64,000 nt of DNA, taken from positions 1 to 64,000 of the forward strand of contig NZ_SSMQ01000037.1 in the NCBI RefSeq assembly GCF_005144585.1, given 5' to 3'. Positions within the stretch are counted from its first letter, which is position 1; every line of letters begins with the position of its first letter. A program made the translations under genes and the position numbers. The stretch is from Polyangium fumosum. Lineage in GTDB: Bacteria; Myxococcota_A; Polyangia; Polyangiales; Polyangiaceae. The notes beneath the pieces are model-generated. The model had not been told where the DNA came from. It was given only the letters and a program-made list of their open reading frames with translations, and searched no databases. Below, one piece after another: positions 1 to 64,000 of the stretch.

Positions 1-23
1 CGATACGCGAGACCTCCGCACGA

Positions 24-1046
24 ATGGCTGCCGCTTGTTGTTCCGTACACATGTTGAGGCTCCTTCCGGCGGGGAGCCTGGGCACGAGGGACACGGGGCG
101 TCAGGACGGGGGTGGGCGAGGTGATACCCTCAATGTGTGGGAGGCGATCGTGCTCGGGCCGGAGCAGGGCTCGTTCATGGAGACGGTGCGGGCGTTCGCG
201 GGGGCGATGTCCTTCGTCGGGGAGGGGGCGGCGGCGTATGCGGAGGTGATGCAGACGCTGGTGCATGCGTCGTCGCGGATTGCGATCGGATTCGTTCCGT
301 ATGCCGGGCCGGCGCTCGACCTCTGCGAGGCGGTGACGGGGAAGCTTTTGTGTTTGCCCGGGGGGAAGGATCTGTCCACGGAGGAGCGGGTCTTTTCGGG
401 TGTCGGGTTCGGGTTTGGGCAGATCACGAAGGCTTGGGCGGGGATCAAGGCGGCCGGGGTCAAGCCGGGGGCGAAGATTGTCGCGGCGGGGGTGCTCAGC
501 TACACCGACGAGTTTCTCCAGGCGTTGCAGAAGAGCCGGAGGCCATGGTATACGGGACTGCACGGCAAACAGCTAAATGCAGCCATCGGGAAACTCGCCA
601 ACCAATTCGAGGGCAGAGCAGGGATCCACTTGATGAAGCAGGAGGGGCGGCAGATGCTGCTGGTGGGGGACGACGTGGTGCGGGATGCTCTCAACATCGA
701 AAGCGGTCTAGGCGGCGGGTTGTCCAAGGCGCCAGATTTCGTCACGGTGACCAAGGGGAACAAGCTGGCGCTGAGCGAGGTGAAGCAGCTCGAAAACATC
801 GGGGCGAATAACTCGGGCATCAATGTGAACAACGCCGTGAATCAGTTGAGGAACGGGATGAAGGCATTGCGCAACATGAACCTCGCCTCCGATGTCGAGC
901 GGTTGGAGGTCATCGTTCCCAAGGGCGCGAAGTTTGCTGGAGACTACGGGATCAAGGATGGTTATCTGATCGAGTTCAGCTCGGGCAAGACCATCGAGAT
1001 CAAAGAAGGCTTCAAGAACGTCTTCATCAAGGTGGTGGAAATATGA
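24..1046 (+). CDS. Polymorphic toxin-like protein, C-terminal part (pre-toxin region plus PD-(D/E)XK-like nuclease tip)
   Basis: The frame is open to the left edge of the window, so the gene may start upstream. In-window starts are ATG 24, ATG 51 and GTG 135. Residues about 84-130 (VPYAGPALDLCEAVTG and a Gly-rich stretch) resemble the pre-toxin TG module that precedes toxin tips. The last 160 residues contain PDFV (237-240) and, about 12 residues later, SEVK (251-254). This is the spacing of a PD-(D/E)XK nuclease core, with E196 as a possible upstream acidic residue. The tip DNA looks less GC-rich than the N-terminal part, which suggests a swapped module. The next gene overlaps by 4 bp, as in toxin/immunity pairs. 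The toxin role is inferred; the nuclease motif is seen; no export domain is visible here. Confidence 0.6.
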   Translation: MAAACCSVHMLRLLPAGSLGTRDTGRQDGGGRGDTLNVWEAIVLGPEQGSFMETVRAFAGAMSFVGEGAAAYAEVMQTLVHASSRIAIGFVPYAGPALDLCEAVTGKLLCLPGGKDLSTEERVFSGVGFGFGQITKAWAGIKAAGVKPGAKIVAAGVLSYTDEFLQALQKSRRPWYTGLHGKQLNAAIGKLANQFEGRAGIHLMKQEGRQMLLVGDDVVRDALNIESGLGGGLSKAPDFVTVTKGNKLALSEVKQLENIGANNSGINVNNAVNQLRNGMKALRNMNLASDVERLEVIVPKGAKFAGDYGIKDGYLIEFSSGKTIEIKEGFKNVFIKVVEI

Positions 1047-2209
1047 GCCATCCGGTTGATCCGTACTTCTACGCATGGACACGTGATGCGGACAGACTTG
1101 ATGCATTCGTGGCGGCGCTGGCTGCGCTCATCGAACCGGGTGGGAAAGGCAGTGTGAGCATATCTACCGCCGGGGTCAGGGGTGAATTCGAGCAGGCTGA
1201 TGTTTCGTTGGAGGAGATGATCGCCGTCCTACATTCGCGGTTCACGTCGTCGTCGGAGGCAAACATCTACATTCCTCATCGACTACCGTCCCGCGGCGGT
1301 CTAGCGAATATACAGCTACGATGCTTTGGCCCAGGTTGGTCAGGTGGGCGTTTTCCCCATGATTGTCTCGTCGCCGCGTCCGGCTACACCTATCTGCATC
1401 CTGGCGTCATCCACGTTGGCGCGACCCTTGGCGCCACGACAACGCAGGTAGCCGCAGCCGTGCTCTCGATCATGGTTCAGGAGGACATGGAGGATATCCT
1501 CGTGCGCCTTTGTGCACCTGACGATCGAAATCGCATACCCACTGGTGGGCACACGGGCACGGACGCGGGTTCATGGGGCGCTCCAATCGAATTGGCTGCA
1601 ACCTTCAACGCCGATGGGAACGTTGCGCGGGATATCGCACTCTCATGGATCTATCTCCGGGACGGGGACAGGGTTGGATATATCGCGGGCTCATCTATGG
1701 AAACACTCATGAAGCGAGTGGAAGGCGCACCACGCGGATCCACTGTCGGAGTTGCGACACGACTCCGGCGCGTTCGCGAGCATGAGGGGGCCGATTACGT
1801 GGTGGCGGCTCATGATGTGGCCATGCGAGGTACCCATGTAGGAGCCATTCGACGTGTTCCCCGTGAACGCCTGCCGGGGGACGTGGACCTGACTCGTGAG
1901 CAGGTGCTTCAGGTGCTGGAAACACCGCCCGGCGTGCTGCTCGATGCCCTCGACGCCGCAGCCGTTCCCGATGACGAGTGGCGTGCCGTGGAGCCGCTCG
2001 CACGCGAGGCCATCGAGGCGCATAAACAAGGCTCGCCCACCATCGAGGTGGACGCAATGACCGACAAGCAGCAGCGGTTCCTCGAACTCCACGCCCCCTA
2101 CCACGTCCGCCGCCTCCCGAACGGCGGCGTTCTCCTCGCGACGCACCCCTGCCGCACGCTCTGGCAGCTCTGGGCGGATGCGCTGCTTCTGCTGGGGATT
2201 CGGACGTAG
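1043..2209 (+). CDS. Putative immunity protein for the upstream toxin, unknown family
   Basis: A 388-residue soluble protein with no signal peptide or membrane segment. Its ATG overlaps the TGA of the toxin-like gene (ATGA), so translation is probably coupled. I do not recognise its family. The immunity role is inferred only from position, coupling and the absence of other neighbours. The first two thirds are less GC-rich than the last third (from about 1880), so the gene may be mosaic, with a toxin-specific front part and a more conserved tail. The TAG stop abuts a hexanucleotide array. An alternative is that it is simply a co-transcribed hypothetical protein. Confidence 0.5.
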   Translation: MSHPVDPYFYAWTRDADRLDAFVAALAALIEPGGKGSVSISTAGVRGEFEQADVSLEEMIAVLHSRFTSSSEANIYIPHRLPSRGGLANIQLRCFGPGWSGGRFPHDCLVAASGYTYLHPGVIHVGATLGATTTQVAAAVLSIMVQEDMEDILVRLCAPDDRNRIPTGGHTGTDAGSWGAPIELAATFNADGNVARDIALSWIYLRDGDRVGYIAGSSMETLMKRVEGAPRGSTVGVATRLRRVREHEGADYVVAAHDVAMRGTHVGAIRRVPRERLPGDVDLTREQVLQVLETPPGVLLDALDAAAVPDDEWRAVEPLAREAIEAHKQGSPTIEVDAMTDKQQRFLELHAPYHVRRLPNGGVLLATHPCRTLWQLWADALLLLGIRT

Positions 2210-2359
2210 GGAGCGGGAGCGGGAGCGGGAGCGGGAGCGGGAGCGGGAGCGGGAGCGGGAGCGGGGGCGGGAGCGGGAGCGGGGGCGGGAGCGGGGGCGG
2301 GAGCGGGAGCGGGAGCGGGGGCGGGGGCGGGGGCGGGAGCGGGGGCGGGAGCGGGGGCG
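2209..2359 (+). repeat. Hexanucleotide array (GGGAGC/GGGGGC)n
   Basis: About 150 bp made almost wholly of GGGAGC units with interspersed GGGGGC variants. It fills the entire gap between the stop codon of the immunity-like gene and the stop codon of the sigma factor. The strand bias (G-rich on plus) is the mirror image of the array at 3674-3857. Such G3-containing tracts could form G-quadruplexes or act as a transcription roadblock between convergent genes; this is inference. Confidence 0.9.
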
Positions 2360-2899
2360 TCAGAGGGGGGTGCAGAGCGCCAGGCGGAGCCGGGCGAGGT
2401 GCAGGCGGGCGTAGGCGGTCTTCAGGCGGATCCGGAGCGCGCGGGCAATCTGCGGCATCGAGCGGCCTTCGATTTCGTAGGCCCAAAGCACGGCGGCGAG
2501 CTTTGTGCTGAGCTTCTGGATGGCTCGCCAGAGCAGGCGGGCCGCGTCGAAGGCCTGCGTCGTTCGCGGGTGGACCAGAGGTTCGGGGAGCTCGCCCGTG
2601 AGCGCTTCCCAGCGATTGCGCGCAAGCTTGCGATGGTTCGCCGCGCGATAAAGCGCGACCGTGAAGAGCCAAGACCGCGCTTGCTCGCCCCCCACGAGGC
2701 CGTCCCGCCGTTGCCAGGCAACGAGAAAGACCTCCTGCACGAGATCGTCCACCTCGCGCGGCTCCACGCGGCCATGCTTGAGGAGGACGGAACGAACGAA
2801 GGGGCGGTACTCGCGGTAAAACCGCGCGAAGAGCGCCTCCGGGGAGGGAAAGGGGACAGGTTTCTTGGCGGATTCAGGGCAGACGTCTAGATGGGTCAC
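2360..2899 (-). CDS. ECF-type RNA polymerase sigma factor
   Basis: A sigma-70 family extracytoplasmic-function sigma factor that directs RNA polymerase to alternative promoters. Region 2 is visible as FYREYRPFVRSVLLKHG, then EVDDLVQEVFLVAWQRRDG, and RSWLFTVALYRAANH. Region 4 has WAYEIEGRSMPQIARALRI followed by LKTAYARLHLARLRL, a helix-turn-helix. The GTG at 2899 was chosen because GGAG lies 10 nt upstream and region 2 follows closely; ATG 2989 would add 30 residues without similarity. It gives 179 residues, normal for a minimal ECF factor. No anti-sigma gene is adjacent. The stop codon touches the hexanucleotide array. Confidence 0.85.
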   Translation of the reverse strand: MTHLDVCPESAKKPVPFPSPEALFARFYREYRPFVRSVLLKHGRVEPREVDDLVQEVFLVAWQRRDGLVGGEQARSWLFTVALYRAANHRKLARNRWEALTGELPEPLVHPRTTQAFDAARLLWRAIQKLSTKLAAVLWAYEIEGRSMPQIARALRIRLKTAYARLHLARLRLALCTPL

Positions 2900-3144
2900 A
2901 GCTTGTGGACTCCGGTTTCGGCGGGGTTTGCAGGTCAGACGCCGGTCGGTGTTACCAGCACCGGCTGGCGTCGCTTGCTTTTGTCTCATGAAGTGGGGGG
3001 GAAAGGCAATCGCGAAAGGCGTGGATTGGTTCGTCGCCGGAGAACCTACGATCCATGCAGAATGCGGCGATGGCGCTCGTAATGGCCCCGCTGATCCAGG
3101 CCGAACGGGCGGGCCGTCCTGGGGGTGGACGGCCCGCCCTTGAT

Positions 3145-3483
3145 TCACGATGCGCGGCGGTAGCGGTAGACGAGGCGTCCCAGCGTGGCGATGACGTGGT
3201 CGATTCGATCGAGCACCCGGGCATCGACGGTGCCGATGTACCTCATGGCCTGGGCGACGTGGATGCAGGCCAGCACCTCTCGGGCCGAGCCCAGGGCCGT
3301 CTGATAACGTTGCCGTTTATGCCCCGCCGTGTTCCCGGCCCCTTCCGCCGTATTGAGCGCGACGCTCTGCATGGCCCTGCGCAATTGCCGAGCGAGATCC
3401 GAATCCCTCCGTTCGATCTGCTCCGCAATACCAGCCGCGTCCCCCGCCATGGCCAGGACGACCTCGTAAATCCTCAGCACCAT
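3145..3483 (-). CDS. Four helix bundle protein (S23 / 23S rRNA intervening-sequence family)
   Basis: A 112-residue, largely helical protein with the family signature: IYEVVLAMAGDAAGIAEQIE, then DLARQLRRAMQSVALNTAEG, and a Tyr/Arg-rich helix 4. It belongs to the family first seen in 23S rRNA intervening sequences, but there is no rRNA here, so it stands alone as most copies do. Members form pentameric helical bundles; their molecular role is unknown. ATG 3483 is preceded by a strong AAGGAGG-type ribosome-binding site. It lies 245 bp upstream of the sigma factor on the same strand, and both sit between the two inverted hexanucleotide arrays. The gap 2900-3144 holds nothing I recognise. Confidence 0.85.
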   Translation of the reverse strand: MVLRIYEVVLAMAGDAAGIAEQIERRDSDLARQLRRAMQSVALNTAEGAGNTAGHKRQRYQTALGSAREVLACIHVAQAMRYIGTVDARVLDRIDHVIATLGRLVYRYRRAS

Positions 3484-3541
3484 GAAACCCTCCTTCCGAC
3501 GACCCTTTCGCCGGGACCCCCGTCCCACACCGTCGCGCGCA

Positions 3542-3629
3542 GGCCTCTTCAAGGCTGCGCAGCACCGCGCGGAGCCGCGCGGAGCGCGAAGCGCGAGCAC
3601 GGCGAGCACGGCATGGCCTTGAAGAGGCC
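3542..3629. repeat. Perfect 14-bp inverted repeat with 60-bp loop
   Basis: GGCCTCTTCAAGGC at 3542-3555 is repeated as its exact reverse complement at 3616-3629. It lies upstream of the four-helix-bundle gene within the 395-bp gene-free stretch 3484-3878. The enclosed DNA is full of short GCGC-type repeats. It could be a cruciform, a regulator site or a relic of a mobile-element end. No encoded protein is evident. Confidence 0.75.
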
Positions 3630-3673
3630 GAGCACGACGGTAAGCTCACCGACCCCGAGCGGGACCCTCTGAT

Positions 3674-3857
3674 TCCCGCTCCCGCTCCCGCTCCCGCTCC
3701 CGCTCCCTCGCCCCGCTCCCGCTCCCGCTCCCGCTCCCGCTCCCGCTCCCGCTCCCGCTCCCGCCCCCGCCCCCGCCCCCGCCCCCGCTCCCGCTCCCGC
3801 CCCCGCTCCCGCTCCCGCTCCCGCTCCCGCTCCCGCCTCCTCGCCCCGCTCCTCCCC
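3674..3857 (-). repeat. Hexanucleotide array (GCTCCC)n, inverted copy
   Basis: About 180 bp of CCCGCT/CCCGCC units, the reverse complement of the array at 2209-2359, ending just before the grxD start region. The two arrays face each other and enclose the sigma factor, the four-helix-bundle gene and the 14-bp inverted repeat. No gene is present here. Confidence 0.9.
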
Positions 3858-3878
3858 TTACGCTACGTTGTCCCCGCC

Positions 3879-4193
3879 ATGAGCGATGCGCGTCAACGGA
3901 TCCAGGAGATCATCGATCAGAACCGCGTGGTCCTCTTCATGAAGGGGACAAAGAGCTTCCCGCAGTGCGGGTTCTCGCAGCGCGCCGTGCAGATCCTCAA
4001 GTCGGCCGGGGCCGAGTTCGTGGACGTGAACGTCCTGAAGGACCCCGACATCCGCCAAGGGATCAAGGAGTTCTCGAACTGGCCGACGATCCCGCAGGTG
4101 TACATCGACGGGAAGTTCGTCGGCGGCAGCGACATCCTCTCCGAGATGCAGCAGTCCGGCGAGCTGTCGCAGCTCCTCACGCCGAAGAACTGA
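3879..4193 (+). CDS. grxD: Grx4-type monothiol glutaredoxin
   Basis: A 104-residue monothiol glutaredoxin that binds and transfers [2Fe-2S] clusters with glutathione in the cytoplasm. The diagnostic [14 protein letters not shown] segment contains the CGFS active site. [19 protein letters not shown] carries the TVP-loop equivalent (TIP) and the glutathione-binding GGSD. The length matches the single-domain family. Translation begins at an ATG directly after the hexanucleotide array, so the promoter must lie within or upstream of that array. It is convergent with the uracil-DNA glycosylase gene (1-bp gap). Confidence 0.95.
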
Positions 4194-4194
4194 C

Positions 4195-4902
4195 CTACCG
4201 GCGCGCTCGTTCCAGCGCAGCCCCCAACACCTCGTCGAACATCGCCGCCGTGAGCCGGCCCGTCTGCGTGTTCTGCTGGCTCACGTGGTAGCTCCCGAAC
4301 AGCCACGCCCGACCCCCGCCGCCCCGCGGATCCGGGATCTCTCCGCGCGCTCCATGCGCGAACGCAGGCGCGCCCGAGACGTCTCCGTGCTTCTTCGCGA
4401 GCGTGAGGACCGCGTCGTAGCCGGTCTTCCCGAGCGCGAGGTACGTGTGCGCTCGGTCGAGCAGCGCGAGCTCGGCTTCGAGCCATGGGCGGCAGGCCGC
4501 GAGCTCCGCCGGCGTGGGCTTGTTCTCGGGCGGCGCGCAGCGGCACGGGGCCACGATGAAGGCGCCCGTGAGCGTGAGGCCGTCGCCGCGGCGTACGCTC
4601 GTCGGCTGGGAGGCGACGCCCGCTCGGTGCAGCGCGGCGTAGAGGAAGTCGCCCGAGCGATCCCCCGTGAACATGCGGCCCGTGCGGTTGCCGCCGTGCG
4701 CGGCGGGCGCGAGGCCCATGAGGATCAGCGTGGCGTCGGGGTCGCCGAAGCCGGGGATCGGGCGGCCCCAGTAGGTCTCGTCCCGGTAGGCGCGGCGTTT
4801 GACCCGCGCGACCTCTTCTCGCCACGCGACCAGGCGATCACAACGGCGGCACTCGACGAGCGCTTCTTGCAAGAGCTCGAGCGAGCGCCGCTGGCTCGTC
4901 AC
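4195..4902 (-). CDS. Type-5 uracil-DNA glycosylase (UdgB family)
   Basis: A DNA repair glycosylase that removes uracil and other deaminated bases. The N-terminal CRRCDRL and the later APCRCAPPENKPTP supply the four Cys expected for the Fe-S cluster. The active-site region GLAPAAHGGNRTGRMFTGD is typical of family 5, where Ala-His replaces the usual catalytic acid. GSYHVSQQNTQTGRLT is the C-terminal substrate loop. The chosen GTG at 4902 overlaps the TGA of the lipase gene (GTGA), which indicates coupling, and gives 235 residues, normal for the family. The longer upstream frame lies wholly within the lipase gene and was discarded. Confidence 0.9.
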   Translation of the reverse strand: MTSQRRSLELLQEALVECRRCDRLVAWREEVARVKRRAYRDETYWGRPIPGFGDPDATLILMGLAPAAHGGNRTGRMFTGDRSGDFLYAALHRAGVASQPTSVRRGDGLTLTGAFIVAPCRCAPPENKPTPAELAACRPWLEAELALLDRAHTYLALGKTGYDAVLTLAKKHGDVSGAPAFAHGARGEIPDPRGGGGRAWLFGSYHVSQQNTQTGRLTAAMFDEVLGAALERARR

Positions 4903-6101
4903 GACACCCCGCGCACGCTCGGCGGTGCGCTCTTCGGCGCGCGCTCGGACGCGGGGCTGCGCGCGTCGCGCAGCTCTTCGCCCACGATCATGCCGGACAC
5001 GATCCGATCCATCACGACGTCGAATCGCACGCGCTGGAACCGCGCGCCACTCGCGAGCCAGTCGGTGTGGCCGCCCGCGCCGGGGAAGTGGCCGACGATG
5101 TCGAGGTGGTCCGCTTTGCCGACCCACACGAGGTCACCCCAGATCTGCGAGGTCAGGGGCACGACGCCGTCATTCGCCGTCGGCGGCAGGGCCTCGCCGA
5201 GCATCGCCTTGAGCTTCGCTTGGGCCGCGCCGTCGGCTGCTGCGCACGGGTACCGCTCGTCGAGGCGGCTCGTCAGGTTGTAGAGCGCCGTGAAGATCGT
5301 CGCGCTCATCGCGCTCCACGGCGAGCGCAAGGCCGCGATCCAGTCGCGCACCGCGTTCGAGGGCGCATACGTCGCGACACACTGGTAACGCACGCCGGGG
5401 CGATCCTCGACGCCGGCCTGGAAGAGGTCCATCGCCTCGGGCATGAGCTGCACGATCGCGCCTTGATCGCCGCGCAGGAGATCGAGCCAGGTGCGCAGCT
5501 CGCGGCTCGACGCTTCGTCGAGGACCTTGGCCACGGCGTCGACGGCGCGGTTGATGATCTCGAGCTCGAAGTTGCCGATCGAGAGACGGCCGAACGCAGC
5601 GACGAGCGCGGACGTCGCGGCGAGCGGAGGCGCGCCGAGCTTGAGCGCGGTCACGGTGAGCGCGGAGATCGCGTAGAGCATGCGCTGGCCGCTGACGGTC
5701 GCGAAGAAGGCCGCGAGGGGCGTGCCGTAGTGCGGCGTGTTCATCGTCGTGATCGACGAGAGCCGCGGCAGCCACGCGAGCTCCTTGCGGGCGACGCCGG
5801 GCAAGCGCGCGGTCGGCGAGGCGACGAGGCGCGCGTCGAGGCCGCCCGTCGAGTGGCCGACCACGTGGATGGGGCCGTCGTCGTCGCCGGCCGTGGCGGC
5901 GACCATGTGCGCGAGCTTGGCCGCGCGGCGGCAGACGCTGGCCGTGGGGTGGACGTCGCAGACCAGGACCTTGGCGACACGGCCGCGCTGGCGGAAGCGA
6001 TCTTCGAGGGCGACGACGAGGTGCTCGAAGTACTCGAACGACGCGAGCCGCGCGAAGCCGAACATGCCGGGAGAGAGGTAGATTCGAACGGGAGGCGACA
6101 C
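4899..6101 (-). CDS. Alpha/beta-hydrolase, lipase/esterase-like
   Basis: A 400-residue serine hydrolase. The nucleophile elbow is HVVGHSTGGLDAR (GHSTG), preceded by a strand and by IYLSPGMFGFA, which resembles the oxyanion-hole region. NTPHYGTPLA matches the loop seen in triacylglycerol lipases. A late His in the DHLDIVGHF region is a good catalytic candidate. No clear signal peptide is seen, so it may be cytoplasmic or released by another route. The start is GTG 6101, 14 bp after the subtilase stop on the same strand. The substrate is unknown. It ends in a 4-bp overlap with the uracil-DNA glycosylase gene. Confidence 0.8.
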   Translation of the reverse strand: MSPPVRIYLSPGMFGFARLASFEYFEHLVVALEDRFRQRGRVAKVLVCDVHPTASVCRRAAKLAHMVAATAGDDDGPIHVVGHSTGGLDARLVASPTARLPGVARKELAWLPRLSSITTMNTPHYGTPLAAFFATVSGQRMLYAISALTVTALKLGAPPLAATSALVAAFGRLSIGNFELEIINRAVDAVAKVLDEASSRELRTWLDLLRGDQGAIVQLMPEAMDLFQAGVEDRPGVRYQCVATYAPSNAVRDWIAALRSPWSAMSATIFTALYNLTSRLDERYPCAAADGAAQAKLKAMLGEALPPTANDGVVPLTSQIWGDLVWVGKADHLDIVGHFPGAGGHTDWLASGARFQRVRFDVVMDRIVSGMIVGEELRDARSPASERAPKSAPPSVRGVS

Positions 6102-6115
6102 CCCGAGAAGGTAGC

Positions 6116-9739
<3,624 letters not shown>

Positions 9740-9844
9740 CGTCTCCTCATCGGCCCCGCGCGGCGCAGTTCGGCGAGGCCGCGTAAGTGTGTGTGCGCAA
9801 AAAGTACGGGAGAAGGAGTGGAGAGCGGGTAGATGTAGCAGCCG

Positions 9845-11248
9845 ATGGGCGAGGAGGAAACGCGAGGGACAGGGGGCGCGGATCTGCGGGGCATCCCACG
9901 GGTGGACCGTGTCCTCGCGAATCCGTCCCTCACACAGGCGAAGCAGAGGCTCGGCGTCGCCGTGTTGACGCGCCTCGTGCGGCGAGCCCTCGACGAAGCA
10001 CGCGACGCCGTGCGCGGCGGCGCGCCGTGTCCCTCCGTGGAGGAGGTGGCGCTGCGCGTCTCCGCGCACGCAGAGCGAACGCTCGGGACGCGCGCGCGGC
10101 GGGTGATCAACGCGACGGGCGTCGTGCTGCACACGAACCTCGGCCGTGCCCCGCTCGGCGCGCGTGTGGCCGAGGCGCTCGCGCGCTCGGCGGCGGGGTA
10201 CACGTCGATCGAGATCGATCTCGCGACGGGCCGGCGCGGGCGTCGCGGCGCGTTCGCCGAGGATGCGCTGTGCGAGCTCTCGGGCGCGGAGGCATCGCTC
10301 GTCGTGAACAACAACGCCGCGGCCGTGCTCTTGATGCTCGGCGCGCTCGCCGCAGGCCGGTCCGTGGTGGTGTCGCGGGGCGAGCTCGTGGAGATCGGCG
10401 GAGGGTTCCGGGTGCCCGAGGTGATGGCGCGATCGGGCGCGCGGCTCGTCGAGGTGGGCACGACGAACAAGACGCGGATCGCGGACTACGCGCGCGCGCT
10501 CGACGCGGCGCCCGACGCTGCGGCGATCCTGCGCGTGCACCAAGGAAACTTCCGGCAGGTGGGCTTTGTCGAGCGGCCGGAGCATCGCGCGCTCGCGGCC
10601 CTCGCGCGCGAGCGGAAGGTGCTCTTGCTGGAGGATCTTGGCGGCGGCGCGATCGTGGATCTGGAGTCGCTCGGGCTTTCGGGCGAGCCGAGCGTGCGGA
10701 GCTCGGTCGAGGCGGGGTCCGATGTGGTTTGTTTCAGCACCGACAAAGTGCTCGGCGGGCCGCAGGGCGGGGCGATCGTGGGGCGCGCCGATCTCGTGGC
10801 GGCATGCCGGAAAGATCCGCTGGCGCGAGCCCTGCGCCTCGGTCGCCTCCCGCTCGTCGCGCTCGAAGCGACGCTCGCCGCGTACCTCGAAGGCGACCTC
10901 GACGTGATCCCCACGATGGCCGCGCTGCGCGCGCCGCTCTCCGCCGTGCGCGCGCGGGCCGAGCGGATCCAGGGAGAGCTCGCGCGTGAGGGCGTGACGT
11001 CGTCCGTCGTGGAGCTCGGCGGCGCCGTGGGGGGAGGCGCGTGCGCCGAGGAGCCGCTGCCCTCGTTTGGTGTGGCGCTCGAAGCGGCGGGCGGAGAGCT
11101 CGCGACGATCGCGGAGCGTCTCCGCGTGGGGGAGCCGCCGGTCCTGCCGCGCGTGCAGGAGGGCCGCATCCTCTTCGACGTGCGCACGTTGCTCGACGGC
11201 GAGGACGCGCCGCTCACCGCGGCGATCATCTCCGCCGTGAAAGGCTGA
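9845..11248 (+). CDS. selA: L-seryl-tRNA(Sec) selenium transferase
   Basis: A PLP enzyme that converts Ser-tRNA(Sec) to Sec-tRNA(Sec) with selenophosphate. The N-terminal LRGIPRVDRVL helix, NATGVVLHTNLGRAPL, VVNNNAAAVLL, VSRGELVEIGGGFR and VGTTNKT are family hallmarks. FSTDKVLGGPQGG holds the PLP lysine (Lys301). The 467-residue length is standard. It is divergent from the subtilase with about 105 bp between starts. selB, selC and selD are not in the window, and I found no in-frame-UGA selenoprotein nearby. Its presence implies that the organism makes selenoproteins. Confidence 0.96.
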   Translation: MGEEETRGTGGADLRGIPRVDRVLANPSLTQAKQRLGVAVLTRLVRRALDEARDAVRGGAPCPSVEEVALRVSAHAERTLGTRARRVINATGVVLHTNLGRAPLGARVAEALARSAAGYTSIEIDLATGRRGRRGAFAEDALCELSGAEASLVVNNNAAAVLLMLGALAAGRSVVVSRGELVEIGGGFRVPEVMARSGARLVEVGTTNKTRIADYARALDAAPDAAAILRVHQGNFRQVGFVERPEHRALAALARERKVLLLEDLGGGAIVDLESLGLSGEPSVRSSVEAGSDVVCFSTDKVLGGPQGGAIVGRADLVAACRKDPLARALRLGRLPLVALEATLAAYLEGDLDVIPTMAALRAPLSAVRARAERIQGELAREGVTSSVVELGGAVGGGACAEEPLPSFGVALEAAGGELATIAERLRVGEPPVLPRVQEGRILFDVRTLLDGEDAPLTAAIISAVKG

Positions 11249-11251
11249 ACG

Positions 11252-12655
11252 TCAGGCGATCTCGAGCTTGTCGTTCGGCGCCGGGATCACGATCGAGCCG
11301 TGCCCCCGCTCGCGCATCTTGTCCGCGAGCACGCGTTGCGGCTGGGGCTCGCCGTGCACGAGGGCAATCGTCCCGGCCGGGCCCCGCGCGCGGCAAGCAT
11401 CCGCGTAGGCGACGAGATCCCGCTGATCGGCGTGCGCGCTGAAGCCGTTCAGGACCACGACGTCGGCACGGCGCTCGCGCTCGACGCCGAAGATGCGGAC
11501 GCGCGCGCGTCGCTCCACGAGCCTGCGGCCGAGCGTGTGTTGCGCCTGGTAGCCCACGATGAGCACGGTGTTCCGCGGATCCTCCACGCCGTTCTTCAGG
11601 TGATGGAGGATCCGGCCGGCCTCGCACATGCCACTCGCCGAGATGATGATCGCGCTGCCTTCGCCGCCGAGCTGCTTGCTGCGCTCCTTGTCCTCGACGT
11701 ACTCGAGGTCCTCGAAGTCGAAGGGCGTGTCGGTGCCGCGGAGCAGCGCGCGTGCCTCGGCGTCGTAACACTCGGGGTGGAGCTTGAAGACGTCCGTGAT
11801 GCGGACCGTGAGCGGCGAGTCGACATAGACCGGGACACGCGGGATCTGCCCGGCCTTGCGGAGCTTCTTCAGCGCGAAGATCACCTCCTGCGCGCGCTCG
11901 AGTGCGAACGAGGGGATGAAGACCTTGCCGCCGCGCGCCACGGTGCGCGTGACGACACGCGCGAGGTCGTCCTCCATCTTGTCGACGCCGTCGTGCAGGC
12001 GATCGCCGTAGGTGCTCTCCGTGATGAGGACGTCGGCGCCCTCGGGGACCTCGGGATCACGCAGGATGGGCCGCCCAGCGCGGCCAAGATCCCCGGTGAA
12101 GACGAGGCGCCGTTTCTTCCCGCGCTCTTCGAGGTCGAGCACCGTGATCGCGCTGCCGAGCACGTGCCCGGCGTCGAAGAAGGTCAGGCGCACGCCGTCG
12201 GCGATGGGGATCGAGCGGTGGTAGGGGACCGAGACGAACCGCGAGATCGCGTCGAGCACGTCCTCCTCGCCGTAGATCGGTTCGACGAGCTCGTCCTCAC
12301 GGCCCTCGCGCACGGATTGCTTGTTCAGGTACCGCGCGTCGGCCTGCTGGATCGCCGCCGCGTCGCGGAGCATGAGCGCCGCGAGATCCCGCGTGGCCGG
12401 CGTCGCGTACACGAGGCCGTCGAAGCCGTTTTTCGCGAGCATGGGCAGCGCGCCCGAGTGATCGATGTGCGCGTGGGAGAGGACCACGGCCGAGACCTCG
12501 CGCGCGGGCACGCGCAGGCGGCGGTTGTACTCGAACGACTCGCGCCGCCGCCCCTGGAACAGGCCGCAGTCGAGCAGCACGGTGGCGTGCTCCGTGCGGA
12601 CGACGTGCATCGATCCGGTGACGGTCTGCGCCGCGCCGACGAACTGGATGTCCAC
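11252..12655 (-). CDS. MBL-fold / beta-CASP ribonuclease-like hydrolase
   Basis: A 467-residue metallo-beta-lactamase-fold enzyme of the RNA-processing beta-CASP group (YSH1/CPSF-73-like in bacteria). The zinc motif HAHIDHSG is at residues 61-68, with GDLGR and further His/Asp ligands downstream. SASGMCEAGRILHH and the late VNGFSAHAD-type segment (VVLNGFSAHADQRD) are typical of beta-CASP and RMMBL domains. It is probably an endo- or exoribonuclease; the substrate is unknown. It follows the TonB-receptor gene by 9 bp on the same strand, so the two are likely co-transcribed. It is convergent with selA. Confidence 0.9.
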   Translation of the reverse strand: MDIQFVGAAQTVTGSMHVVRTEHATVLLDCGLFQGRRRESFEYNRRLRVPAREVSAVVLSHAHIDHSGALPMLAKNGFDGLVYATPATRDLAALMLRDAAAIQQADARYLNKQSVREGREDELVEPIYGEEDVLDAISRFVSVPYHRSIPIADGVRLTFFDAGHVLGSAITVLDLEERGKKRRLVFTGDLGRAGRPILRDPEVPEGADVLITESTYGDRLHDGVDKMEDDLARVVTRTVARGGKVFIPSFALERAQEVIFALKKLRKAGQIPRVPVYVDSPLTVRITDVFKLHPECYDAEARALLRGTDTPFDFEDLEYVEDKERSKQLGGEGSAIIISASGMCEAGRILHHLKNGVEDPRNTVLIVGYQAQHTLGRRLVERRARVRIFGVERERRADVVVLNGFSAHADQRDLVAYADACRARGPAGTIALVHGEPQPQRVLADKMRERGHGSIVIPAPNDKLEIA

Positions 12656-12664
12656 GCAAAACCT

Positions 12665-15310
12665 CTACAGCGTGTGCTGGAAGAAGCCCATGACCCGGCG
12701 CCCGACGCGGTTGCCGAAGGGGTGCATCTGCGGCGCTTCGTCGGTGAGGCCCGAGAGCGCGTTGTAGACGACGAGCGAGACCTCGCCGGTCGTGCTGGCG
12801 ATCGGGAAACGCCACCCGATGCGACCGTTCAGGAGCGCGTAGCCGGGGATGTCGAAGGTCTGGACCTGGATGCCCGAGAGCGTGGCGACCTGCTCGGCCC
12901 AGGTCTGCGCCGACTGGTAGTGGAAGGTGATCTCGCCGTCGATGCCGGGCTTCGTGCGGAGCTGGACGCCGGCGTTGATCTTGTGCCGGCTCGTGCGCTG
13001 ATCCGTCGGCGCCGAGCAGCCGTCCGGCAGCTCCTGCGACGAGACGTTCAGCGCGTAGTTCGCGAAGAGGTCGAGGCCCTCGATCGGGTAGACGCGCGTG
13101 CCGACCTCGCCGCCGAAGACGTTCTGGATGTCGCAGCGGTTGAGCCAGCCGCCGAAGCCGACCGTGTACCGCCCCGTCTCCGGGTTGAGCCCGCCGAGCC
13201 CGTCGGCACGGTTCGCCAGCGTGAGCGGCCGCTCGCCGGCGAGCGCGATCAGGTCCGTGACGCGGTTGTAGTAGGCGGTCGCTTCGAACTCGAAGCGATC
13301 GCTCATCTGGTTCAGGTAGCTCGCCTCGGCCGTGATGATGCTCTCGGGCCGGAGGCGGAAGGCCGTGTCTTCGTAGCGCTGCGACGCCGAGATGAGCTCG
13401 GCGCCCGGGAGCTGGAGCTGGATCGGCAGGTCGAGGTACGACTCGAGGAAGGTCGTGTTGCGGAAGGCGGTCGAGCCGCTCACGCGGATCGACTGGAGGT
13501 CGGTCGGCTTGATGATGACCGAGCCGCGCGGCGAGACCTTCACGGTCTGGAGGTAGGGCACGTAGTCGGCGCGGCCGGAGACGACGAGCTGCACGGACTT
13601 GCCGAAGCGCAGCGTGTCCTGGAGGAAGAGCGAGCCCCAGTTCTCGATCGGCGTCTCGTCCTGGAGGTACGTCCAGGTGATCGACTTCATGCGGTACGCA
13701 GCGCCGCCGCGGAGGCTGTGCTCGACGGACTTCGGCCACGTGACGTCCTTGAAGAAGTTGAGCTCAGCGTCGACGACGTTCTGGTTCGCCTGGCTCGGGA
13801 AGAGCGTGTGGCCGTAGTAGTCGTGGTTCGACGACGTCTGCGCGGCGACCCGCGCGTAAAAGACGCGCGCGGAAAAGTTTTCGGTCTTGAAGAGCGCCGT
13901 GATGTCGGCGTTGTCGAAGCGGGCGCGGTAGTCGTTGAACGGGCCGATGCCGTAGACGTCGAGGTCGCTGCGCGCGAAGCCGCCGCCGACCTGCAGCTCG
14001 CGGTTGTTCTTGAAGCGCTGCGCGAGGCGGATGTCGACGCGCAGGTTCTCCGCGCCGAGGTTCTGGTTCGGGTCGAAGACCTGGATGTCCTCGCGGCCGT
14101 TCTGCACCTCGCGCGTCCACCGCGGGTAACGCGTGTAGCCGACCGACGCGCGGTAGCCGAGGTCGCCGTCGCGCCCCGTGGCCCACGCCGAGCCGTAGCC
14201 CTGGCCGGTGTCGCCGTAGCCGACGCGGAAGCCCGTGCGGCCCTCGCCCGGCGCGATGGTGATGATGTTGACGACGCCGGCGAACGCGTTGGCGCCGTAG
14301 AGCGCGGAGCCAGGGCCCCGCACGACCTCGATGCGCTCGATCTGGTCGACGTCGATCGAGAGCGTCTCCCAGAACGTCGAGCCGAGGATGTCGAGGTACG
14401 CGGGCCGCTGCCCGTTGATGAGCACGAGCAGCTTGTTCGCGAGGCGGCTGTTGAAGCCGCGCATCGAGACGTTCGTGTCGCCGCCCGTGATTTGCATGAC
14501 GTCCATGCCGGGCACACGACGCAAGAGCTCGGGGATGCGCGTGATGCCCGAGAGGCGGATGTCCTGCCGCGTGATGATGGTCGTGGAGTTCGGCGAGTCG
14601 AGCGGGCTCTGGGCGCCGCGCGAGGCCGTGATGACGGTCTCGCGGTAGACGTCCTCGTCGCGCGCCTTGCCGACGAGCTTGTTCACGTCGGCCTGCGCCT
14701 GCGCGTCGCCGGGCTTGGTGTCGCCGGGCTTCGTATCGCCAGGGGTATCGCCGGGCTTGGTGTCGCCGGGCTTCGTATCGCCGGGCTTGGTGTCGCCGGG
14801 TTTCGTATCGCCGGGCTTGTCTTCCCCGGGTTTGGCGTCGCCGGGTTTGGTGTCGCCCTCGTTGGTCTTCGCCGGCTCGGTGGTCTTGGTCTGCTCGGCG
14901 CGCTGCAGGGCGAGCTTCTCTTCGAGCTGCTTCAGGACCTGCGCGGACTCGGCGCGGTCGGGCGGATCGGACGCGACGTACTGCTTGTACGCGTTGATGG
15001 CCTGTTCGAGGTTGCCGGCCTCGGCGTGCGCGCGCGCGATGTTGAAGAGGACGTTCGGGTGCGGGAGGATTTCCTGCGCGCGCTCGAGCTCCTTGATGCC
15101 CTCGGGGTAGTTGCCCTTGCTGATGAGCTCCATGCCCGCGCGGAAGTGCCGTCGCGCCTCGGTGCGCGCGTCGGCCATCGCAGGGCCCGCGGCGAGGGCC
15201 GTGGCGCAGGCGAGGGCGAGCGCGACGAGCGCGCGCGAGCGGCGCGAGCGTCGTGGTTCCTTGGAGGCAGAGGGCGCGTCACGGTGGGCGGATGAGGGCT
15301 CGGACGACAT
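12665..15310 (-). CDS. TonB-dependent receptor with N-terminal TPR domain and DTKPG linker
   Basis: An 881-residue outer-membrane receptor. After a signal peptide (cleavage near residue 46) come TPR-like helices (about 50-140; FRAGMELISKGNYPEGIKEL), then a charged linker of DTKPG repeats (153-202). The plug domain begins at about 222 (ETVITASRGAQSP, LLRRVPGMDVMQITGGD, RGPGSALYGANAFAGVVNI), and a beta-barrel ends in a TL dipeptide. TPR-receptor fusions may recruit the periplasmic energising apparatus; this is inference. The substrate is unknown. ATG 15310 has GAGGAA 7 nt upstream. It is followed by the MBL gene and preceded by a kinase on the same strand. Confidence 0.9.
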   Translation of the reverse strand: MSSEPSSAHRDAPSASKEPRRSRRSRALVALALACATALAAGPAMADARTEARRHFRAGMELISKGNYPEGIKELERAQEILPHPNVLFNIARAHAEAGNLEQAINAYKQYVASDPPDRAESAQVLKQLEEKLALQRAEQTKTTEPAKTNEGDTKPGDAKPGEDKPGDTKPGDTKPGDTKPGDTKPGDTPGDTKPGDTKPGDAQAQADVNKLVGKARDEDVYRETVITASRGAQSPLDSPNSTTIITRQDIRLSGITRIPELLRRVPGMDVMQITGGDTNVSMRGFNSRLANKLLVLINGQRPAYLDILGSTFWETLSIDVDQIERIEVVRGPGSALYGANAFAGVVNIITIAPGEGRTGFRVGYGDTGQGYGSAWATGRDGDLGYRASVGYTRYPRWTREVQNGREDIQVFDPNQNLGAENLRVDIRLAQRFKNNRELQVGGGFARSDLDVYGIGPFNDYRARFDNADITALFKTENFSARVFYARVAAQTSSNHDYYGHTLFPSQANQNVVDAELNFFKDVTWPKSVEHSLRGGAAYRMKSITWTYLQDETPIENWGSLFLQDTLRFGKSVQLVVSGRADYVPYLQTVKVSPRGSVIIKPTDLQSIRVSGSTAFRNTTFLESYLDLPIQLQLPGAELISASQRYEDTAFRLRPESIITAEASYLNQMSDRFEFEATAYYNRVTDLIALAGERPLTLANRADGLGGLNPETGRYTVGFGGWLNRCDIQNVFGGEVGTRVYPIEGLDLFANYALNVSSQELPDGCSAPTDQRTSRHKINAGVQLRTKPGIDGEITFHYQSAQTWAEQVATLSGIQVQTFDIPGYALLNGRIGWRFPIASTTGEVSLVVYNALSGLTDEAPQMHPFGNRVGRRVMGFFQHTL
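14705..14854 (-). repeat. In-frame DTKPG repeat tract (15-bp units, 30-bp super-repeat)
   Basis: About ten 15-bp units encode D-T/A-K-P-G in the linker of the TPR/TonB receptor. Neighbouring units alternate between two synonymous codings, so the DNA repeats with a 30-bp period, which points to expansion by duplication of a two-unit block. One unit has lost codons (DTPGDTKPG). The tract is likely length-variable between strains. Confidence 0.9.
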
Positions 15311-15387
15311 GGCGGTTCCTCGGGGGCAAACCGCACTCTACACGAGCATTCACCCGCCCTGATCGCCATTTCGGCGGAGCACGCGCG

Positions 15388-17103
15388 TCAGTAAGGATTG
15401 CCTTTGTAAGGGTCCGGCTTGTAGTTCGGATCCTTGTTCCCGCCGGTCTTCGTCGTGGCGGGCGCGGTGCGCACGGTGCCCGCGGCGGCGTCGAGCGTGA
15501 CCTTCACCTTCTCCTCGACGACCGTGACCTTGATGGTCTTCGACTGGTAGCCCTTCTTCGACAGCGTGAGGCTGTGCACGACGTCGGCGGCGGCGCCGGC
15601 GCCGCGGAACGTCACGTCGCAGGGCGTGCCCCCGCAGAGCGTCTCGTTGCCCTCCATGACGCTCGCGCCGGAAGGATCACTCTCGATGTGCACCACGCGA
15701 TCGCCGGGACGCGCGGGCGTCTGCGGCGCGGCCTGCGTGGGCGTGGGCGGCGGCGTCGTCGCGGGCGAGGCGCTCCCCGCCGTCGTCTCGCCGGAGCCGC
15801 GCGTCTGCGTGAGCGTGATGATGATGCCCACGAAGCCGAGCACGAGCACGCCCGTGATCAACATGAAGCGCCGCTTGCCGCTCTGGCCGGCGAGCGTGTC
15901 GGGGTCGGGCAGGGACATCGGCTGCGAGGCCGCGAGCGGATCGGGGAGCGTGCTCGGGCTGCTGAAGCCGAGCGCCGCAGGGCGCGCGCCGGAGAGCGAG
16001 AGCGACGAGAGCGACGTCGAAGGGCCGCTGTCCCCAGGCGGACCCGAGGGGCGGCGCATCGGGCCCGAGAGGCCGGTCGTGTCGCCGGGCGGGAGGCTGT
16101 CGAGGTTCCGCGCGCGGAACGCGCCGGTATGCGCGTAGGGCTGGTACGGCCCCGTCATCATCTCCTCGGCGCCGCCGCCACAACGCTTCAGCGCAGAGAG
16201 CAGCTCGTCCATGCTCGCGAAGCGGCGCTGCGGATCTTTCTCGAGACAGCGGAGGACGATCGCCTCCATCTCCTCGGAGATCACGAGGTTCGGGTTGTAG
16301 TGGATCATCGGCGGCGGCAGGTCGTTCACGTGCGCCATCAGCGTGCCGACGCCGGGGCCCTTGTCGAAGGGCACCTTGCTGCAGAGCATCTCGTAGAGCA
16401 TCACGCCGAGCGAGTAGATGTCGGTGCGCGCCGAGACCTCCGCGCCCACGATCTGCTCGGGCGCCATGTACTTCGGCGAGCCCATGAACAGGCCTTGCTG
16501 CGTGAGGTCCTCCGCCTCGCCGGTCACGTCCTTGACGAGGCCGAAGTCGAGGACCTTGACGTTGTCCCGTTCGTCGCCGTGTTGCGCCAGGAGCACGTTG
16601 CCCGGCTTGAGATCCCGGTGCACGACGCCGATCTGGTGCGCCTCGCGCAGCGAGCGGCAGATCTGCCGGGCGATGTGGCAGGTGCGGCCCTCGGCGAACG
16701 GGCCTTCCTCGCGCAGCACGCGGTGGAGCGTCTTGCCGTCGACGAACTCCATCGCGATGTAATAGATGTCGTCGCTCTGCCCGTAATCGAACACGGTGAC
16801 GGTGTTCGGGTGCGTGAGCTTCGCGGCGATCGACGCTTCGAGGAAGAAGCGCTTGTGGAACTCCGGATCGCGGTCGCCCTCGTACTTCGGGGAGAGGACC
16901 TTCAAGGCGCAGATGCGTCCGAGCGGCGCTTGCTCGGCCCGGTACACCTTGCCCATGCCGCCGCGGGCGATGACGCCGACGATCTTGAAGCGACCGCCGA
17001 TGGTCATCCCGATGAGGGGATCCGGCGCGGCCCCCTTCGGGTCATCGACGCCCTCCGCCTGCTGGTCTTGTCGGGACGCGCCCATATGTGGAACCTGGGC
17101 CAT
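15388..17103 (-). CDS. Hanks-type Ser/Thr protein kinase with PEGA-like C-terminal domain
   Basis: A 571-residue membrane-anchored kinase. The glycine loop ARGGMGKVY and ATP lysine (CALKVL, Lys68) are followed by VVHRDLKPGN, LDFGLVK and MAPEQ. After a Pro/Ser-rich linker there is one membrane helix (MLITGVLVLGFVGIIITLTQ), then an extracytoplasmic PEGA-like domain (about 480-550; DPSGASVMEGNETLCGGTPC). ATG 17103 was chosen because GAGGA lies upstream; a longer frame adds only 18 residues. It lies 77 bp upstream of the TonB-receptor gene on the same strand and may phosphorylate products of this cluster; this is inference. Confidence 0.93.
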   Translation of the reverse strand: MAQVPHMGASRQDQQAEGVDDPKGAAPDPLIGMTIGGRFKIVGVIARGGMGKVYRAEQAPLGRICALKVLSPKYEGDRDPEFHKRFFLEASIAAKLTHPNTVTVFDYGQSDDIYYIAMEFVDGKTLHRVLREEGPFAEGRTCHIARQICRSLREAHQIGVVHRDLKPGNVLLAQHGDERDNVKVLDFGLVKDVTGEAEDLTQQGLFMGSPKYMAPEQIVGAEVSARTDIYSLGVMLYEMLCSKVPFDKGPGVGTLMAHVNDLPPPMIHYNPNLVISEEMEAIVLRCLEKDPQRRFASMDELLSALKRCGGGAEEMMTGPYQPYAHTGAFRARNLDSLPPGDTTGLSGPMRRPSGPPGDSGPSTSLSSLSLSGARPAALGFSSPSTLPDPLAASQPMSLPDPDTLAGQSGKRRFMLITGVLVLGFVGIIITLTQTRGSGETTAGSASPATTPPPTPTQAAPQTPARPGDRVVHIESDPSGASVMEGNETLCGGTPCDVTFRGAGAAADVVHSLTLSKKGYQSKTIKVTVVEEKVKVTLDAAAGTVRTAPATTKTGGNKDPNYKPDPYKGNPY

Positions 17104-17228
17104 CGGGTTTGGATCCTCGGCGAGCGGCGGCCCCCAAAGGCACGCTCGGGTGCGCACAAAGTCTGCCGGTCGCGCGCTCTTGTGTCAATTCTGCTGACCA
17201 CCTGCCCCGGTGAGGAGGGCGAGGGGGG

Positions 17229-17849
17229 TCAGCCGAGCGAGGTTCGTCCGGGGGGCGTGGGGGTCGAGGGAACGACCTGCCCCGAAGCAGGGCCCGGGCC
17301 CGGCGGCGGCGTCGAGGGGTTGATGGGCGCCCGCGGCGCCGAGGGCGGCGCGTCCGCCACGACGGCGTCGGGGAGGGTGATTTCCATCCCGACCCCGCGC
17401 GGCATGGGCGCAGCCTTGGGGATCACCGGAACCTGCACGGAAGGCGGAGTCACGGCGAGCATCGCAGGCGTGCTCACCTTGCCCGAGGCCAGCGGGCGCG
17501 TGTCCGAGCCCTCCACGAGCACACCGTCGACCTCCATCATGAGCGTCGCAGACGTGACCACGATGTGCCGGCCGAGGCGCTTGACGAGCAGGACCGCGCG
17601 CGCGCCGGCCGACCATCGCGGCAGGACACGCGCCTTGTCGGACTCCTCGTCGACGAGCCACCCGACGAGCTCCGAGCCGACGAGCTGGGACGACGTCGCG
17701 GCCACGAGCTTGCCCGCGACCAGGCGATATCGGCTGTTCTTCGTCTCGAAGACACGATCACCGGCCACGTCCGGGCGTAGCCTTCCCTCGAGGAAGGCGT
17801 CGATGCTCACGCGGACGACGCGATCGCTGTCGGGCTCGAGGAAGTTCAT
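17229..17849 (-). CDS. Hypothetical protein with Pro-rich tail
   Basis: A protein of 206 residues that I do not recognise. The first 125 residues look like a compact alpha/beta domain (DRVVRVSIDAFLEGRLRPDV, LVDEESDKARVLPRW). The rest is low-complexity, rich in Pro and Ala, and ends in PPGRTSLG. There is no signal peptide or membrane helix. ATG 17849 has GGGAGG just upstream; ATG 17861 would add four residues. It is on the same strand as the kinase at 15388-17103 and 125 bp upstream of it, so it may be the first gene of that transcript. Confidence 0.6.
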   Translation of the reverse strand: MNFLEPDSDRVVRVSIDAFLEGRLRPDVAGDRVFETKNSRYRLVAGKLVAATSSQLVGSELVGWLVDEESDKARVLPRWSAGARAVLLVKRLGRHIVVTSATLMMEVDGVLVEGSDTRPLASGKVSTPAMLAVTPPSVQVPVIPKAAPMPRGVGMEITLPDAVVADAPPSAPRAPINPSTPPPGPGPASGQVVPSTPTPPGRTSLG

Positions 17850-17932
17850 GACGCCTCCCATGGGGGCACCCCGTCCTGCCTCGATTATCACGCCCTGTCA
17901 CGGAGATACATCCCCCGACGTGCGGATGCCGA

Positions 17933-17967
17933 GAGACCATCCGGCCGGCGTTCGGCCGCATGGTCTC
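17933..17967 (-). terminator. Hairpin downstream of the riboswitch-controlled lipoprotein gene
   Basis: GAGACCAT and ATGGTCTC form an 8-bp outer stem with an inner GGCCG/CGGCC stem. It lies 34 bp after the stop of the lipoprotein gene at 18001. There is no T-tract, so it is either a GC-rich terminator or a 3-prime-end stabilising hairpin. Confidence 0.5.
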
Positions 17968-18000
17968 CCGGGCTACCACTTGCGCGGGATCCGCAGGAGA

Positions 18001-19200
18001 TCAGGGAACGCGGGCCACGACTGCGAGGACCGTGTCCATGCCACGTTGCCCGGCTACCCAGAGCCGATCCTGGTCGTCCGTGAAGAAGGGGAGCGACGCG
18101 CCGGGCGTGGCCGCCGAGAGGAAGACGCCGGGCGTGCCCTCGGCGACGACGGCCCCGTTCTCCACGCGGTAGCGCTGCGCGACGACGTCGAGCGCGTCGA
18201 AGGTCGTTCCGTCGACGGGCTGGAACGCGAGCACGCCGGCGTCATCCGCGCCGGGCGCGATCGCGGCGAGGCTGCCCGCGTACCCCGGCAGCTTGAAGAG
18301 CGACGCGCCGGCCGTGGGCCCCGTGCCCCGCGCGACCTTCTCCGCCGCGTACCCGCGCGCATCTTGATCGCCGTTCGCCTCCGACATGATCACGAAGACG
18401 TTGCCCGCGTGATCCGCGGCGATGGGGCCGGACGCGACGCCGAACGTGTCGACCGGCAGCGGCGCGCTGCACGTCATGTCGCCGTCGGGCACGAGCCGGG
18501 GCATCGACGCTGCCGTGCCGCAGGCGTCGGCCGCGTAGAGCGCGTTCGTCTTCGTCGCAGCGTCGTTCACGGCCGAGATCCCCGTGTAGAGCAGCCGCCC
18601 GAGCGTCCCGTCGCCCACGCCGACGCCCGCGTAGAACCCGTTTACCGGGTAACGCGCCGCGACGAGCGTGCCGTCGAGCAGGACGATCTCGCCCGTGAGA
18701 TCGGAGGCCGTGTACGAGATGACCGTCCAGTCGAAGAAGGGCAGATCGATCGCTTGAGCTCCAAGGAACGTCATCGCTGGGTTCTTCGTGTCGACGTCGT
18801 TCGTCGTGAGGGTGAGCTTGCCTGTCGCACCGGCGGGCGGCGTGAGGCGCTCGATCGTCACGGAGCCGGGCGCGGGCGCGGGGCTCACCGCGACCGGGCC
18901 GCCGTGGCGCCCCCACGTCGAGGGCGCGCCGACGACCGCGTCGGATTCGTAGAGCCCGACGACGCAGAACCCTGCGTCCTTCACGGTGAAAAGATCTGCG
19001 TACGTCGAAGGGTCGAGGCACGCGCTGCCACCCCCACCACCCGCGCCGCCATTCCCACCCGCGCCGCCGCTCCCACCGCTGCCGCCGTTGCCGCCGCTGC
19101 CGTTCCCGTCGTCGCTGCACGCGACCAACATCAAGCTCGCGCCGAGCGCGAGGGCGAGCGCGAGCCGCGTGCTCAGTCGGCGTTTCGATTCGTCGTTCAT
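18001..19200 (-). CDS. Cobalamin-riboswitch-controlled lipoprotein, beta-propeller-like
   Basis: A 399-residue predicted lipoprotein. The signal peptide ends in LGASLMLVAC, so Cys28 would be lipidated, followed by a flexible Gly/Ser/Asn-rich spacer (about 33-57). The mature part has recurrent beta-rich segments such as SGPIAADHAGNVFVIMS and FFTDDQDRLWVAGQ, the look of propeller blades. I recognise no named family. ATG 19200 follows a GGAGA site. The 5-prime leader carries a cobalamin riboswitch, so expression should fall when B12 is plentiful. A role in cobalamin or cobalt acquisition at the cell surface, comparable to the propeller lipoprotein BtuG of Bacteroides, is inferred. Confidence 0.75.
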   Translation of the reverse strand: MNDESKRRLSTRLALALALGASLMLVACSDDGNGSGGNGGSGGSGGAGGNGGAGGGGGSACLDPSTYADLFTVKDAGFCVVGLYESDAVVGAPSTWGRHGGPVAVSPAPAPGSVTIERLTPPAGATGKLTLTTNDVDTKNPAMTFLGAQAIDLPFFDWTVISYTASDLTGEIVLLDGTLVAARYPVNGFYAGVGVGDGTLGRLLYTGISAVNDAATKTNALYAADACGTAASMPRLVPDGDMTCSAPLPVDTFGVASGPIAADHAGNVFVIMSEANGDQDARGYAAEKVARGTGPTAGASLFKLPGYAGSLAAIAPGADDAGVLAFQPVDGTTFDALDVVAQRYRVENGAVVAEGTPGVFLSAATPGASLPFFTDDQDRLWVAGQRGMDTVLAVVARVP

Positions 19201-19245
19201 GTTCGTCTCCGTATGGGCGACACACCCGCGCCCTCGGGTCTCGTG

Positions 19246-19267
19246 GGCGGGATCGAACGATCCCGCC
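19246..19267 (-). promoter_or_regulatory. Hairpin between cobalamin riboswitch and start codon (possible expression platform)
   Basis: GGCGGGATCG and CGATCCCGCC form a perfect 10-bp inverted repeat with only TT between, about 45 bp before the ATG of the lipoprotein gene. It lies downstream of the B12 box. No T-tract follows, so translational or Rho-linked control is as likely as termination. Confidence 0.5.
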
Positions 19268-19349
19268 GAAGAGCGGCGCCGGCGTGGGCATGGACGGAGA
19301 GACACGGACGCGAGGGCCCCCCCGCCGCATGCTCCACCCCGGAGACCGC

Positions 19350-19565
19350 GATCGGGCCTCGACGCAGCAGGTTTCCTGGCTCCCGGATCGTCCTCGGGCG
19401 GACCTTCCCACGCGTTCGCGCCTCCCTGGCTCGCACCAGCGAGGCGCTCTTCGCGCAGTGGTTCTTCCGCCTTCGTCCCCGGCTACAGTGGCGGGGGCCG
19501 CGCCGGCATGATCACCGGCTTCCCTGTTGTCCGGCGCGCGCGTTCGATGAGCCTTCGCTCGGCGC
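19350..19565 (-). promoter_or_regulatory. Cobalamin (B12) riboswitch
   Basis: Read on the minus strand, the leader has AACAGGGAAGCCGGTG (around 19510-19526), then CGCCACTGTA (at 19484-19493), and the B12 box AGCCAGGAAACCTGC (revcomp of 19367-19381). These appear in the order and spacing of the adenosylcobalamin/cobalamin riboswitch class. The only gene downstream is the lipoprotein at 18001-19200, about 150 bp away. Outer boundaries are estimated. Confidence 0.9.
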
Positions 19566-19870
19566 ACGCGCGCGCCCACTGCTCGAGATCGGCGGGCCCC
19601 TGAACTTGCATCCCGGGGTCCGCACGGGGCGGCGTAGGCGATGAACGAGCGTGCAGTCAAGAAGAGGTTCATCGACCGGAGCGCTCGCTCACTCGATGGC
19701 CTTTCGGGCGTGGGGAGGCGGCCACGGGGGGGCCACAATGGACAGGGGAGGGGGGTACGTACGAGAGGGGCCACGGGCCACCCGGACCACGAGATGGGCC
19801 CGGACCGACCCCGAAACCGCGGAAAACGCTTGTTCGCGCGGGGAAGGTACTCGTTCTTGAAAAGGACTCG
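19566..19870. other. Intergenic region without recognised gene
   Basis: About 300 bp between the riboswitch and the plus-strand kinase. It must hold the promoters for both divergent transcripts. It contains GGGG-rich runs, but I see no clear -35/-10 pair, no sigma-54 site and no coding frame I would support. Confidence 0.5.
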
Positions 19871-21649
19871 TTGCGCTCTCGCCCGAGATGGACGACGCTT
19901 GTGGGAAACCAGCACCGTCCCGACCCACTGGGCAACGAGGCGGCTGACCCTCTTCTCGTCGTGACCAACAGAACTCCTCCCCCCCCGATCACTCCCGGAA
20001 CGGTCATCAACGACCGCTATGAAATCCGACTAAGCCTCGGCAAGGGTGGCATGGGCGAGGTCTTCCTCGCATTCGACCGTTCGACGCAGCAAGAGGTCGC
20101 GCTGAAGGTCGTGCGCGAGGAATCGCGCATGCCTGGCGACGACGAGGCGCTGCGGCAAGAGCTCTTGCTCGCGCGATCGGTCGCCCATCCCAACGTGTGC
20201 AAGGTCTTCGATCTCGCCCCGAGCCTCTGGGGGCCCATCCTCGTGATGGAGAAGATCGCCGGACAAACCCTCCACACGCACATCCGGAAGAAGAAAGCTC
20301 AAGGCGGCTACACCGCTGACGAGTTCCGGAAGATCGCGGCGGAGGTGTGCAGCGGCCTCGCGGCGATCCACGCGCAGGGCCTCGTGCACGGCGATCTCAA
20401 GCCGGGCAACGTGATGGTGAGCGAAGGCCGCACCGTCATCCTCGACTTCGGCTTCGCGCAGGAGCGCGCCCGCGCCTCGGCGCGTCGCCCTGGGGCGCCT
20501 CCGGACGGCGGCACGCCCAACTACATGTCGCCCGAGCGCCTGCGGAACGGCGGCGCCAGCGTCGACGACGACGTCTACGCCATGGTGCTCACGCTCTGGG
20601 AGATGTGGACCTGCCGCGTCCCCGAGCCGGGCTACAAGCCGCGCGCGCGGCCCATGCGCCAGCAGATCATGTTCGACGTGCCCGCGGGCCTGGCGACCGA
20701 CGAGGTCAAGCAGATCTTCCGCGGCATGAACGAAGACCCGACGATGCGCCCCCAGGCGCGTCACCTCCGGTTCTTCAACCCGACGCAGCTCACGACGAGC
20801 CCGATCCAGCTCCCGCGCGAGCGGCTCGAACCCGGGCCTCCGCCGGGCCGCGCCCAGACCGCCGCGTTCACGCCCGGCGCGCAGTCGCTGCTCATCACGT
20901 ACGCGACGAACGCGCCGGAGATCGTCGGGCAGATCCTGCCCCTCGACAAACCGATCATGACGCTCGGCCGTCGCGCCGATCAGGACCTCGTGATCCCCGA
21001 GGCCACGGTGAGCGGCCAGCACGCGCTGCTCCGTTGCCAGTCGGGCTCGTGGACGATCGAGGACCTCGGCAGCACGAACGGCAGCTACGCGGAGTTCGGC
21101 TTCGAGCGCAAGAGCCAGATCACCTTCATGCACAACGGCGAGGTCCAGGTCGGCGAGTGCCGCCTGAAGCTCGTCAGCTTCGGCCCCGAGTCGCCCTCGC
21201 ACAAGCGCGCGCGCCAGTACCTCGCGAAGCGCGATGGCCTCACGGGCTTGCTCGTGCGCGAGCACCTCATGAAGGCCATCGACGAGGACGGGCTCTTCGC
21301 CGAGTGGGCCGAGGTGAACGTGCAGGTCGCGCGGTACGAGCTGCGCGGCCCGAACCGGCAGGTGAGCGAGAGGCCGACGATCCTCGAGATGCTCGCGCTG
21401 CGCAAGGCGGCCCAGCGCGTCGTCGACCTGACGGAGATGCTCATGCTGAGCCTCACGCCCGTCGTCGCCGGCCGCACCGGGCCGCTCAAGTTCGTGGTGT
21501 CGATGGTCGGCCACTCGCTCGAAGAGGCCCGCCACGTCGTCGAGCAAGTCCTCTCCCAGGTGCAAGGCACGCTGCCGGACTCACTCGAGCTCACCGCCAC
21601 CATCGTCAAGGGCGAGCCGGGTCGACCGGCCCGGACCCTCCTCGACTAA
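19871..21649 (+). CDS. Ser/Thr kinase - FHA - degenerate GGDEF fusion protein
   Basis: A protein of up to 592 residues, soluble, in three parts. Kinase: GKGGMGEVF, VALKVV (Lys79), LVHGDLKPGN (173-180, Gly replacing the HRD Arg), LDFGFAQ, NYMSPERL. FHA domain about 352-436: LGRRADQDLVIPEATVSGQH and DLGSTNGSY keep the phosphothreonine-binding residues. C-terminal part about 453-585: RDGLTGLLVREHLMKAI opens like a GGDEF domain, but the signature position reads TGPLKF, so cyclase activity is not expected. The start is uncertain: TTG 19871 (AGGA close upstream), GTG 19901 or GTG 19961. It probably integrates phospho-signals; no substrate is known. Confidence 0.85.
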   Translation: MRSRPRWTTLVGNQHRPDPLGNEAADPLLVVTNRTPPPPITPGTVINDRYEIRLSLGKGGMGEVFLAFDRSTQQEVALKVVREESRMPGDDEALRQELLLARSVAHPNVCKVFDLAPSLWGPILVMEKIAGQTLHTHIRKKKAQGGYTADEFRKIAAEVCSGLAAIHAQGLVHGDLKPGNVMVSEGRTVILDFGFAQERARASARRPGAPPDGGTPNYMSPERLRNGGASVDDDVYAMVLTLWEMWTCRVPEPGYKPRARPMRQQIMFDVPAGLATDEVKQIFRGMNEDPTMRPQARHLRFFNPTQLTTSPIQLPRERLEPGPPPGRAQTAAFTPGAQSLLITYATNAPEIVGQILPLDKPIMTLGRRADQDLVIPEATVSGQHALLRCQSGSWTIEDLGSTNGSYAEFGFERKSQITFMHNGEVQVGECRLKLVSFGPESPSHKRARQYLAKRDGLTGLLVREHLMKAIDEDGLFAEWAEVNVQVARYELRGPNRQVSERPTILEMLALRKAAQRVVDLTEMLMLSLTPVVAGRTGPLKFVVSMVGHSLEEARHVVEQVLSQVQGTLPDSLELTATIVKGEPGRPARTLLD

Positions 21650-21684
21650 CCCCGTGATTTCCCGGTGAAGAACTTCGGCCGACG

Positions 21685-22323
21685 ATGATCAGGCCCCCGC
21701 TGTCGTCGAGCCCGCCGTCGCAGCCGTCTCCGTACCGTTATCTCGGTCGCGGCGGGGGCGAGCGGCCCGTGCGCATGCAGATCATCTTCGCGCTCGTCGC
21801 GGGGATGATCCTGGTCGCCGTTCCTCTGTACCTGTGGCGCGGCCCGCGGCCGGACTCGATCCCCTCGGCCGACGCGGCCGTCGCGGACGCAGGCACGACG
21901 GACGCGAGTGCGCCGGTCTTCGTGGTCGATGCGGGCCCGCCGCCGGTCACCCTCTCCTCGTTCACCACGATTCGTTGCGAGAACCCGGGGCCCGGGAAGA
22001 CCCCACCGGAGCGGTGCGATCACGTTACCTTCTTCGAGGACGGCCTCGCCCGCGCCATCCGCGAGAACACAGCGTGCGCGCCCACCGGAAAGTCGCAAAC
22101 CACCGTGAGCTTCGTGCTGGAGATGGACTTCCGCACGAAGAAGACGAACCTCTTCGTCGGCAAGTCGTCGAGCATCAAGCGCGACAAAGCGAAGGAGCTC
22201 CTCCGCTGCGTCAAGCGTGCGATGCCGAAGCCCGACTGGCCCACGATCCCGCACCAGTACGTCCGCTACAAGGTGAACGTCGTCGCGACGTATCCGGCCG
22301 CAGACAACAAACTCTCGCTCTAG
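21685..22323 (+). CDS. Membrane-anchored hypothetical protein
   Basis: Up to 212 residues. A single N-terminal membrane helix (MQIIFALVAGMILVAVPLYL, residues 31-50) is followed by an Ala/Asp/Pro-rich spacer and a periplasmic domain with four Cys (RCENPG, RCDH, TACAP, LLRCVK) that could form two disulfides. The start may be ATG 21685 or, more economically, ATG 21775 at the helix. I do not recognise the family; it resembles the many kinase-associated small secreted proteins of myxobacteria only in layout. Its stop lies inside the signal-peptide coding region of the next gene, in another frame (see findings). Confidence 0.65.
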   Translation: MIRPPLSSSPPSQPSPYRYLGRGGGERPVRMQIIFALVAGMILVAVPLYLWRGPRPDSIPSADAAVADAGTTDASAPVFVVDAGPPPVTLSSFTTIRCENPGPGKTPPERCDHVTFFEDGLARAIRENTACAPTGKSQTTVSFVLEMDFRTKKTNLFVGKSSSIKRDKAKELLRCVKRAMPKPDWPTIPHQYVRYKVNVVATYPAADNKLSL

Positions 22324-24098
22324 TCCTCGCGGCCCTCTTCGTTTCGTCGTTCTCCTCGTCCCTCGCGGGGGCGGCCGAGGAGAGCGACGAAGCGCCGCCG
22401 TCGCCCGCGTACTCGCCGTACGAGCGTGAGACGATCAAGGCGGTCCTCGCGGCGCAAGGCAAGACGATCGACGAGTCGCCCGAAGGCAAGACCATCGAGG
22501 CCATCGACGTCGTCACGCTCGACGTCATCGAGCAGCGCGATCCGGTCCCGAACTTCGTCAACATCTTCCACGCCACGACGCGCAAGTACATCGTCCGCCG
22601 CGAGGTCCTCCTCGAGCCGGGGCAACCGTACAAGCAGGAGCTCGCCGACGAGACGGGCCGGAACCTCCGCAACATCCCGCAGTTCTCGCTCGTGCTCGTG
22701 TTCGCGGCGCGCGGCAGCAAGCCCGATCGCGTGCGGCTCCTCGTCGTCACGAAGGACGTCTGGAGCCTGCGCGTCGGCCTGGGCTACCGCTTCGCCTCCG
22801 GCCGCCTCGAGTACCTGCTCGTCCAGCCGAGCGAAGAGAACCTCTTCGGCACGCACCACTCCGCGCTCGTGCAGGCGTACTTCCAGCCCGAGACGTACGC
22901 CCTCGGCGCGCGTTACTCGATCCCGCGCGTCGGCGGCAGCCGCATCCTCTTCCGGGCCGAGGGCAACGTCGTCTGGAACCGCGAGAGCGGCAACCCCGAG
23001 GGATCCTTCGGCGCGCTCACCTACGGCCAGCCCCTCTACTCCACCCGCGCCGAGTGGTCGTACCTCGCGCAGATCACGTGGCGCTACGAGATCGATCGTC
23101 GTTACGTCGGCGGCCGGCTCGCTGCCTTCGACGCGAAGTCCACGGAGCAGGAAGATGCGATCCCCTTCCGCTACCGCGCCGACGTGCTCGCGGGCACGTA
23201 CACGCTCACGCGATCCTTCGGCCTGCGCAACAAACACGACTACAGCGTCGGCCTCGAGGTGAGCCGCCGCGTCTATCGGCAGGACGATCTCTCTCGTTAC
23301 GCGCCCGAGGCCGCGCGCGAGTTCGTCGACTTCGCCGTGCCGCGCAGCGACACGCGCATCGGACCCTTCGCGCAGGTGCGCGCTTACTCGACGCGCTTCA
23401 TGCGCGTGCTCGACTTCAACACGCTCGGCTTGCAGGAAGACATCCGGCTCGGCCACGACCTCATCCTGCGCGTCTACCCTGTCTTCGCCGGGATCGGATC
23501 GAGCCGCGACTTCTTCGGCGCCATGGCTTCGGCGAGCTACACGGCGCCGATGGGCGACGGCATCGCGCGCGTCTTTGCCGAGGGGATCGTCGAGGCGGAG
23601 CCGGAGCGCATCGCCGACGCCTCGCTCGAAGCCGGCGTGCGGATCCAGACCCCGCGTACGGGCATCGGCCGCCTCGTCCTCGACGCGCGCCTCCTCCGGC
23701 GCTTCCGCAACTACATGAACCGGCGCACCGTGCTCGGCGGCGACACGCGGCTGCGCGGCTACACGACGCTCGCGTACATCGGCTCCGACGTGCTCACGTA
23801 CAACCTCGAGTACCGCGCGCGCCCCTTCCAGCTCTTCTCCTTCCAGCTCGGCCCCGTCGCGTTCTTCGACGCCGGCGACGCGTTCGACGGCTTCGAGGAG
23901 ATGCGCATGAAGCACTCGGTCGGCGTGGGGCTGCGCGCCGTCTTCCCGCAGCTCGATCGCTCCGTCATGCGTGTCGACTGGGGGTTTCCTTTGACGCGCG
24001 CGTTCGCCCCCGAGGGCCCGTTCCCGGGCCAGTTCGTCGTCACGTTCCAGCAGGCCTTCCAGATGCCTCAGATCCCGCTGCGCGCGACCGACTTCTAG
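22311..24098 (+). CDS. Omp85/BamA-TamA-like outer-membrane protein, start codon not found
   Basis: About 595 residues. It opens with a signal-peptide-like segment (TLALVLAALFVSSFSSSLAG), then a POTRA-like domain (RKYIVRREVLLEPGQPY, RNLRNIPQFSLVLV), and a long beta-barrel with alternating aromatic strands. GGDTRLRGYTTLAY resembles the conserved loop-6 (V)RG(F/Y) motif of Omp85 proteins. It probably assembles or exports outer-membrane proteins. No ATG, GTG or TTG exists in this frame between GTG 22074 and the signal peptide, so the left coordinate marks only the first residue of the signal-like segment. A -1 frameshift from the preceding gene, a sequence error or a non-standard start are possible. 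Confidence 0.8.
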   Translation, partial: TLALVLAALFVSSFSSSLAGAAEESDEAPPSPAYSPYERETIKAVLAAQGKTIDESPEGKTIEAIDVVTLDVIEQRDPVPNFVNIFHATTRKYIVRREVLLEPGQPYKQELADETGRNLRNIPQFSLVLVFAARGSKPDRVRLLVVTKDVWSLRVGLGYRFASGRLEYLLVQPSEENLFGTHHSALVQAYFQPETYALGARYSIPRVGGSRILFRAEGNVVWNRESGNPEGSFGALTYGQPLYSTRAEWSYLAQITWRYEIDRRYVGGRLAAFDAKSTEQEDAIPFRYRADVLAGTYTLTRSFGLRNKHDYSVGLEVSRRVYRQDDLSRYAPEAAREFVDFAVPRSDTRIGPFAQVRAYSTRFMRVLDFNTLGLQEDIRLGHDLILRVYPVFAGIGSSRDFFGAMASASYTAPMGDGIARVFAEGIVEAEPERIADASLEAGVRIQTPRTGIGRLVLDARLLRRFRNYMNRRTVLGGDTRLRGYTTLAYIGSDVLTYNLEYRARPFQLFSFQLGPVAFFDAGDAFDGFEEMRMKHSVGVGLRAVFPQLDRSVMRVDWGFPLTRAFAPEGPFPGQFVVTFQQAFQMPQIPLRATDF

Positions 24099-25042
24099 CG
24101 CCGCGTGGCCTGCGCCGATCGGATCCGCGCGACATGCGCGTCGAACGATGCTCGCAGCGAACCCGGGACCGGCTCCTTCTGCAGCGCCTCCAGCGTGGCC
24201 GCGCGTTCGCGGCCTGCGTGGATCGCGTGCCATGCCTGCTCGAGTGCGCGCCGGACGCGCGTCACGTCGTCCATCGGCGCGTCTTTGTCCTTCGGCGTTC
24301 GGAGCGGCGCGTCAGCGCGGCGCGTGTGAAACGCGAGCGCGGCCTCCGAGCGCGCGCGGTATCGACCTGCCTCGAACGTCGCGACCAACAGGAACGCGGG
24401 CTGGATCGGATCGTCGGCCGGTAAGGCCACGCGCCCGATGAGATCGAGGTGTCCGTCCTCGTCGACGTCGGCGACCTCCGTCGGCACGAGCGTCATCTCG
24501 ACGTTGTACTGCGCCGATCCCGTCGGAAGAATCTGATGCACCTCGAGCGCGCCGCTGCCTCCTCGCAGCACCACGTCGAGCGTTCCATCCCCGTTGAGAT
24601 CCGTGAGCGCGCGAAACGCGCCGTCCTCGTAGTCGCCGCTCGTGCCGGGGACGAGCGCGGGGACGAGCTCCGTCGCGTGCTGTCCTGCGTCGCGTGGTCC
24701 CACGGCCAGCACGACGCCGTGCACCGTGGCTGCTCGCACCGCGAAGGTTTTTCTTCCGAGGATGTCGACGCCTTCGTAGCCGCGGACGACCACGGTGCCG
24801 CCTCCGCGCGGCATCTTGGCGCGGATCTCCGACGTCTTTTGCAGGCCGAGGGGCGCCGTCTCCGCGTCGATCGTTGAGAGCTGCGCCTCGATGTCGGGCG
24901 CCGCGGCGAACGCCGTGATGGGGGGCATTTCTCCGCCTCCCCAGGGCGAGACCCGATGATCCGAGGTGCACCCCGAGAAACCGATCGACGCCACGAGGAC
25001 GAACAACCGCGCTGCCTTTTCTGCTACCGTTCGCCCTCGCAT
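24095..25042 (-). CDS. Lipoprotein with FG-GAP/VCBS-like segment
   Basis: A 315-residue predicted lipoprotein: a short basic N-terminus, a hydrophobic core and a lipobox-like GFSGC (Cys about 24). The central part contains DLNGDGTLDVVLRGG and DVDEDGHLDLIGRV, typical of FG-GAP/VCBS calcium-binding repeats, as in the subtilase at 6116. The C-terminal 80 residues are helical and charged. ATG 25042 was chosen because it directly precedes the signal peptide; it overlaps the start codon of the divergent dehydrogenase. Its stop overlaps the stop of the Omp85-like gene (CTAG). Function unknown. Confidence 0.75.
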   Translation of the reverse strand: MRGRTVAEKAARLFVLVASIGFSGCTSDHRVSPWGGGEMPPITAFAAAPDIEAQLSTIDAETAPLGLQKTSEIRAKMPRGGGTVVVRGYEGVDILGRKTFAVRAATVHGVVLAVGPRDAGQHATELVPALVPGTSGDYEDGAFRALTDLNGDGTLDVVLRGGSGALEVHQILPTGSAQYNVEMTLVPTEVADVDEDGHLDLIGRVALPADDPIQPAFLLVATFEAGRYRARSEAALAFHTRRADAPLRTPKDKDAPMDDVTRVRRALEQAWHAIHAGRERAATLEALQKEPVPGSLRASFDAHVARIRSAQATRR

Positions 25043-26249
25043 GCGCCTCTTGATCGCCGACAAGATGGACACCCAGGCGCTCGAGGAGCTCCGCATCCTG
25101 GGTGTCGAGATCATTTCCCGCCCGGAGCTTACCAAGGACACGTTGCCCGCGGCCCTCGACGGCATCGGCATCCTCGTCGTCCGTTCAACGGAGGTGACGG
25201 CACGCGCCATCGAGGCGGGCCGCCAGCTCAACCTCATCGTGCGCGCGGGCGCCGGTGTGAACACGATCGACGTCGCCGCCGCGAGCGCGCGTGGAGTGTA
25301 CGTCGCGAACTGCCCCGGCAAGAACGCGATCGCCGTCGCCGAGTTGACGATGGGCCTCGTGGTCGCGCTCGATCGCCGCATCGTCGATGCGACCACCGAT
25401 CTGCGCGCGGGAAAGTGGGAGAAGACCCGGTATGCGCAGGCGGAGGGGCTCTACGGCCTTCGCATCGGCGTCGCGGGCCTCGGCGCCGTCGGCCGCGAGG
25501 TCTTGAACCGCGCGCGTGGCTTCGGCCTCGAGCCGCATGCCTGGTCGCGCTCGCTCTCGCAGAACAAGGCGCAGCGGCTCGACGTCGGCTTCGCCCGCAG
25601 CCTCGAAGAACTCGCGTCGCGCTCGCACGTGCTCACGATTCACCTCCCGCTCGACAGCCGGACGCGCGGCATCGTGGGTCGCAAGGTGCTCGAAGCGCTG
25701 CCGGACGGAGCCATCGTGGTGAACACGGCGCGCAGCGAGGTGATGGACTACGAGGCGCTCGAGGACGTGATCGCGAAGAAGGGCTTGCGTGTCGGCCTCG
25801 ACGTGTTCCCGAACGAGCCGGATCGCGGCACGGGCACGATCGAGCCGCGCATCTTCGGCCGGGGCATCGTGTACGGGACGCCGCACATCGGCGCGTCGAC
25901 CGAGCAAGCGCAGCGGGCGATCGCGATGGAGACCGCGCGTATCATCCGCGCCTTCATGACCGAGGAGACCGTGCCGAACGTGGTGAACATCTGCGCCACC
26001 TCGCCCGCTCGGTACGTCGTCGTGATTCGCATGCTCGACAAGGTGGGCGTCCTGGCGAACACGCTGAGCGTGCTCAAGCGTCACGGCATCAACATCGAGG
26101 AGATTTCGAACACCGTCTTCGACGGCGCGCTCGCGACGTGTACGAAGATGCGTGTCTCTGGACGGCCGAGCGACGCCTGCATGAAAGAAATCGCGGCGTT
26201 CGACGAAGTCCTCCACGTGGACGTGGTATCGTTGCCAAACCTCGCCTAG
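25041..26249 (+). CDS. serA: D-3-phosphoglycerate dehydrogenase-like 2-hydroxyacid dehydrogenase with ACT domain
   Basis: A 402-residue NAD-dependent enzyme, expected to oxidise 3-phosphoglycerate in serine synthesis. The Rossmann motif GVAGLGAVGREVLNRA, NTARSEVMDYEAL, the DVFPNEP acidic segment and the catalytic-His region GTPHIGASTEQAQ are present. The C-terminal ACT domain (about 332-400; VVVIRMLDKVGVLANTLSVL) usually binds serine for feedback inhibition. ATG 25041 begins at the natural N-terminus, yet no ribosome-binding site is seen and it overlaps the divergent ATG at 25042, so the mRNA may be leaderless. Another 2-hydroxyacid substrate cannot be excluded. Confidence 0.85.
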   Translation: MRLLIADKMDTQALEELRILGVEIISRPELTKDTLPAALDGIGILVVRSTEVTARAIEAGRQLNLIVRAGAGVNTIDVAAASARGVYVANCPGKNAIAVAELTMGLVVALDRRIVDATTDLRAGKWEKTRYAQAEGLYGLRIGVAGLGAVGREVLNRARGFGLEPHAWSRSLSQNKAQRLDVGFARSLEELASRSHVLTIHLPLDSRTRGIVGRKVLEALPDGAIVVNTARSEVMDYEALEDVIAKKGLRVGLDVFPNEPDRGTGTIEPRIFGRGIVYGTPHIGASTEQAQRAIAMETARIIRAFMTEETVPNVVNICATSPARYVVVIRMLDKVGVLANTLSVLKRHGINIEEISNTVFDGALATCTKMRVSGRPSDACMKEIAAFDEVLHVDVVSLPNLA

Positions 26250-26335
26250 CGAGGCCACGCCTGCCCGCCCCGGAGGCCGCTTCACTGCGGATTTTCCTGG
26301 GTTTTTCGCTCGTGCGCGGTGGGCGTCCATGCCCC

Positions 26336-26363
26336 CTTGCGTATCCGCCCAGGTTCGTTTAGA
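26336..26363 (+). promoter_or_regulatory. Possible promoter of the rimP-nusA-infB operon
   Basis: CTTGCG and TTTAGA are separated by 16 bp, a loose sigma-70-type pair. It lies upstream of the terminator hairpin at 26394 and about 150 bp before rimP. The similarity is weak. Confidence 0.3.
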
Positions 26364-26393
26364 GTCACCCCGACAAAACTAGGCGGATCCGCG

Positions 26394-26433
26394 GAGCCGG
26401 ATTCCCAAGTTTGGGAATCGGCTCTTTTTTTTT
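26394..26433 (+). terminator. Strong intrinsic terminator between serA and rimP
   Basis: GAGCCGGATTCCCA pairs with TGGGAATCGGCTC around a short loop, followed by nine Ts. This is the clearest rho-independent terminator in the window. It either ends serA transcription (145 bp after its stop) or sits in the leader of the rimP-nusA operon as an attenuator. Confidence 0.9.
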
Positions 26434-26513
26434 CGCTTGGGCCCTCGCGCGGCGGGCGCCCTTGGCGAAGACGGTCTTTCGCCGCGCGGGGCCTCGCGCC
26501 CGTCCTCTCAGGC

Positions 26514-27101
26514 ATGCAGCAAGCGTCGAACGAGCAAACCAGCAAGAAGACCATCGATTTCGACCGTATCCGCGCGGCCGTGGGACCCGTGCTGGAGACG
26601 CACGGCGTGGTGCTCGTGGATGTCGAGTGGTTCACCGACCAGGGGACGTGGACCTTGCGCTTGACGATCGAGCGCGAGGGCTTGCAGGACTCGTCGGATC
26701 CGGCTGGGGGCGTGTCGCTTGACGACTGCGCCGAGGTCTCGCGGGACGCCTCGACGGCGCTTGACACGGACGACGACGTGATCCCGCACCACTACAGCCT
26801 CGAGGTGTCCTCCCCCGGGCTCGAGCGGCGCTTGAAGAACCTTTCGGATTTTCGGCGATTCCGCGGCAAATTGGCGCGTGTGAAGCTCGCTCGGCCGGCG
26901 CCCGACGGCCAGAGCCTTCTACGCGGCGAGATCGCGGAGGCGCCGGACGACAAGATCGCCGTCGTCGTCGACGGCAAGCGGATCGAAGCGCCTTTCGCGG
27001 ATGTCGTGGAGGCGCGACTCGTGTTCGAGCTCGTGACGCAGTCGAAGAAGCAGAAGAAGAGCACGCGCGCGGACAAGGCGAAGCAAAGCGGTAACCGGTA
27101 G
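26514..27101 (+). CDS. rimP: Ribosome maturation factor RimP
   Basis: A 195-residue factor needed for 30S subunit maturation. The N-terminal domain contains HGVVLVDVEWF and LRLTIEREG; the conserved VSLDDCAEVSRDASTALD and HHYSLEVSSPGLERRL motifs are unmistakable. The C-terminal SH3-like part precedes a Lys-rich tail. It starts at ATG 26514, although the same frame runs 195 bp further upstream through the terminator, which excludes the longer form. It is the first gene of the nusA operon, with nusA 24 bp downstream. Confidence 0.95.
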   Translation: MQQASNEQTSKKTIDFDRIRAAVGPVLETHGVVLVDVEWFTDQGTWTLRLTIEREGLQDSSDPAGGVSLDDCAEVSRDASTALDTDDDVIPHHYSLEVSSPGLERRLKNLSDFRRFRGKLARVKLARPAPDGQSLLRGEIAEAPDDKIAVVVDGKRIEAPFADVVEARLVFELVTQSKKQKKSTRADKAKQSGNR

Positions 27102-27125
27102 TTGAGATCAGGAGAGCGAGCAGCC

Positions 27126-28778
27126 ATGGCAACGATGGGAGCGACGCCCACCGTGGATACGAGCCTCGGGGCGATCCTCGAGCAGGTCGCGAAGGAGAAG
27201 GGCATCGACCGGAAGATCCTCGTCGAGACGATCGAGGCGGCGATCTTGAAGGCGGCCCAGAGCGTCTTCGGACCGACGCGCGAGCTCGAGGCGCGGTTCA
27301 ACGAGGACAGCGGCCAGGTCGACCTCTTCCAGTACATGACCGTCGTCGAGGACGTGGCCGAGCCCGAGCGCGAGATTTCGCTCGCCGACGTGGAGAAGCA
27401 CAAGCTCGACGCGACGCTCGGCGAGGAGCTCGGCTTCCAGGTCTTCTGGCGTCCCGAGGATGCCGAGAAGGCGCGCGAGCAGGACAAGGAGTTCGGCGAC
27501 ATCCTGAAGCTCAAGGCCGGGCGCACGACGTTCGGCCGCATCGCCGCGCAGACGGCGAAGCAGGTGCTCCTGCAGCGTGTCCGCGACGCCGAGCGCGACC
27601 TCATCTTCAACGAGTACAAGGACCGGAAGGGCGAGCTCATCCGGGGCATCGTTCGGCGCTTCGAGAAGGGCAACAACATCATCGTCGACATCGGCAAGAC
27701 CGAAGGGATCCTGCCGTTCCGAGAGCAGACGCCGCGCGAGACGTACCGGCCGGGCGATCGCATCGTCGCCTACGTGAAGGACATCGATCGCGAGGCGCGC
27801 GGGCCGCAGGTGATCTTGTCTCGGTCCGATCCGCGCCTCGTGGAAAAACTCTTCGAGGCCGAGGTGCCCGAGATCTACGAGGGCATCGTGCGGATCGTCT
27901 CGGTCGCCCGCGAGCCGGGCGCGCGATCGAAGATCGCAGTGACGTCGCGCGATGCGGACGTGGATCCGGTGGGCGCGTGTGTCGGCATGAAGGGTTCGCG
28001 CGTGCAGGCGGTCGTGCAGGAGCTCCGCGGCGAGAAGATCGACATCGTGCCCTTCGATCGGGATCCGGCGCGTTACGTCATCGCCGCGATCCAGCCGGCC
28101 GAGGTGCACAAGGTCATCGTCGACGAGGCGGACGGGCGCATGGAGCTCGTCGTGCCGGACGAGAAGCTCTCGCTCGCGATCGGCAGGAAGGGCCAGAACG
28201 TCCGGCTCGCCGCGCAGCTCACGAACTGGAAGCTCGACATCATCAGCGAGTCCAAGTTCAAGCAGATGGAGGAGGAGGCGATCCACGCGCTCCAGCAGAT
28301 CGACGGCGTGTCGGAGTCGATCGCGAAGTCGATGTACCGGCTCGGCTTCCGGGCGCTCGAGGAGGTCAGCGAGGCGGCCGTCGAGGAGCTCGCGGCGATC
28401 CCTGGGCTCGGCGGCGCCGAGGTGGCCGAGCGGATCAAGACGCAAGCCGACACGACCATGGAGCGGCTGCGTCAGGAGCGTATCCGGGCCGCGAGCATGC
28501 GGACCGAGCCGCTCACGGATCGCGAGCGCTTGATGTTCATTCGTGGCGTCGGCGATCGGACCGTGGGCCTCCTCGAAGAGGCAGGCTACAAGACCGTGGA
28601 GGACATTCTTCGCGAAGACGAGGACCGGCTGGCGATCCGGACCGGCCTCGGCATCAAGAAGGCCCGGGCGATCCGGCAAGGCGCACGGGACTTCGTGGAG
28701 AGCGAGCAGAAGGTGCTCGAGGCGGGCCGCGCCGACGCGAGGCGCGCCGCAGTGGCGGCTTCGACAAAGCAGGCGTAA
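27126..28778 (+). CDS. nusA: Transcription termination/antitermination factor NusA
   Basis: A 550-residue RNA polymerase-binding factor. The N-terminal domain (1-125) binds polymerase. The S1 domain is at about 135-205 (GIVRRFEKGNNIIVDIGKTE). KH1 and KH2 follow with the GACVGMKGSRVQAVVQEL and AIGRKGQNVRLAAQL motifs. Two C-terminal helix-hairpin-helix repeats occupy 380-530. ATG 27126 has AGGAGAG 9 nt upstream. It lies in the canonical order rimP-nusA-ylxR-infB. NusA stimulates intrinsic termination, so the terminator before rimP could provide autoregulation; this is inference. Confidence 0.97.
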   Translation: MATMGATPTVDTSLGAILEQVAKEKGIDRKILVETIEAAILKAAQSVFGPTRELEARFNEDSGQVDLFQYMTVVEDVAEPEREISLADVEKHKLDATLGEELGFQVFWRPEDAEKAREQDKEFGDILKLKAGRTTFGRIAAQTAKQVLLQRVRDAERDLIFNEYKDRKGELIRGIVRRFEKGNNIIVDIGKTEGILPFREQTPRETYRPGDRIVAYVKDIDREARGPQVILSRSDPRLVEKLFEAEVPEIYEGIVRIVSVAREPGARSKIAVTSRDADVDPVGACVGMKGSRVQAVVQELRGEKIDIVPFDRDPARYVIAAIQPAEVHKVIVDEADGRMELVVPDEKLSLAIGRKGQNVRLAAQLTNWKLDIISESKFKQMEEEAIHALQQIDGVSESIAKSMYRLGFRALEEVSEAAVEELAAIPGLGGAEVAERIKTQADTTMERLRQERIRAASMRTEPLTDRERLMFIRGVGDRTVGLLEEAGYKTVEDILREDEDRLAIRTGLGIKKARAIRQGARDFVESEQKVLEAGRADARRAAVAASTKQA

Positions 28779-28832
28779 GAGGGCGCGGCTCGTCTTTCGC
28801 GGACGAGCCAAACTCCGAGAACGAAACGGACG

Positions 28833-29735
28833 ATGGTGGAAGCACGGACAGAGACAGAACGAGCGACGCCGCAGGCGGACCGAGAAGGTTCGTCGCGGGT
28901 GCGCACGTGTGTCGGCTGCGGAGAGCGGGTGGAAATCCCGCGCTCCGGGGCGGCGCTGTCCGTGCTCGTCCGTCTCGTGCTGGGCCCCGGCGGCGAGGTC
29001 GCGGTGGACGCGGCGGGCGGCGGCTTCGGTCGCGGCGCGCACGTGCACCCGAGGCCGTCCTGCGTCGAGAAGGCGGCGCAGCGGGGGCTCGCGCGGGCAG
29101 CCAAGGGCAAGGTGAGTTTGCTCTGGGACGAAGCGTCCGAGCCGTCGGGCGAGGAGACGGCAGCGTCGGGGACGACGTCGTCGGGCAAGCTCGTCCCGCT
29201 CGATGCGGGCTCGCTTTCCCGGGCGATCATGCGCGCGCTGGATCGGCGGGTGCAAGGGCTCGTGGTCGCGGCGGCCCGGGCGCGCAAGGTCGCGCTCGGG
29301 GCGGACGCGGTGACGGGCGCCGACGGGCGGGGCGAGGCGGAGCTCATCGTGGTCGCGACCGACGCGGCCGCGGGATCGGAGCTCTCGGCCGTGCGTCGCG
29401 CGGTCTCCGAGGGGCGCGCGATCGCCTGGGGGACGAAGAAGGTGTTGGCTACGTTGTGCTCTGCCGCTGCGTCGTCGAAGCGCGCGGAAGGGCTCGCTGT
29501 CGTGGCGATCATGGATGATCGGATCGCGGCGGCGCTTCGAGAGGCCGTACAAACGGCCTCCGGGCTCGCCGCGCCACCGTTGGAAGGTGCGGCGGCGAGC
29601 CGCAAGCGCCATGATGCGAGGCGCCCCGGTGGTACCGGGCAGCAGTCCTCGGAAAGGTCCACGCCGAAGGATGCGGGCGGCGGGATCGATGGAGATGGGG
29701 CGCGGTCCGGTCAGGATCGTCGTGCGGACGGGTGA
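28833..29735 (+). CDS. YlxR (DUF448) - L7Ae/YlxQ fusion RNA-binding protein
   Basis: A 300-residue protein joining two small RNA-binding domains that are often separate genes between nusA and infB. Residues 22-95 form the YlxR domain (RTCVGCGERVEIPRSG, GRGAHVHPRPSCVEKA). Residues about 120-245 form an L7Ae/L30e-like domain (ALDRRVQGLVVAAARARKV, GEAELIVVATDAA, IAWGTKKVLATL). The last 50 residues are disordered and charged. It lies 54 bp after nusA and 30 bp before infB. YlxR has been linked to RNase P and translation in other bacteria; the role here is inferred. Confidence 0.9.
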   Translation: MVEARTETERATPQADREGSSRVRTCVGCGERVEIPRSGAALSVLVRLVLGPGGEVAVDAAGGGFGRGAHVHPRPSCVEKAAQRGLARAAKGKVSLLWDEASEPSGEETAASGTTSSGKLVPLDAGSLSRAIMRALDRRVQGLVVAAARARKVALGADAVTGADGRGEAELIVVATDAAAGSELSAVRRAVSEGRAIAWGTKKVLATLCSAAASSKRAEGLAVVAIMDDRIAAALREAVQTASGLAAPPLEGAAASRKRHDARRPGGTGQQSSERSTPKDAGGGIDGDGARSGQDRRADG

Positions 29736-29765
29736 GTCGGGTTTGTCGTTACTGGAGCGAGGTGC

Positions 29766-32700
29766 ATGAGCAAAGTTCGGGTGTACGAGGTCGCTAAACA
29801 GCTAAACATGGATCAGAAGACGCTGGTCGCGCTCTTCCAGTCCATGGGTATCGGCGACGTGCGCAACCACATGAGCGCGGTCGAGAGCGATGTGGTGGAG
29901 CGCGTGAAGCGCCATCTGGAGCGGCAAAAGGCGCCCGAGGTGGTCGAGGAACGGATCCGTCCGACGGTCGTGAAGCGCCGCGCGCGGGGCGCCGAAGGCG
30001 AGACCTCCGGCCCCGAGCCGACGACGACCCCCGCACGTGCCGCCGCTCCTGCCATCCCACCCGCGCGCGCCTCCGCTCCGTCCGCCGCTCCCGCCCCGAC
30101 GAGCCCGACGTCGACGGCCGCAACGCCCGCCGCGCCGAGGACCGCGCAAGCACCGGCGCCGGTCGTCGAGGCCGCGAAGCCTGCTCCCGCGCCCGCTCCC
30201 GAGAAGCCCGCAGCGACGCAGACGGCGCCCGCCCAGCCGGTGGAACGTGAAGCGAAGGAAGCGCGCGAGGTTGCTCCGCCCGCGGCGCCCCCTGCTCCGG
30301 CCCCGGTCGCGGCGGCGGAGCCCCCGAAGCCCGTCGCCGTCGAGAAGGCACCGGAGGCGCCCGCGCCGAAGCCCGTGGAGGCGGCACCCCCGCCGCCGGT
30401 CGAGGCTCCGAAGCCCGCGCCTGCGGTTGCCGCCGAGGCCCCGAAGCCCGCTCCGGCCGAGCCCGCGTCCGCCCCGAAGGCGGCCGAGCTCGCGCCTGCG
30501 CCGAAGGCCGTCGAGGCGCCGAAGGCCGAGGAGCCTGCCAAGCAGGTCGCAGCGCCCGCCGAGGCCCCGAAGGCCCCGCCGGCCGCTCCGGCGACGACGC
30601 CTGCCCCGAAGGCGGCCGAGCCTGCGCCTGCGCCGAAGGCGGCTGCCGAGGCGCCGAAGAAGGCCGAGGAGCCGGCAAAGCCTGCGCCTTCCGAGGCGCC
30701 GAAGCCGGCCGCGGCTCCGCCGTCGCAGCAGCCGCAGCGGACCGCGGGGGGGGCGCCGCAGGGGCCGTCCAAGCCCACGGCGCCGCCTCCGGCCACGACG
30801 CGCTCGCCCGCGCCGGGTCCGGGTCGTACGCCGCCGCCGAGCGCGCCGCCGCCGGCTCGCACGGCGCCCGCGTCGTCGGTGCCGCCGCCGCGCAAGCCTT
30901 CGGACACGCCGTCCTCGGTCCCGCCGCGTCCGTCGTCCCCGCCGAAGACGGGCATCGACGTGTGGCAGGGCCGCCCCGGCGTCCCGATGCCGGCCGCGCA
31001 GCGCACGAGCACGCCGCGTCGTACGACGTACGATCCGCGCGCCCAGGCGCCGCAGCCGGGTCGGCCTGGTATGGGCTTCGGTCCGCAGACGGGTCGTCCG
31101 GGGCAACCGGGCGGACCGCGCAGCGGCGGCCCGCAGCGCCCGGGCATGGGTGGCTTCCGGGGTCGTCCGGGCGGGCCTCCGATCCAGCAGCGGCGCGGCC
31201 CGGCGCAGGTCTCCACGCAGGAGATGGCCTCCCACAAGAAGGTCGTCAAAATCGAGGAGCAGGTCAGCCTGCAGGCGCTCGCCGCGAAGATGAGCGTGAA
31301 GTCGACCGATGTTCTCCTGAAGCTCCTCAGCATGGGGATGACGGGCGTGAACATCAACTCGACGCTCGACGCCGACACCGCGAAGATCGTCGCGAGCGAG
31401 TTCGGCTGGAACGTCGAGGACGTGGCGGTCAGCGAGACCCAGACGCTCGAGGACGCGACGCGCGTCGAGTCCGAGGCGGACATGGACTTCGAACTGCGTC
31501 CGCCGATCGTCACGGTCATGGGTCACGTCGACCATGGCAAGACGTCGCTGCTCGATCGGATCCGCAAGGCCAGCGTGGCCGAGGGCGAGGCGGGCGGCAT
31601 CACGCAGCACATCGGCGCGTACCGCGTCGAGACGCCGCGCGGGACGATCGCGTTCCTCGATACGCCGGGCCACGAGGCGTTCACGGCGATGCGCGCCCGC
31701 GGCGCTTCGCTCACGGACATCGTCGTGCTCGTGGTTGCGGCGGACGACGGCGTCATGCCGCAGACCAAAGAGGCGATCTCGCACGCGCAGGCCGCGAAGG
31801 TGCCGATCATCGTCGCGGTGAACAAGATCGACAAACCGGGCGCGGATCCCGACAAGATCAAGCGCGACCTCGCGAACCTCGGGCTTCAGCCGGAGGAGTG
31901 GGGCGGCCAGACGATGTTCGTGCACGTGTCGGCGAAGACCGGGCAGAACATCGACCAGCTCCTCGAGTCGGTCATCCTGCAGGCCGAGATCCTGGAGCTC
32001 AAGGCCTACGCCAAGCGCCGCGCGAGCGCGACGGTCATCGAGGCGCTGCTCGATCGCGGCCGCGGCCCGGTCGCGCGCGTCATGATCCAGGACGGTACCC
32101 TGCGCACCGGCGACATCATCATCGCCGGCAGCGTGTGGGGCAAAGTCCGCGCGATGACGGACGAGCTCGGTCGGACGGTGGCGCATGCGGGCCCCGCGAC
32201 GCCGGTCGAGGTGCTCGGCTTGAACGAGGTGCCGAGCGCAGGTGATCCGGTGCACGCGGTCAAGGACGCCAAGACGGCGGAGGAGATCGCGGAGACGCGT
32301 CGCAAGAAGGCGTCGAAGTCGCTCATCCCGCAGGACTCGCGCGTCTCGCTGGAGACGCTCACCTCGCGCCTCGCGGAGAGCGATCAGCTCGAGCTGAAGC
32401 TCATCGTGAAGGGCGACGTGCAGGGCTCGGTCGAGGCCATCTGCCATGCGCTCTCCAAGCTCTCGACGCAGAAGGTGAAGGTCACGATCGTCCACGCGGG
32501 CGTCGGTGGCATCACCGAGGGCGACGTGAACCTGGCGGTCGCATCGAAGGCGATCATCGTCGGGTTCAACGTTCGTCCTGCGGGCAAGGCCGCCAGCCAT
32601 GCCGAGACCGAGGGCGTCGAGATCCGGCTCTACAACATCATCTACAACGCGGTCGACGACATCCGGTCCGCGATGGAAGGCCTCTTGCCTGCCACCAAGG

Positions 32701-33002
32701 TCGAGAAGCAGCTCGGCCGGGCGGAGGTTCGTCAGGTCTTCCGCGTGGCGAAGATCGGCACCGTCGCCGGCTGTATGGTGACGAGCGGGCTCGTGAAGCG
32801 GACGGCGGAGGCACGACTCATCCGCGACAACGTCGTCGTGTGGTCGGGCAAGCTCTCGGGCCTGCGTCGCTTCAAGGACGACGCGAAAGAGGTGGCCGAG
32901 GGGTTCGAGTGCGGTATCTCGCTCGAGAACTACCAGGACATCAAGGAGAGCGACGTCATCGAGTGCTTCGAGATCGAAGAGGTCAAGACGAAGCTCACCT
33001 GA
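29766..33002 (+). CDS. infB: Translation initiation factor IF-2
   Basis: A 1078-residue GTPase that places initiator tRNA on the 30S subunit. An IF2_N domain at 4-50 ([19 protein letters not shown]) is followed by about 430 residues of Ala/Pro/Lys/Glu-rich linker and a Gly/Arg/Pro segment. A second IF2_N (about 490-530) precedes the G domain: GHVDHGKT near residue 584, DTPGHEAF and NKID. Domains II, III and IV end the protein. The linker makes it much longer than the usual 740-890 residues. GAGCGAGG precedes the ATG. The rest of the operon continues downstream. Confidence 0.98.
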
Positions 33003-33046
33003 GCTTCGGGAGCGACTGCGGACCCGGGTAACGCCGGCGAACGACG

Positions 33047-33418
33047 ATGTTTGTTGGTGTGTTGAGGCTGAGGTTGGATGTACCCGGGGCGCGGTCGCTC
33101 AAGGACAAACGGAGCGTCGTCCGCTCGTTCAAGGAGCGGGTGCAAGGGCGGTTGAAGGTGGCGGTCGCGGAGGTCGGGGTCCTCGACGATCCGCGGCACG
33201 CCACCCTCGGGGTCGCGGTCGTGTCGAACTCGCACACGGTCTGTGATCAGATGATCTCGAGCGTGGTGAGCATGGCTTCTACGCTGCCGGATGCGTTGCT
33301 CGCCGATCGGGCGAGCGAGATCGTGAGCTTCGGCGAAGGCGGTCGAGGGGTCGTGGGCGGGATCGAGCAGATGCTCGGGGAGCTCGACGACGACGACGAC
33401 GAGGGGAATTCCGCGTGA
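33047..33418 (+). CDS. DUF503 (YlxP-like) protein
   Basis: A 123-residue protein with the family signature VGVLRLRLDVPGARSLKDKR and SVVRSFKERVQGRLKVAVAEV near the N-terminus. DUF503 genes regularly lie between infB and rbfA; their biochemical role is unknown, though a link to ribosome assembly is suspected from context. The C-terminus ends in an acidic DDDDDEG run. The TGA stop overlaps the GTG of rbfA. Confidence 0.9.
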   Translation: MFVGVLRLRLDVPGARSLKDKRSVVRSFKERVQGRLKVAVAEVGVLDDPRHATLGVAVVSNSHTVCDQMISSVVSMASTLPDALLADRASEIVSFGEGGRGVVGGIEQMLGELDDDDDEGNSA

Positions 33419-33795
33419 GTGGACAGGGATTGCGGTCGGCTCGGGTGGCAGCGCGGGTCCGCGAGGAGCTCGCGGCGCTCTTGCGGGACATGGCGGATCC
33501 GCGCCTTCACGGAGTGCTCATCTCGCGCGTGGAGATGACCGACGATCTGCAGGCGGCGCGGATCTTCGTGCGGCACGAGCTCGGCGCATCTCCGGGCGAA
33601 CCGGAGCGCCGGTCGATGCTGAAGGGGCTCGAGGCGGCCGGGGGACGGCTCCGGCGTGACGTCGGCAAGGCGGTCCAGCTTCGCCGGGCGCCGGAGCTCA
33701 AGTTCATCTACGACACGGGCCAGGACAGCGCGTATCGCGTCGAGGAGATCCTGCACGAGATCCGGATGGACGACGAGCGGCGGCAGAAGGGCTGA
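33415..33795 (+). CDS. rbfA: 30S ribosome-binding factor A
   Basis: A 126-residue KH-fold factor for 30S maturation that acts on 16S rRNA. Recognisable parts are ARVREELAALLRDMADPRL, VLISRVEMTDDLQAARIFV and the C-terminal LRRAPELKFIYDTGQDSAYR. GTG 33415 overlaps the stop of the DUF503 gene (GTGA), so translation is coupled. It is the last gene of the information-processing operon; the kinase begins 62 bp further. Confidence 0.95.
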   Translation: MSGQGLRSARVAARVREELAALLRDMADPRLHGVLISRVEMTDDLQAARIFVRHELGASPGEPERRSMLKGLEAAGGRLRRDVGKAVQLRRAPELKFIYDTGQDSAYRVEEILHEIRMDDERRQKG

Positions 33796-33857
33796 CAAGG
33801 CGCCGTGGCCCGACGAATGAAGCTCACCGCATCGGATGCCGTGGTATTCTCCGCGCC

Positions 33858-35417
33858 GTGAGCCTTTCGGCCGGCGCGATCGTCGGTACCAACGTACGTC
33901 TGCTTCGCCCGCTCAAGCGTGGCGGTATGGGCAGCGTGTGGCTCGCAGAGCACCTGACGCTGCGCACGCAGGTCGCCGTGAAGTTCATGTCCGAGCGCCT
34001 CGCGCAGGACCAGGAGTACGTGGCTCGCTTCACCCGCGAGGCCATGGCGAGCGCGCAGATCAAGAGCCCGAACGTCGTTCAGGTCTTCGATCACGGCATC
34101 TCGTCCGACGGCACGCCGTACATCGTGATGGAGCTGCTCGAAGGCGAGGACCTTCGCATGCGGCTCTCGAAGATCGGCACGATCGGCCTCGACGAGGCGG
34201 CCACGATCGTCGTGCACGTGGCGCGCGCTCTCTCGAAGGCGCACGGGCTCGGCATCGTTCATCGGGACATGAAGCCCGACAACGTCTTCCTGTGTGATCA
34301 GGACGGCGAGCTCTTCGTGAAGGTGCTCGACTTCGGGATCGCCAAGCACGCGACGCCCGAGAGCGAAGGCCTCGACGGCATGACGGGGACGGGCGCGATG
34401 GTGGGCACGCCGCACTACATGAGCCCCGAGCAGATCCTGAGCGCGCGGCGCGTGGATCATCGGGCGGATCTGTGGTCGGTGGGCGTTGTCTTGTACCGCG
34501 CGCTCACGGGGCAGGTGCCTTTCCAGGGCGAGACGCTCGGCGCCGTGTGCATCGCGATCGAGCGCGGGAGCTTCATGCCGCCGAGCCAGCGGCGGCCTGG
34601 GCTCATGCAGACGCTCGATGCCTGGTTCTTGCGGGCGCTCGCGCGGGATCCGGCGCAGCGGTACCAGTCGGCCAAGGAGCTCGCGGATGCGTTCCTGTCG
34701 GCGCTCGCGGCGGGTGGGTACGCGCCGCCAGCGTCGCCGTTCCGGATGGAGACGAGCGCGGCGCCACGCTCCGCGCCGACGGCGCAGCCGCCGGGCAGCA
34801 TGACGCCGCTGCCGGGGAGCGGCGCTTCTTCCTCGGCCGCTGCGTGGGTCTCGGGCGCGACGCCGCCGCCGATGATGGGCACCGGTCCTTCGGTCGCCAC
34901 GCCTCCGCCGGGGCAGCTCGCGGAGTCGGCGTTGCCCACGGGCTCAGGGCGGTATCCCTCGGCGAACGAGCCGCCGTGGGCCGCGAGCGGCGCTGCAGCC
35001 GCGCCGCCGCCGCTGCAGACGTTCCACGGCTCCTCGGTCACGCATGCCGAGTGGAAGAGCTCGTCGCGGCGACGCGCGCTCGTCACGGTCGTGTCGGGCG
35101 CGCTCGGGGTCGTCGTGCTCATCCTGATCGTGATCGTCGTGCTCACGAAGGGGGACGGAGGCGAAGGGGAGAACGCGTCTGCGCTCCCGACCGAGGGGAC
35201 GACGAAGGCGGCCGCGCAAGCCGCGCCTCCAGCGCCCACGCCGGAGCCCGTCGCGACGCCTGCTGCCACGCCTGCTGCGACGCTTGCTGCGACACCGACG
35301 GAGACCGCCGCGCCGCCGCAGGCCGCGTCGGCGAAGGCGTCTGCGGCGCCCGTCAAGCCTGCCTCGACGTCGACCTCCACCTCCACGGGGAAAACGAAAC
35401 GTGATCGTGGGTTCTGA
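33858..35417 (+). CDS. Hanks-type Ser/Thr protein kinase, membrane-anchored
   Basis: A 519-residue kinase: KRGGMGSVWLAEH, VAVKF (Lys42), IVHRDMKPDN (134-142), LDFGIAKHA and HYMSPEQIL are intact, so it should be active. A Pro/Ser/Gly-rich linker (about 285-395) leads to one membrane helix (ALVTVVSGALGVVVLILIVI, about 402-424) and a short Ala/Thr/Pro-rich outer tail. GTG 33858 starts the protein. The next gene overlaps its end by 17 bp in another frame, so the pair is probably a unit. Confidence 0.93.
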   Translation: MSLSAGAIVGTNVRLLRPLKRGGMGSVWLAEHLTLRTQVAVKFMSERLAQDQEYVARFTREAMASAQIKSPNVVQVFDHGISSDGTPYIVMELLEGEDLRMRLSKIGTIGLDEAATIVVHVARALSKAHGLGIVHRDMKPDNVFLCDQDGELFVKVLDFGIAKHATPESEGLDGMTGTGAMVGTPHYMSPEQILSARRVDHRADLWSVGVVLYRALTGQVPFQGETLGAVCIAIERGSFMPPSQRRPGLMQTLDAWFLRALARDPAQRYQSAKELADAFLSALAAGGYAPPASPFRMETSAAPRSAPTAQPPGSMTPLPGSGASSSAAAWVSGATPPPMMGTGPSVATPPPGQLAESALPTGSGRYPSANEPPWAASGAAAAPPPLQTFHGSSVTHAEWKSSSRRRALVTVVSGALGVVVLILIVIVVLTKGDGGEGENASALPTEGTTKAAAQAAPPAPTPEPVATPAATPAATLAATPTETAAPPQAASAKASAAPVKPASTSTSTSTGKTKRDRGF

Positions 35418-36408
35418 AAGGGCACGAGGGCGAGCGCGGAGGACGCTCGTCGCGTGGCTCCTCGGTGTCACGACGATCGTGGCGGCAGACGCCGTCGCGT
35501 ATGCGCAATCGAAGACCGAGCGCGACATGGCGCGCGCGCTCATGGACGAGGGCGACGCCAAGGTCGAGAAGAAGGACTTCGCCGGCGCGCTGCGCGCTTA
35601 TCGCGCCGCGCACGCGATCATGGGTGTGCCTTCGACCGGCATCGAGGTCGCGCGCACCGAGGAGAAGCTCGGGCACCTCGTCGAAGCGCACAAGGCCGCG
35701 CTCGAGGTCGCGAACATGCCCGTGAAGCCCGGCGAACCGAAGCCGTTCACCGATGCGCGCGAGGCCGCGAAGCAGCTCGCGGCGCAGATCGAGTCGCGCA
35801 TCCCGAGGCTCACCGTTGTCGTGCGAGGCGTGCCCGAGAGCGCGCCCGTCGAGGTGAAGATCGACGGCGCGCTCCTGCCGAGTGAGGCCGCGCGCGCGGC
35901 GCAGCCTGTGAACCCTGGCAAGCACGAGGTCTCGGCGGCGGCGACGGGGCTGCCGCCCGTGTCGAAGGAGATCGAGATCGCGGAGGCGCAGCGGCTCCAG
36001 GTCACGCTCGCGCTCGGCGACGCGGCGGCCTCGGACGATGGCAGCGGCAACGCGGGCCGGCGCCTCTCGCCGCTCGTGTACGTGGGCTTCGGCGTCGGCG
36101 GCGCGGGGCTCATCGCGGGGGCGGTGACCGGTGGCCTCTCGCTCTCGCGCGCAGGCACCGTGAAGGAGCTCTGCCCCGCGGGCACGTGCCCGACGCAGGC
36201 CGCGCTCGACGAAGCTACGCCCGTGAACGATTCCGCGAAGACGCTGGCCAACGTCTCCAACGTCGCGTTCGCGCTCGCCGTCGTCGGCGTGGGGGTCGGC
36301 GTGGCGGGGATCTTTCTTTCGGGCGGCGAGCCCAAGAAGAGCCCGGAGGCCACCTCGGTGCGCCTTCAGATCGGGCCCACCGGGATCGGGCTCGTCGGCC
36401 GGTTCTGA
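35401..36408 (+). CDS. TPR/PEGA-like exported protein paired with kinase
   Basis: A 335-residue protein with an N-terminal signal peptide (TLVAWLLGVTTIVAADAVAYA). Helical repeats follow (about 35-115; MDEGDAKVEKKDFAGALRAY), then a PEGA-like beta domain (PRLTVVVRGVPESAPVEVKI). Two membrane helices follow (about 225-245 and 290-312). This layout is common beside kinases in Polyangiales, where it probably senses or scaffolds at the envelope; this is inference. The start is GTG 35401 or 35407, both within the end of the kinase gene, which implies coupled translation. It is convergent with the kinase at 36418. Confidence 0.7.
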   Translation: MIVGSERARGRARRTLVAWLLGVTTIVAADAVAYAQSKTERDMARALMDEGDAKVEKKDFAGALRAYRAAHAIMGVPSTGIEVARTEEKLGHLVEAHKAALEVANMPVKPGEPKPFTDAREAAKQLAAQIESRIPRLTVVVRGVPESAPVEVKIDGALLPSEAARAAQPVNPGKHEVSAAATGLPPVSKEIEIAEAQRLQVTLALGDAAASDDGSGNAGRRLSPLVYVGFGVGGAGLIAGAVTGGLSLSRAGTVKELCPAGTCPTQAALDEATPVNDSAKTLANVSNVAFALAVVGVGVGVAGIFLSGGEPKKSPEATSVRLQIGPTGIGLVGRF

Positions 36409-36417
36409 GCGTCGCGT

Positions 36418-38556
36418 TCAGCGGAAACGAAGCGCGAGCAGCACGCCGGCGACGGCGACGGTGACGAGAGCGACGATCGCAAGAATTGCCATCTGTCGCT
36501 TGCCGCTCTCGACCTCGACGGGCTTGTTCTGCGTCGTCGTCGCCGCGGCACGGGCCGCGCCGCTCGTCGAGCTTGCAGCCGGGCGCCTCCGCCAGGGCAC
36601 GGGCGCGCGCAGCGGGCGCACGCCGCCGGGGGCGGGCGGAGGCACCGAGATGCGCTCCTCGGGCAGCGGCGCAGGCGGGTGCAGCGGCGCGGCGGCGGGC
36701 AAGTTGCTTCGTCGCTCGGGTCGCTCGGGTCGCTCGGGCACGGCGACGGGCTCGGCGGCGCGCGGCGGGACGTTCGAGGTGGGCTCCGGGCGAGCGGGCA
36801 GGGCGGAGATGCGGTCGGGGCGCGTCGGCAAGGCCGAGGTGCGATCCGTGCGGCCGGGCAAGACAGAGATGCGACCTTCACGCCCGGGGACGATCGAAGG
36901 TCGATCGGGGTTTCGCCCGGGCAGGGCGGAGATCCGATCGGCGCGCCCGGTGCCACCACCGGACGAAGTCGGCCGCTCGGAGCCCGTGCGCGTCGGGGCA
37001 GATGGGTGCTCCGAGGGGACACGGTTCGCGGGGGGATGCTCGGACGGGATGCGCGCGGCAGCGGGCTCTTCGGCGCGTGGGCCCGAGGGGAACGTCGCGT
37101 CGAGGATCGGATCCGGCGGCAGCGCGGACGTGTCGCTCGGTGGCTTCGGCGCGCGCATCGCCGAGGTCAACGTCGCGTCGAGGATCGGATCCGGCGGGAA
37201 CGAGGCTACCTCTTGGGACTTCGCGGGCTGCGAGGTGGCCGTGTCGCTCCGCGGCTGCGTCGACGGCTCGGAGAAGGGCTGCGGAATGTTCTCCAGCGTC
37301 TTCGGCGGCTCGCTGATGGTCGTAGGCAGCTTGGCGTCCCACGCGGGTGCAGGCGCAGGCGCGATCGCAGGTGCTGCTTCGGGCAGCGGCAGCGGCGCGC
37401 GTTGCGCGCGCATGAACGGCATCGGCCGCACCAGGCGACGCGTCGGCGTGTCGGGCGCCTCGTCGTCGTCGTCCGGCATCGCCTTCGGCAGCGCGCTCTT
37501 CGGAAACGTGTCCACGCGCATCGTCGCCGGCTCGTCGTCCACAGCCGGCTGCGCCGCCTTCTGCATCCTCGGCACGGTCGGCATCACGTCCGTCACGTCC
37601 CAGCGCGGGCGGATGTTGCTCGCGGACAGGCCGTCTGCGACGCGCTCGAGCTCTGCGGCGAACGTCCGCGCGGTGGCGAAGCGCTCGGCGGGCTCCTTCG
37701 CGAGCGCCTTCATCACGATCGCATCGAGCCCGGCCGGCAGCGCTTGCGTCGCGAATCGCGATGGCGGCTCCGGCACCTGGAACGCGTGCGCGCGCGTCAA
37801 CTCGAGCAGCGTCGTGATGTGATCGAAGGGCCCGCGCCCTGCGAGCAGCGTGTAGAGCACCATGCCCACGGCGTAGAGATCCGCGCGCCCGTCGACGGGT
37901 CGACCGCGCGCTTGTTCGGGCGAGAAGAAGCGCGGCGTGCCCATCGCGACGCCTTCGGCCGTGGGGAACGCGAGCGGCAGGGGCGTGTTGTCCCCCATCA
38001 CGTTGATCACCTTGGCGACGCCGAAATCGAGCACCTTCACCAGGCGGCGCCCTCCGTCGGGCGCGTCGCACAGGAACAGGTTGTCGAGCTTCACGTCGCG
38101 ATGCACGACGCCCGCGTCGTGCGCGGCGGCGAGGCCGGCGAGCGCCTGGCGCGTGACGTCGATCGCCTCGGCCACGGGAAAAAACAGCCGGTGCTCGAGC
38201 TCCTCGCGCAGGTCTCGCCCGTGGAGACGCTCCATCACGAGGAACGTCCGTCCTTCGGCCGTCTGCCCGAAGTCGGTCACCTGCACCAGGTTCGGGTGCG
38301 TGATCTTCGCGAGCGCTTGGGCCTCGATCCGCATCCGGTCCACGAAATCGGGGCGGCTCGCGTGGCGCTCTTGCAGGAGCTTCACGACCACGCGTTTGCC
38401 GAGCGCGACGTGCTCGGCCTCCACCACGTCGCCCATGCCTCCGCGGCCGAGCGGCGCGAGGAAGCGGTACGGCGTCCCGTCGAGCAGCGTGGGTTTGTAG
38501 CCCTGGGGAGCGGCCGAAGGATCCGACGGGCCGATGGGGTTCTGGGCCGAGGTCAC
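36418..38556 (-). CDS. Hanks-type Ser/Thr protein kinase with long repeat-bearing linker
   Basis: About 712 residues. Kinase motifs are complete: GRGGMGDVVEAEH, VVVKLL (Lys59), VVHRDVKLDN, LDFGVAK and FFSPEQA. A very long linker (about 290-680) holds a duplicated PPDPILDAT segment and several degenerate DRISALPGR-type units. A single C-terminal membrane helix (MAILAIVALVTVAVAGVLLA) ends four residues before the stop, so the kinase is cytoplasmic and tail-anchored. The GTG at 38556 is the best of weak start candidates because no good ribosome-binding site is seen. The DUF3592 gene lies 74 bp upstream on the same strand. Confidence 0.92.
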   Translation of the reverse strand: MTSAQNPIGPSDPSAAPQGYKPTLLDGTPYRFLAPLGRGGMGDVVEAEHVALGKRVVVKLLQERHASRPDFVDRMRIEAQALAKITHPNLVQVTDFGQTAEGRTFLVMERLHGRDLREELEHRLFFPVAEAIDVTRQALAGLAAAHDAGVVHRDVKLDNLFLCDAPDGGRRLVKVLDFGVAKVINVMGDNTPLPLAFPTAEGVAMGTPRFFSPEQARGRPVDGRADLYAVGMVLYTLLAGRGPFDHITTLLELTRAHAFQVPEPPSRFATQALPAGLDAIVMKALAKEPAERFATARTFAAELERVADGLSASNIRPRWDVTDVMPTVPRMQKAAQPAVDDEPATMRVDTFPKSALPKAMPDDDDEAPDTPTRRLVRPMPFMRAQRAPLPLPEAAPAIAPAPAPAWDAKLPTTISEPPKTLENIPQPFSEPSTQPRSDTATSQPAKSQEVASFPPDPILDATLTSAMRAPKPPSDTSALPPDPILDATFPSGPRAEEPAAARIPSEHPPANRVPSEHPSAPTRTGSERPTSSGGGTGRADRISALPGRNPDRPSIVPGREGRISVLPGRTDRTSALPTRPDRISALPARPEPTSNVPPRAAEPVAVPERPERPERRSNLPAAAPLHPPAPLPEERISVPPPAPGGVRPLRAPVPWRRRPAASSTSGAARAAATTTQNKPVEVESGKRQMAILAIVALVTVAVAGVLLALRFR
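37091..37197 (-). repeat. 29-bp direct repeat in the kinase linker
   Basis: The same 29 bases occur at 37091-37119 and 37169-37197 and encode the duplicated PPDPILDAT segment in the kinase linker. The 78-bp period is in frame, consistent with a recent tandem duplication. Confidence 0.8.
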
Positions 38557-38630
38557 GGTCTCGGGGGATACTACTTCGTTCTTGTCCGCGCGGGTGGGGA
38601 GAGTCCGTGCTTGTTTTCTGATGGGGACGT

Positions 38631-39023
38631 CTAGGTCACGAGCGCCTGGACGAGCGCGGCGACGCCGAGCAGCGCGGCGAACGCGAGCCACACGAGCCCC
38701 GGTCCCCAGATCTGCGCGGACGCGTTTCGCCGCGCGCGCTGAGGATCACGCGGGTCGTAGAGCACGGGCACCTCCGCGCCGATGCGCGCTTCGTCGCCGG
38801 CTTTTTGCGTCCGCTCGACGACCTCGATGTCGAGCCCGTCCTCCGTCCGAAAGCGAAGCTTCAGCGATGGATCGTCGTCGTCCGGCTCGGGGGATGTGTT
38901 CGCGACGACGCGCGCCGTCGCGATCTTGCCCACGCGCACGAGCCGAGCGGCGCGCACGATCTCGACGAGAGCTGCGAGCGCGGAGATCCCTGCGGCGAGG
39001 GAGATGCCGACGGGCGAGAACAC
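38631..39023 (-). CDS. DUF3592-type membrane protein
   Basis: A 130-residue protein with two membrane helices (about 8-28 and 108-128) enclosing a beta-rich domain. The domain carries RVGKIATARVVANTSPEPDD and PVLYDPRDPQRARRNA, the typical VxYxPxxPxxA signature of DUF3592. Function unknown. It lies 9 bp downstream of the oxidoreductase gene on the same strand. Confidence 0.8.
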   Translation of the reverse strand: MFSPVGISLAAGISALAALVEIVRAARLVRVGKIATARVVANTSPEPDDDDPSLKLRFRTEDGLDIEVVERTQKAGDEARIGAEVPVLYDPRDPQRARRNASAQIWGPGLVWLAFAALLGVAALVQALVT

Positions 39024-39032
39024 GACGCGAGT

Positions 39033-40580
39033 TTAGCCGAGGTCTTTGATCACGGCCGCGGCGGCGTTGTGCCCCGCGGCGCCGATCACCGCGCCGGCCG
39101 GGTGCGCGCCTGCGCTCGCGAGATACAGGCCGGGGACGCCGAAGCGATACGGCATGCGTTCGTCGAAGCCGTAGCTGTTGTCCACGTGGTGGATGTGGCC
39201 GTACGTGATTCCGAAGTGTCGCTCGATTCCCTTCGGCGACAGCGCGAACGTGTCCTCCACGAGATCGCTCGTGCCGGGCGCGAAGCGATCGCAGATCGAG
39301 AGGAGCTGCTTCACGTAGCCCGGGAGCGCGTCGTCCCAGGAGCGGCCGCCTTCGAGCTCGTAGGGCACCCATTGCACGAAGAGCGCGGCGTTGTGGCGGC
39401 CCTCTGCGTCGCGCAGCGAGCCGTCGACGGCCGTGTGGATGTACCACTCCATCGACGGGAACTCCGGCAGGCGGCCCGCCATCGCGTCCGCGTGTGCTTT
39501 GCGCAGCGACGCGAGCACCTCGTGCTCGTCGGGCAGGAGGTGGATCGTCGCGCCGTACTGTCCACGATCCTCGGGCAAACACGTGAACGTCGGCAGCTTT
39601 CGCAGCGCCATGTTCACCTTCATCGTCGTGCCCGGCCGCTGCACCTCGTCGAGGCGCTGCGAGAGCGCCACGGGGAGACGATCCTTCCCGACGAGCCCGC
39701 GCGTCCGGTAGGGATCCGCGTTCGACACGACGACCTTCGTCGCGATTCGCGATCCGTCCTCCAGGAGCACGCCGCTCACCGCGCCGTCCGTCACCTCGAT
39801 CGACGCGACCTTCACGCCTTCGCGAATCACCGCGCCCTCGGCGCGCGCCTTCGCTGCGAGCCTCTGCGACACCGTGCCCATGCCGCCTTCGACGACCATC
39901 CACGTCCCGTCGGCGCCGGGCAGGCGGCACATGTTGTGGATGAGGAAGTTCATGCCCGTGCCGGGCGAGTCGTAGCCGCCCGAGAGCCCGGAAAAACCGT
40001 CGGTCACGGCGTACATCGCCTTGATGAGATCACTGCGGAACCCGAAGCGATCGAGGTAGTCGCTCACCGGGCCGCGGCAGAGATCGACGAACGCCTTGCG
40101 CAGCGCGGGCCGCACGTACCGCTCGGCCGTCTGCTCCAGCGAGAGCGGCTCTTCGAGCCACGTCGGCGCGATGTCGTCGCGCATCGCCGACAGCTCCTCG
40201 TTCAGCGCGACGTTCGCGTTCCCGTCCGCCTCCGAGAAAAACTCCGTGATTTGCCGGCGCATCGACGCCGTGTCGGATCCGAAGAGCAGGGAGCGGTTGT
40301 CCCTCGTTGGAAGGAAGTAGTGAGGATCACGCCGTTTCATGGGCAGATCGACGCCGAGCTTGGCGACGAGCTCCGGCGGGATCAGGCCGAGCAGGTACGC
40401 GCCGGTCGAGATGCCGAGCTTCGGGGCGCGGGAAAACGGGAACTCGGTTTTCGTCGCGCCGCCGAGGGTAGGTTTTTCTTCCAGGACCAGAACACGGAGG
40501 TTCTTCCGGGCGAGCAGGATGGCCGCCGCGAGGCCGTTGTGCCCGGCCCCCACGATCACGACGTCGGCGCGCTGTTCCAT
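39033..40580 (-). CDS. PYROXD2/CrtI-like FAD-dependent oxidoreductase
   Basis: A 515-residue flavoprotein. The dinucleotide-binding fold begins at residue 6 (VVIVGAGHNGLAAAILLARK) and continues with LEEKPTLGGATKTE. The C-terminal FAD motif YLASAGAHPAGAVIGAAGHN matches phytoene-desaturase-like enzymes. Length and motifs fit the PYROXD2 branch better than true carotenoid desaturases, and no carotenoid genes are adjacent, so the substrate is open. It is divergent from the TRAP transporter genes; the 149-bp gap between them shows no clear promoter. Confidence 0.85.
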   Translation of the reverse strand: MEQRADVVIVGAGHNGLAAAILLARKNLRVLVLEEKPTLGGATKTEFPFSRAPKLGISTGAYLLGLIPPELVAKLGVDLPMKRRDPHYFLPTRDNRSLLFGSDTASMRRQITEFFSEADGNANVALNEELSAMRDDIAPTWLEEPLSLEQTAERYVRPALRKAFVDLCRGPVSDYLDRFGFRSDLIKAMYAVTDGFSGLSGGYDSPGTGMNFLIHNMCRLPGADGTWMVVEGGMGTVSQRLAAKARAEGAVIREGVKVASIEVTDGAVSGVLLEDGSRIATKVVVSNADPYRTRGLVGKDRLPVALSQRLDEVQRPGTTMKVNMALRKLPTFTCLPEDRGQYGATIHLLPDEHEVLASLRKAHADAMAGRLPEFPSMEWYIHTAVDGSLRDAEGRHNAALFVQWVPYELEGGRSWDDALPGYVKQLLSICDRFAPGTSDLVEDTFALSPKGIERHFGITYGHIHHVDNSYGFDERMPYRFGVPGLYLASAGAHPAGAVIGAAGHNAAAAVIKDLG

Positions 40581-40729
40581 GGGGATCTCGTTAGCCCGCG
40601 TGCTCCCGTTTGTCCACGCATCACGGGGCGGCGGAGCCCTGGATCCAGACAGGGAAAACTATCTTACGCACAGCGTCGAAGCGTTCGCCGCCGTTTACCG
40701 GGGCTTCATGAAACCGTTAATGTCGCGCC

Positions 40730-41989
40730 ATGGCAGGCGAACGCGACGACGAAGGCCAGGGCGAAGCGACGAAGGACCCGGCCGCGAGCAAAGAACCCAG
40801 CGAGACCGAGGCTTCGGAAGGCCCGAAGGACGGCGACGCGGGCGAGACGTCGGCGCGTGACGAGGGCTCGAAGACGAACGTGGAGCCGCCGCGCGCGGGC
40901 GCCGCGTGGGCGCGGCCGTTCGTGCGGATCGAGCGAGCGCTCACGTGGTTCGAATCGCGCATGGTCTTCCTGGTCCTGCTCGCGCTCGTGCTCGCGCTCG
41001 TCTCATGGATCTCGCTGCGCGGCATGGCCGCGCCGGTGCAAGCGGACAACGCCGCCGGGACGGTGTTTCGTGGGCTTCTCGGCGCGGCGCTCCTCGGCGC
41101 TCTGGCGCGCTTCGGGACGGCGCGCGCGAAGATCCACGACGAGACGAAGCGCGCGATCGTGACGGTCGTCGCGATGACCATCGGCGCCGCGATCGCGCCG
41201 GCGTGGCGCAAGGTCGGCGTCGAACATTTCGACGCGATCCTGAACTGGTTGCAAGAGGGATCGGCGCTCACGCTCGTCGGCGGCCTGCGCGGCGTCGCCA
41301 CGCGTCTGACGTTGCTCGTCGCGCTCATCGGCGCGTCGCTCGCGGCGGCGCGCTCGAAGCACATCAACATCGACGTCGTCCTGCGCTTCATGCAGCCGAA
41401 GCTCCGCCCCTTCGTGCACATCGCGGGCGCCCTCGCGACCGCCGCTGTCTGCTTCACCGCGGGGTTCGGCTTCTTCGACTACATCTCGATCGAGGGCTTT
41501 GGCCAGCGCAAGGACGCGCTCCTCGCGGAGAAGGTCTCGGGCGTCGCGCGCACCTCGTCGTTGCACCTCTTCGTTCTGCGCAAGCAAATGGCGCTCGATC
41601 TGCGGGCGATGCCTTCCGTCGTCTTCCAGGGCGTCCGCTGGGACGATCCTTCACGCATGAACGGTCGCGCATGGAACGCATGGCTCGACGAGGCGGGCTT
41701 CGCTGAGCGGTTCACGGCGGAGGAGCTCGCGAGCATGAAGGCGCAGCCTGGCGCTGAGGACGAGCCGCGTATCGCGATCGTGAATCTGCCGAACGAGAGC
41801 GCGCGCGGCCTGCTCGTCCACGACTTGAACCTCGTGTGGCTCTTCGGGCTCTGGATGATCGGCCTGCGCGTGCTCCTTCGCGCGCTGCTCGTCGCGTCCG
41901 GCCATGCCTCTGTCGAGCCGGACGCTGAAGAGCCGGACGAAGACGACGCCTCGAGCGCGCCGGCGGCGGCGGGGGAGGGGGCGCGATGA
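40730..41989 (+). CDS. TRAP transporter small permease (DctQ-like), enlarged
   Basis: A 419-residue membrane protein. A charged, disordered N-terminus (1-60) precedes membrane helices at about 80-102, 105-125, 140-155 and 185-205, then ARSKHINIDVVLRFMQPKLR, the conserved DctQ segment. A further helix pair and a soluble insertion (about 265-365) come before the last helix (VWLFGLWMIGLRVLLRAL). Usual DctQ proteins have about 160-230 residues, so this one is nearly doubled. ATGA overlap with the DctM gene shows coupling. No DctP gene is found in the window. Confidence 0.8.
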   Translation: MAGERDDEGQGEATKDPAASKEPSETEASEGPKDGDAGETSARDEGSKTNVEPPRAGAAWARPFVRIERALTWFESRMVFLVLLALVLALVSWISLRGMAAPVQADNAAGTVFRGLLGAALLGALARFGTARAKIHDETKRAIVTVVAMTIGAAIAPAWRKVGVEHFDAILNWLQEGSALTLVGGLRGVATRLTLLVALIGASLAAARSKHINIDVVLRFMQPKLRPFVHIAGALATAAVCFTAGFGFFDYISIEGFGQRKDALLAEKVSGVARTSSLHLFVLRKQMALDLRAMPSVVFQGVRWDDPSRMNGRAWNAWLDEAGFAERFTAEELASMKAQPGAEDEPRIAIVNLPNESARGLLVHDLNLVWLFGLWMIGLRVLLRALLVASGHASVEPDAEEPDEDDASSAPAAAGEGAR

Positions 41990-43647
41990 AATCCTGGGTG
42001 ATCGTCATCCTCCTCCTCACGCTCGTGGGGATGCCGCTCTTCGCCGTGATGGGCGGCATCTCCGTCCTGTCGTGGCTCGGCTCGGATCTGCCCGATCAGC
42101 GCTTCGTGCGGTTCATCGCGGCGAACGTGCTCGAGGACAAATTCTCGAGCTCGCCGATCCTCGTCACGATCCCGCTCTTCACGTTCGTCGGCTACTTGAT
42201 GGCCGAGTCGAAGACGCCCGATCGGATCGTGCGCGCGGCGTCGGCGGTGCTCGGGTGGATGCCTGGCGGCCTCGCGATCGTGTGCATCGTGGCGAGCGCG
42301 TTCTTCACGACGCTCACCGGTGGCAGCGGCGTCACGATCGTCGCCATCGGCGGCCTGCTTTATCCGGCGCTCCGCCGTCAGGGTTATTCGGAGAAGTTCA
42401 CGCTCGGGCTCGTCACGACGGCGGGCGCGATGGGCTTGCTCTTCTTCCCGAGCCCGCTCGTGATGGTCTACGCGTTCATCGCGGGTGTCGACGTCACGCG
42501 CGCCTACAAGGCCACGTTCCCCCCGGGCCTCCTGCTCATGGTGCTGCTCTGCGGCTATGCGTTCTGGGAGGGGCTCCGCTCGGGGATCCCGCGCGCACGC
42601 TTCGATCTCGACGAGGTAGGCAAGTCCATCTGGCACGTGAAATGGGAACTCGCGACGCCGCTGCTCGTGGCGCTCGGCCTCGTGACGGGGCTCATGGAGC
42701 TCGACGAGAGTGCTGCTGCGGCGGCTGTCTACACGCTCCTCGTGGAGGTCTTCGTTTACAAGGACCTCACGTGGCGCAAGGTCGTCAAGGTCGCGCGGGA
42801 CGCGATGACGCTGTCCGGCGCGATCATCCTCATCCTCGCCATGGCCACGGCCATGACGAACTACATCATCCAGGAGCGTATTCCGCAGGCGATCCTGGAG
42901 TGGTTCACGGCGCGCGGCATGAACGCGGCGTGGCAGTTCATCCTCGTCCTCAACGTCTTCCTGTTCATCCTCGGCATGCTGATGGATGCGTTCAGCGCGC
43001 TGCTCGTGGCGCTGCCGCTCCTCATTCCGCTCGCCGCGACGTTCCAGGTGAACCCCTTCCACCTCGCGGTGATGTTCCTCCTGAACCTCGAGATCGCCTA
43101 CGTGACCCCGCCTGTGGGGCTCAACTTGTTCATCTCGAGCTTCCGCTTCTCGCGGCCGATCGTCGATGTCTATCGCGTGGTCTTGCCCTTCGTCGCGCTG
43201 CTTGCGCTGGGGCTTGGCCTCGTGATCGTCGTGCCGTCCCTATCGAGCTTCACGATTGCGGGCGACATCGCGGAGGCGCGGGCGCAGGCTGCGCAGGACG
43301 GGGTCGCGCCGCGCGAGGCGTGGCTGCTCGAGTGCGTGCAGGAGGACACGAACAACCTCAAGCCCTGCTCCAAGGAAGACATCTCGAAGTGGGGCGCAGA
43401 CGGGCTCGGGATCGCGGCGAAGGAAGCCAAGAAGCCAAAGCCCACGGGTGACGTCGTGCCTGCGATGGACAGCGGCCCGGACGCGGGCGCGGATGCGGGC
43501 AAGGACGAGATGGATGATCTCCTGAAGCAGATGCTCGGCAGCGGCGACGCGGACGCGGGAGCGCCCGACGCGGAGGCGCCGAAGGCTGCGGATCCGATGG
43601 ACGATCTGCTGAAGGAGATGCTCGAAGCGGGGAAAGACGGCGGCTGA
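41986..43647 (+). CDS. TRAP transporter large permease (DctM-like)
   Basis: A 553-residue secondary transporter subunit with at least 11 hydrophobic helices. LFTFVGYLMAESKTPDRIVRA, FTTLTGGSGVTIVAIGGLLY and the Pro-rich IAYVTPPVGLNLFISSF segment are typical of DctM. The last 100 residues are soluble and acidic, with two MDDLLK(Q/E)ML repeats. Uptake is driven by sodium or proton gradients with a periplasmic binding protein that is not encoded here. With the TatT lipoprotein at 44517 this points to a TPR-associated TRAP (TPAT) system. Confidence 0.9.
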   Translation: MKSWVIVILLLTLVGMPLFAVMGGISVLSWLGSDLPDQRFVRFIAANVLEDKFSSSPILVTIPLFTFVGYLMAESKTPDRIVRAASAVLGWMPGGLAIVCIVASAFFTTLTGGSGVTIVAIGGLLYPALRRQGYSEKFTLGLVTTAGAMGLLFFPSPLVMVYAFIAGVDVTRAYKATFPPGLLLMVLLCGYAFWEGLRSGIPRARFDLDEVGKSIWHVKWELATPLLVALGLVTGLMELDESAAAAAVYTLLVEVFVYKDLTWRKVVKVARDAMTLSGAIILILAMATAMTNYIIQERIPQAILEWFTARGMNAAWQFILVLNVFLFILGMLMDAFSALLVALPLLIPLAATFQVNPFHLAVMFLLNLEIAYVTPPVGLNLFISSFRFSRPIVDVYRVVLPFVALLALGLGLVIVVPSLSSFTIAGDIAEARAQAAQDGVAPREAWLLECVQEDTNNLKPCSKEDISKWGADGLGIAAKEAKKPKPTGDVVPAMDSGPDAGADAGKDEMDDLLKQMLGSGDADAGAPDAEAPKAADPMDDLLKEMLEAGKDGG

Positions 43648-43663
43648 CGCTCTCCCCAGCCGT

Positions 43664-43789
43664 TGTGTTTCCGGGGCTCCGCCCCGGTCCCCGCGAGGGG
43701 CTGTCCGCCCCCTCGACCCCGGACCAGCCAGGGGCTGGACCCAGGATTGAAAAACTGCGCGATGCGCAGTTTTTCAAGCAGGCCCGGTT
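43664..43789 (+). repeat. GC-rich palindromic repeat, copy 1
   Basis: A GGGGCTCCGCCCCGG-type lead and a CCCCGGACCAGCCAGGGGCTGG palindrome-like block precede a perfect 14-bp hairpin (arms 43747-43760 and 43764-43777, loop GAT). CAGGCC follows. The copy has the same orientation as copy 2 and lies just after the DctM stop. Confidence 0.85.
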
Positions 43790-43899
43790 GAAGAGGCGGG
43801 GTGCCAGCAGGATAGAGAGCGCGACTGTTTCAGTTGGCAGGGGCGCCGCCAGTCTTGCCACACCCTGATTCCGTTCGGCATCGTCTGCGCCCCACCTGC

Positions 43900-44214
43900 G
43901 TATGCACGCCCGTCACGATTGCACGCCCCCGCCCCCGCACGGCAAAGCCCTCCCGCACGAATGCATCCCTCCACCCCGCCACGGCACATCAAGCACGTGT
44001 GACGGCACACCCCCGTCCCATGAACGCACACTCGCCCGACCCCAAGGCAGCCCATCGACGTGTGGTGGCACACGTCAACCCCATGGAGGCACGCGCCGAC
44101 CGCAGGAATGCAGCGCGCCGACGTGCAAATGCACACACTCGCTCCGCCGCGGCAGACGTTCCCGTCACGAAGGCACAAGGCCGCCCCGCGCATGCACACG
44201 GAGCCCGGGGCTCC
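43900..44214. repeat. 21-bp periodic array, 15 units, invariant GCA
   Basis: GCA occurs at 43921 and then every 21 bp without exception up to 44194 (14 of 14 positions). A first unit at 43900 reads GTA. Elsewhere the units vary, with preferences for C at positions 4 and 6 and AAG/AAT/ACG at 19-21. All plus frames and one minus frame are open. The minus frame places Cys every seventh residue; the plus frame places Ala every seventh. I cannot tell whether it is coded or a DNA-level array. It is not CRISPR-like. Confidence 0.85.
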
Positions 44215-44322
44215 GCCCCAGACCCCGCGAGGGGCTGTCCGCCCCCTCGACCCCGGACCAGCGAGGCGCTGGACCCAAGCTCGATGAACTGCGCGATGCG
44301 CAGTTCATCGAACAGGCCGGGT
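44207..44322 (+). repeat. GC-rich palindromic repeat, copy 2
   Basis: The same layout as copy 1: GGGGCTCCGCCCC lead, CCCCGGACCAGCGAGGCGCTGG block, and a perfect 14-bp hairpin (44281-44294 and 44298-44311, loop GAT), then CAGGCC. Hairpin arms differ from copy 1 at three positions, each compensated on the opposite arm. It starts where the 21-bp array ends. Confidence 0.85.
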
Positions 44323-44390
44323 CAAGACCAGCAACGGCGTTGCCCACCAAGACCGCCGCGTGGCGGGCTCGGCTGGCGCCCCGGCTCCTT

Positions 44391-44516
44391 CGTCGGCCTG
44401 TTTGAAAACCTGCGCATCGCGCAGGTTTTCAACCCTGGGTCCAGCCCCTGGCTGGTCCGGGTCCAGGGGTGGACAACCCCTGGTCGGGGCCCGGGGTGAA
44501 ACCCCGGCGCAACGCT
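44391..44516 (-). repeat. GC-rich palindromic repeat, copy 3 (inverted)
   Basis: An inverted copy whose hairpin arms are 44402-44415 and 44419-44432 (14 bp, loop ATC). One base pair differs from copy 1, again compensated. The far end reaches the stop codon of the TatT gene, so it may also serve as that transcript's 3-prime hairpin. Confidence 0.85.
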
Positions 44517-45443
44517 TCAGAACCCGCACTCGCGCATGCGCACCTTGCCGAGGTACCGCATGGCGCGGCGCTTCGCGACCACGTTTGCCAGGCGTTGCTC
44601 GGGGAGCACGTCGCCGGCTTCGACGACGGCGGTCAGCGCTTTTACGTAGCTGTCCTTGTCGCCCTTCAGGCAATGGTATTTCCCGGCGTACTGCACCTGC
44701 GTCAGGAGCATCTTGCCGCCGTGGATCGCGAGTGCTTGGTCGAAGTGCTTCTTCGCGTCGTCGAGCTCGGCCATCGCGGTGCGCGCGTGGTAGGCGCCGA
44801 GGATCGTGTGACCGTTGCCGTACATGAACTTGGGATCGAGCGCGACGGCGCGTTCCATCAGCGCGACGCCGATCCATAGATCGCCGACGGCGGCTGCGTC
44901 GTCTTTCAGGATGTTCGTCTTGCTGATCCAGGCGTAACCGGCCCAGAAGAGGGCGGGGGTGTCGCGCTCGGCGTCCGTGAACTGCGCGGTGTAGGCGCGC
45001 ATCGCGTCGTCGTTCTTGCGCGCGGCCTCGAAGCCCGGGTGATAGATCTCGAGGAGCTTAAGCCCGTACTGGAGGCCGCGGTCGTAGCCCGCGGCTGCGC
45101 GGTTTTTCAGGTACAGATAACGCGGACCTTCGAGACCTTCGGCGTCTTCGGCGTCTTCGAGCTCGTCCTCGATGAAGGCGAACGTGGCGCTCGTCCAGGT
45201 CTTGACGAGCGCGAAGAGCGCGTCCTCGTTGTCCGGGGCGAGGTAGTGCATGCCCTCGAACTGGCCGATGCCGTTGAACGCGACGACCTTCGCGATCTCG
45301 TAGTCGGTCAGCGTGTCGATCGCGGCCGAGGCTGTGGACGTGGCCTCGATCTGGCCTTCGAGGAACATCTTTTTGATGCACCCCGTGCTGGCGAGGGAGA
45401 GGGCGGAGAGCGCGAGGACGGAGAGGGTTTGGAGGGGACGCAC
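44517..45443 (-). CDS. TatT family lipoprotein (TRAP-associated TPR protein)
   Basis: A 308-residue predicted lipoprotein (lipobox LASTGC) made of helical repeats. GLQYGLKLLEIYHPGFEAA, ALFWAGYAWISKTNI and VALMERAVALDPKFMYGNGH match the TatT family, which pairs with TRAP transporters (TPAT systems) and forms trimers with ligand-carrying channels. It lies close to the DctQ/DctM genes but on the opposite strand, with a repeat-rich 870-bp gap between. The partner binding protein is missing from the window. Confidence 0.85.
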   Translation of the reverse strand: MRPLQTLSVLALSALSLASTGCIKKMFLEGQIEATSTASAAIDTLTDYEIAKVVAFNGIGQFEGMHYLAPDNEDALFALVKTWTSATFAFIEDELEDAEDAEGLEGPRYLYLKNRAAAGYDRGLQYGLKLLEIYHPGFEAARKNDDAMRAYTAQFTDAERDTPALFWAGYAWISKTNILKDDAAAVGDLWIGVALMERAVALDPKFMYGNGHTILGAYHARTAMAELDDAKKHFDQALAIHGGKMLLTQVQYAGKYHCLKGDKDSYVKALTAVVEAGDVLPEQRLANVVAKRRAMRYLGKVRMRECGF

Positions 45444-45485
45444 GACGCGGATGGTACGTCGTCCTCCCGGCTCCGTTCAATCGAA

Positions 45486-47555
45486 CTACCGCGGGAATGC
45501 CGCTGCGTTTCCCCCGTCGACCGTGATGACGCAGCCTGTCGTCGCCTCGGCTGTGGCGAGGTACAGGAAGGCTTGCGCCACGTCGGCTGCGGTGGTTTCG
45601 CGCCGGAGCAGGTTTGCCCGGAAATATTCATCCACGCCGACACCCCGGGCGCGCGCGCGGGCTTCGAGCATGCCGCCGCCGAAGATGCCCGTGCGGATTC
45701 GATCGGCGTTCACGGCGTTCGCGCGGATGTTGTGGGGCGCGAGATCCACAGCGTACTGGCGTGTGAGTGCGATGAGGGCGGCCTTGGGGATGGCGTAGGG
45801 GCCGAAGTCCGGGCCCTGGTTGAAGGCGCTCTTCGACGCGTTGAAGAGCAGGACGCCGCCTGCGCCTTGCTGGATCAGGATGTCGGCGGCGAACCGCGCC
45901 ACGTTCTGGTGGCCGAGCAGGTTCACCTCCAGCGAGGCGCGCAGCGCGCTGTCGCCTTGTTCCCCGTGGATGGGCCCTTCGAAGGCCGTGCCTGCGTTCG
46001 AGACGACCACGTCGAGCCCGCCGAAGCGCAGCGTTGCCTTGCGGATCGCCGCGCGCACGTCGTCCTTCGAGGTCACGTCGCAGGGCAGCAGGAACACCCG
46101 ATCGTCGTGGGCGTCGACGAGGGGCTTCGCGGCGCGGGCGAGGGCTGCCTCGTCTCGGTCCGTGAGCGTCACGTGTGCGCCTGCGGCGAGCAGCGCGTGG
46201 GCCGTGGCGAAGCCGATCCCGGAGGCCGCGCCCGTCACGAATGCGACGTGCCGATCGAGCGGCTTGCCCTGGCCTGCGCTCTTCTTCAGCTTCGCCTGCT
46301 CCAGGCTCCAGTACTCCACGTCGAAGATGTCGAGCTCGCTCGCGGGCTCGTAGCCTGCGTTTGCCGTGGCCTGCTCGATCACGCCCGTCGTGTGCTCGTA
46401 GATGTCGGCCACGATCTCGGCGTCCTTGCGCGTCTTGCCCACCGTGAACGCGCCGAGGCCCTCGATGAGCAGCACACGCGGCCACGGGTCGAGCTCGCGC
46501 CTGTCGCCGGGGCGCGCGGCCGCGCAGCGGCGGAAGTAGTCCTTGTAGTCCTCGGCGTAGGCCGTGATCGCGGCGTCGAGCGTGGCCTTCGTCTTGTTCC
46601 GATCTTCGGGCGAGAGCGGCGGCAGGAGCAGCGGCTTTGGCTTCGTGCGCAGCACGTGGTCGGGCGTGGCCGGACCCTTCTGCGTGATCTCTTCGAGATC
46701 GTCGCGATCGCAGAACGAGACCATCTGCGGGCTCATGCGGAACGAGCAGATCCAGCGCTCGCCGGAGGCGCGGGCGAGGGCGCCGCGGATCATCGGCGCG
46801 AGGCGCGCGCAGGCGTCGGGCGAGGGGCTCGAGATCGTGCGCCGCGAGATCGGCTTGGCCTCTTCGACCCAGCGCTCGGCGCGCGTCACGTTCGTGATCA
46901 TGCGCTCGTAGCTCTCCATCGCGTTCTCGCCCCACGTGAAGATCCCGTGCTTGTCGAGGATCATCACGTTCGGCTCGCGGCCTGCGCGGGTGAGCGCGCG
47001 GAAGAGGTCCGCGACCTTCTTCGCCAGCGCGAAGCCGGGCATCACGTAGGGGATGAAGAGCACGCGGTCGCCGAAGACCTCGCGCACGAGCTGCTTCGAG
47101 CCCGGCTGATCGACGATGGCGAGTACCGCGTCGGCGTGCGTGTGGTCGATGTACTTGAAGGGCAGGTACGCGTGCAGCAGCGCTTCGACGGAGGGCGTCG
47201 GCGCGCTCGGCTCGAGCATGTGCGAGCGGAGGAGCGAGACCATCTGCTCGTCGGTCATGCTCGGCAGCTCGCAGAGACGGCGGAGCTGCGCGAGCCGGCA
47301 GGCGGGGAAGCCCTCGGGCTCGATCGCGCCGAGATCCCAGCCGCTGCCTTTCACGTAGAGCACGTCGGTCGTGTCGCCGACGAGCTCGGTCACCCGCGTC
47401 TTGACGGACGTGTTGCCGCCGCCGTGTAGGACGAGGTCTGGCTCCTGGCCGAGCAGGCGCGACGTGTAGACGCGCAAGGCGAGATCCTCGCCCCAGCGAG
47501 GGCCATACGTCTCGACGAACTGGGCGGCGTCTGCGGCGCGGTACCGTGATTCCAC
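45486..47555 (-). CDS. Bifunctional class II aldolase / short-chain dehydrogenase
   Basis: A 689-residue cytoplasmic fusion. The N-terminal aldolase domain (about 20-240) has LHGGGNTSVK, YIDHTHADAVLAI (zinc His) and LDKHGIFTWGE. The C-terminal SDR domain starts with VAFVTGAASGIGFATAHALL and has VVSNAG plus the catalytic YAIPKAAL (YxxxK). Such fusions convert sugar-1-phosphates such as rhamnulose-1-phosphate and oxidise the lactaldehyde formed; the sugar here is unknown because no other sugar genes are nearby. Full length, with no break between domains. Confidence 0.9.
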   Translation of the reverse strand: MESRYRAADAAQFVETYGPRWGEDLALRVYTSRLLGQEPDLVLHGGGNTSVKTRVTELVGDTTDVLYVKGSGWDLGAIEPEGFPACRLAQLRRLCELPSMTDEQMVSLLRSHMLEPSAPTPSVEALLHAYLPFKYIDHTHADAVLAIVDQPGSKQLVREVFGDRVLFIPYVMPGFALAKKVADLFRALTRAGREPNVMILDKHGIFTWGENAMESYERMITNVTRAERWVEEAKPISRRTISSPSPDACARLAPMIRGALARASGERWICSFRMSPQMVSFCDRDDLEEITQKGPATPDHVLRTKPKPLLLPPLSPEDRNKTKATLDAAITAYAEDYKDYFRRCAAARPGDRRELDPWPRVLLIEGLGAFTVGKTRKDAEIVADIYEHTTGVIEQATANAGYEPASELDIFDVEYWSLEQAKLKKSAGQGKPLDRHVAFVTGAASGIGFATAHALLAAGAHVTLTDRDEAALARAAKPLVDAHDDRVFLLPCDVTSKDDVRAAIRKATLRFGGLDVVVSNAGTAFEGPIHGEQGDSALRASLEVNLLGHQNVARFAADILIQQGAGGVLLFNASKSAFNQGPDFGPYAIPKAALIALTRQYAVDLAPHNIRANAVNADRIRTGIFGGGMLEARARARGVGVDEYFRANLLRRETTAADVAQAFLYLATAEATTGCVITVDGGNAAAFPR

Positions 47556-47630
47556 GGCGCGTTCATACCACGGGAAAGAGGCGGGACGAACGAGGTCGGG
47601 TCGGGGGGAGCCGGGCCCGATCGAACGGAC

Positions 47631-47665
47631 AAACCGCGGCGCGCCTCGGAAAGGGCGCGCCGCGG
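47631..47665 (-). terminator. Terminator after ahcY
   Basis: CCGCGGCGCGCC and GGCGCGCCGCGG form a perfect 12-bp stem with an 8-nt loop, 9 bp after the ahcY stop. TTTG follows on the minus strand. It is a strong hairpin with a short T-run. Confidence 0.8.
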
Positions 47666-47674
47666 CGGGCTCCG

Positions 47675-48985
47675 TCAGTACCGGTAGTTCTCGGGCTTGA
47701 AGGGGCCCTCGACGGACACGCCGATGTAGTCGGCTTGGTCCTTCGTGAGCTGCGTCAGCTCGACGCCGAGCTTGGCGAGGTGCAGCGCGGCCACCTTCTC
47801 GTCGAGCTTCTTCGGCAGGAGGTGCACGCCGAGCGGATACTTCTCGGTCCAGAGCGCGATCTGGGCGAGGACCTGGTTCGAGAACGAGGTCGACATCACG
47901 AACGACGGGTGGCCCGTGGCGCAGCCGAGGTTCACGAGCCGGCCGCGGGCGAGCACGATGAGGCGCTTGCCGTCGGGGAAGACGAAGTGGTCGACCTGCG
48001 GCTTGATGTTCTCCTCTTTGATCTCGGGGTTCGTCTCCAGCCAGGCGATCTGGATCTCGGAGTCGAAGTGGCCGATGTTGCAGAGGATCGCCTCGTCCTT
48101 CATCCGCAGCATGTGCTCGCCGCGGACGACGTCCTTGCAGCCCGTCGCGGTCACGAAGATGTCACCGACGTGCGCGACCGCGTCGAGCGTGCGTACCTCA
48201 TAGCCCTCCATCGCGGCCTGGAGCGCGCAGATCGGGTCGATCTCCGTCACGATCACGCGCGCGCCGAGCCCGCGCAGCGACTGCGCGCAGCCCTTGCCCA
48301 CGTCGCCGTAGCCGCAGACGACCGCGACCTTGCCCGCGAACATCACGTCCGTCGCGCGCTTGATGCCGTCGCCGAGCGACTCGCGGCAGCCGTAGAGGTT
48401 GTCGAACTTCGACTTCGTGACGGAGTTGTTCACGTTGAACGAAGGCACGCGGAGCAGGCCCTTGCGGTGCATGTCGTAGAGCCGGTTCACGCCCGTCGTG
48501 GTCTCCTCGCTGATGCCGCGGACCGGATCCGCGCCTTCGAAGAGCAGCGGATACTTCTCGTGGACCATCGTCGTGAGGTCACCGCCGTCGTCGAGGATCA
48601 TGTTCGGGCCTTTGCCGCCCTCGAACGCGAAGAGCTGCTGCTCGATGCACCAGTCGTACTCTTCGAGCGTCTCGCCCTTCCAGGCGTAGACGGGCACGCC
48701 CGTCGCCGCGATCGCCGCGGCCGCGTGATCCTGCGTCGAGTAGATGTTGCAGCTCGTCCAGGTCACCTCGGCGCCGAGCTCGCGCAAGGTCTCGATCAGG
48801 ACCGCGGTCTGGATGGTCATGTGCAGGCAGCCTGCGATGCGGGCGCCGGCGAGGGGCTTCTGCTTGCCGTACTCGGCGCGCAGCGCCATGAGGCCGGGCA
48901 TCTCCTTCTCGGCGATGCGGATCTCCTTGCGGCCCCAGTCGGCGAGGCTGAGATCGGCGACCTTGAAGCGGGGTTTTTCGCTCAT
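47675..48985 (-). CDS. ahcY: Adenosylhomocysteinase
   Basis: A 436-residue NAD enzyme that splits S-adenosylhomocysteine to adenosine and homocysteine, relieving inhibition of methyltransferases. [19 protein letters not shown], the [20 protein letters not shown] Rossmann motif, HFDSEIQ and the C-terminal FKPENYRY are diagnostic. Its ATG overlaps the stop of the ArsR-methyltransferase gene (ATGA), so it is expressed as the second gene of that pair, and a strong terminator follows. Confidence 0.97.
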
Positions 48986-50031
48986 CGTGTCCTCTTGCTG
49001 TTCTCGGCGGTCCCTTGCGTTTCCTCGCTGTGCCGACCGACCAGTAGCTGCCAGACGAGGTGCCTGTCCGGGCCGTCCCCCTGCCAGGCGCGGGGGAGAC
49101 GGCGAATCGTCACGTCCACGAGACCCGCATCGACGGCCATCCGCCGCAGCGTCTCGGGATCGAAGCCTTGCCAGAGATCGGCCTCCTGCTCGCAGAGGGC
49201 CTGATCGTCGTGCGCCTCGTAGTCGAGGACGCAGACCGCGCCGCCGCTCGGCCGCGCGAGGTGCATGAGCGCGGCCATCGCGCGCGCGGGCTTGGGCGCG
49301 TGGTGCAGGACGCGCGCGGCGAAGACCACGTCCGCGCCGCCGGCTTCACCGGCCCGCGACATGACGCGTTCGCGCAGATCGGGCGCGTCGTACTCGCCCT
49401 GCACGAGCTCCACGTTCGTGAGCTCGCGCCGCCGGATGCGCTCCTCCGCGAGCGCGAGCTGCGCTTCGGCGCGATCCACCGCGATGACGTGCGCGAAGAG
49501 CGGCGAGAGCACTTCGAGCAGCGCGCCGTCGCCCGTGCCCACGTCGACCGCGAGCGCGCGATGCGGCAGGAGCGGCGCGAGCGCGGTGAGGTACGCGCCG
49601 AGCTCGAGCGGCGGCCCCGGTCGGAGCGGCCTCCCTGCGCGCGCGAAAAACTCGCGGGTCGCGGCGTCGCGCCCGGCGATCACCTCGCCGATCCGCTCCA
49701 TCGTCCCGTCGGCCTCGCAGGCCGCGGTCCCGGCCCGCACGGCGTCGGCCACGACCGGATCCGTCGCGGCTCCCGGCGAGAGCCGGAGCAGCGTCCACGT
49801 GCCTTGCTTGCGCGCGAGGAGAAGCCCTGCGTCCCGGAGCGCTGCTGCGTGGCGCGAGATCTTCGGCTGGCCTTCCCGGAGCAGCTCCGACAGCTCCCCG
49901 ACGCCGAGCTCCTCGGCCGCTGCCAGCGCGAGCAGCCGCGGGCGCACCGGATCCGCGAGGAGCCGGTAGAGCTCCCACCGGCTCGCGGCGTCTGAAGGCA
50001 GACGCCCGCTCGGGCCCGTCGGATCGTGCAT
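48982..50031 (-). CDS. ArsR-family regulator fused to SAM-dependent methyltransferase
   Basis: A 349-residue protein. Residues about 15-95 form a winged helix of the ArsR type ([40 protein letters not shown]). Residues about 150-320 form a class I methyltransferase ([30 protein letters not shown]). Translational overlap with ahcY suggests a regulator of the SAM/SAH cycle that senses SAM or SAH through its C-terminal domain, like SahR-type regulators; this is inference. The start is ATG 50031 or the adjacent GTG 50034; no ribosome-binding site is visible. Confidence 0.88.
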
Positions 50032-50036
50032 CACGT

Positions 50037-50114
50037 TTCTTGCTATATGCGTTCATGCGCATGCATGCAAGAAGCTTCTGTCTCGGCCTACTGCTTCAAT
50101 AATCACTTCAATAA
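50037..50114 (-). promoter_or_regulatory. AT-rich upstream region with direct and inverted repeats, candidate operator
   Basis: CTTCAATAA occurs twice (50094-50102 and 50106-50114), 12 bp apart. TTCTTGC (50037-50043) and GCAAGAA (50067-50073) form an inverted repeat around ATGCGTTCATGCGCATGCAT-like sequence. The region is strikingly AT-rich for this genome and lies between the ArsR-type gene and the M16 peptidase, as expected for an autoregulated promoter. Confidence 0.5.
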
Positions 50115-50156
50115 CAAGGCCCGTATCCGCCCCTGTCGCGCCTCCGTTTGGGTGCG

Positions 50157-51440
50157 TTATCCCCCAAATCCCTTGACGGCCCGCTCCATCCGCCCCTCTT
50201 CCGCGCGGCTGAGCAGGCCCACTGCGACCGTGCTCATCCGCTCGGGACGGAAAACGCGCTGCGCGGCATCCCGCACGTCGGCGATCGTGACGCTCGCGAG
50301 CTCCTCGTGCCGGGCCATCGGCGTCCGCGCGATGCTCGCGAAGGCGGCGAGGCCGTAGAAGCTCGCCAAGCCGTCGGCGTCGTCGAGCATCGCCTCGACG
50401 GACCAGAGGTGACGGTTCTTCGCTTTGTCGAGCTCCTCGGGCGTCGGCCCGTGCGACGCGAGCTCGTGGACAAGGGCAAAAATCTCCTTCAGCACCACGG
50501 TCGCGCGCTCGTGCGCCGCGCCCGCGGCGATGTCGACGACGCCGTCGTCCTCGTACGCCTCGAACATGCCCGAGACGTCGTAACAGAGGCCGAGCCGGTC
50601 GCAGATGCGCTCGTAGAGGCGCGTCGACATGCCGTCGTCGAGCACGCGCAGGAGCATCTCCACGCTCGGCTCGAGCTTGTCTTTTTCGCTCACCGCGCGG
50701 AACGCGACGCGCAACTCCGTCTGGCTCGATTGGTTCTCGACGAACGAGAAGCGCGGCTTCTTCTGGCCGTTCGGCGGGGGGGCCGCGCTGATGCGGCTTC
50801 CCTTGGGCATGCTGGCGAAGGCGCGCTCGGCCGCCTTGATCACGCGATCCGGATCGAGGTTGCCCGAGAGGCAGAGCACCGCGTTCGACGTCGTGTAGTG
50901 CCGCGCGTGGTGCGCGCGAAGCATCGCGTCGTCAAAGACCGCGAGCGTGTCGAGGCCGCCCGTGATCGTGTAGCCGAGCGGGTGATCCTGATACATCAAG
51001 GCGCGCGCGAGGTTGTCGGCGTCGATGATCCGACCATCGTCGTCGAGATCCTCGAGGATCTCCTCGCGCACGATCCCGCGCTCGATCTCGAGATCGGAGA
51101 AACGCGGCTCCGTCGTCACCTCACCGAGCAGGGAGATCACCTGTTCGAAGTTCCGCGGCGGCACGGAGATGCTCATCACGCCGTGATCCACGTACGTCGC
51201 GGCGTAGAGCGTTCCGCCGAGCCGCTCGAACGCGAGGGCCTGGGCGTGGGCCGAGGGGAGATCCTTCGTCCCCCGGAAGACCATGTGCTCCAGGAAGTGC
51301 GAGATCCCGTTCGTCTTGGAGGTTTCGAAGCGGGATCCCGTGCGCAGGAAGAGCGCCGCGACCGCGCGGTGCACGCTCGGCTGCGGGACGATGACGAGAG
51401 GAAGTCCGTTCGGGAGGACGAGGTCGTGGTGGAGCAGCAT
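50157..51440 (-). CDS. M16 family zinc metallopeptidase
   Basis: A 427-residue pitrilysin-type peptidase. The inverted zinc motif HFLEH (48-52) is intact, with RGTKDLPSAHAQALAFERLG following, and EREIL-like EIERGIVREEILEDLDDD supplies the downstream Glu ligand. The second half (about 215-400) is the related non-catalytic domain. No signal peptide is seen. The single 45-kDa unit should act as a dimer. It lies 35 bp after the SurA/PpiD-like gene on the same strand, so the two probably form a proteostasis pair. Confidence 0.93.
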   Translation of the reverse strand: MLLHHDLVLPNGLPLVIVPQPSVHRAVAALFLRTGSRFETSKTNGISHFLEHMVFRGTKDLPSAHAQALAFERLGGTLYAATYVDHGVMSISVPPRNFEQVISLLGEVTTEPRFSDLEIERGIVREEILEDLDDDGRIIDADNLARALMYQDHPLGYTITGGLDTLAVFDDAMLRAHHARHYTTSNAVLCLSGNLDPDRVIKAAERAFASMPKGSRISAAPPPNGQKKPRFSFVENQSSQTELRVAFRAVSEKDKLEPSVEMLLRVLDDGMSTRLYERICDRLGLCYDVSGMFEAYEDDGVVDIAAGAAHERATVVLKEIFALVHELASHGPTPEELDKAKNRHLWSVEAMLDDADGLASFYGLAAFASIARTPMARHEELASVTIADVRDAAQRVFRPERMSTVAVGLLSRAEEGRMERAVKGFGG

Positions 51441-51475
51441 CCGCCCTCACGAATGATGCATTCAGAGCCGTTCCG

Positions 51476-53254
51476 CTACTCGCCCAGGTCCTCGCCGCCT
51501 TCCTTGGGCGGCTTCGCTTCCGTCGTGAACTCTGCGCCGCCGAACTTGATCTCCGTTCCGAGCGTGTTGCGCAGGCGCGAGATGTAGGCGACGAGCGCGT
51601 CTTCCTGCTTCTCCTCGCGGAACTGGGCCATGAACATCGCGCGGTCCTTCTCCCACTCCTCCTTCGAGGCGGGCTTTTTCTCCTTCAGGACCATCACGGC
51701 GTAGCCGTTGAAGAGCTGGACGATCTCGTCCGCGGCATCACCCGGCTTCTCCAGCTTGAAGGCCTGCGTCGCGGCGTTCGAGCCCGGCATCATGCCGGGG
51801 ATCGGGCTGCCCGAGGCGTTGAAGGGGAGGCTCGACTCCACGATGGGGCGCTGCGGGTGCTTGCGCACGGGCGACTCGGCCGCGGCCTCGTCCTTCGCCT
51901 CGTCCTTCTTGTCGCCTTTTTTCTCGTCCTTCTTCGCCTTGTCGTCCTTCTTCTCGTCCTTCTTGGCGAGCTTCGCCTCGAGCTCGGAGAGGTAGGTCTC
52001 GACGGCCTGGTCGAGCGTCTTGCCGCCCTTCACCGCGGCGAGGATCGTCTTCGCGGCCTCGGCCGTCAGGCGCTCGGTCTCGAACTTGAGGTAGAGGTCC
52101 TCGTCGACCTCGGCGCGGCCCACGGCCTCGGCTTCGAGGTCCTTCGCGACCTTGTCGACGAGCACGAGGTGATAGCCGAACTCGCTCTCGACGATGTCCG
52201 TCACCTTGCCGGGCTCGGCCTTGAGCATCGCGTCCTCGAAGGGCTTGACCATCTTGCCCTTCGTCACGCAGCCGAGCAGGCCGCCGCGCTCAGCGCTGCC
52301 GTCCTCGCTCATCGCGCGCGCCACGTCCGCAAAACGCTCGCCCTTGTCGAGCCGCGCCTTCGCCTGCTCGATCTTCTCCTTGGCCTTCGCCTTCGCGTCC
52401 GCGGGGTCGGCGTTGTCCTGATCGATCTTCGCGAGGATGTGGCGGGTCACGCGGCACTCGGGCAGGTACGAGGACTTGCGCGAGTTCCACGTGCGCTCCT
52501 CCTCCTCCTTGTTCAGCGCGACCCACGCGTCGATCGCCTTCTGCGACTTGTCGGCCACGAGATCCGCGAAGAAGCGTTTGTCGAGGCGGACGTAGGAGAC
52601 GGAGGCCGTCGACTTGTCCTGGTTGTACCGCGCGAACGCCTCGGCCTCGCCCACGACCGCGCGCGAGCGCACGAGCTCACGCATGCGCGCCGCGACGATC
52701 TCTTCCTTCTGGTACTCGCGGAACTCCTGCGGGCTCATCTTGGCGACCATGCGGACCTCGCGCTCATATGCTTTGAGGTCGAACTTTCCGGTCTGCCGAT
52801 TCTTGACGTTCAGGTAGCGGATCATCGGGCCGCCGAGGTTCATGTACGCGGCGCCGCGCGGATCGACCACGCGGCCGTCGGGCATCATGACGGGCGCGAG
52901 CGGCATCGAGACGTGCATCCGGCCCGAGGTGAGCTCGGCGTTGAGCTCGTCCTCCGAGATCGTGATCCCGAGCCGCTTCGCGTCCTCGTTGAGGAGCTGT
53001 CGCTCGACCAGGCCTTCGGCCGTGATCTTGCGGAGGTTGCGCTGCCGCATCCACTCCTGGTCGGCGCCGCGTGGGGCGAGCATGCGATACGAGGCCCAGA
53101 AATGGCCCGACGAGATGCAGGTCCCGCGGATCTCCACGGCGCACCTCGCAGACTCGACCATCTGCTGCCCTGCGTTCGGCCGGAACTGGACGATGAAGAC
53201 GAGGGCGATGGCGATGACGGCGAAGCCGCCCAGGATGCTTGTCAACTTGTTCAC
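51476..53254 (-). CDS. SurA/PpiD-like peptidyl-prolyl isomerase, membrane-anchored
   Basis: A 592-residue periplasmic foldase. An N-terminal membrane helix (SILGGFAVIAIALVFIVQF) is not followed by a clear cleavage site, as in PpiD. A SurA_N-like helical domain (about 50-220) comes next, then a parvulin domain (about 275-370; CRVTRHILAKI, FADVARAMSEDGSAERGGLLG, FGYHLVLVDKV). A Lys/Asp/Glu-rich linker (about 430-470) separates a C-terminal helical part. It likely assists outer-membrane protein folding, fitting the Omp85-like and TonB-receptor genes in the region. Confidence 0.88.
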   Translation of the reverse strand: MNKLTSILGGFAVIAIALVFIVQFRPNAGQQMVESARCAVEIRGTCISSGHFWASYRMLAPRGADQEWMRQRNLRKITAEGLVERQLLNEDAKRLGITISEDELNAELTSGRMHVSMPLAPVMMPDGRVVDPRGAAYMNLGGPMIRYLNVKNRQTGKFDLKAYEREVRMVAKMSPQEFREYQKEEIVAARMRELVRSRAVVGEAEAFARYNQDKSTASVSYVRLDKRFFADLVADKSQKAIDAWVALNKEEEERTWNSRKSSYLPECRVTRHILAKIDQDNADPADAKAKAKEKIEQAKARLDKGERFADVARAMSEDGSAERGGLLGCVTKGKMVKPFEDAMLKAEPGKVTDIVESEFGYHLVLVDKVAKDLEAEAVGRAEVDEDLYLKFETERLTAEAAKTILAAVKGGKTLDQAVETYLSELEAKLAKKDEKKDDKAKKDEKKGDKKDEAKDEAAAESPVRKHPQRPIVESSLPFNASGSPIPGMMPGSNAATQAFKLEKPGDAADEIVQLFNGYAVMVLKEKKPASKEEWEKDRAMFMAQFREEKQEDALVAYISRLRNTLGTEIKFGGAEFTTEAKPPKEGGEDLGE

Positions 53255-53422
53255 GTGCTCGAGCTCCGCATCCGGCGTGGCGAGGGTCAGAAGCCTCGCA
53301 GGGGATCAACCGAGGCCCCGGCATAGCACGACTTCATGAGGGAGGCGCTGGGGGAGAAGGCTTCCTTTGCCCGCGTCGAACGGCTCGACCGCCCGGCGCG
53401 TGATGAGTAAGCTCCGGGTCCC

Positions 53423-53929
53423 ATGGCCACACCGAAAAACATGCTGCCGGATTGCGGGCTCTACCTGACGTCGCAGCCGCTTCCGGGCAACGAGCAGAAG
53501 GTCCCTGCCAACACGATCGTGTATTTCCACAATCACTCGGACAGCGGCCTTCCTCAGGTCATCGCGCCCGACCACAACATCCACAACCGCTGGCATTTCC
53601 ACGGCCCGGGCATCGAGTTCCGCGGGCTGAACTGGGCGGGCACGTTGAAGAAGCTCACGCCCGAAGGGTTTTACACGCTGCGCCGCGAGCTCACCTTCGA
53701 AGGCGGCTCCTGGCCGAAGGGCGCGATCGTCCAGCTCGGCTACACCCGCGAGGGTGACCCGATCCTGTTCATCGGCCGTGTCCGATCGCGCCTCGAAGAG
53801 AACGACCTCTTCTTCTCGGACAAAGGCCTCAAGCTGAAGCGTGATCAGCTCAACGTCCTCGAGCCGGCCCCCGTGTTCCAGGAGCCCGACGACGGCTCGA
53901 GCGGCCACGCCCCGAACGCCACGCATTGA
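53423..53929 (+). CDS. Conserved-looking hypothetical protein
   Basis: A protein of 168 residues, soluble, that I do not recognise. It is His/Asn-rich in the middle (YFHNHSDSG, HNIHNRWHFHGPG), followed by a beta-rich half (FYTLRRELTFEGGSWPKGA, DPILFIGRVRSRLEENDLFF). Codon use matches its neighbours. ATG 53423 is the first start in frame and gives a compact protein. It lies divergent from the SurA/PpiD-like gene, with 168 bp between starts, and upstream of the PilZ gene. Confidence 0.7.
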   Translation: MATPKNMLPDCGLYLTSQPLPGNEQKVPANTIVYFHNHSDSGLPQVIAPDHNIHNRWHFHGPGIEFRGLNWAGTLKKLTPEGFYTLRRELTFEGGSWPKGAIVQLGYTREGDPILFIGRVRSRLEENDLFFSDKGLKLKRDQLNVLEPAPVFQEPDDGSSGHAPNATH

Positions 53930-54004
53930 GCCTCGGGCGGACCCAACCGGAAAAGCCGTACGTCGGCTGACAACACGAGGCTCGCTGCTACGCTCCCGAG
54001 CCTC

Positions 54005-54385
54005 GTGAAACGCCGCTCTTTGACGCCGACCACGTGCGCTCCTCCCACCATGGCCAAGCTCGGGCGTCGCGCCTCGACGCGCCGCCCGTTCACCGAACGG
54101 GTCGTGTTTCGTCGCGGAGAGCGGGAGGTGCACGGCTTCGCGCTCAACATCAGCCTGGGTGGGTTGCGCGCGATTCTCGATGAGCCAGTGGGGCTCGGCG
54201 ACTGCTTCGAGGTGAGCCTTGGCGAAGAGGGCTCGCGATCGGGGCGGGTCGTCTGGATCCAGGAGGAGCTCGGCGGCGCAATCGTGGGCCTTGCGTTCCT
54301 CGACGTGGCGACCGCGGCGCGCGAGGCCGAGCCGCCTCTTGACGTCTCTTCACGAAGTTGCGAGCCTTGGGCCCGGTCCAAATAA
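54005..54385 (+). CDS. PilZ-domain protein
   Basis: A 126-residue single-domain protein. RRASTRRPFTERVVFR supplies a basic patch in place of the RxxxR motif, and NISLGGLRA is the D/NxSxxG motif of PilZ domains, so c-di-GMP binding is plausible. GRVVWIQEELGGAIVGLAFL completes the barrel. The start is GTG 54005 or ATG 54050; neither has a good ribosome-binding site. The C-terminal 20 residues overlap the 5-prime side of the next open frame. Confidence 0.8.
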   Translation: MKRRSLTPTTCAPPTMAKLGRRASTRRPFTERVVFRRGEREVHGFALNISLGGLRAILDEPVGLGDCFEVSLGEEGSRSGRVVWIQEELGGAIVGLAFLDVATAAREAEPPLDVSSRSCEPWARSK

Positions 54386-54411
54386 TCTGGGGGGCCCGGA
54401 ACGATCGGACG

Positions 54412-54840
54412 ATGCCGACGCCGGCCGAAGTCAAAAAAGCTTTGATCGCCGCAGGGTTCGAGGTGTACCGCACGCGCGGTGACGTCGTGCACGTCGCCGA
54501 GCGCGCGCGGGAGAACCTCATCATGGACTCGGGCGTGCGGGTACACGCGACCGAGGTCGCGGTGAGCCTCGTGCTGCGTGCACAGCGCACCGATTTCCCG
54601 CACGACCCGGACGACGACATGTTCGAGCGCGCGCGCGGGCTCGGCGTCGCCGCGCGGGAACGCGGGTATCTCGAGGTCGGGACGCAGGTCACGCGCCTGC
54701 CGGATCCGAGCGACGAAGAACGCACGCTCGATAGCTGGTTCGAGGTCTCCTTCGAGAAGCGCGTGGCGGGGCTCGACGAGGCGATGGCCGAGGTCGGCTT
54801 CGCGCTCTCGCTCGAGAAGGCGGCGTCGCGGTCGTCGTGA
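54412..54840 (+). CDS. Hypothetical protein preceding the DinG-like helicase
   Basis: A protein of 142 residues, soluble and acidic, that I do not recognise. MPTPAEVKKALIAAGFEVYR opens with a helix-turn pattern; the C-terminal half is also helical. ATG 54412 was chosen over the longer frame, which runs into the PilZ gene. Its TGA overlaps the GTG of the helicase (GTGA), so the two are translationally coupled and it might assist the helicase; this is inference. Confidence 0.7.
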   Translation: MPTPAEVKKALIAAGFEVYRTRGDVVHVAERARENLIMDSGVRVHATEVAVSLVLRAQRTDFPHDPDDDMFERARGLGVAARERGYLEVGTQVTRLPDPSDEERTLDSWFEVSFEKRVAGLDEAMAEVGFALSLEKAASRSS

Positions 54841-56882
54841 GCGACGACGACGACGACGTCGAGGCCGACGAAGGGCAAGAAGAGCCAGCGAGGGAAGGGC
54901 GTTCGCGTCGGCTCCTCGGGCCGAGCGGGCCGCTCGCGCGGGCGTTCGAGGGCTACGAGGATCGCGAGGGGCAGCTCGCGATGGCCGACGCGGTGGAGCG
55001 CGCGCTCGACGAGGATCGCGTGCTGCTCTGCGAGGCGGGCACGGGTACGGGCAAGACGCTCGCGTACCTCGTCCCGGCGATCCTGAGCGGGCGCAAGGTC
55101 GTGATCTCCACGGCGACGAAGGCGCTCGAAGAGCAGATCTTTGCGAAGGATCTGCCGCTCGTGGCCGAGTACCTCGGTCTGCGCGTGTCGGCCGCGCTCG
55201 TGAAGGGGCTCGGGAACTACCTCTGCCTGCGGCGCCTCGACGAGCTGCGGACGAGCCCCGAGGCGAACCACGACGCGGGCGTGATGCGCTCGCTGCCGGT
55301 CGTGGAGGCGTGGGCGCGCGAGACCGAGGTCGGTGACCTCTCGGAGCTCGTCACGCTCGCCGAGTCGGATCCGATCCGGCGCGAGGTGTGCTCGTCGAGC
55401 GAGACGCGCATCGGCTCGGCGTGCCCGTTTTTCGAAAAGTGCTTCGTCACGCGCATGAAACGCGAGGCCGAAGAGGCGCGCGTGCTCGTGGTGAACCATC
55501 ACCTCTTCTTCGCAGATCTCTCGCTCAAGCTCGGCCGCGGCAACGTCCCCGGCGCGGGCGCGTTGCCTCCGTACGACGCGGTGATTTTCGACGAGGCGCA
55601 CGAGCTCGAGGACATCGCGACCGAGTTTTTTGGGACGCGCATCTCGGGATCGCGCGTCGACTCGATGCTGCGGGACGCCGATCGCGCCTTCATCGCGAGC
55701 GGGCTCGCCGATCGGATCCTCGGGCGAGGGGAGGGGACCGCGATCGTGGCGATCGTGCGCGAGGCAGCGGATCGATTTTTCGCGGCGGTCGCGCGGGTCG
55801 CCGGCGAGGCCGCGCGCGAGGGACGCGTGGAGCTCAAGCGCGAGGTGTGGGCGGGCGAGCTCGTGAATGCGTATCACCACTTCGACGAGGCGCTCGAAGC
55901 GCTCGCGGGGTACGCGTCGGCGCACGCGATCACGGAGGCGGTCGCGCTCGTCGGCACGCGGGCGGAGACGCTGCGCGCAGACGCGGCGAAGATCGTGGAT
56001 GGCAAGTCGAACCAGGTGACGTGGGTCGAGGTGCGCGCGCGCTCCGTGTCGGTGGGCGCGTCGGCTGTGGACGTCGGCTGGTTGTTTCGCGAAGGCGTCT
56101 TCGAGCGGATCGGCGGCGTGGTGCTGACGAGCGCGACGATGACCGCAAAAGCAGGGGATTTCAGGTTTTTGCGCACGCGCCTCGGCCTCGACGAGCGCGT
56201 CACGGTGCCGGTCGACGAGCTCGTCGTGCCGTCGCCGTTCGACTACGCGTCGCGCGCGCTGCTCTACACGCCGCGGGATCTGCCGGAGGCTTCGGAGCCT
56301 GCGTTCCTCGCGGCGTCGGCGGATCGGATCGTGGAGCTCGTCGACATCGTGGGCGGCGGCGCGTTCGTTCTTTGCACCTCCAACCGTTCCATGGTCGCGC
56401 TCGGCCGCGCGCTCGCGGGCCGGGTGCCGGGGCCGCTCATGGTGCAGGGGCAGGCGCCGAAGCGGATGCTGCTCTCGAAGTTCCGCGCCGCGCACCACGC
56501 GGTCCTCGTGGCCACGATGAGCTTCTGGGAGGGCGTGGACGTGCCGGGGGATGCGCTTCGGCTCGTGGTGATCGACAAGATCCCGTTCGCCGTGCCCACG
56601 GATCCCGTGGTCGTCGCGCGATCGCAGGCGATCGAGCAGGCGGGGCACTCCCCGTTCGCGACGTACACCGTGCCGCAGGCGGCGATCACGCTGAAGCAGG
56701 GGTTCGGCCGGCTGATACGGACGCGGCAGGATCGGGGGATCGTGACGATCCTCGATCGACGGGTGCGGACGCGTGGCTACGGCGCGCTCTTGCTCGACGG
56801 GTTGCCGCCGGCCGCGCGCACCGAGCGCATCGACGAGGTGAAGGCTTTTTGGGCGAGGATCCTGGCGGAGGATTCTGCCTAG
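54837..56882 (+). CDS. DinG/YoaA-like XPD-family DNA helicase
   Basis: A 681-residue superfamily 2 helicase that should unwind DNA 5-prime to 3-prime. Walker A is AGTGTGKT (67-74) and motif II is FDEAHELEDIATEFFG. Four Cys (NYLCLRR, REVCSSS, SACPFFEKCF) match the Fe-S cluster of XPD-like helicases. Motif VI is QGFGRLIRTRQDRG. A highly acidic N-terminus (DDDDDVEADEG) precedes the core. DinG and YoaA are damage-related in E. coli. Its stop overlaps that of the CapA-like gene (CTAG). Confidence 0.93.
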   Translation: MSDDDDDVEADEGQEEPAREGRSRRLLGPSGPLARAFEGYEDREGQLAMADAVERALDEDRVLLCEAGTGTGKTLAYLVPAILSGRKVVISTATKALEEQIFAKDLPLVAEYLGLRVSAALVKGLGNYLCLRRLDELRTSPEANHDAGVMRSLPVVEAWARETEVGDLSELVTLAESDPIRREVCSSSETRIGSACPFFEKCFVTRMKREAEEARVLVVNHHLFFADLSLKLGRGNVPGAGALPPYDAVIFDEAHELEDIATEFFGTRISGSRVDSMLRDADRAFIASGLADRILGRGEGTAIVAIVREAADRFFAAVARVAGEAAREGRVELKREVWAGELVNAYHHFDEALEALAGYASAHAITEAVALVGTRAETLRADAAKIVDGKSNQVTWVEVRARSVSVGASAVDVGWLFREGVFERIGGVVLTSATMTAKAGDFRFLRTRLGLDERVTVPVDELVVPSPFDYASRALLYTPRDLPEASEPAFLAASADRIVELVDIVGGGAFVLCTSNRSMVALGRALAGRVPGPLMVQGQAPKRMLLSKFRAAHHAVLVATMSFWEGVDVPGDALRLVVIDKIPFAVPTDPVVVARSQAIEQAGHSPFATYTVPQAAITLKQGFGRLIRTRQDRGIVTILDRRVRTRGYGALLLDGLPPAARTERIDEVKAFWARILAEDSA

Positions 56883-59161
56883 AGCGCGGTGAACGTGCGG
56901 TGCCCGAGCGTGACGCCGAGCGAGGAGACGCCCGCGGCCACGTTGGTGAAGCGCACGTGGCTCCAGTTGTTCGGCGCGGGGATCTCGAAGCCGTTCAAGG
57001 CGTAGATTGAGCTCTTCTCCCAGCGGATGAGGCTGAAGTCGTCGATGAAGATCCGCGCCTCGCCCGTCGCCGGGGGCGAGGTCCTGAAGTAGAAGCGCGC
57101 GCTTGTCGCGTTCGAGGCGGCCGTGACGTTCACGATGAACTGCGTCCAGCCGTATGTGCTCGCGCTCTTCGTGTACGAGTCCGTCGTGCTCAGCGTTGTG
57201 CCGCTGTCGCTGTACATGCGCGTCGTGAGCGTGAAGGGGCCCGCGTTGTCGCCGCGGATCCAGCCCGTGATCGTGAGCTTCGAGCCGCCGGGGAAGGACA
57301 CGCGGTTGTTGTTGTAGACCGTGATCTCCGTCGCGTTCGACGCGTTCCGCAGCATCACGAGCGCGCCCATACCGCTGCGCACGACGCTGTTCTCCACGTA
57401 GCGGACCGTGCTCTGGTCCCACGCCGCGCCCTCGCTGAAATCGCCGTCGACGTCGAGGTCCTCGAAGTCCCCGTTGATGAGCAGCTCGCGGCCCCACTCG
57501 ACCGTCGCGCTCGCGCTCGACTTCACGTACGAGAGCGAGTCCGAAGGCGCGTTCCGTGCGAACGCGATGGGCCCGGTCGTCTGGCTCGTGACGGCCGCGT
57601 TGAGCGATTGGTTCGTCGTCGAGGTCGTGTACTGCGAGGTCGAGCGGAGCGCGACGATGCGGTGCCCCGTGGGGAACACGACGGCGCCGGAGAGCCCGTC
57701 CGCGATGTTCTGGCCGGCCGGGCTCTTCGGCAGGTGCGTCGAGAGGTGCCCGAAATGCCGCCCCATGCGCGCGAGCCCGTCGCCCGCGACGAGCTTCGGC
57801 ACGTAGCCCTCGATGCTGATCGGGATCAGATCCAGCCGCGCGACGTCGAAGCCGCCGCCCGCGAGCACGTCGACGTCCGCGATCGCGAGGATCGACTGGA
57901 AGGTTTCGTGGACGTCCTGATCGAAGACGAAGTTGCCGAGGGACATCAGCACGAAGCGCGGCGTCCCGCCCACGTTCACGAGGCCGATGCCCTGCGCGGT
58001 GTGCGTGTGGTGGGCGACGACCATCCCGGCGCCCCGGTTCGCGAGCGAGATGAACTTCGAGCGCATCGAGTTCGAGGGGAACTCGCTGTACTCCACGCCG
58101 CCGTGGATCATGGGGATCGCGAAGCGCTCGGGCGTCTCGTCGTCGATGAACGCGTTCATGTTCGCGCTCGACGCCTCGAGCGCGCCCGCCTTGTCCGGAT
58201 CACGGGCGACGAGCAGGTAGTCGAGCTCCGACGAGCCGTCGGAGACGAGCTCGCTGAAGCCGAGCAGCGAGAGCGGCACGCTGTTCAGCGTGCGGAAGAT
58301 CGTGGTGCCCTCGGCGTTCGTATCGTTCGAGCCCACGCCGCACCAGTCGAGCCCCGCGTTCGAGACGTGGAGCATCGAGTCGGTCACGCCGGTCGTGAGG
58401 TAGTCGAAGATGTGGTTGTTCGCGAGGTCGACGCCGTCGATGCCCGCGTACGTGATGCCCGCGAGCGTCTCGGGGTACGAGAAGAACGTGTAGTCCTTGT
58501 ACGGATGCGGCGTGCTCGTGTCCGAGGTGATCGGGGACTCGAGGTTCACGATCGTGTAGTCCGCCGAGGAGAGGGCGTCGCGCACGTAGGAGAAGATCGC
58601 CTGCGCGTCGGCGGCGCGCGTCGCAGGGCGGATGAGGTCGCCCGCCTCGCCTTCGATGCCGTCTGCGTCGAGGTCGGTGAAGCGGCGGCCGAGCATGGTG
58701 TCGCCGCCGAAGATCAGGCGCACGCGGCCCGCCTTCGTCGGGTTCATGGAGATCGTGCCGGTGCTCGTGATCGTCTCGCTCGTCGGCCGGTGCAGGTCGA
58801 CGGGGATGATCTCGCTGTAGTGGCCGGAGGCGGTGATCTTGAGCAGCACGTTCCGGCGCTTGAGGCCCGTGATCGTGAAGCCCCCGGACGCGTTCGTGGT
58901 CGCCGTCTTGCCCGCGTTCGTCACGCCGTCGCCCCAGGCGAGGACGGTCACCGTGGCGCCCGTGAGGGCCTGGCCCGCGCGGTTCTTGATCGTGCCGCTC
59001 AGGCTGATGGTGGTCTGCGCGTACGTCGTGTCGAACGTCGCTTCGCTCGTGTCGAACTGGTAGGGCTGCGCGTGCGCGACCGTCGGCGCGAAGGCGCTCG
59101 TGATGCCGAGGCACACGAGCCCAGCCCGAAGGTGTTTCCCAGTGATGTGGGTCTCCGCCAT
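56879..59161 (-). CDS. Secreted CapA/PgsA-like metallophosphatase-fold protein with C-terminal carbohydrate-binding-like domain
   Basis: A 760-residue exported protein with a signal peptide ending in AHAQ (about 32). Residues 40-130 look like a carboxypeptidase-regulatory-type beta domain (ATTNASGGFTITGLKRRNVL). Residues about 145-450 form the CapA domain: LIFGGDTMLGRRF, NLESPIT, ANNHIFDYL, HGGVEYSEFP, VVAHHTHTAQGIG. The C-terminal 200 residues (ELLINGDFEDLDVDGDFSEG) resemble a CBM4/9-type module. ATG 59161 has GGAGG upstream. Poly-gamma-glutamate genes are absent, so the role in capsule or matrix synthesis is open. Confidence 0.85.
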   Translation of the reverse strand: MAETHITGKHLRAGLVCLGITSAFAPTVAHAQPYQFDTSEATFDTTYAQTTISLSGTIKNRAGQALTGATVTVLAWGDGVTNAGKTATTNASGGFTITGLKRRNVLLKITASGHYSEIIPVDLHRPTSETITSTGTISMNPTKAGRVRLIFGGDTMLGRRFTDLDADGIEGEAGDLIRPATRAADAQAIFSYVRDALSSADYTIVNLESPITSDTSTPHPYKDYTFFSYPETLAGITYAGIDGVDLANNHIFDYLTTGVTDSMLHVSNAGLDWCGVGSNDTNAEGTTIFRTLNSVPLSLLGFSELVSDGSSELDYLLVARDPDKAGALEASSANMNAFIDDETPERFAIPMIHGGVEYSEFPSNSMRSKFISLANRGAGMVVAHHTHTAQGIGLVNVGGTPRFVLMSLGNFVFDQDVHETFQSILAIADVDVLAGGGFDVARLDLIPISIEGYVPKLVAGDGLARMGRHFGHLSTHLPKSPAGQNIADGLSGAVVFPTGHRIVALRSTSQYTTSTTNQSLNAAVTSQTTGPIAFARNAPSDSLSYVKSSASATVEWGRELLINGDFEDLDVDGDFSEGAAWDQSTVRYVENSVVRSGMGALVMLRNASNATEITVYNNNRVSFPGGSKLTITGWIRGDNAGPFTLTTRMYSDSGTTLSTTDSYTKSASTYGWTQFIVNVTAASNATSARFYFRTSPPATGEARIFIDDFSLIRWEKSSIYALNGFEIPAPNNWSHVRFTNVAAGVSSLGVTLGHRTFTAL

Positions 59162-59419
59162 GGTCCTCCGTCCCGTCCTTGAGGGGTCGACAGGGGACCA
59201 GAGAGCGCTCGCGAGGGTGGAAAGGCCAGGTTCGACGCGAGCGCTCGCGGGCCCCGATAGCAAATTTCAGTGTTTTCCGGGTGGACCGAGCCCGTCAATC
59301 GTTGCCGGCGAGAACTCTCGTTCAGGGGGCGCCCACGCTACGGCCGCACGCGAAAAGGCATCCGTCCGCACAACGCGGTAGGAATTTTGTGGACGTGCTG
59401 CGAGGAGGAGGGACGGAGC

Positions 59420-61990
59420 TCAGGCGCGGAGCGTGGCGCCGAAGCGGGCGTGGACGGTCTCGAGGACGGACTTGTGTCGCCGGTCGACCTCCTCGTCCGT
59501 GAGGGTGCGCGCCTTCTCGGGATCGGTCGCGGCGCGCGGGTCGCGGTAGACGACGTGGAAGGCGAGGGAGCGATGGCCCGCGGGGATGCTACCGCCGCGG
59601 AAGAGGTCGAAGACCTCCACGGACTCGCAGAGCTCGCCGCCGGCCTCGCGGATGGCCGTGCCGACCGCGCCCGCCTCGACCTCGTCCGAGACGACGAGCG
59701 CGACGTCGCGCGTCGCGGCGGGCAGCGTCGGGATCGGGCGGTACTGCGGCCGCGCCGCGCCGACCTCGCCGAGGGCGCGGAGATCGAGCTCCACGAGGAC
59801 CGCGGAGCCATCGAGGTCGAGCTTGTCGACGACGTCGGGGTGCAGGACGCCGAACGCGCCGACGACACGCCCCTTCACGAGGATCTGTCCCGCCGCGCGC
59901 GGGTGCAGGTACGGCGCGCGCGTCGCCTCGGGCTGGTGCGCGACGTCGGCCTTTTCGTGGGTGACGCGCTCGACGATCTCGAGGGCCACGCCCTTCGCGT
60001 CGTACACGTCGACCTCGACCGGTTTTTGCAGCGGCGAGCGACGGTAGCCGGCGAGCACCGCGGCGAACGAGGGGACCTCGTCGGCGAGCGGCGCGCGCGT
60101 GGGATCGGCGAGGAAACGTGCGCCGACCGTGAAGATCCGGATGTCGGGGACGCCGTGCCTGCGGGCGCGCCGCACGGCTTCGAGCAGGCCCGGGAGCAGC
60201 GACGTGCGCATCACGGAGCGATCCTGCGTGAGCGGGTTCAAGAGGCGGAACGGCGCCGGCGGCAGGCCGAGCGCTTCGATCTCCTCGGCCGAGACGAAGC
60301 CGTACGTGATCGCCTCCGAGAGCCCCACGGAGACGGCCGCGCCGCGCACGCGGAGCGAGAGATCAAACGTGTGGCGCGGAGGCTGCGGCCGCAGGGCCGG
60401 GAGCACCGTGGGCACGGTGCCGAGGCCACGCACGCGGACGACCTCCTCGACGAGATCCGCCTCGCCAGCGATGTCGGGCCGGTGCGAGGGCGGGATGACG
60501 TCGGCGTACGCTTGCTCGCCTTCGCCGTGCGTGCCGCGGACCTCGAACCCGAGGCGCGTCAGGATGTCGGTCGCCTCGGGGAGCGGGACGTCCGTGCCGA
60601 GCAGCGCGTTCATGCGCGCGGCGCGCAGGCGCACGGGCTCGCGGGCCGGGATCTTCGCGCCGGCGAGGATCGGCTCGCGCGCCGCCGCGCCGCCCGCGAG
60701 CTCCGTGAGAAGCGTGGTCGCATAGGCGAGCGCGTCTTCGAGCGAGCCGTGATCGACGCCGCGCTCGAAGCGGTGGCTCGACTCGGTGTGCATGCCGTGC
60801 CTGCGCGCGGTGCGCCGCACGCCGCGCGGCGCGAAGTAGGCGCATTCGAGGAGCACGCGCGTGGTGTTCGCGTGGATCTCGCTGTTCGCGCCGCCCATGA
60901 TGCCCGCGAGCGCGGTCGGCCCCTCGGCGTCTGCGATGACGAGATCATCCGCGTCGAGCTTGCGACTTTCGCCGTCGAGCGTCTTCAAGGGCTCGCCCGG
61001 CGTGGCGCGGCGCACGAGGATCTGGCTGCCGCGCACGTCGTTCAGATCAAACGCGTGCATCGGCTGCCCGTACTCGAGCAGCACGAGGTTCGTCACGTCG
61101 ACGACGTTCGAGATCGAACGAACGCCGAGGCTCTCCAGCCGGTAGCGCAGCCACGTGGGCGAGGGGCCGATCGTCACGCCGAGCACGAGGCCCGCGCCGT
61201 ACTGCGGGCAACGCTCGGTGTCGTCGATCCGCACGGACACGTGGCGCGACACGGTCTCGCCCTCGGCGAAACGCGGGGGTTCGGGGGCGGAGCTCCGCTC
61301 GCCGGAGCGAAGCCCCCGAGCGTCGACCAACGCCTTCGGCGTGGGCTTTTTCCACGGCAGGTTGAAGAGCGCCGCGATCTCGCGCGCGAGGCCGATGTGG
61401 CCGAGCGCGTCCGGACGGTTGGGGGTCAAACCAAGGTGGAGGATGTAGTCGTGCACCTCGGGCATGGCCTCGCGGAGCGGCGTGCCCGGCGCGGCGAGGC
61501 CCTTCGGCAGGATCAGGATCCCCGCGTCCTCGTCCTTGCTCGCGACCGCGGAGAGACCAAGCTCGCGCTCGGAGCAGAGCATGCCCTCGCTGATGACGCC
61601 GCCGATCTCGCGCGGCGTGAGCGTCATGTTCACGGCCGGCAGGTGCGCGCCGAGGGGCGCGAACGCCACGAGGCCGCCCGGCTCGGGCACGTTCGGCGCG
61701 CCGCAGACGATACGTTGCTGGGGGTTCGGGGGCGCAGCTCCGCTTGTCGGAGCGGAGCCCCCGAGCGTCGACGAAACGCCGCGGTTGATCGTGACGAGCT
61801 TGAGCTTTGCCCGCGACGGGTGCGGCTCGTAGGCCTTCACCTCGGCCACGACGAGTGTCTTCGTGCCCTCGCCGAACTCGGTGATCGCCTCGACCTCGAT
61901 CCCGGCGTGCGTCAGTCGCCGCGCGATCTCTTCGGGCGAAGCATCGAGACCGGGGATGAGCTCGCGAATCCAGCGGTAAGAGGCCTTCAT
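59420..61990 (-). CDS. pheT: Phenylalanyl-tRNA synthetase beta subunit
   Basis: An 856-residue subunit that pairs with PheS to charge tRNA-Phe. Parts seen: SYRWIRELIPGLD start, tRNA-binding domain (about 44-150; RIVCGAPNVPEPGG), B3/B4 editing domain (PQYGAGLVLG, PMHAFDLNDVRG), B5 (PSHRPDIAGEADLVEEVVRV) and a C-terminal anticodon-binding fold (RDVALVV...). Two Pro/Gly/Ser-rich insertions, residues about 72-91 and 222-239, come from a palindromic DNA element. pheS is not adjacent, which is unusual, as pheS-pheT is normally an operon. Confidence 0.96.
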   Translation of the reverse strand: MKASYRWIRELIPGLDASPEEIARRLTHAGIEVEAITEFGEGTKTLVVAEVKAYEPHPSRAKLKLVTINRGVSSTLGGSAPTSGAAPPNPQQRIVCGAPNVPEPGGLVAFAPLGAHLPAVNMTLTPREIGGVISEGMLCSERELGLSAVASKDEDAGILILPKGLAAPGTPLREAMPEVHDYILHLGLTPNRPDALGHIGLAREIAALFNLPWKKPTPKALVDARGLRSGERSSAPEPPRFAEGETVSRHVSVRIDDTERCPQYGAGLVLGVTIGPSPTWLRYRLESLGVRSISNVVDVTNLVLLEYGQPMHAFDLNDVRGSQILVRRATPGEPLKTLDGESRKLDADDLVIADAEGPTALAGIMGGANSEIHANTTRVLLECAYFAPRGVRRTARRHGMHTESSHRFERGVDHGSLEDALAYATTLLTELAGGAAAREPILAGAKIPAREPVRLRAARMNALLGTDVPLPEATDILTRLGFEVRGTHGEGEQAYADVIPPSHRPDIAGEADLVEEVVRVRGLGTVPTVLPALRPQPPRHTFDLSLRVRGAAVSVGLSEAITYGFVSAEEIEALGLPPAPFRLLNPLTQDRSVMRTSLLPGLLEAVRRARRHGVPDIRIFTVGARFLADPTRAPLADEVPSFAAVLAGYRRSPLQKPVEVDVYDAKGVALEIVERVTHEKADVAHQPEATRAPYLHPRAAGQILVKGRVVGAFGVLHPDVVDKLDLDGSAVLVELDLRALGEVGAARPQYRPIPTLPAATRDVALVVSDEVEAGAVGTAIREAGGELCESVEVFDLFRGGSIPAGHRSLAFHVVYRDPRAATDPEKARTLTDEEVDRRHKSVLETVHARFGATLRA
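61275..61327. repeat. 53-nt palindromic element inside pheT, copy A
   Basis: GGGGGTTCGGGGGCGGAGC leads into stems GGGGGC/GCCCCC and CTCCG/CGGAG and ends in GCGTCGAC. It is translated as part of PheT with GTC GAC as whole codons, giving the VDARGLRSGERSSAPEPP insertion. Confidence 0.85.
61720..61772. repeat. 53-nt palindromic element inside pheT, copy B
   Basis: About 91 percent identical to copy A and the same orientation and length. It is translated in a different frame (G TCG ACG), giving SSTLGGSAPTSGAAPPNP between the LVTINRG and RIVCGAPN segments of the tRNA-binding domain. Confidence 0.85.
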
Positions 61991-62055
61991 GACCCCTGCG
62001 GCCTAAAACGCATGAAACGTCCGGTCAAGCTTTCTCGACCGGGGCCACAAAACGG

Positions 62056-62085
62056 CGAAGGCTCCCTCTTGCGAAGGAGCCTTCG
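62056..62085 (-). terminator. Hairpin after the DUF4340 gene
   Basis: CGAAGGCTCC and GGAGCCTTCG form a perfect 10-bp stem with a 10-nt loop, 27 bp after the DUF4340 stop. GTTTTG follows on the minus strand, so it is a plausible terminator separating this operon from pheT. A second smaller hairpin (GGTC/GACC) lies just beyond. Confidence 0.7.
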
Positions 62086-62111
62086 TGTGTCCGGGACCTA
62101 CCGGGCTCGGG

Positions 62112-63191
62112 TCATTCGAGCTCGGGGGGCGCGTCGTGGCCGTGGCCGTCGTCCGCGCCGTGCTCGTCCTTCTTTTCGTCCTTCTTCTTGTCGTCGGACT
62201 TCTCGAACTTGGCGCGATCCGCCGTGGCCCAGTCGCCCGACCACGACGAGATCACGTAGACCGTGCCGTCCCCGCCCTCTTTCTGGGCGAAGCGGCTCGA
62301 TCCCTTGCTCGTCTTGCCGACCTTGACCGTGATGTCGCCGGCGTTGTCCTTGAGCTTGATCTGGACCACGCCGCCGTTCGTCTCGGCCGCGTCGACCCCG
62401 GCGTCCGATTTCTCGTCACCGAAATCCTCGGCGGTCAGGGACTTGTAGGCGCGCAGCATGTCCTTGACCTTGGCCTCGTCGAACTTCTCCCACTTCTTCT
62501 CGGGCTTCTCGAGCTTCTTGTCCTTGTCGCGCTTCGCGTACGAGCCCGCCCACTTCTCGTCGTTCTTCGAGAAGCTGAACTGGCCGTTCGCGTTGGTCAC
62601 GGACACCTGGATCACGTTCGCGTCCTCGAACTTGAGGATCGACGTCTCGCGCCAGTTCTTGACCTCACGCGTGTAGAGGAAGTTCGAGTAGCCGCCGACC
62701 ACCCACACGCCGTCCTTGCCGCCGACGCGCGCGAGCTGGCCACGAGAGCCGCTCTTGCCGAAGTAGGCGTCGAAGATCTTGCCGTCGCCCTTGTAGGCGA
62801 GGACATGGACGCCCTTCTCGTCGTCGAGCTCGTACTGCTTGTAGGTGCCCGTGCCGCGGTCGATGCTCTCCTTGACCTTGATGTCCTTCAAGTTGTCGAG
62901 GAGCGACCGCACGTTCGACGCGTTCGCCTTGGCGGACACGGGAGCCACGAGCTCCCATGCGTCGCCCTTCTTCTCCAGCGTGACGCTCGATTTGTCGGCG
63001 TTCTTGATCTCGATCTTGGTGATCGCCTCGACGTCGTCCTTCGCGGGCGCAAGCGCCGGGAAGTCGGCCGTCGCCGCGGTCGCGGAGTGGGCCGACATCT
63101 CCTTCTGCTTCGTCTGCCTCGTGGCGTAGAGGCCGCCGCCGAGGGCCGCGAGGACGCCGATCGCCACGTAGATCTTGTACTCGGTCTTCAT
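62112..63191 (-). CDS. DUF4340-type exported protein
   Basis: A 359-residue protein with an N-terminal membrane anchor or signal (IYVAIGVLAALGGGLYATR). The DUF4340 domain follows: ITKIEIKNADKSSVTLEKKG, WELVAPVSAKANASNVRSLL, then repeated beta segments (YFGKSGSRGQLARVGGKDGV). The tail is Lys/Asp/Glu- and His-rich (HGADDGHGHDAPP). Such proteins commonly follow GldG-like genes, as here (21-bp gap), and belong to an uncharacterised ABC-type envelope system. Confidence 0.85.
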   Translation of the reverse strand: MKTEYKIYVAIGVLAALGGGLYATRQTKQKEMSAHSATAATADFPALAPAKDDVEAITKIEIKNADKSSVTLEKKGDAWELVAPVSAKANASNVRSLLDNLKDIKVKESIDRGTGTYKQYELDDEKGVHVLAYKGDGKIFDAYFGKSGSRGQLARVGGKDGVWVVGGYSNFLYTREVKNWRETSILKFEDANVIQVSVTNANGQFSFSKNDEKWAGSYAKRDKDKKLEKPEKKWEKFDEAKVKDMLRAYKSLTAEDFGDEKSDAGVDAAETNGGVVQIKLKDNAGDITVKVGKTSKGSSRFAQKEGGDGTVYVISSWSGDWATADRAKFEKSDDKKKDEKKDEHGADDGHGHDAPPELE

Positions 63192-63212
63192 GGGTGTCCT
63201 TCGTCTTCGTCG

Positions 63213-64000
63213 TCAGTCGAGTCGGATGGATTCCCGCGCGTTCTCACGCCGCCACCAGCGGAAGAGGCCGAACGCCGCGAAGAGCAAGGGGCCGAAGAGC
63301 GTGAGCGACCACTGCACCCGCGTCTGCGTCTTCTTGCGCTCGAGGCGATACTCCTCGGCCTTCTTCGTCGCCGTCGACTCGTCGTCGGTCGCGTCGATCT
63401 TCGGCGCCTCGATGTTCGCGTACGTGAGCTTGGGCTCCTGGAGGAGCTTCGCGCTCGTCGCGATGAGGTCCGAATCGCCGCTCATCCAGTCGAGGACGTT
63501 CTTGAACGCGAGGATCGTCGCCGTCAGGTAGTTCTGGGCGTACGGCATCGAGAGCATCTGCAGATCCTCGTCGCCGCCCATGCCGCCCATCATCATCATC
63601 TGCGGCGGCATCGGGGGCGCGTTGCCCGAACGCGCGTAGGGGTTCGCGAGGAACTGCGAGGCGCTGATCACGAGCAAGCGGCTCTTGTCCTTCGACTCGG
63701 CCGCCGTCTCGATGCCCTCACCCGCGCCGCCGAACGCGCTCTTGATCTTGCCCTCGAGCGCGACGGCCATCGCGCGCTGGCCGTACTCGCCCTTCGGCTT
63801 GGCCTGCGCGGAGAACTTGAGGTCGATCGCGTCGGAGGTGTCGATCGTGCTGCGCGGCGTGGAGCGAGCGACCACCTTCATCTGCGCGCCCGGCTGCTTC
63901 TCCGGGTGCGGGACGAGCGTCGACGGGAAGGGGAACGCGAGCTCCTCGATGCGGAAGAAGCCGGCGAACGACGAGTCGAGCGTCTGCTCCTTCTCGTCGA
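63213..64000 (-). CDS. GldG-like ABC-transport auxiliary protein, C-terminal part
   Basis: The gene runs off the right edge; 262 residues are visible. VVARSTPRSTIDTSDAIDLK and SRLLVISASQFLAN fit the extracytoplasmic GldG-like domain, and MPPQMMMMGGMGG is a low-complexity loop. It ends in a membrane helix (WSLTLFGPLLFAAFGLFRWW) and a basic tail, the usual C-terminus of this family. In-frame ATG 63881 is internal, since the frame stays open to the window edge. The permease and ATPase genes should lie beyond the right edge. Confidence 0.75.
   Translation of the reverse strand, partial: DEKEQTLDSSFAGFFRIEELAFPFPSTLVPHPEKQPGAQMKVVARSTPRSTIDTSDAIDLKFSAQAKPKGEYGQRAMAVALEGKIKSAFGGAGEGIETAAESKDKSRLLVISASQFLANPYARSGNAPPMPPQMMMMGGMGGDEDLQMLSMPYAQNYLTATILAFKNVLDWMSGDSDLIATSAKLLQEPKLTYANIEAPKIDATDDESTATKKAEEYRLERKKTQTRVQWSLTLFGPLLFAAFGLFRWWRRENARESIRLD

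What the first reader, a model, noticed from the sequence alone, without database searches (positions are those of the whole stretch)
43900..44214. 21-bp periodic array with 14 of 14 in-register GCA triplets
Between the TRAP and TatT genes, GCA recurs at exactly 43921 + 21n for n = 0 to 13, preceded by GTA at 43900. The bases between are mostly unrelated. 21 bp equals two B-DNA turns, so every GCA would face the same side of the helix. Alternatively it codes a peptide with Cys (minus) or Ala (plus) every seventh residue. Low identity between units with strict spacing suggests selection on phase rather than recent duplication. It fits no standard class (too short for CRISPR, too diverged for a minisatellite).
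Basis: seen in the sequence. Interest (0 to 1): 0.8.

Follow-up and report, generated by a model that had tools for sequence, protein, structure and literature searches.

The report
Dispersed 21-bp helically phased DNA array
A stretch of non-coding DNA in a soil myxobacterium carries the same three letters every 21 bases, two turns of the helix; it is one copy of a small dispersed DNA module whose apparent home copy sits in front of an unstudied helical-protein gene, a gene family that often has such an array of its own in front of it.

Summary
In detail: GCA recurs 14 of 14 times at 43921+21n; runs in 500 shuffles reached at most 6. It is one of five copies in this genome and of 12 in four genomes of the genus. 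GCA is kept in 163 of 167 units, and in-register bases vary far less than the rest (2 of 42 sites against 107 of 234). It is an old, diverged tandem array (units 42% alike outside GCA, shuffle null 32%), not unrelated sequence. It is not convincingly coding and shows almost no RNA covariation. The apparent home copy lies upstream of an unnamed, predicted all-helical protein gene, "Y". Of 31 Y-family loci, 19 have 21-, 42- or 43-bp arrays upstream, with mostly unlike units, against 5 of 197 gene-upstream and 8 of 134 intergenic controls. The window copy has no Y and lies beside a 50-bp relic of a polymorphic-toxin-like gene. Best reading: a helically phased row of protein-binding sites, dispersed as a module; binding is inferred, not shown. 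A mostly neutral minisatellite is the main rival.

The parts
43917..44200 (+). 14-unit, 21-bp-periodic array (GATT + units; GCA at 43921+21n). Dispersed module with sharp edges
   Evidence: copies with unrelated flanks share this block from GCA0-4 to about +273..+304
43868..43917 (-). About 50-bp relic of the front part of a polymorphic-toxin-like lipoprotein gene that adjoins several other copies of the array
   Evidence: 88-91% identity to copies C176, G4b, G4e; weaker (77-80%) to C123 and G4d from 43842; for the proteins
43671..43788 (+). 118-bp dispersed hairpin-bearing repeat, left copy (flanking repeat, not the array)
   Evidence: 88% identical to 44205-44322; copies at other loci
44205..44322 (+). 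118-bp dispersed hairpin-bearing repeat, right copy
44394..44461 (-). third, inverted partial copy of the flanking repeat
   Evidence: arms 94% and 82% complementary
41986..43647 (+). flanking gene: TRAP transporter DctM component
   Evidence: PF06808 E 7e-73
44517..45443 (-). flanking gene, convergent: TAtT, TRAP transporter T-component
   Evidence: PF16811 E 1.2e-39

Best explanation
The block is a non-coding, helically phased array: 14 units of exactly 21 bp (two turns of B-DNA), each presenting a conserved GCA core on the same face of the helix, most likely as a row of binding sites for a protein that assembles along that face. It grew by unit duplication and then diverged, least at the core and not in spacing (shown). 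Its home is probably the upstream region of gene Y1, whose family is often preceded by 21/42/43-bp arrays (shown as an association); Y or a regulator of Y is the likely binder (inferred). The array has spread as a discrete block of about 284 bp to other loci, in several cases together with the front of a polymorphic-toxin-like lipoprotein gene (shown). The window copy is such a dispersed copy between two convergent genes, with the toxin-like gene reduced to about 50 bp; whether it still acts in place is open.
For: GCA in register in 163 of 167 units over 12 copies in 4 genomes. Constraint on GCA: 2/42 variable vs 107/234 (Fisher 7e-8); changes private to one copy hit GCA 1 time in 52 (15% expected, p 0.002), in the 8 Y-less copies 1 in 35 (p 0.023); also base-matched. 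Y family: 19 of 31 loci with upstream lag 21/42/43 identity >= 0.55 within 900 bp, and no other lag 10-60 reaches that there; controls 5 of 197 gene-upstream stretches and 8 of 134 intergenic regions (Fisher 4e-11, by groups 10 of 15, 9e-8); downstream of Y 0 of 13. Unit sequences are mostly unlike between Y groups. In a genus other than the window's (G008) the array before Y also has GCA in register, in 11 of 13 units. In the 6 genomes of the genus, array family and Y1 are both present in 4 and both missing in 2. Periods of non-coding arrays sampled in G047 and G004 fall in the 20-22/41-44/62-65 class in 10 of 15 cases (19% expected, p 6e-5). Sharp module edges. Five of six Y proteins checked have pI above 8.
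Against: No protein has been shown to bind. Y matches no family in Pfam, NCBIfam or PHROGs convincingly, and its helical-bundle model (pTM only 0.52) has no clear PDB match. Arrays of this period also occur away from any Y gene (8 of 134 intergenic regions; none of 14 other array loci L168-L181 had a Y gene). 7 of 31 Y loci show no sign of one and 5 more are borderline. The constraint among Y-less copies is only moderately significant, and p is 0.068 if the three with an adjoining toxin-like gene are left out too. No sigma-70-like promoter was found around the window copy. Y loci are related to each other, controls come from two genomes only, and the threshold was set after seeing the data.
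Confidence: 0.5

Rival explanations
1. Mostly neutral old minisatellite: tandem arrays with a birth bias towards about 21-bp multiples arise in intergenic DNA, and this one was copied around the genome with its neighbours. The GCA register is ancestral and only partly constrained.
For: Units are related by descent (0.422 vs 0.317 null) and G001 shows a 63-bp unit duplication; one G004 copy lacks exactly one unit. Arrays of this period lie in co-directional, divergent and convergent gaps alike (4, 2 and 2 of 8). Constraint in the Y-less copies alone is only moderately significant.
Against: Strong, base-matched conservation of GCA, no length change other than one whole unit in the alignment of 12 copies, and the excess upstream of Y genes.
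Confidence: 0.3
2. The array is a recombination or mobility module: sharp-edged DNA that helps polymorphic-toxin cassettes and hairpin repeats move or swap.
For: Sharp edges in copies with unrelated flanks. Toxin-like genes beside arrays C176 and C123 share their N-terminal part but differ at the C-terminus and in the neighbouring gene. Toxin-gene relic next to the window copy.
Against: G001 and G002 have the array upstream of Y without the toxin-like gene, so the array looks older. The own genome has 22 matches to the toxin N-terminus, partial ones included, but only two array copies with a full-length one. No inverted ends or target duplications were noticed by eye; not tested systematically.
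Confidence: 0.1
3. Protein-coding heptad repeat (Cys every seventh residue on minus, or Ala on plus).
For: The plus Ala frame is open in 12 of 12 copies, the minus Cys frame and one other plus frame (pN/pS 0.79) in 11 of 12. Diversity by position in the minus-1 frame looks coding-like (0.14, 0.09, 0.17).
Against: pN/pS 1.80 (Ala frame), 0.82 (Cys frame), 0.71 (minus-1 frame, which holds a stop in 11 of 12 copies) over 10 copies; no null was computed for these values. Listed ORFs over the array differ in their ends from copy to copy. Non-coding arrays of the wider class with 22 and 43 bp.
Confidence: 0.05
4. Structured RNA made of repeated hairpins.
For: The alignment folds, e.g. a hairpin around CGACGTGTG...CACACGTCG at units 6-7, kept in most copies.
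Against: 2 of 82 (minus) and 1 of 52 (plus) predicted pairs show any kept change on both sides; covariation term 0.16 and 1.23 kcal/mol. None of the three Rfam matches up to E 1 reaches its gathering score.
Confidence: 0.05

Closest known systems
Plasmid iteron arrays upstream of rep genes (recalled)
   Same: Direct repeats of about 19-22 bp, spaced by about two helical turns, upstream of the gene of their (here only likely) partner protein
   Different: On large genome contigs; units far more diverged; 43-bp forms; dispersed copies without the gene; no convincing family match for Y and no match in 72,556 plasmid records for one Y protein
Minisatellites / VNTR arrays
   Same: Tandem units of one length; gain and loss by whole units (63-bp duplication in G001, one unit missing in a G004 copy)
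   Different: Strict 21-bp period with a conserved core, old divergence with unit order kept between copies, excess upstream of one gene family
Dispersed intergenic repeats (REP/BIME, MITE; recalled)
   Same: Multi-copy intergenic non-coding blocks, here often beside hairpin-bearing repeats
   Different: No inverted ends recognised by eye; internal tandem structure; low copy number (1-5 full copies per genome here)
Polymorphic toxin / immunity cassettes (Tox-REase-9-like domain, DUF4304 neighbour)
   Same: Adjoin several array copies, constant N-terminus and variable C-terminus
   Different: A neighbour, not the array itself; the array also stands at the Y locus without it

Membership tests
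Tandem repeat / minisatellite | Units descended from each other by tandem duplication | tested here: met
   unit identity outside GCA 0.422 vs 0.317 null; G001 units 4-6 vs 7-9: 1.0, 0.86, 1.0
Tandem repeat / minisatellite | High similarity between units | tested here: not met
   42% outside GCA; TRF lists no 21-bp array there at score 30
Plasmid iterons | Direct repeats of about two helical turns next to the gene of a binding initiator | tested here: inconclusive
   Arrays upstream of Y at 19 of 31 loci; binding and initiator role not shown
Plasmid iterons | Partner is a replication initiator family on replicons | tested here: inconclusive
   Y: no Pfam match for the one member scanned, no plausible NCBIfam match in 13 members, no plasmid record; fold match inconclusive
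CRISPR array | Conserved repeats with unique spacers | tested here: not met
   Only GCA is constant in each 21-bp unit
CRISPR array | Neighbouring cas genes | tested here: inconclusive
   Only the two flanking genes were named; both belong to a TRAP transporter
Heptad-repeat protein gene | Purifying selection in one open frame | tested here: not met
   pN/pS 0.71-1.80 in six frames, no null computed; the frame with the lowest value has stops in 11 of 12 copies
Structured non-coding RNA | Compensatory base-pair changes | tested here: not met
   2 of 82 and 1 of 52 pairs
MITE / REP-type mobile repeat | Dispersed copies with defined ends | tested here: met
   edges at GCA0-4 and about +273..+304
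MITE / REP-type mobile repeat | Terminal inverted repeats, target duplication, partner transposase | not tested
   Only looked at by eye; none noticed

The most novel reading that the evidence does not exclude
This myxobacterial family (Polyangiaceae, by the named carriers) has a previously undescribed two-part system: a diversifying helical protein family (Y), many members paired with their own helically phased 21/42/43-bp DNA array that they recognise; the arrays also spread through the genome as portable sites, so that neighbouring genes (among them polymorphic-toxin-like ones) can come under the same protein.
Probability: 0.25. Interest if true: 0.85.

Novelty: new variant of a known kind. 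Interest (0 to 1): 0.6.

Why it matters
If confirmed, it links a gene family with no known function to a recurring, physically meaningful DNA architecture (two or four helical turns) that appears with different sequences next to different family members. That would be a natural series for studying how a protein and a phased operator array evolve together, and how such arrays spread as portable regulatory DNA in very large bacterial genomes.

Tried and rejected
Peptide coding: six-frame stops in 12 copies and pN/pS over 10 copies (G001 and the gapped G004 copy left out), not supported. RNA: alignments on both strands and Rfam, not supported. Similar-looking GCA/21 arrays found by pattern are often coding repeats: the own genome has 112 + 88 matches (only the first part listed), but the reversed control pattern has more (147 + 148), so the pattern alone proves nothing; only homology and Y linkage count. 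C11 at 108.4 kb lies in what I read from its sequence as a DUF2169-like gene (recalled name, no family search), C147 looks lysine/alanine-rich coding; both left out of all counts. G023, a weak 50-bp hit, was left out after no GCA/21 array was seen there. Y as a plasmid gene: no record. Other 21-bp arrays near a Y gene: 14 other loci (L168-L181, some probably coding) searched with a Y profile, 0 hits. Fold search: no Foldseek match at E <= 0.001; VIA-align best Z 9.8 to a four-helix bundle, within the range of common arrangements.

Counts to read with care. The 15 groups were drawn by eye. The threshold 0.55 was set after looking; with 0.60 it is 16 of 31 against 4 of 197. Two Y1 loci with clear GCA arrays (L054, L057) fall just below it. 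One Y locus (L150) has no lag-21 signal but a lag-18/36 repeat about 1.1 kb upstream, outside the 900 bp scored. The intergenic control scores whole gaps of at least 230 bp plus 50 bp each side, not 900-bp stretches. The gene calls behind the controls come from a simple GC-by-position script; for two dispersed G047 arrays (L169, L171) that script calls an ORF over the array, and coding status there is open. The 20-kb samples lie at positions I picked without looking, not at random draws. One search covered the genome collection with one peptide pattern only, so its 14 loci are not a census.

Literature: searches (PMC library) listed no paper that looked to be about such arrays; of PMC3696898 I saw three passages, of the others only listings.

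Full report
What is there. GCA stands at 43921 + 21n for n = 0 to 13, with GTA at 43900. None of 500 shuffles of the region gave a run above 6. The array lies between the convergent genes for a TRAP transporter DctM component (41986-43647, +) and a TAtT component (44517-45443, -), and between two copies of a 118-bp hairpin-bearing repeat (43671-43788 and 44205-44322, 88% identical) with a third, inverted partial copy at 44394-44461.

It is a family. A DNA search found the block five times in the own genome (contigs C131 = window, C187, C176, C114, C123), and among 30 genomes searched five times in G004 and once each in G002 and G001 (the last at 70% identity); four short matches and a weak one in G023 were set aside. 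Laid out in register, the copies keep unit order: units with the same index are 85% alike between copies outside GCA, units with different index 44% (10 copies). GCA is kept in 163 of 167 units of the 12 copies. The alignment holds one length change, a whole missing unit in one G004 copy, and in G001 three units are a tandem duplicate of the three before.

It is a diverged tandem array, with constraint on its core. Units of the window copy are 42% alike outside GCA against 32% expected from shuffled units. Across 11 copies (G001 left out) 2 of 42 in-register GCA bases vary against 107 of 234 others (Fisher 7e-8), also when matched by base. Changes private to one copy hit GCA once in 52 (15% expected, p 0.002); in the eight copies without a Y gene once in 35 (p 0.023); in the five of these without a full-length toxin-like gene once in 27 (p 0.068). 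So in-place constraint on copies such as the window's is suggested, not proven.

It is not convincingly a gene or an RNA. In six frames pN/pS is 0.71 to 1.80 over 10 copies (no null computed), and the lowest frame holds stops in 11 of 12 copies; the Cys frame is open in 11 of 12 copies with pN/pS 0.82, the Ala frame in 12 of 12 with 1.80. Variable sites by phase are 39, 42 and 25 of 92, a difference that fits the minus-1 frame best, the one with stops; I leave it unexplained. RNA folding of the alignment gives almost no compensatory change.

It is a discrete module. Copies with unrelated surroundings share the block from 4 bases before the first GCA to about +273..+304. In C176, C123, G4b, G4d and G4e the minus side carries the start of a lipoprotein-like gene 115-119 bases away (C123: 161). 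In C176 and C123 it has the same N-terminal part but a different C-terminus, Tox-REase-9-like in C123 (E 2.5e-4, below Pfam's cut-off), whose next gene has DUF4304. That reads as a polymorphic toxin-immunity pair (inference). In G4d and G4e the reading departs from the common one part-way. The window keeps only about 50 bases of that gene (43868-43917). The toxin family itself is larger (22 matches in the own genome, partial ones included), while the own genome has five full array copies.

Where it comes from. In G001, G002, C123 and G004:368k the array ends about 80 bases upstream of a 257-261 aa gene, here called Y1. In the six genomes of the genus, array and Y1 go together: both in four, neither in two, whose best Y matches are only about 50% identical. 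Y1 has no Pfam match, and 13 Y members have no plausible NCBIfam or PHROG match. AlphaFold predicts an all-helical protein (mean pLDDT 84.7, pTM 0.52) without a clear PDB match. Five of six Y proteins checked have pI above 8, one 6.2.

The unexpected result. Y genes often have arrays in front. Of 31 Y loci, 19 reach 0.55 identity at lag 21, 42 or 43 within 900 bases upstream, and no other lag from 10 to 60 does so there; 7 show no sign and 5 are borderline. 5 of 197 other genes reach it, 8 of 134 intergenic regions of at least 230 bp, and 0 of 13 stretches downstream of Y. Unit sequences are mostly unlike between Y groups, for instance TGCTGCGAGCCTCCCGGAGTT, TGACCCGGAGTCAGTTCCCGG, ACAGCGGTCGCTTCGCGAGTT and a 43-bp unit; by my grouping 10 of 15 groups have one (Fisher 9e-8 against the intergenic control). 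In G008, outside the window's genus, the array before Y also has GCA in register, in 11 of 13 units. Named Y carriers are three Polyangium strains, a Byssovorax MAG, Minicystis rosea and two unclassified MAGs. In G047 the array type of the Y gene at 8.30 Mb recurs at 0.54 and 1.52 Mb without a Y gene, as in the window's family. The CAGCGGTCG type was found at Y loci in five genomes, and related arrays in G003:C16 and G001:C10 without a Y gene.

A wider setting. In 40 stretches of 20 kb of G047 and G004, 10 of 15 intergenic regions with a tandem array have a period of 20-22, 41-44 or 62-65 bp (19% expected, p 6e-5). In 20 stretches of two other genomes (G035, same family; G048, same order) it is 3 of 12; over all four 13 of 27 (p 5e-4). 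Periods such as 22 and 43 cannot keep a reading frame, which speaks for helical spacing as the common factor. Many such arrays are not near a Y gene, so Y would be one partner, not the sole cause.

Mechanism. Two helical turns per unit put each conserved core on one face of the DNA, which suits a protein that binds each unit and polymerises or cooperates along it. The position in front of Y suggests control of Y, perhaps by Y itself. Copies elsewhere would be portable sites or leftovers. Steps shown: array, relatedness of units, core constraint, module edges, Y linkage. Steps inferred: protein binding, identity of the binder, effect on expression. The main rival is a mostly neutral minisatellite born with a helical-length bias; the constraint on GCA and the excess at Y genes weigh against it but do not exclude it.

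Verdict. Novelty: new variant of a known kind (iteron- or minisatellite-like arrays), with a bolder reading of a protein family paired with its own arrays left open.

Noticed in passing
window 43671-43788, 44205-44322, 44394-44461: Hairpin-bearing 118-bp dispersed repeat (GGGGCTCCGCCCC... with a 14-bp perfect hairpin) flanking the array; also close beside 6 of the 11 other array copies (C187, C176, C114, G4b, G4c, G4e)
   Followed up: partly
L048, L050 (G000:C176 and C123): Large polymorphic-toxin-like lipoprotein family with common N-terminus MAWLSNRFVRLWLL... and variable C-terminus, 22 matches in the own genome, partial ones included
   Followed up: partly
L245:6301-6968, L261:5515-5969, L206:12269-12626, L215:16402-16702: Long arrays of 21-22 and 43 bp between called genes in G047 and G004, away from known Y genes
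   Followed up: partly
window 43917-44200 and copies: Between-copy variation is lower at every third base (25 of 92 sites vs 39 and 42) although the fitting reading frame has stops in 11 of 12 copies
   Followed up: partly
L175:1-455 (G042): 21-bp array whose reading gives heptads such as GNALPPR/GNALPDR; coding or not is unclear
   Followed up: no
L210:3065-3758 (G047): Tandem rows of period 74-77 sharing CCCGCAGTCCGCTCCCCGCTGATGAGGGGATTGAAAC, which looks like a CRISPR array
   Followed up: no
window 2209-2359 and 3674-3852: Long 6-bp tandem repeats (GGGAGC and TCCCGC units)
   Followed up: no
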